Source: a bacterium UBA1790
GTDB taxonomy: Bacteria > Bacteroidota > Bacteroidia > Bacteroidales > Muribaculaceae
DNA length: 10,737 bases
Assembly (NCBI GenBank): GCA_002314465.1
Contig: DCGA01000007.1
Span: forward strand, 1-10,737
Reading direction: 5' to 3'
A program made the translations under genes and the position numbers. The notes beneath the pieces were generated by a model that had not been told where the DNA came from, did no database searches, and was given only the letters and a program-made list of their open reading frames with translations. Shown here in pieces: positions 1 to 10,737 of this stretch; position 1 is the first letter of the stretch, and each line of letters begins with the position of its first letter.

Positions 1-127
1 GCTTGAGCGCCTCGGGCTGTGAGTTTACAAAATTGTCAACAACCACTACCGAGTGACCGGCATTGTCTAATTCAATAATAGTGTGGCTTCCGATAAAGCC
101 TGCACCACCTGTAAGCAGAATATTCAT
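1..127 (-). CDS. galE: UDP-glucose 4-epimerase, N-terminal part (truncated by window edge)
   Basis: The first 42 residues of an extended short-chain dehydrogenase are visible, beginning [20 protein letters not shown]. The [10 protein letters not shown] segment (residues 6-15) contains the GxxGxxG loop that binds NAD in a Rossmann fold. It is followed by a beta strand [10 protein letters not shown] (31-40), and the D-N-F-V-N-S-x-P-E-A-L pattern is typical of GalE rather than of dTDP-glucose dehydratases. GalE interconverts UDP-glucose and UDP-galactose in the cytoplasm, for galactose use and surface-sugar synthesis. The catalytic Ser/Tyr-x-x-x-Lys part lies outside the window. The ATG at 125-127 is the only sensible start, since the glycine loop follows at once. 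A promoter and a structured leader of about 100 nt lie upstream. Family assignment is strong; the GalE subtype rests on 42 residues. Confidence 0.85.
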
Positions 128-229
128 CTTAAGTATTTAAATGTATGTTTATCTTTCCAATCTGTATGTGCAAAACACAAGCGTTAAGCACATACCCAAA
201 TTGCCAATGGCAAAACGCCAACGGCAACG
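128..229 (-). promoter_or_regulatory. Structured 5' leader of galE
   Basis: From the predicted transcription start near 229 to the galE ATG is about 100 nt. Two hairpins can be drawn on the minus strand. One, at 201-227, pairs TTGCC with GGCAA and then GGC with GCC around a GTTTT loop, with a small GTT/ATT internal loop. The second, at 164-195, has the perfect 8-bp arms GTATGTGC and GCACATAC with a 16-nt loop. No U-run follows either, so they are not terminators. They could be mRNA-stabilising, or a regulatory leader; I do not recognise a known riboswitch. Confidence 0.4.
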
Positions 230-235
230 ATTATG

Positions 236-266
236 CAAATTTACGCCTACTTTTTGTTATGTACAA
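236..266 (-). promoter_or_regulatory. Promoter of galE (Bacteroidota type)
   Basis: On the minus strand TTG (264-266), 20 nt, then TAAATTTG (236-243). This matches the Bacteroidota -33 TTG / -7 TAnnTTTG pattern with the same 20-nt spacing as four other promoters in this window. The start would fall near 229. Confidence 0.7.
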
Positions 267-306
267 GAAATTGAGGCGTTTTTTGCCGTGCACAAGCGTT
301 TTATGC

Positions 307-345
307 AAAGAAAAACCCAGAGCCACACGGTAGTGATTCCGGGTT
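307..345 (-). terminator. Rho-independent terminator of tRNA-Arg
   Basis: On the minus strand the arm AACCCGGA (338-345) pairs with TCTGGGTT (314-321) with one G-U pair, followed by a T-rich tail (complement of 307-313). It begins 10 nt after the tRNA-Arg 3' end and separates the tRNA transcript from the galE promoter. Confidence 0.7.
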
Positions 346-354
346 TGTCTTCAG

Positions 355-426
355 TACCCTAGCCGAGAATCGAACTCGGATCTACGCTTTAGGAGAGCGC
401 TATTCTATCCATTGAACTACTGGGGC
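355..426 (-). tRNA. tRNA-Arg, anticodon CCU
   Basis: A 72-nt cloverleaf folds on the minus strand. The acceptor is GCCCCAG with CTAGGGT and discriminator A. The D arm is GTTC/GAAT. The anticodon stem is GCGCT/AGCGT with loop CTCCTAA, which gives anticodon CCU (reads AGG, arginine). The T arm is CCGAG/CTCGG with loop TTCGATT. No CCA is encoded, as usual in this phylum. One oddity is a C-A mismatch at the fifth acceptor pair, next to a G-U first pair; it may be real or a tolerated mismatch. The gene has its own promoter, with about 8 nt of leader, and its own terminator. Confidence 0.9.
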
Positions 427-440
427 AACTTTACGAGGTG

Positions 441-471
441 CAAAGTTAATACATTTCTGCAACTTGACCAA
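441..471 (-). promoter_or_regulatory. Promoter of tRNA-Arg with ACTTG-GT-CAAGT inverted repeat
   Basis: On the minus strand TTG (469-471), 20 nt, TAACTTTG (441-448); the start would lie about 8 nt before the tRNA. The -33 TTG sits inside the inverted repeat ACTTGGTCAAGT (462-473). The block 453-473 is identical over 21 nt to 1014-1034, upstream of the next gene, and sits at the same distance from the -7 box. Confidence 0.75.
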
Positions 472-488
472 GTGGGCAGACATTTTTC

Positions 489-881
489 TTAAGGAGCAAC
501 GCGAATGAAGCGCGCATCGTTGTAGTCGTGGATGAGGGCCGAGCGCTGGGCGAAATGCCTGCACAAGTCAATGGCAACTCTCTGCAGGGTCTCACTGGAG
601 ACACCAACCATCTCAATCAAGTAACTCTTCTCGTTGTAGCGCTTACCCTCGGGGCTGAGGTAATGGCCGTCACGACAGGTAACCGACCAGCCCTTGACCG
701 CATGACCTAAGCATATAGCCGAAAGGCGGCGGTGCATGACGATGCGGTTGTGCAACGTGCGAGCGCGTGCGAGTACGTCATTAATTAAACTATGGCGCGA
801 AACACGCACAGCATTCACGGTGAGCGAAAAAGAGACACTGCCCCCATGCTGGCATGCAGTAGATTCCCAGATGACTTGCAT
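489..881 (-). CDS. Unrecognised 130-residue protein
   Basis: I do not recognise this family. The frame codes for 130 residues with a normal amino-acid mix. The C-terminal half (KRYNEKSYLIEMVGVSSETL, then LQRVAIDLCRHFAQRSALIH and YNDARFI) has the alternating pattern of a folded alpha/beta domain, which an overlapping shadow frame would rarely show. There is no signal peptide or membrane segment, so it is probably cytoplasmic. The ATG at 879-881 is preceded in frame by a stop at the start of a TAACCAATA stretch, so it is the first possible ATG; no clear Shine-Dalgarno site is seen. It has its own consensus promoter about 120 nt upstream, supporting expression. It is rich in Arg and His and could bind nucleic acid, but this is only inference. 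No terminator is seen between it and the tRNA-Arg promoter. Confidence 0.6.
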   Translation of the reverse strand: MQVIWESTACQHGGSVSFSLTVNAVRVSRHSLINDVLARARTLHNRIVMHRRLSAICLGHAVKGWSVTCRDGHYLSPEGKRYNEKSYLIEMVGVSSETLQRVAIDLCRHFAQRSALIHDYNDARFIRVAP

Positions 882-995
882 AAGATAGTTTTTTATTGGT
901 TAAACAATCACATCGTTGGACCACCGTGGCACGGCACAAGACGGTGCGGGCTCGGTTGGCGGCTCCGGCTGCGGAGCACTCTATCCATGCATTTA
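882..995 (-). promoter_or_regulatory. Long GC-rich structured leader of the 130-residue gene
   Basis: The predicted transcript starts near 995 and runs about 115 nt before the ATG. It holds a compact hairpin GCTCCG-CAGC-CGGAGC (962-977), and then CACCGT pairing with ACGGTG about 13 nt later (within 921-946). Being more GC-rich and structured than the coding part, it could be a regulatory leader or a small RNA that also serves as leader. No known RNA family is recognised. Confidence 0.4.
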
Positions 996-1001
996 CTGGT
1001 A

Positions 1002-1032
1002 CAAAGGTAGTATATTTCTGCAACTTGACCAA
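1002..1032 (-). promoter_or_regulatory. Promoter of the 130-residue gene, twin of the tRNA-Arg promoter
   Basis: On the minus strand TTG (1030-1032), 20 nt, TACCTTTG (1002-1009). The ACTTGGTCAAGT inverted repeat (1023-1034) covers the -33 element exactly as in the tRNA-Arg promoter. The spacer up to ATTTCTG on the plus strand is identical too. Confidence 0.75.
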
Positions 1033-1151
1033 GTCTACAGCCATCATGAATTTTATTTTCTCTATATGGCACCCTTTACCGTCCTTAATAGGGGACGTCT
1101 CACGCCATCGCATGAAGCATAAAGAATAGTTCATAAAACACCTCATATTAG

Positions 1152-1182
1152 TTGCATATATTAATAATTGTTACTACTTTTG
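1152..1182 (+). promoter_or_regulatory. Promoter of the M6 peptidase / GLUG operon
   Basis: TTG (1152-1154), exactly 20 nt, TACTTTTG (1175-1182) gives a consensus Bacteroidota promoter. Transcription would start near 1189, leaving about 59 nt of leader. TAAGGAAAT about 15 nt before the ATG at 1248 is only a weak ribosome-binding site. It is divergent from the promoter at 1002-1032. Confidence 0.75.
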
Positions 1183-1247
1183 CAACAAACAAGCGCTTTT
1201 TATCGTAATGTTGCACATATTGTTTTAAGGAAATTTACACTAAATTC

Positions 1248-3512
1248 ATGAGGAAATTACTCTTTATAATATTGTGTATTTTGGGGTTCGTGGGTCAGGT
1301 CCATGCGGTACCAGCCCATTGGCAACACATTGTTTATACCCAGAGCGACGGCAGCACGGTGACTCTGCAACTCCATGGTGATGAATTCCTTAGTTTTACT
1401 ACGACAGTCGACGGCTATACCGTTGTGAGAACTGATAACGGTGATTACACCTATGCCACAACTGGCAACAACGGGCAACTGGTGTCGACAGGAGTTACAG
1501 CACACGATGCCAACAGCCGAAATTCACAAGAAGTCGCACTCCTTGAGCAAACACAAGCAATGCTTAGACCCGCAATGACCACACAACAAAAGGAGATGCG
1601 CAAGGGATATGAAGCGCTCATCTCCACACCTTATTTTACCTCGACGGCAAGCGAACCAAAGAAACTGTTTGGCGACAACGCACGCCACATGAAGAAGGGT
1701 CTTGTGATACTTGTGGAATTTACCGACGCCAAGTTCTCGCGCACCGATGCCAACAGTTTTTACAGCCGGGCAGTTAACGAAGTGGGATACAACGGCTACA
1801 TCACACAAGGTCCTAATCCTCAGACGGTAACCTGTACGGGCAGCATACGCGACTACTTTGCCGACAACTCGGCCGGGCAATTCACCCCCGAATTTGATGT
1901 AGTGGGCCCCATCACCATCAATCACTCGTGTTATGCAGGCAGGGACTCGGCTAACTATTTTCCTGCATACGAAATACTTCCCGCCATTGACAACCAGGTG
2001 GATTTCTCGCAATATGATGCTGACAACGATGGAAAAGTGGATATGTTCTACATTATCTATGCGGGCAAGGGCAGCAACTTTGTGGGGAACAATTCAGGCT
2101 ATGTGTGGCCCTTTGCCAGCCAGATATCCTCGATGCTCACATTAGACGGCAAAAAATTCGGGCGATATGCTTGTGGAGTTGAGATATTCGGTTGGGAACA
2201 AACTCCATCATCACTGGTAATCGACGGCATAGGCACTATGGTACACGAGTTCTCCCATGTACTGTCGCTTCCCGACCTGTATGACACGAACTATGAAAAC
2301 GGAGGTCAAAGCCTTGACCCTCAACGGTGGAGCGTAATGGCGGGGGGATCTTACCTTAACAACTCGCGCACACCAGCCGGCTACGGCATCTACGAGCGAT
2401 ATGCGTCGGGGGTTCTCATGCCCGTGACGATAAATGCGGAACAATCGTTCACCATGGGTTCAATGCAATCGCAAAACAAAGGTTACAGAATAAGTGCAGC
2501 AGTCCCCAACGAGTTTTTCCTGCTCGAGAACCGCCAAAAGGAAAAATGGGACGAGTACCTCCCCGGGCATGGAATGCTTGTGTGGCATGTAGACTCGACC
2601 AACAAGGCGTATTGGGAGTCAAACATCATCAATGTCAATCCCAACCACAATTACATGCACCTGGAGCGTGCCAACGGTCGCACCACAGCCGACAGCGGTC
2701 TGGATAACGACAGCGACCCGTTCCCCGGCAGCGACAATGTAACCGAGATTACCAACGAGACAACACCTAACCTGATGTCGTTCTACAATGCGCCCACGAG
2801 CGTAACTGTTCATAACATCGCCGAGAACAACGGCATTATTTCGTTCACGACACAGGTATCCCCAGAGACTTACCTCATCGAGGACTTTGAGGCAATTACC
2901 CCCTTTGCCGCCAACGCTACCGGGGTGAAGGGAGTGTTCACCGATTGGGATTTCACCAACTGCTATGTGATTGCCCCCGCCGACACAGTGGGTTTCATGG
3001 GCTCCCATGCAGTGGGAATCAAGCGCAACGCCGTGCTCACCACATCGGTTATCGAAGACGAGGTGGTGTCTTTGTCATTTGACTTCTATAATGCGGGGAC
3101 GAGCAACATCACACTGCGTACAAGTATCTCAACCGATAACGGCGCGACATGGAAAGTCCTTACCGAATCTAACGGTGGCACCAACACAGTGGTCGCCAGC
3201 AAGAAACAGATTACGGCCAACTATGTGACAGGCAGTGTGAGCAATGCCATGTACCGCATACAGAACTACTCGGGAGGTTCCAACTCTACCCTGTCGTTGG
3301 TTGACAACGTGACGCTGCTCATCAACAACAAGATCCCTGAGACGCTTATGGGCGATGTAAACGGTGACGGCACAATCGATGTAGCCGATGTGAACGCCAT
3401 CATCGACATTATCCTCAATAGTCTTCCCCTTGAAGCCGTAGCCGACATGAACGGTGACGGCGTGATAGACGTAGCCGATGTGGCGGCAGTAATTGATATC
3501 ATTTTACAATAA
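1248..3512 (+). CDS. Secreted M6-family metallopeptidase with C-terminal dockerin pair
   Basis: The 754-residue protein begins with a signal peptide (MRKLLFIILCILGFVGQVHA, cut near 20/21), so it is exported. Residues about 21-115 look like the M6 propeptide region. The zinc site is HEFSHVLSLPDLYD: H333, E334 and H337 with P342-D343, the immune-inhibitor-A type; the usual Gly of HExxHxxG is Ser340. D257-A-D-N-D-G-K-V-D265 is a likely calcium loop. Residues 542-692 form a beta-rich jelly-roll-like module. Residues 701-754 carry two DxNGDGxIDVADV loops, a type-I dockerin-like calcium pair, and the protein ends right after the second. It should cleave proteins outside the cell or at the surface; the substrate is unknown. 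It is the first gene of a probable two-gene operon, with the GLUG protein 29 nt downstream. Family certain; substrate and anchoring unknown. Confidence 0.9.
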   Translation: MRKLLFIILCILGFVGQVHAVPAHWQHIVYTQSDGSTVTLQLHGDEFLSFTTTVDGYTVVRTDNGDYTYATTGNNGQLVSTGVTAHDANSRNSQEVALLEQTQAMLRPAMTTQQKEMRKGYEALISTPYFTSTASEPKKLFGDNARHMKKGLVILVEFTDAKFSRTDANSFYSRAVNEVGYNGYITQGPNPQTVTCTGSIRDYFADNSAGQFTPEFDVVGPITINHSCYAGRDSANYFPAYEILPAIDNQVDFSQYDADNDGKVDMFYIIYAGKGSNFVGNNSGYVWPFASQISSMLTLDGKKFGRYACGVEIFGWEQTPSSLVIDGIGTMVHEFSHVLSLPDLYDTNYENGGQSLDPQRWSVMAGGSYLNNSRTPAGYGIYERYASGVLMPVTINAEQSFTMGSMQSQNKGYRISAAVPNEFFLLENRQKEKWDEYLPGHGMLVWHVDSTNKAYWESNIINVNPNHNYMHLERANGRTTADSGLDNDSDPFPGSDNVTEITNETTPNLMSFYNAPTSVTVHNIAENNGIISFTTQVSPETYLIEDFEAITPFAANATGVKGVFTDWDFTNCYVIAPADTVGFMGSHAVGIKRNAVLTTSVIEDEVVSLSFDFYNAGTSNITLRTSISTDNGATWKVLTESNGGTNTVVASKKQITANYVTGSVSNAMYRIQNYSGGSNSTLSLVDNVTLLINNKIPETLMGDVNGDGTIDVADVNAIIDIILNSLPLEAVADMNGDGVIDVADVAAVIDIILQ

Positions 3513-3541
3513 TAAATATTAATCATTAAAAAGAGTTCACT

Positions 3542-5782
3542 ATGAAGAAATCGTTTACTATGTTTGCTGCGACAATGATGTGTGCAGCGACATTCCAGGC
3601 AAGTGCCTTCCAGGGCACAGGTACGGCAGACGACCCCTACCAGGTATCAACACCAGCCGATTTTGCCGAGATGGCAGCCGGTGTTACAACCGACGGTTAT
3701 GCCGACAAGTACTTTGAAATGACACGCGACATCGACTTTGCTGGCGCTACATTCACCCAGATTGGTACTTACAGCAGTTCAGCCCCGATAGCTTTCATGG
3801 GCAACTTCAATGGCAACCACCACAAGATTTCAAACCTCACAGTCAATGGCAACGGTGTGTTCGGTATGCTGGCAAACAACACCGTAAAGGACATTGAGTT
3901 TGATGCAACTTGTTCACTCTCGGCAAGTTCCGACAATGCCGGTATGCTTGCCGGTTACATCCAGTACAGCACAGTGAGCGGCATCAAGAGCCAGGCATCG
4001 GTAACCTCTACCAATGCATATGTAGGCGGCATCGTTGGCCGCACAACTGCCAATGACCAGCAGTACACAGCCATTCGCAACTGTGAGATTTCGGGCGCAA
4101 CCGTTAGCGGTACCAAGTATGTAGGCGGTATCGTGGGTAATGCCAATGCTGCAGCCACCGAGAAATATGTTGCAATGGAAGTTACCGGTTGTAAGGTAGC
4201 CAGCGATGTTGTGGTATCGTGCAGCGACGCAAGCAGCGGCGGTTGCGGCGGTGTTGTAGGTATGGGGCGCTATGCGGCCGTTAAGGACTGCGAGTTTGCC
4301 GGCACAGTAAACGGCACAGTATATGTAGGCGGCATGGTAGGTTACAACCTGCTGGGCGCATGCTACTGCTCAAACGACGTTGTTACCAACACTGCTGTCA
4401 TCAATGCAACATCTACATCGATTACATCAGCTTCTGTAGGCGGAATCATGGGTTGCGCTAACGGCGACGCTAACTACGGCACTATCATTGAGAATTGCAA
4501 GGTTTATGGCAAAATCGCTGCCACTAAGAACGTTGCCGGTGGTATAATGGGTAGCTACACACTGGGTAAGAACCTCCAGATTACCAACTGCGAATTTGCA
4601 GGAGAGGTCACCGCTAACCAGACTGCAGGCGGTATATCGGGTACAATATGCGCAGGCACAAGCATCGAGAACTGCGTGAGCAACGGTAAGGTTTCGGTAA
4701 ACACCTACGGCGCCGGAGGTATCAACGGCACCACCTCGGGAACTCCCACAGCAACTACCCCCATCACCATCAAGGGCTGCGTTAACCACTCAACCGTTAC
4801 TGCAGGCACATACCAGGCAGCAGGTATCAGCGCATCAACAACCAGCTACACTACTATCGAAGGCTGCTATAACACCGGTACCATCACCGCCAACCAGACC
4901 AACACAGTTGGTAGCGGCCATGCTGCAGGTATCGTTGCCAATGCATCAATCCTGAGCTCATACAACAACATCAGCGTTATCGACTGCTTCAACGTGGGTA
5001 CCATCACCAGCAGTGCAAAGTATGCAGCAGGTATCGTGGCCTACAGCGCCGGCGCCATCAGCATCACCGGTTGCTACAATCGTGGCGAGGTAACCTCTGC
5101 TACCTATGCAGGCGGCATCGCGGCACAACTCACATCGGCATCTTCGACAGTTGACTACTGCTACAATGCAGGTCCCGTGGCTGCTACAACACCCGACTAT
5201 GCAGGCAACATTACGGGCGGTACCGGTGCTGCTGTGGTAAGCAACAGCGTTTACCTTGACATCCTCCCCGCATGCACCAAGGACAACGCCAACAATGCAG
5301 TCTCAGTAGAAGGCCTCACCAATGCAAATATGGGCGACGACTATGAATCGGTAGGTAGTTACTGCTTCCCCGTTATCTACTCGATGACCGAAGAAGATGC
5401 AGCCCTTGCCAACGCAGCCGCTGTGGTTCCCGCCGGTGAAGGCGAGACCCTCGACAACATCACCACCAACTCAATCCACGTTGGTACATGTGATGGCGAG
5501 GTGAGCTGGAGCAGCAACACCGGTGACTTCGTTGTAGAAGGCAATGAGGGCCGCTTCACAAGCAGTGTTGACGGCGAGGTTATCCTCACCGCAACTTGCG
5601 GCGACTTCTCACGCGACTGGAAGGTTGTTGCACACATCAACGATCCCGTAACTGCAATCACCGACATCAAGACCGATGCAGCACACACCATCAAGGGCCG
5701 CTTCAACATGGCAGGCCAGCGTGTGGACGAGAACGCTAAGGGTCTCATCATCGTCGATGGCAAGAAGACAATGGTGAAGTAA
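3542..5782 (+). CDS. Secreted GLUG-repeat beta-helix protein with Ig-like domain and C-terminal tail
   Basis: The 746-residue protein starts with a signal peptide (MKKSFTMFAATMMCAATFQASA, cut near 22). A GTGTADDPYQVSTPADF segment follows (25-41), the usual entry strand of GLUG proteins. Residues about 60-570 are repeats of the form I-x-x-C-x-x-x-G-x-V ... GGI-x-G, expected to stack as a right-handed beta helix. Nearly every rung has one Cys: 181, 217, 250, 319, 350, 378, 413, 442, 482, 511, 540. Residues 629-700 resemble an atypical bacterial Ig-like domain. Residues 705-746 (FNMAGQRV ... GLIIVDGKK) are the tail often found on exported Bacteroidales proteins. No catalytic motif is seen; adhesion or glycan/protein binding is likely, but that is inference. 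It lies 29 nt after the peptidase and shares its promoter; the start follows AAAAAGAG and a terminator follows the stop. Confidence 0.85.
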   Translation: MKKSFTMFAATMMCAATFQASAFQGTGTADDPYQVSTPADFAEMAAGVTTDGYADKYFEMTRDIDFAGATFTQIGTYSSSAPIAFMGNFNGNHHKISNLTVNGNGVFGMLANNTVKDIEFDATCSLSASSDNAGMLAGYIQYSTVSGIKSQASVTSTNAYVGGIVGRTTANDQQYTAIRNCEISGATVSGTKYVGGIVGNANAAATEKYVAMEVTGCKVASDVVVSCSDASSGGCGGVVGMGRYAAVKDCEFAGTVNGTVYVGGMVGYNLLGACYCSNDVVTNTAVINATSTSITSASVGGIMGCANGDANYGTIIENCKVYGKIAATKNVAGGIMGSYTLGKNLQITNCEFAGEVTANQTAGGISGTICAGTSIENCVSNGKVSVNTYGAGGINGTTSGTPTATTPITIKGCVNHSTVTAGTYQAAGISASTTSYTTIEGCYNTGTITANQTNTVGSGHAAGIVANASILSSYNNISVIDCFNVGTITSSAKYAAGIVAYSAGAISITGCYNRGEVTSATYAGGIAAQLTSASSTVDYCYNAGPVAATTPDYAGNITGGTGAAVVSNSVYLDILPACTKDNANNAVSVEGLTNANMGDDYESVGSYCFPVIYSMTEEDAALANAAAVVPAGEGETLDNITTNSIHVGTCDGEVSWSSNTGDFVVEGNEGRFTSSVDGEVILTATCGDFSRDWKVVAHINDPVTAITDIKTDAAHTIKGRFNMAGQRVDENAKGLIIVDGKKTMVK

Positions 5783-5806
5783 TCAAAAGTTCAACATGTA
5801 TAACAA

Positions 5807-5844
5807 AATGCAGGCAGCCCACAATAGGCTGCCTGCATTGTTTT
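5807..5844 (+). terminator. Strong terminator of the peptidase/GLUG operon
   Basis: A perfect 13-bp stem AATGCAGGCAGCC / GGCTGCCTGCATT with loop CACAATA is followed by GTTTT. It starts 25 nt after the GLUG stop codon. Confidence 0.9.
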
Positions 5845-5863
5845 CCACAAATACATATCATTG

Positions 5864-5911
5864 TAGAAAATAACAACAGGGGCTGTAGAGATAGATATCT
5901 CCTCAGCCCCT
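5864..5911 (-). terminator. Terminator of the original (now broken) tRNA gene
   Basis: The arms AGGGGCTG (5878-5885) and CAGCCCCT (5904-5911) pair, with an inner GAGAT/ATCTC helix. Read leftward the hairpin is followed by TGTTGTTATTTTC. It lies 9 nt past the 3' end of the tRNA fragment, as expected for that tRNA's own terminator, so DNA to the left of 5921 is probably host sequence. Confidence 0.65.
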
Positions 5912-5920
5912 ATATGATTG

Positions 5921-5962
5921 AGCGATAGACGGGACTCGAACCCGCGACCCTCGGCTTGGGAA
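5921..5962 (-). pseudogene. 3' half of a tRNA-Gly-like gene; candidate attachment site
   Basis: Read on the minus strand, the 42 nt run from the anticodon loop (TTCCCAA) through the stem arm GCCGA, variable loop, T arm GCGGG-TTCGAGT-CCCGT and acceptor strand CTATCGC with discriminator T. The 5' half (acceptor strand, D arm, anticodon 5' arm) is missing and replaced by AT-rich DNA beginning at 5963. A break in the anticodon loop with the 3' half kept is what a tyrosine-recombinase integration at a tRNA gene leaves at its far end. It matches the intact tRNA-Gly at 10512-10583 at 34 of 43 aligned positions. However, its acceptor strand would not pair with that tRNA's 5' end, so its true partner may be outside the window. 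Confidence 0.75.
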
Positions 5963-6046
5963 ATTATTTTTTCTAACGCTATTGTCTTGATTGTTAATAA
6001 TTTATCTTATCTCATATTTTTATGTACATGGATGTGTACATGGGTC

Positions 6047-6451
6047 TTACTTTTTCTGTTTTGCTAATTCAACTCGCAGATTTTCAATCGTTTGCCTCAA
6101 TTCTGCAATGGTCTTGTCCCTTTCGTCTATCTGAGAAAGCAGTCGCTCATTCATATATATAATGTGGTCGACAAGACTCTGGTCTACGCTGCTTGAACTT
6201 GATTTGCCTCCTGACTTGCCCTTCATTTCGCCCCTCTCTTTGTAGGCTACATTTTTGTCCTCGAATATATATGATGACAAATCAGCAATGCCATAAACTT
6301 CAGACAAAAGCTTTATAAATGCATCGGGAGTTGCGTTCCGACCATTCTCCATCGCAGAAATAAAACCTTGGGGATAGTTGGCTATCCTCGCTATTTCCTT
6401 CTGCGTAATTTTTCGCTCTTTTCTAAATCGCTTTAAGTCAAATCGTTGCAT
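6047..6451 (-). CDS. XRE-family (Cro/C1-type HTH) repressor-like protein
   Basis: This 134-residue protein has an N-terminal lambda-repressor-type helix-turn-helix: residues 4-56 include KRFRKERKITQKEIARIA, then YPQGFISAMENGRNATPDAF. A polar Lys/Gly/Ser linker spans about 73-88. The C-terminal part (95-134, DHIIYMNERLLSQIDERDKT onward) has a heptad pattern that predicts a coiled coil for oligomerisation. It has no LexA-type peptidase domain, so induction by RecA-driven self-cleavage is not expected. It is divergent from the Cro-like gene across a 230-bp control region, and its own promoter carries a palindrome, so it likely represses the replication operon and itself. The ATG at 6449-6451 sits directly before the HTH. 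Role inferred from family and position. Confidence 0.85.
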   Translation of the reverse strand: MQRFDLKRFRKERKITQKEIARIANYPQGFISAMENGRNATPDAFIKLLSEVYGIADLSSYIFEDKNVAYKERGEMKGKSGGKSSSSSVDQSLVDHIIYMNERLLSQIDERDKTIAELRQTIENLRVELAKQKK

Positions 6452-6500
6452 AAATTCTCACTCAAAATATCAGAAATATTTATTAAAATATCTCCAATAA

Positions 6501-6534
6501 TTTGTTATACTTTGGAAACTTTTCACTAACTTTG
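6501..6534 (+). promoter_or_regulatory. Possible rightward promoter of the replication operon
   Basis: TAACTTTG (6527-6534) fits the -7 box. The nearest TTG (6502-6504) lies 22 nt upstream, two longer than the other promoters here, so it is a weaker call. The start near 6541 leaves a leader of about 140 nt before the Cro-like gene, with a TTGCAC-GTGCAA hairpin at 6566-6584. It faces the repressor promoter, so the two transcripts would overlap over roughly 6541-6599. Confidence 0.45.
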
Positions 6535-6605
6535 CACTGTCTCTTTTGCTAAAAATTAGTGGCTATTGCACTTATTTTGTGCAACATAAGTCCCTTTTCC
6601 ATTGG

Positions 6606-6636
6606 CAAAGGTAGTAAATATTTTGGTAATTACCAA
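6606..6636 (-). promoter_or_regulatory. Promoter of the repressor gene, overlapped by a 14-bp palindrome
   Basis: On the minus strand TTG (6634-6636), 20 nt, TACCTTTG (6606-6613), a full consensus match. The perfect palindrome TTGGTAATTACCAA (6623-6636) includes the -33 TTG, so a dimer bound there would block this promoter. Transcription would start near 6599, with a leader of about 148 nt. Confidence 0.7.
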
Positions 6637-6681
6637 TATTTTGTTGATATATTTACGAATATTTTTAAAATAATTTGACTT

Positions 6682-6897
6682 ATGAAACAATTATCACTTC
6701 GAGAACGCTTCATTGAAGCAAAGATGAAAATCTCACCTGCTCAAGAGTTTATCAATGAAATTAGCAAGATTAGCCACAGGAAAGACGCAACCGTCAGACG
6801 TTGGCTTTATGGTGTTTCAGAACCTGACGAGTTTATCAAGGCTACTCTCGCCGAACATTATGGAACCAGCATCGAGGTCTTATTCCCTAAAGCATAA
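6682..6897 (+). CDS. Small Cro-like DNA-binding protein
   Basis: The 71 residues show a helical DNA-binding layout: an N-terminal helix (LSLRERFIEAKM), a segment ATVRRWLYGVSEPDEF (36-51) that looks like a recognition helix and turn, and a closing HYGTSIEVLFPK (59-70) like that of small phage Cro-like proteins. It is the first rightward gene after the control region, opposite the XRE repressor, which is the usual Cro position. It probably counters the repressor or tunes early expression; that is inference from size and place. The start lies in an A+T-rich tract with no strong Shine-Dalgarno site; no other in-frame ATG gives a better N terminus. The next gene follows after 4 nt. Confidence 0.7.
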   Translation: MKQLSLRERFIEAKMKISPAQEFINEISKISHRKDATVRRWLYGVSEPDEFIKATLAEHYGTSIEVLFPKA

Positions 6898-6901
6898 TGA
6901 T

Positions 6902-7099
6902 ATGGTAACAGCTGAACCGAACGCAAAATTCAACGGACGCTATTCCTTGGAGCAGACTTGCGAACTGCTCGGGATTAGCAGGCGATCGCTTTATCGTTAC
7001 ATTGAACGAGGAAGCATTATATATGGTATAAGGGTTTCCACTGGCAAGAAATTCATTCTTGGCAATGAAATCCTGCGCTTCTGGAAAAACCACATGTGA
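6902..7099 (+). CDS. Small excisionase-like helix-turn-helix protein
   Basis: The 65 residues form a winged-helix/MerR-type HTH: YSLEQTCELLGISRRSLYRY (14-33) is the helix-turn-helix. IERGSIIYGIRVSTGKKFIL follows as the wing, then a last helix EILRFWKNH. This is the AlpA/Xis/HTH_17 type used by excisionases and small activators of mobile elements. I chose the ATG at 6902, 4 nt after the previous stop, because the domain begins shortly after; an upstream in-frame ATG would overlap the Cro-like gene heavily. Its last codon ATG and stop TGA are joined to the next start region (ATGTGAGTATGG), suggesting coupled translation. In the element it may aid excision or activate the replication genes; which one is not decided by sequence. 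Confidence 0.75.
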   Translation: MVTAEPNAKFNGRYSLEQTCELLGISRRSLYRYIERGSIIYGIRVSTGKKFILGNEILRFWKNHM

Positions 7100-7101
7100 G
7101 T

Positions 7102-7860
7102 ATGGCTGGCTGGATTGCGATTAGTCGTGACATTCGTGACCATTGGATTTGGAGCGACGCCAGGCACGCCCAGTGGTGGCTTGACCTTCTGCTTGCAGCA
7201 GAATGGGACGCCAAGGTTGTGTTCTATGGAAACACCGAAATCCATTTGGCACGAGGACAGATTCTTTCTTCTATCCGAGGACTTGCAGGAAGATGGAAAG
7301 CCAGCCCGCAGACTGTGATGAATTTTCTACAGGTCCTCGAGTGTAATGAAATGATTACGCGAGACACGGAAAATAGAATTACGGTCATCACTATCACTAA
7401 CTATGAGAAGTATCAACCGAAGGTGTCTGGGGACGAACGCAAAATGGAACGTCCATCCGAACACCATCCTGAACATATTATAAATAATAAAATAAATAAT
7501 ATAAAAATAAACTCTCCTAATACACGCGAGGATGAAGAAAAATTCTTTGAGGAAATGAAATCTTCTGATTTGTTTGGAGAGAGAATATGCATGGTTCTTA
7601 AATGCGACAAGGCAATGTTCCTATCGCTGCTTGAAGATTTTGAAGCCGAAATTATGGCGGTGGAGCAAATTCATAAAAGCATCCAGGACTGCAAGAAGCA
7701 TTTCCAAAACTGGGCGAAAATAGCAATTCAAAAAAAACAAAACCAAAATGGAAACGGAACAAGACAAAAACCAGGGGCAACCGCCAGCGATAAACATGCA
7801 AGTCGTCGAGGAACTGAGCCGTCAGATTTCAAAAAGAAGGACTATAGCAAAGGCTTTTAG
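7102..7860 (+). CDS. Phage-type replication initiator (DnaD/O-like, N-terminal winged helix)
   Basis: The 252-residue protein opens with MAGWIAISRDIRDHWIWSDA and WWLDLLLAAEW. It continues through RGQILSSIRGLAGRWKASPQ (51-70) and a strand ending ITITNYEKYQ (96-105), the winged-helix domain of phage replisome organisers. A polar linker follows (106-145, with ERKMERPSEHHPEHIINNK). A helical part (146-210) ends in FQNWAKIAIQ, and the tail is basic and Gly/Asn-rich. It should bind the origin and recruit the DnaC-like loader encoded next. The start is ATG 7102; GTG 7096, overlapping the previous stop, would add two residues. Its last 113 nt overlap the next gene in another frame. The linker DNA itself carries the candidate origin. 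Family and role are well supported by sequence pattern and neighbour; exact domain number not assigned. Confidence 0.8.
   Translation: MAGWIAISRDIRDHWIWSDARHAQWWLDLLLAAEWDAKVVFYGNTEIHLARGQILSSIRGLAGRWKASPQTVMNFLQVLECNEMITRDTENRITVITITNYEKYQPKVSGDERKMERPSEHHPEHIINNKINNIKINSPNTREDEEKFFEEMKSSDLFGERICMVLKCDKAMFLSLLEDFEAEIMAVEQIHKSIQDCKKHFQNWAKIAIQKKQNQNGNGTRQKPGATASDKHASRRGTEPSDFKKKDYSKGF
7435..7511 (+). other. Candidate replication origin inside the initiator gene
   Basis: GAAC occurs at 7435, 7447, 7459 and 7471, that is four units exactly 12 bp apart; the middle two are close copies (GAACGTCCATCC, GAACACCATCCT). Immediately after the last unit comes 37 nt of pure A and T (7475-7511). Iterons beside an A+T-rich unwinding tract, placed in the linker of the initiator gene, is the arrangement of the lambda origin in gene O. 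The 12-bp period also equals four codons (E112, E116, E120, E124), so a protein-level repeat could be the cause instead. Confidence 0.45.
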
Positions 7861-8467
7861 AATAAACCTTCCCGTCGAAGAAGCATACATGTGGCTGACC
7901 TCTTGCTACAAGTCGGAGGTGGAGGCGCGAGGACTTGAATACATCAATGACGCTAATACAAGGCAGGCGATTTTTCAACTCGCCAAAGCTCTTGTGGCGC
8001 CTAACCCAAAGTGCGGCATCATGCTGTGCGGAACTTGCGGCAACGGAAAGACCACTCTCCTCTATGCCTTCCGCACGATGATTAACATCCTCAACTCGTC
8101 GGGACATTTCAAATTCCTTGACTTCAAGGTGGGCATGAGAATCTATGATGCCAAGGAACTTGTGCTGATGTTAAGCCGACTCGAGGAATGGCGCAATGTG
8201 TGTGGCTTCGACATGATTGCGATTGATGACCTCGGCAAGGAACCTGCCGAAGTTATGGACTACGGCAATATACGCAGCCCATTGGTAGATCTGCTCGAGC
8301 AGCGCTACCAAAGGCAGAAGTTCACGATGATCACATCAAACCTTGCCCCTGATGACATCAAGGCTAAGTACGGTGAGCGTATCGCCGACCGATTTCGTGA
8401 GATGTTTGGAATTATAGTTTTTGTTTTTGACTCGTATCGTGGCAAGTCGGAAAGGAGGAACCCATGA
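7748..8467 (+). CDS. DnaC-like helicase loader (AAA+ ATPase)
   Basis: This 239-residue P-loop ATPase has Walker A GTCGNGKTT (95-103), Walker B MIAIDDLG (156-163), a sensor-1 strand TMITSNL (193-199) and a GERIADRF motif (209-216) holding the arginine finger. This is the DnaC/DnaI/IstB pattern; length and the phage-type initiator next door favour a helicase loader over an IstB transposition ATPase. It would place host DnaB at the element origin. The start at 7748 overlaps the initiator gene by 113 nt; the internal ATG at 7796 (M17) still overlaps by 65 nt, and MQVVEELSRQISKRR is a credible N terminus. Neither has a clear Shine-Dalgarno site. The stop overlaps the next ATG (ATGA). Confidence 0.85.
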   Translation: METEQDKNQGQPPAINMQVVEELSRQISKRRTIAKAFRINLPVEEAYMWLTSCYKSEVEARGLEYINDANTRQAIFQLAKALVAPNPKCGIMLCGTCGNGKTTLLYAFRTMINILNSSGHFKFLDFKVGMRIYDAKELVLMLSRLEEWRNVCGFDMIAIDDLGKEPAEVMDYGNIRSPLVDLLEQRYQRQKFTMITSNLAPDDIKAKYGERIADRFREMFGIIVFVFDSYRGKSERRNP

Positions 8468-8949
8468 CGGGAATGTGCTTTTACCTTACACTCGACGACT
8501 ATCTCGCTGAGTGGTTCATCAACGAACATGGCGGGAACAACCCTGTGCGCTTGAAACGCGGCTCCCCGGAGTGTGACATCGTGGAGCTTTACATGGCTGT
8601 GCCGCCTCGAGAAGACTACATCCCCGAGATGGGTGAACTGTTCCAAGTGCCGGTGCTTTTCCCTCACACGAGAGGAAAAGACCCGCAGTATTACCACTAT
8701 CTGCCTCCGAAAGCCTACGCTGCACTCGTGGCCTGCATACGCACTCGCTTTGATGTGCAGATGTGGGAGGAACTGCACCGCTTCGGCTATATCGGGAAGC
8801 AGAAGTCGGAACTTATCTATGCGTGGATGGAGAAACATGGCATCGAGGACACCGAACGGAACTGGTGCGCCATTGCGAAAAGATACCAGCGGAAACGCAA
8901 CACTTTTCAACGCAATGTAAGACGCGCAAGGAAAAATGCAAAAAAATAG
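8464..8949 (+). CDS. Small basic protein of the replication operon, function unknown
   Basis: The 161 residues open with FYLTLDDYLAEWFINEHGG (6-24), followed by an acidic/Pro-rich middle and a helical second half (PPKAYAALVACIRTRFDVQM). The C terminus is strongly basic (AKRYQRKRNTFQRNVRRARK), suggesting nucleic-acid or DNA-bound partner contact. It resembles conserved hypothetical proteins found beside DnaC-like loaders in Bacteroidales prophages, but I cannot name a family. The start is firm: ATG overlaps the loader stop as ATGA, and AGGAGG (8453-8458) stands 5 nt before it, an unusually strong ribosome-binding site for this phylum. Translation is thus likely coupled and boosted. It ends the tightly packed replication run; an A-rich tract and a new -7 box follow. 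Confidence 0.75.
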   Translation: MTGMCFYLTLDDYLAEWFINEHGGNNPVRLKRGSPECDIVELYMAVPPREDYIPEMGELFQVPVLFPHTRGKDPQYYHYLPPKAYAALVACIRTRFDVQMWEELHRFGYIGKQKSELIYAWMEKHGIEDTERNWCAIAKRYQRKRNTFQRNVRRARKNAKK

Positions 8950-8956
8950 TCTCAAT

Positions 8957-8964
8957 TAACTTTG
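8957..8964 (+). promoter_or_regulatory. Possible -7 box before the 144-residue gene
   Basis: TAACTTTG matches TAnnTTTG, but no TTG lies 19-21 nt upstream, so this is a partial match. The start near 8971 would give a leader of about 47 nt that includes a run of seven C (8992-8998). Confidence 0.35.
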
Positions 8965-9017
8965 ATTTCAGAGGGCATTTGTCCTCAAGTACCCCCCCAA
9001 TACACAAATACCCATTT

Positions 9018-9452
9018 ATGAAGAACAAAAACCAATCCCTGCCAGGCATCAAGTTCATCGGTTTTGTCTTTGCGGAAAAACTTTCGCCTAATGTCATGCT
9101 GAAAGGAATATGTGGAGCACCCGTCGGAGTTTATGCTGATGTAACGCCAGTGGCGTTCGTCGGTACGCCCGAGTGCACGATCGGCGATGAATATGATAGT
9201 CACGGAAGGCTGCAGGCCGTGGAACTGAAGTTTGCCACCAATGAGTTCGTACCCACAACCACACCTGTGGCGTTCGTGGTCACTGATGTGAACGGGCAGT
9301 CTTATCTCATCGGAGCGCAGGAACCTCCACACCCAGTCGTGAAACTCACTGTAAACTTCGGCTCGCCAAAGGGCGAATCGTCGGTGAATTTGTATGAAGT
9401 CAAATACGTTGCGATAAAAGCACTGTTGCAATGCTCGGTTGTCGCTGAATAA
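9018..9452 (+). CDS. Unrecognised 144-residue protein
   Basis: I cannot assign this protein to a family with confidence. It reads MKNKNQSLPGIKFIGFVFAE, then two related segments: VTPVAFVGTPECTIGDEYDS (43-62), which leads on to HGRLQAVELKF, and TTPVAFVVTDVNGQSYLIGA further on (near 81-100). The shared TPVAFV and the strong alternation of hydrophobic residues point to a mostly beta fold with an internal duplication. No signal peptide or membrane segment is seen, so it is probably cytoplasmic. The charge is near neutral. The start ATG is the first in frame after the previous gene; upstream is a short leader with a C7 run. It may have its own promoter at 8957. As the first gene after the replication run it could be cargo or a phage-derived accessory protein. 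Confidence 0.65.
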   Translation: MKNKNQSLPGIKFIGFVFAEKLSPNVMLKGICGAPVGVYADVTPVAFVGTPECTIGDEYDSHGRLQAVELKFATNEFVPTTTPVAFVVTDVNGQSYLIGAQEPPHPVVKLTVNFGSPKGESSVNLYEVKYVAIKALLQCSVVAE

Positions 9453-9760
9453 GTTTGTCGTTCGGGTGCAACGTGGGCGTTATAGGTTGTGCCGTTACCG
9501 TCCGCACTGCGTGATGTTTTTGCCTATGCTTGATTTTATCAGCAACACTTTTGTTTGCTGAGCAGGCAACATTTTCCGATGCAAAGTTATAGTCCCGTTC
9601 ACTGAGCAAGGACAGGCATGTTTACCTCATTTTCTCCAGCCCTGCGGGTAGTAAAATGCTGTAAATCCTTGCACGAGCGTTCCCTTGCGGACTATTGGTT
9701 AAGCACCGTAAAAGTTTACTCAGCGTAAACAAGTGTTTAACTAATAAAAATCATACAGCA
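9453..9760. other. 308-nt gap with hairpins and inverted repeats, no convincing gene
   Basis: On the plus strand GGTGCAAC (9465-9472) pairs with GTTGTGCC (9486-9493) using two G-U pairs. CAGCAA...TTGCTG (9540-9560) makes a second hairpin with an inner AC/GT around TTTT. GCAAGGA (9606-9612) and TCCTTGC (9666-9672) are complementary. GTTTAC-TCAGC-GTAAAC lies just before the next gene, preceded by GTAAAAGTTTAC, giving several GTAAA/TTTAC half sites that look operator-like. No U-run makes any of these a clear terminator. A leftward frame here gives no protein-like sequence. It may hold a small RNA and the control region of the 120-residue gene. Confidence 0.4.
9582..9609 (-). promoter_or_regulatory. 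Possible leftward promoter in the gap
   Basis: On the minus strand TAACTTTG (9582-9589) matches the -7 box; TTG (9607-9609) stands only 17 nt upstream, shorter than the 20 nt of the other promoters. It would fire toward the end of the 144-residue gene and could make an antisense or small RNA. Confidence 0.3.
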
Positions 9761-10123
9761 ATGGCAAAAAACATTCTTTCAGACGAACTGGTTTACAGCA
9801 CCAATTATGACGTGGCGGTGCACTGGCTGAACAACAGCTTTATCATGTGTAACAACTTACCCGAGATTGACGGCTCTATCTACGATAACGCACGATTTGA
9901 CATCTGCAATCCCGTCAACGAAGTTTTCCAGTGGTTCATCACTTCGTGCAGTGAATCGGATGTGGAGTTCCTCGAGGAGCACTTTGCAGGACTCTGCTTC
10001 ACATACAGCGGATTGCTCAACGTGTGGGTACTGTGTGTTACTCATTGGGGCACATCATGGGATTACGTCCACTGCTTCACGGACTTGGAATGTGCCGAAC
10101 GTGAACTCGGCAAGAGCAAATAA
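9761..10123 (+). CDS. Unrecognised acidic 120-residue protein
   Basis: No family is recognised. The 120 residues (MAKNILSDELVYSTNYDVAV...) contain 18 Asp/Glu against 5 Lys/Arg, a net charge near -13, spread along the chain, plus several Trp and Cys (for example VFQWFITSCSESDVEFLEEH and WVLCVTHWGTSWDY). There is no signal peptide. Small, very acidic proteins encoded on mobile elements include DNA mimics such as anti-restriction proteins; this is a possibility by charge only, without motif support. The ATG at 9761 was preferred to an earlier in-frame ATG because the upstream residues (Lys/Asn-rich) look non-coding and inverted repeats end just before it. A second small acidic gene follows 52 nt later, probably co-transcribed. 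Confidence 0.7.
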   Translation: MAKNILSDELVYSTNYDVAVHWLNNSFIMCNNLPEIDGSIYDNARFDICNPVNEVFQWFITSCSESDVEFLEEHFAGLCFTYSGLLNVWVLCVTHWGTSWDYVHCFTDLECAERELGKSK

Positions 10124-10142
10124 CATCAGCATTAACTTCGGA

Positions 10143-10156
10143 GGGGAGCAATCCCC
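10143..10156 (+). promoter_or_regulatory. GNRA-capped hairpin before the 92-residue gene
   Basis: GGGGA-GCAA-TCCCC forms a 5-bp stem closed by a GCAA tetraloop, a very stable RNA motif, ending 19 nt before the ATG at 10176. No U-run follows, so it is not a terminator. It may act on translation or mRNA stability. Confidence 0.45.
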
Positions 10157-10175
10157 ACCTTTAATTCCTTTCAGT

Positions 10176-10454
10176 ATGACTAACAAAACTTTTGAAATTC
10201 TTGATGCCCTTAATCGCGAGGGATTTGACAATTCACAATTGGGTTTCGGCAGGAACATTGACTCCACAGCTGCCTATCTGGGCTCTGACGAGGACATCTG
10301 CATCAACTATATGTTCGCTTACGTCTACATCAAGCACGATGAAGCTCAGTACCGCATGAATCATCACATTCCCGACTTAATTCTTCATTGGTCGAACAAG
10401 CACCCGGTTATTCCATGCCAGGAAGAACTGATTTACATCTACTATCTGGACTAA
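10176..10454 (+). CDS. Unrecognised small acidic protein (92 residues)
   Basis: The protein starts MTNKTFEILDALNREGFDNS and ends QEELIYIYYLD. It has 14 Asp/Glu against 6 Lys/Arg, several Tyr and His, no signal peptide and no motif I can name. The start is chosen at ATG 10176: upstream in the same frame the residues do not look like protein, and the GGGGA hairpin lies in between. It is the last gene before the double-hairpin terminator and the tRNA-Gly gene, so it closes the element segment. With the 120-residue gene it makes a pair of small acidic products of unknown function; whether they act together is open. Confidence 0.65.
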   Translation: MTNKTFEILDALNREGFDNSQLGFGRNIDSTAAYLGSDEDICINYMFAYVYIKHDEAQYRMNHHIPDLILHWSNKHPVIPCQEELIYIYYLD

Positions 10455-10455
10455 C

Positions 10456-10506
10456 TTGTTGAAAATTCTTCAACAACAAAGCCGGCTCGCAATGAGTCGG
10501 CTTTTT
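10456..10506 (+). terminator. Double-hairpin terminator at the right end of the element segment
   Basis: The first hairpin TTGTTGAA-AATTC-TTCAACAA (10456-10476) has 8 bp. The second, AAAGCCGGCTC-GCAAT-GAGTCGGCTTT (10478-10504), has 11 bp with one G-U, and the U-run 10502-10506 finishes it. On the minus strand the first hairpin may help end the tRNA-Gly transcript. Confidence 0.85.
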
Positions 10507-10511
10507 CTATG

Positions 10512-10583
10512 AGCGGGTAACGGGGGTCGAACCCGCGACTTTCGCCTTGGGAAGGCGACGCTCTACCACTGAGCTACACCCGC
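10512..10583 (-). tRNA. tRNA-Gly, anticodon CCC
   Basis: A full 72-nt cloverleaf folds on the minus strand. The acceptor is GCGGGTG/TACCCGC (one G-U) with discriminator T. The D arm is GCTC/GAGC. The anticodon stem TCGCC/GGCGA has loop TTCCCAA, anticodon CCC (reads GGG). The T arm is GCGGG/CCCGT with loop TTCGACC. No CCA is encoded. It shares its T-stem sequence, with the same terminal G-U pair, and its anticodon loop with the tRNA fragment at 5921-5962, but acceptor, variable and anticodon stem bases differ. It lies 5 nt beyond the terminator of the element segment, in the same orientation as the fragment. Confidence 0.95.
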
Positions 10584-10603
10584 ACACTCCCATAATAGCC
10601 ATT

Positions 10604-10634
10604 TCATTTTACTTGCTTTCCTATATAGTGTCAA
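10604..10634 (-). promoter_or_regulatory. Weak promoter candidate for tRNA-Gly
   Basis: On the minus strand TTG of TTGACA (10632-10634), 20 nt, then TAAAATGA (10604-10611). Spacing is exact, but the -7 box departs from TAnnTTTG. The start would fall about 14 nt before the tRNA. Confidence 0.35.
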
Positions 10635-10640
10635 GTTAAC

Positions 10641-10670
10641 AAAAAACCCCACACGTCAATAACGGTGGGG
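10641..10670 (-). terminator. Terminator of a leftward gene mostly or wholly outside the window
   Basis: CCCCAC (10647-10652) pairs with GTGGGG (10665-10670), with an inner CGT/ACG. Read leftward it is followed by six T (complement of 10641-10646). It must end a gene entering from the right edge. Confidence 0.75.
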
Positions 10671-10737
10671 CTTTCAGCCATTTCGATGTTTAAGAAATTT
10701 ACGATTCGGAAACAATTGAAAATAATATGTTTTTATT

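Follow-up and report, generated by a model that had tools for sequence, protein, structure and literature searches.

The initiator gene and its linker

The window, by which the whole stretch of DNA analysed is meant (10,737 nucleotides of contig DCGA01000007.1 from the Muribaculaceae bacterium UBA1790), carries on its forward strand a gene for a DnaD-like initiator, or replisome organizer, at 7096..7860. The gene starts at GTG 7096 or at ATG 7102, and the database copy of its product (P0001) begins at ATG. The product matches the DnaD-like replisome organizers of phrog_2514 (E 2e-31, residues 3-171), phrog_186 (E 3.3e-17) and the product of SPP1 gene 38 (E 5e-7; 36.6% over residues 1-107). The lambda O family is not its best match: the 'O-like' family phrog_345 ranks sixth of eight families, with an E-value of 8e-6 as against 2e-31 for phrog_2514. 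On the same strand, the ORF listed at 7748..8467 encodes a DnaC-like helicase loader (phrog_50, E 8.7e-27; phrog_3277, E 2.8e-19), and the two frames overlap by 113 nt (7748-7860). Within this overlap, the C-terminal end of the initiator is identical to that of P0002, a protein that is only 57% identical as a whole; such a difference suggests a dual-coding constraint or recombination.

The initiator consists of an N-terminal winged-helix DNA-binding domain (7105..7419, residues 4-108), a linker that is predicted to be disordered (7420..7521, residues 109-142, pLDDT under 50) and a C-terminal DUF7833 domain (7549..7719, residues 152-208; Pfam PF25200, E 1.5e-7, above the cut-off), all on the forward strand. 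The structure prediction is confident for the winged helix in 4-108, gives disorder in 109-142 and places helices afterwards; its pTM is only 0.42, and the arrangement of the domains is not to be trusted. A sequence search of the PDB with the initiator gave no match at E-values up to 1, and Foldseek gave none at E < 0.001. The best 50 Foldseek matches per list are winged-helix regulators and similar DNA-binding proteins; no replication initiator was noticed among them, which excludes nothing.

The linker contains the whole of the candidate origin. Four GAAC boxes lie on the forward strand at 7435..7438 (with the AAC core at 7436), 7447..7450, 7459..7462 and 7471..7474, as read directly from the sequence, and a pure A/T tract of 37 nt, a candidate DNA unwinding element, follows directly 3' of the fourth box at 7475..7511. 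The next longest A/T run in the window is 19 nt. A preliminary description of this DNA had placed boxes and tract at exactly these positions, in the linker of a phage-type initiator next to a DnaC-like loader, and had read the codons under the four units as E-R, E-R, E-H and E-H; all of this is borne out. Its 12-bp repeat unit is not: the four units have just 4 of 12 bases in common, and what is conserved is a three-base box, AAC, or [AG]AC across the family. The protein comparison with P0002 and P0003, the closest proteins to the initiator (57 and 53% identity), reveals that the E-R/E-H register is lost in them and that the Asn/Ile/Lys-rich end is kept.

The array is rare by several measures. 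In 60 Markov-simulated windows, arrays in which some 4-mer recurs four times at a constant period between 8 and 30 came up at a rate of 0.033 per window; when the order of codons in the linker is shuffled, any such array appears in a fraction of 0.0008 of 5000 shuffles, and for the part of the linker before the A/T tract the fraction is 0.0004. Moreover, apart from the fourfold AAC, neither strand of the window has any chain of three or more AAC, or of four or more [AG]AC, spaced at 11 or 12 nt; by chance, 0.22 AAC chains of at least three and 0.01 of at least four would be expected per strand. The best lag-12 segment that the automatic test finds in the window falls in the A/T tract and not in the GAAC array. 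A motif pooled from the 56 other arrays (a diffuse PWM) did not rank the window's array, and its best four-unit matches in the window lie in flanking genes, at 3664 and 1823. This miss fits boxes that drift, yet it is no evidence for drift.

The preliminary description had itself warned that 12 bp is four codons, so that the repeat might stem from the protein. The DNA pattern would then be a by-product of a peptide repeat of four residues, acidic and basic, and of the disordered linker rich in Asn, Ile and Lys that comes after it. Synonymous resampling of the coding sequence bears on this explanation directly. Under the codon usage of the gene itself, the element and the host flank, the four GAAC at 12 nt turn up in 0.045, 0.056 and 0.023 of 20000 resamplings, respectively, that is, in 2-6% of cases; the window's array thus exceeds what the protein demands at synonymous sites only weakly. 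In contrast, the 37-nt A/T tract is reached in 0.003, 0.0007 and 0 of 20000 resamplings, depending on the codon usage assumed, and is more than codon demand. For the window alone, the warning therefore stands for the repeat (0.023-0.056) and falls for the tract (at most 0.003). The predicted disorder of the linker also speaks against a purely protein-based origin of the pattern: since boxes and tract lie inside a stretch modelled as disordered, the protein there should tolerate many sequences.

Box spacing across the initiator family

Homologues of the initiator were taken from viral contigs (12 loci), one Massilibacteroides contig, phages, plasmids and further stretches. A separate scan of viral contigs with P0002 gave 12 loci at 25-32% identity, which stand outside the array statistics. 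The genomes scanned comprised 397 of the taxonomic family, 79 of which had an initiator match, and 393 of the order, with a match in 27. ORFs were excluded if they were shorter than 140 aa, held X or had an N-domain match ending before profile position 95, the N-domain profile having been built from matches of the window's own domain. The 117 ORFs formed 91 clusters at 70% identity, the window's cluster included; L109, which has a stop inside its match, was kept among the 91 with no array scored, and L126-L167 stand outside the array statistics. Periodicity was scored over 165 nt of coding sequence following the DNA-binding domain, whose self-similarity at each lag from 7 to 30 was compared with that obtained when the codon order is shuffled.

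By this test, the linkers of 68 of the 91 clusters are periodic at P<=0.05, as against 3 of 91 for N-domain DNA and 2 of 84 for the 3' end of the gene. The best lags of the 68 are 11 (24 linkers), 12 (26), 22 (4), 24 (3) and others (11); the linker of SPP1 gene 38 gives lag 11 in the same test. Boxes tell the same story at finer grain. Among the 90 clusters other than the window's, 19 have a chain of at least four [AG]AC at 11 bp and 13 have one at 12 bp; no other spacing between 6 and 30 yields such chains in more than 2 clusters. Shuffling predicts no more than 0.3, and N-domain DNA, taken as the control, gives none at any spacing. Under the looser criterion of three AAC, 21 clusters have chains at 11 bp and 20 at 12 bp, with side peaks at 22 (11 clusters), 15 (7), 24 (7), 18 (6) and 7 (5) against an expectation of about 0.3-1.1, and none of the 90 has them at spacings 10 and 13. 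Of 56 arrays, 31 conserve an [AG]AC triplet, compared with 17.8 expected from column shuffling. Thus, a box spacing of 11 or 12 bp recurs at the linker in much of the initiator family. Among individual members, eight [AG]AC boxes are chained at 12 nt in L044, and near-perfect 12-bp units extend over most of the tested linker in L100.

The arrays of period 11 are informative because 11 is not a multiple of three: successive units lie in different codon registers, and the peptide does not recur with each unit. Nevertheless, 27 of 28 arrays of period 11 (or 22) exceed synonymous resampling at P<=0.05, which a repeat imposed by the protein would leave unexplained. As these arrays are out of codon register and almost all lie above synonymous expectation, it is the DNA, not the peptide, that is conserved in the 11-bp members. 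Of the arrays of period 12 (or 24), 19 of 29, a set that includes the window's own A/T-tract segment, are above synonymous resampling at the same threshold, and the other 10 lie within synonymous expectation, as the protein-based explanation would have it. The downstream side of the array holds the A/T-richest 36 nt in 48 of 57 cases and the upstream side in 5, with 4 ties. An A/T run beyond synonymous expectation is found in just 16 of 91 linkers; the A/T richness of the family is therefore partly protein-coded. The proposal of an origin stands up to the comparison of homologous initiator genes, which had been suggested as a check.

Close kin of the window lead in the same direction. Three AAC at exactly 12 nt are present in 6 of 10 close kin inspected (L018, L019, L021, L022, L024 and L028), which represent four clusters, as L018, L019 and L021 belong to one; they are absent from L025, L026, L027 and L033. 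The codons under the boxes specify E, K or Q, followed by R, H or Q. The residue thus shifts among E, K and Q, and with it the charge, while the DNA box stays at 12 nt, contrary to what a conserved acidic/basic peptide repeat would produce. Taken with the out-of-register arrays, which answer the warning about the protein for the family, and with the A/T tract, this makes it quite unlikely that the pattern is a product of the protein only.

The period follows the tree of the N-domain. Over 57 rows, nine changes between periods 11 and 12 are required, and the period-11 label takes 16 changes against a shuffled mean of 24.3, on a tree of 105 columns in which many forks are open and in which the window was labelled period 12 by hand, its own automatic best lag of 12 falling in the A/T tract. 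The window falls in a well-supported set of 39 rows, the smallest that contains it. Among its 38 companions there, the automatic period is 12 in 19, 11 in 2 and unassigned in 17; at least three [AG]AC are chained at 12 nt in 16 and at 11 nt in 2. The preliminary description had counted it as evidence against an origin if homologues retained the domains without the repeat, and this is partly so: a chain of three [AG]AC at 12 nt is absent from 22 of the 38 clusters. Fifteen of them also lack an automatic period of 12, two of these using 11. Other repeats are found in some members of the clade that have no chain, for example at lag 22 in L041 and at lags 24 and 12 in L066 and L069.

The element and its proposed origin

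The initiator belongs to an element whose left end lies near 5962/5963. At 5919-5962 there is the 3' half of a tRNA-Gly(CCC), the anticodon loop being the place of the break. Most of 101 genomes of the genus gave a match to this stretch in a DNA search, and in all five genomes fetched (L157-L161) the matched stretch holds an intact tRNA-Gly(CCC). Five further stretches with homologous initiators (L163-L167) have the same tRNA-Gly half 1.1-1.2 kb before the initiator and no intact tRNA. The broken half, the intact copies elsewhere and the same half before homologous initiators together place the left end. One of these stretches, L165, has two copies of the half, at 490-524 and 3729-3773, about 3.2 kb apart, and could hold two tandem elements at one tRNA site.

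The right end was not found within the window. The contig extends to 11019, and a stretch of N (an assembly gap or masked sequence) starts just past the last base of the window (from position 238 of L162). A complete tRNA-Gly(CCC) at 10511-10583 was considered as the right end, but its acceptor stem does not agree with the one in the left fragment, and it was therefore rejected; it may be a replacement carried by the element or an unrelated host gene. None of the nine ORFs tested from the left end to the last base of the window (5963-10737) was recognised as an integrase gene, the ORF at 8464-8946 giving only a sub-threshold Phage_integrase match (E 0.038). It is possible that the element is a satellite that uses an integrase in trans, or that the integrase gene lies beyond the contig. 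The element is phage-like and probably belongs to Bacteroidales, as judged from the Massilibacteroides contig with a homologous initiator and from the related loaders of Bacteroides phages. A small HTH_17/excisionase-like gene at 6902-7099 lies just before the initiator. Further upstream, an A+T-rich intergenic region at 6452-6681 separates a divergent HTH repressor gene (6047-6451) from the operon that starts at 6682; the region likely contains operators and promoters. The sign of the GC skew switches near 6700, where gene orientation switches too, and the skew is therefore uninformative.

The candidate at 7435-7511 has to be weighed against this intergenic region. The boxes might be sites at which the initiator regulates its own gene or arrests forks, with the origin elsewhere, for example at 6452-6681, where the DNA is A+T-rich and a 21-nt repeat occurs twice. 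A precedent for such a role is SPP1 gp38, which also binds a second site, oriR, thought to block forks (available text of PMC6316719). However, the window has no second chain of boxes at 11 or 12 bp, the in-gene site of SPP1 is the origin oriL, and the origin of phage 80alpha has likewise been proposed to lie within the gene (available texts of PMC6316719 and PMC5499656). Such a role for the boxes, with the origin elsewhere, is very unlikely on these grounds.

An explanation compatible with an in-gene origin is that the origin once worked and now lies in a decayed element. The want of a recognised integrase among the ORFs tested would agree with decay, as would the boxes of the window, which are more degenerate than those in many kin. 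On the other hand, the initiator, the loader, the repressor and the excisionase-like protein all have intact open frames and recognisable domains, and decay is, on balance, unlikely.

Most probably, the element has a replication origin of its own at 7435-7511, within the initiator gene, and this origin is SPP1-like rather than strictly lambda-like. The preliminary description had also taken the site for the element's origin, and this proposal is strengthened by the presence of 11/12-bp arrays in the linkers of most of the 91 clusters and not in the control parts. The locus combines three features of initiator-embedded iteron origins of the SPP1/lambda type, namely direct repeats of constant spacing, an adjoining A+T-rich stretch and a loader gene beside the initiator. 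It also shares with the DnaD-like initiators of phrog_2514 the similarity of the N-domain and the 11/12-bp spacing of linker boxes, the latter being a regularity that comes from the present survey and is unpublished.

The possible mechanism would be as follows. The winged-helix N-domains of several initiator molecules would occupy the four AAC boxes, one per 12 bp, a distance slightly over one helical turn, and the initiators would build a nucleoprotein array. Strain in the array would open the adjacent 37-bp A/T tract, and the C-terminal part of the initiator, together with the DnaC-like loader, would place the host DnaB helicase on the melted strands. With 10.5 bp per turn in B-form DNA, each box would be turned relative to the one before it by about 17 degrees at a spacing of 11 bp and by about 51 degrees at 12 bp. 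The bound domains would then wind around the DNA in a shallow spiral, which is the reason proposed here for the two spacings.

A wider generalisation may be drawn, one that seems to us evenly poised between holding and failing. DnaD-like initiators, from those of Firmicutes phages to those of probable Bacteroidales elements, would carry the origin in their own linker as [AG]AC boxes at 11 or 12 bp and at neither 10 nor 13, and each period would be passed on along with the DNA-binding domain. The sequence of the boxes would drift while their spacing stays fixed, and it would be the array geometry of the initiators, rather than a fixed iteron, that is under constraint. If this rule is true, origins would be predictable from sequence alone across a large, mostly uncultured phage-like family, and the initiator linker would be explained as constrained by DNA and not by protein. 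The rule also raises the question of why the spacing is 11 and 12 bp and not 10 and 13. No 11/12-bp rule for these initiators was recognised in the literature; most subscription papers, including the primary work on SPP1 oriL, lay outside the search, and its absence is not claimed. The layout common to many relatives, that is, short boxes every 11 or 12 bases followed by an A+T-rich stretch, could help to locate origins in uncultured phages.

Comparison with known in-gene origins

Lambda, the system to which the locus had originally been likened, has iterons of about 18-20 bp. The boxes of the window are short and 12 bp apart, and the O protein is only weakly similar to the window's initiator (phrog_345, E 8e-6). 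The likeness lies in the arrangement of four repeats and an AT-rich tract within the initiator gene: according to the available text of PMC7466680, lambda has four iterons and the AT-rich tract in the middle of the O gene, and the O and P genes lie together. In the same text, the minimal fragment competent for unwinding consists of two iterons and the adjacent tract.

Bacteroides phages Versailles and BS-TP4, both of which are outside the 91 clusters, resemble the window in that an annotated initiator gene overlaps that of a DnaC-like loader, and their loaders are 35.9 and 32.3% identical to that of the window, respectively. The initiator of BS-TP4 is distantly similar (E 2.5e-6), and that of Versailles was not among the matches. 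Staphylococcus phage 80alpha, likewise outside the 91 clusters, is likened to the window by gene layout. Its ORF20 and ORF21 encode an initiator and a DnaC-like loader, and repeats followed by an A/T-rich stretch lie within the initiator gene; the repeat period is 15/30, in contrast to that of the window. A putative rep_origin is annotated inside ORF20. ORF20 could not be complemented in trans, which its authors take to suggest an origin inside the gene (available text of PMC5499656).

Judged by sequence, the nearest characterised relative is SPP1 gp38 (G38P) with oriL rather than lambda O. The available text of PMC6316719 describes gp38 as binding repeats in oriL, inside gene 38, and as starting replication there with the loader and the helicase; oriL consists of direct repeats and an A+T-rich unwinding element. 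The window shares with this system a related N-domain and, as that text describes for SPP1, direct repeats with an A+T-rich stretch inside the initiator gene. The differences are that the SPP1 array has a period of 11 and that of the window 12, that SPP1 has a second origin, oriR, and that SPP1 encodes its own DnaB-type helicase, gp40, along with the loader gp39, whereas the window has a DnaC-like loader and no recognised helicase gene. Lambda and SPP1 have known in-gene origins and 80alpha a proposed one, and because of SPP1 and 80alpha the origin put forward for the window is not categorically new.
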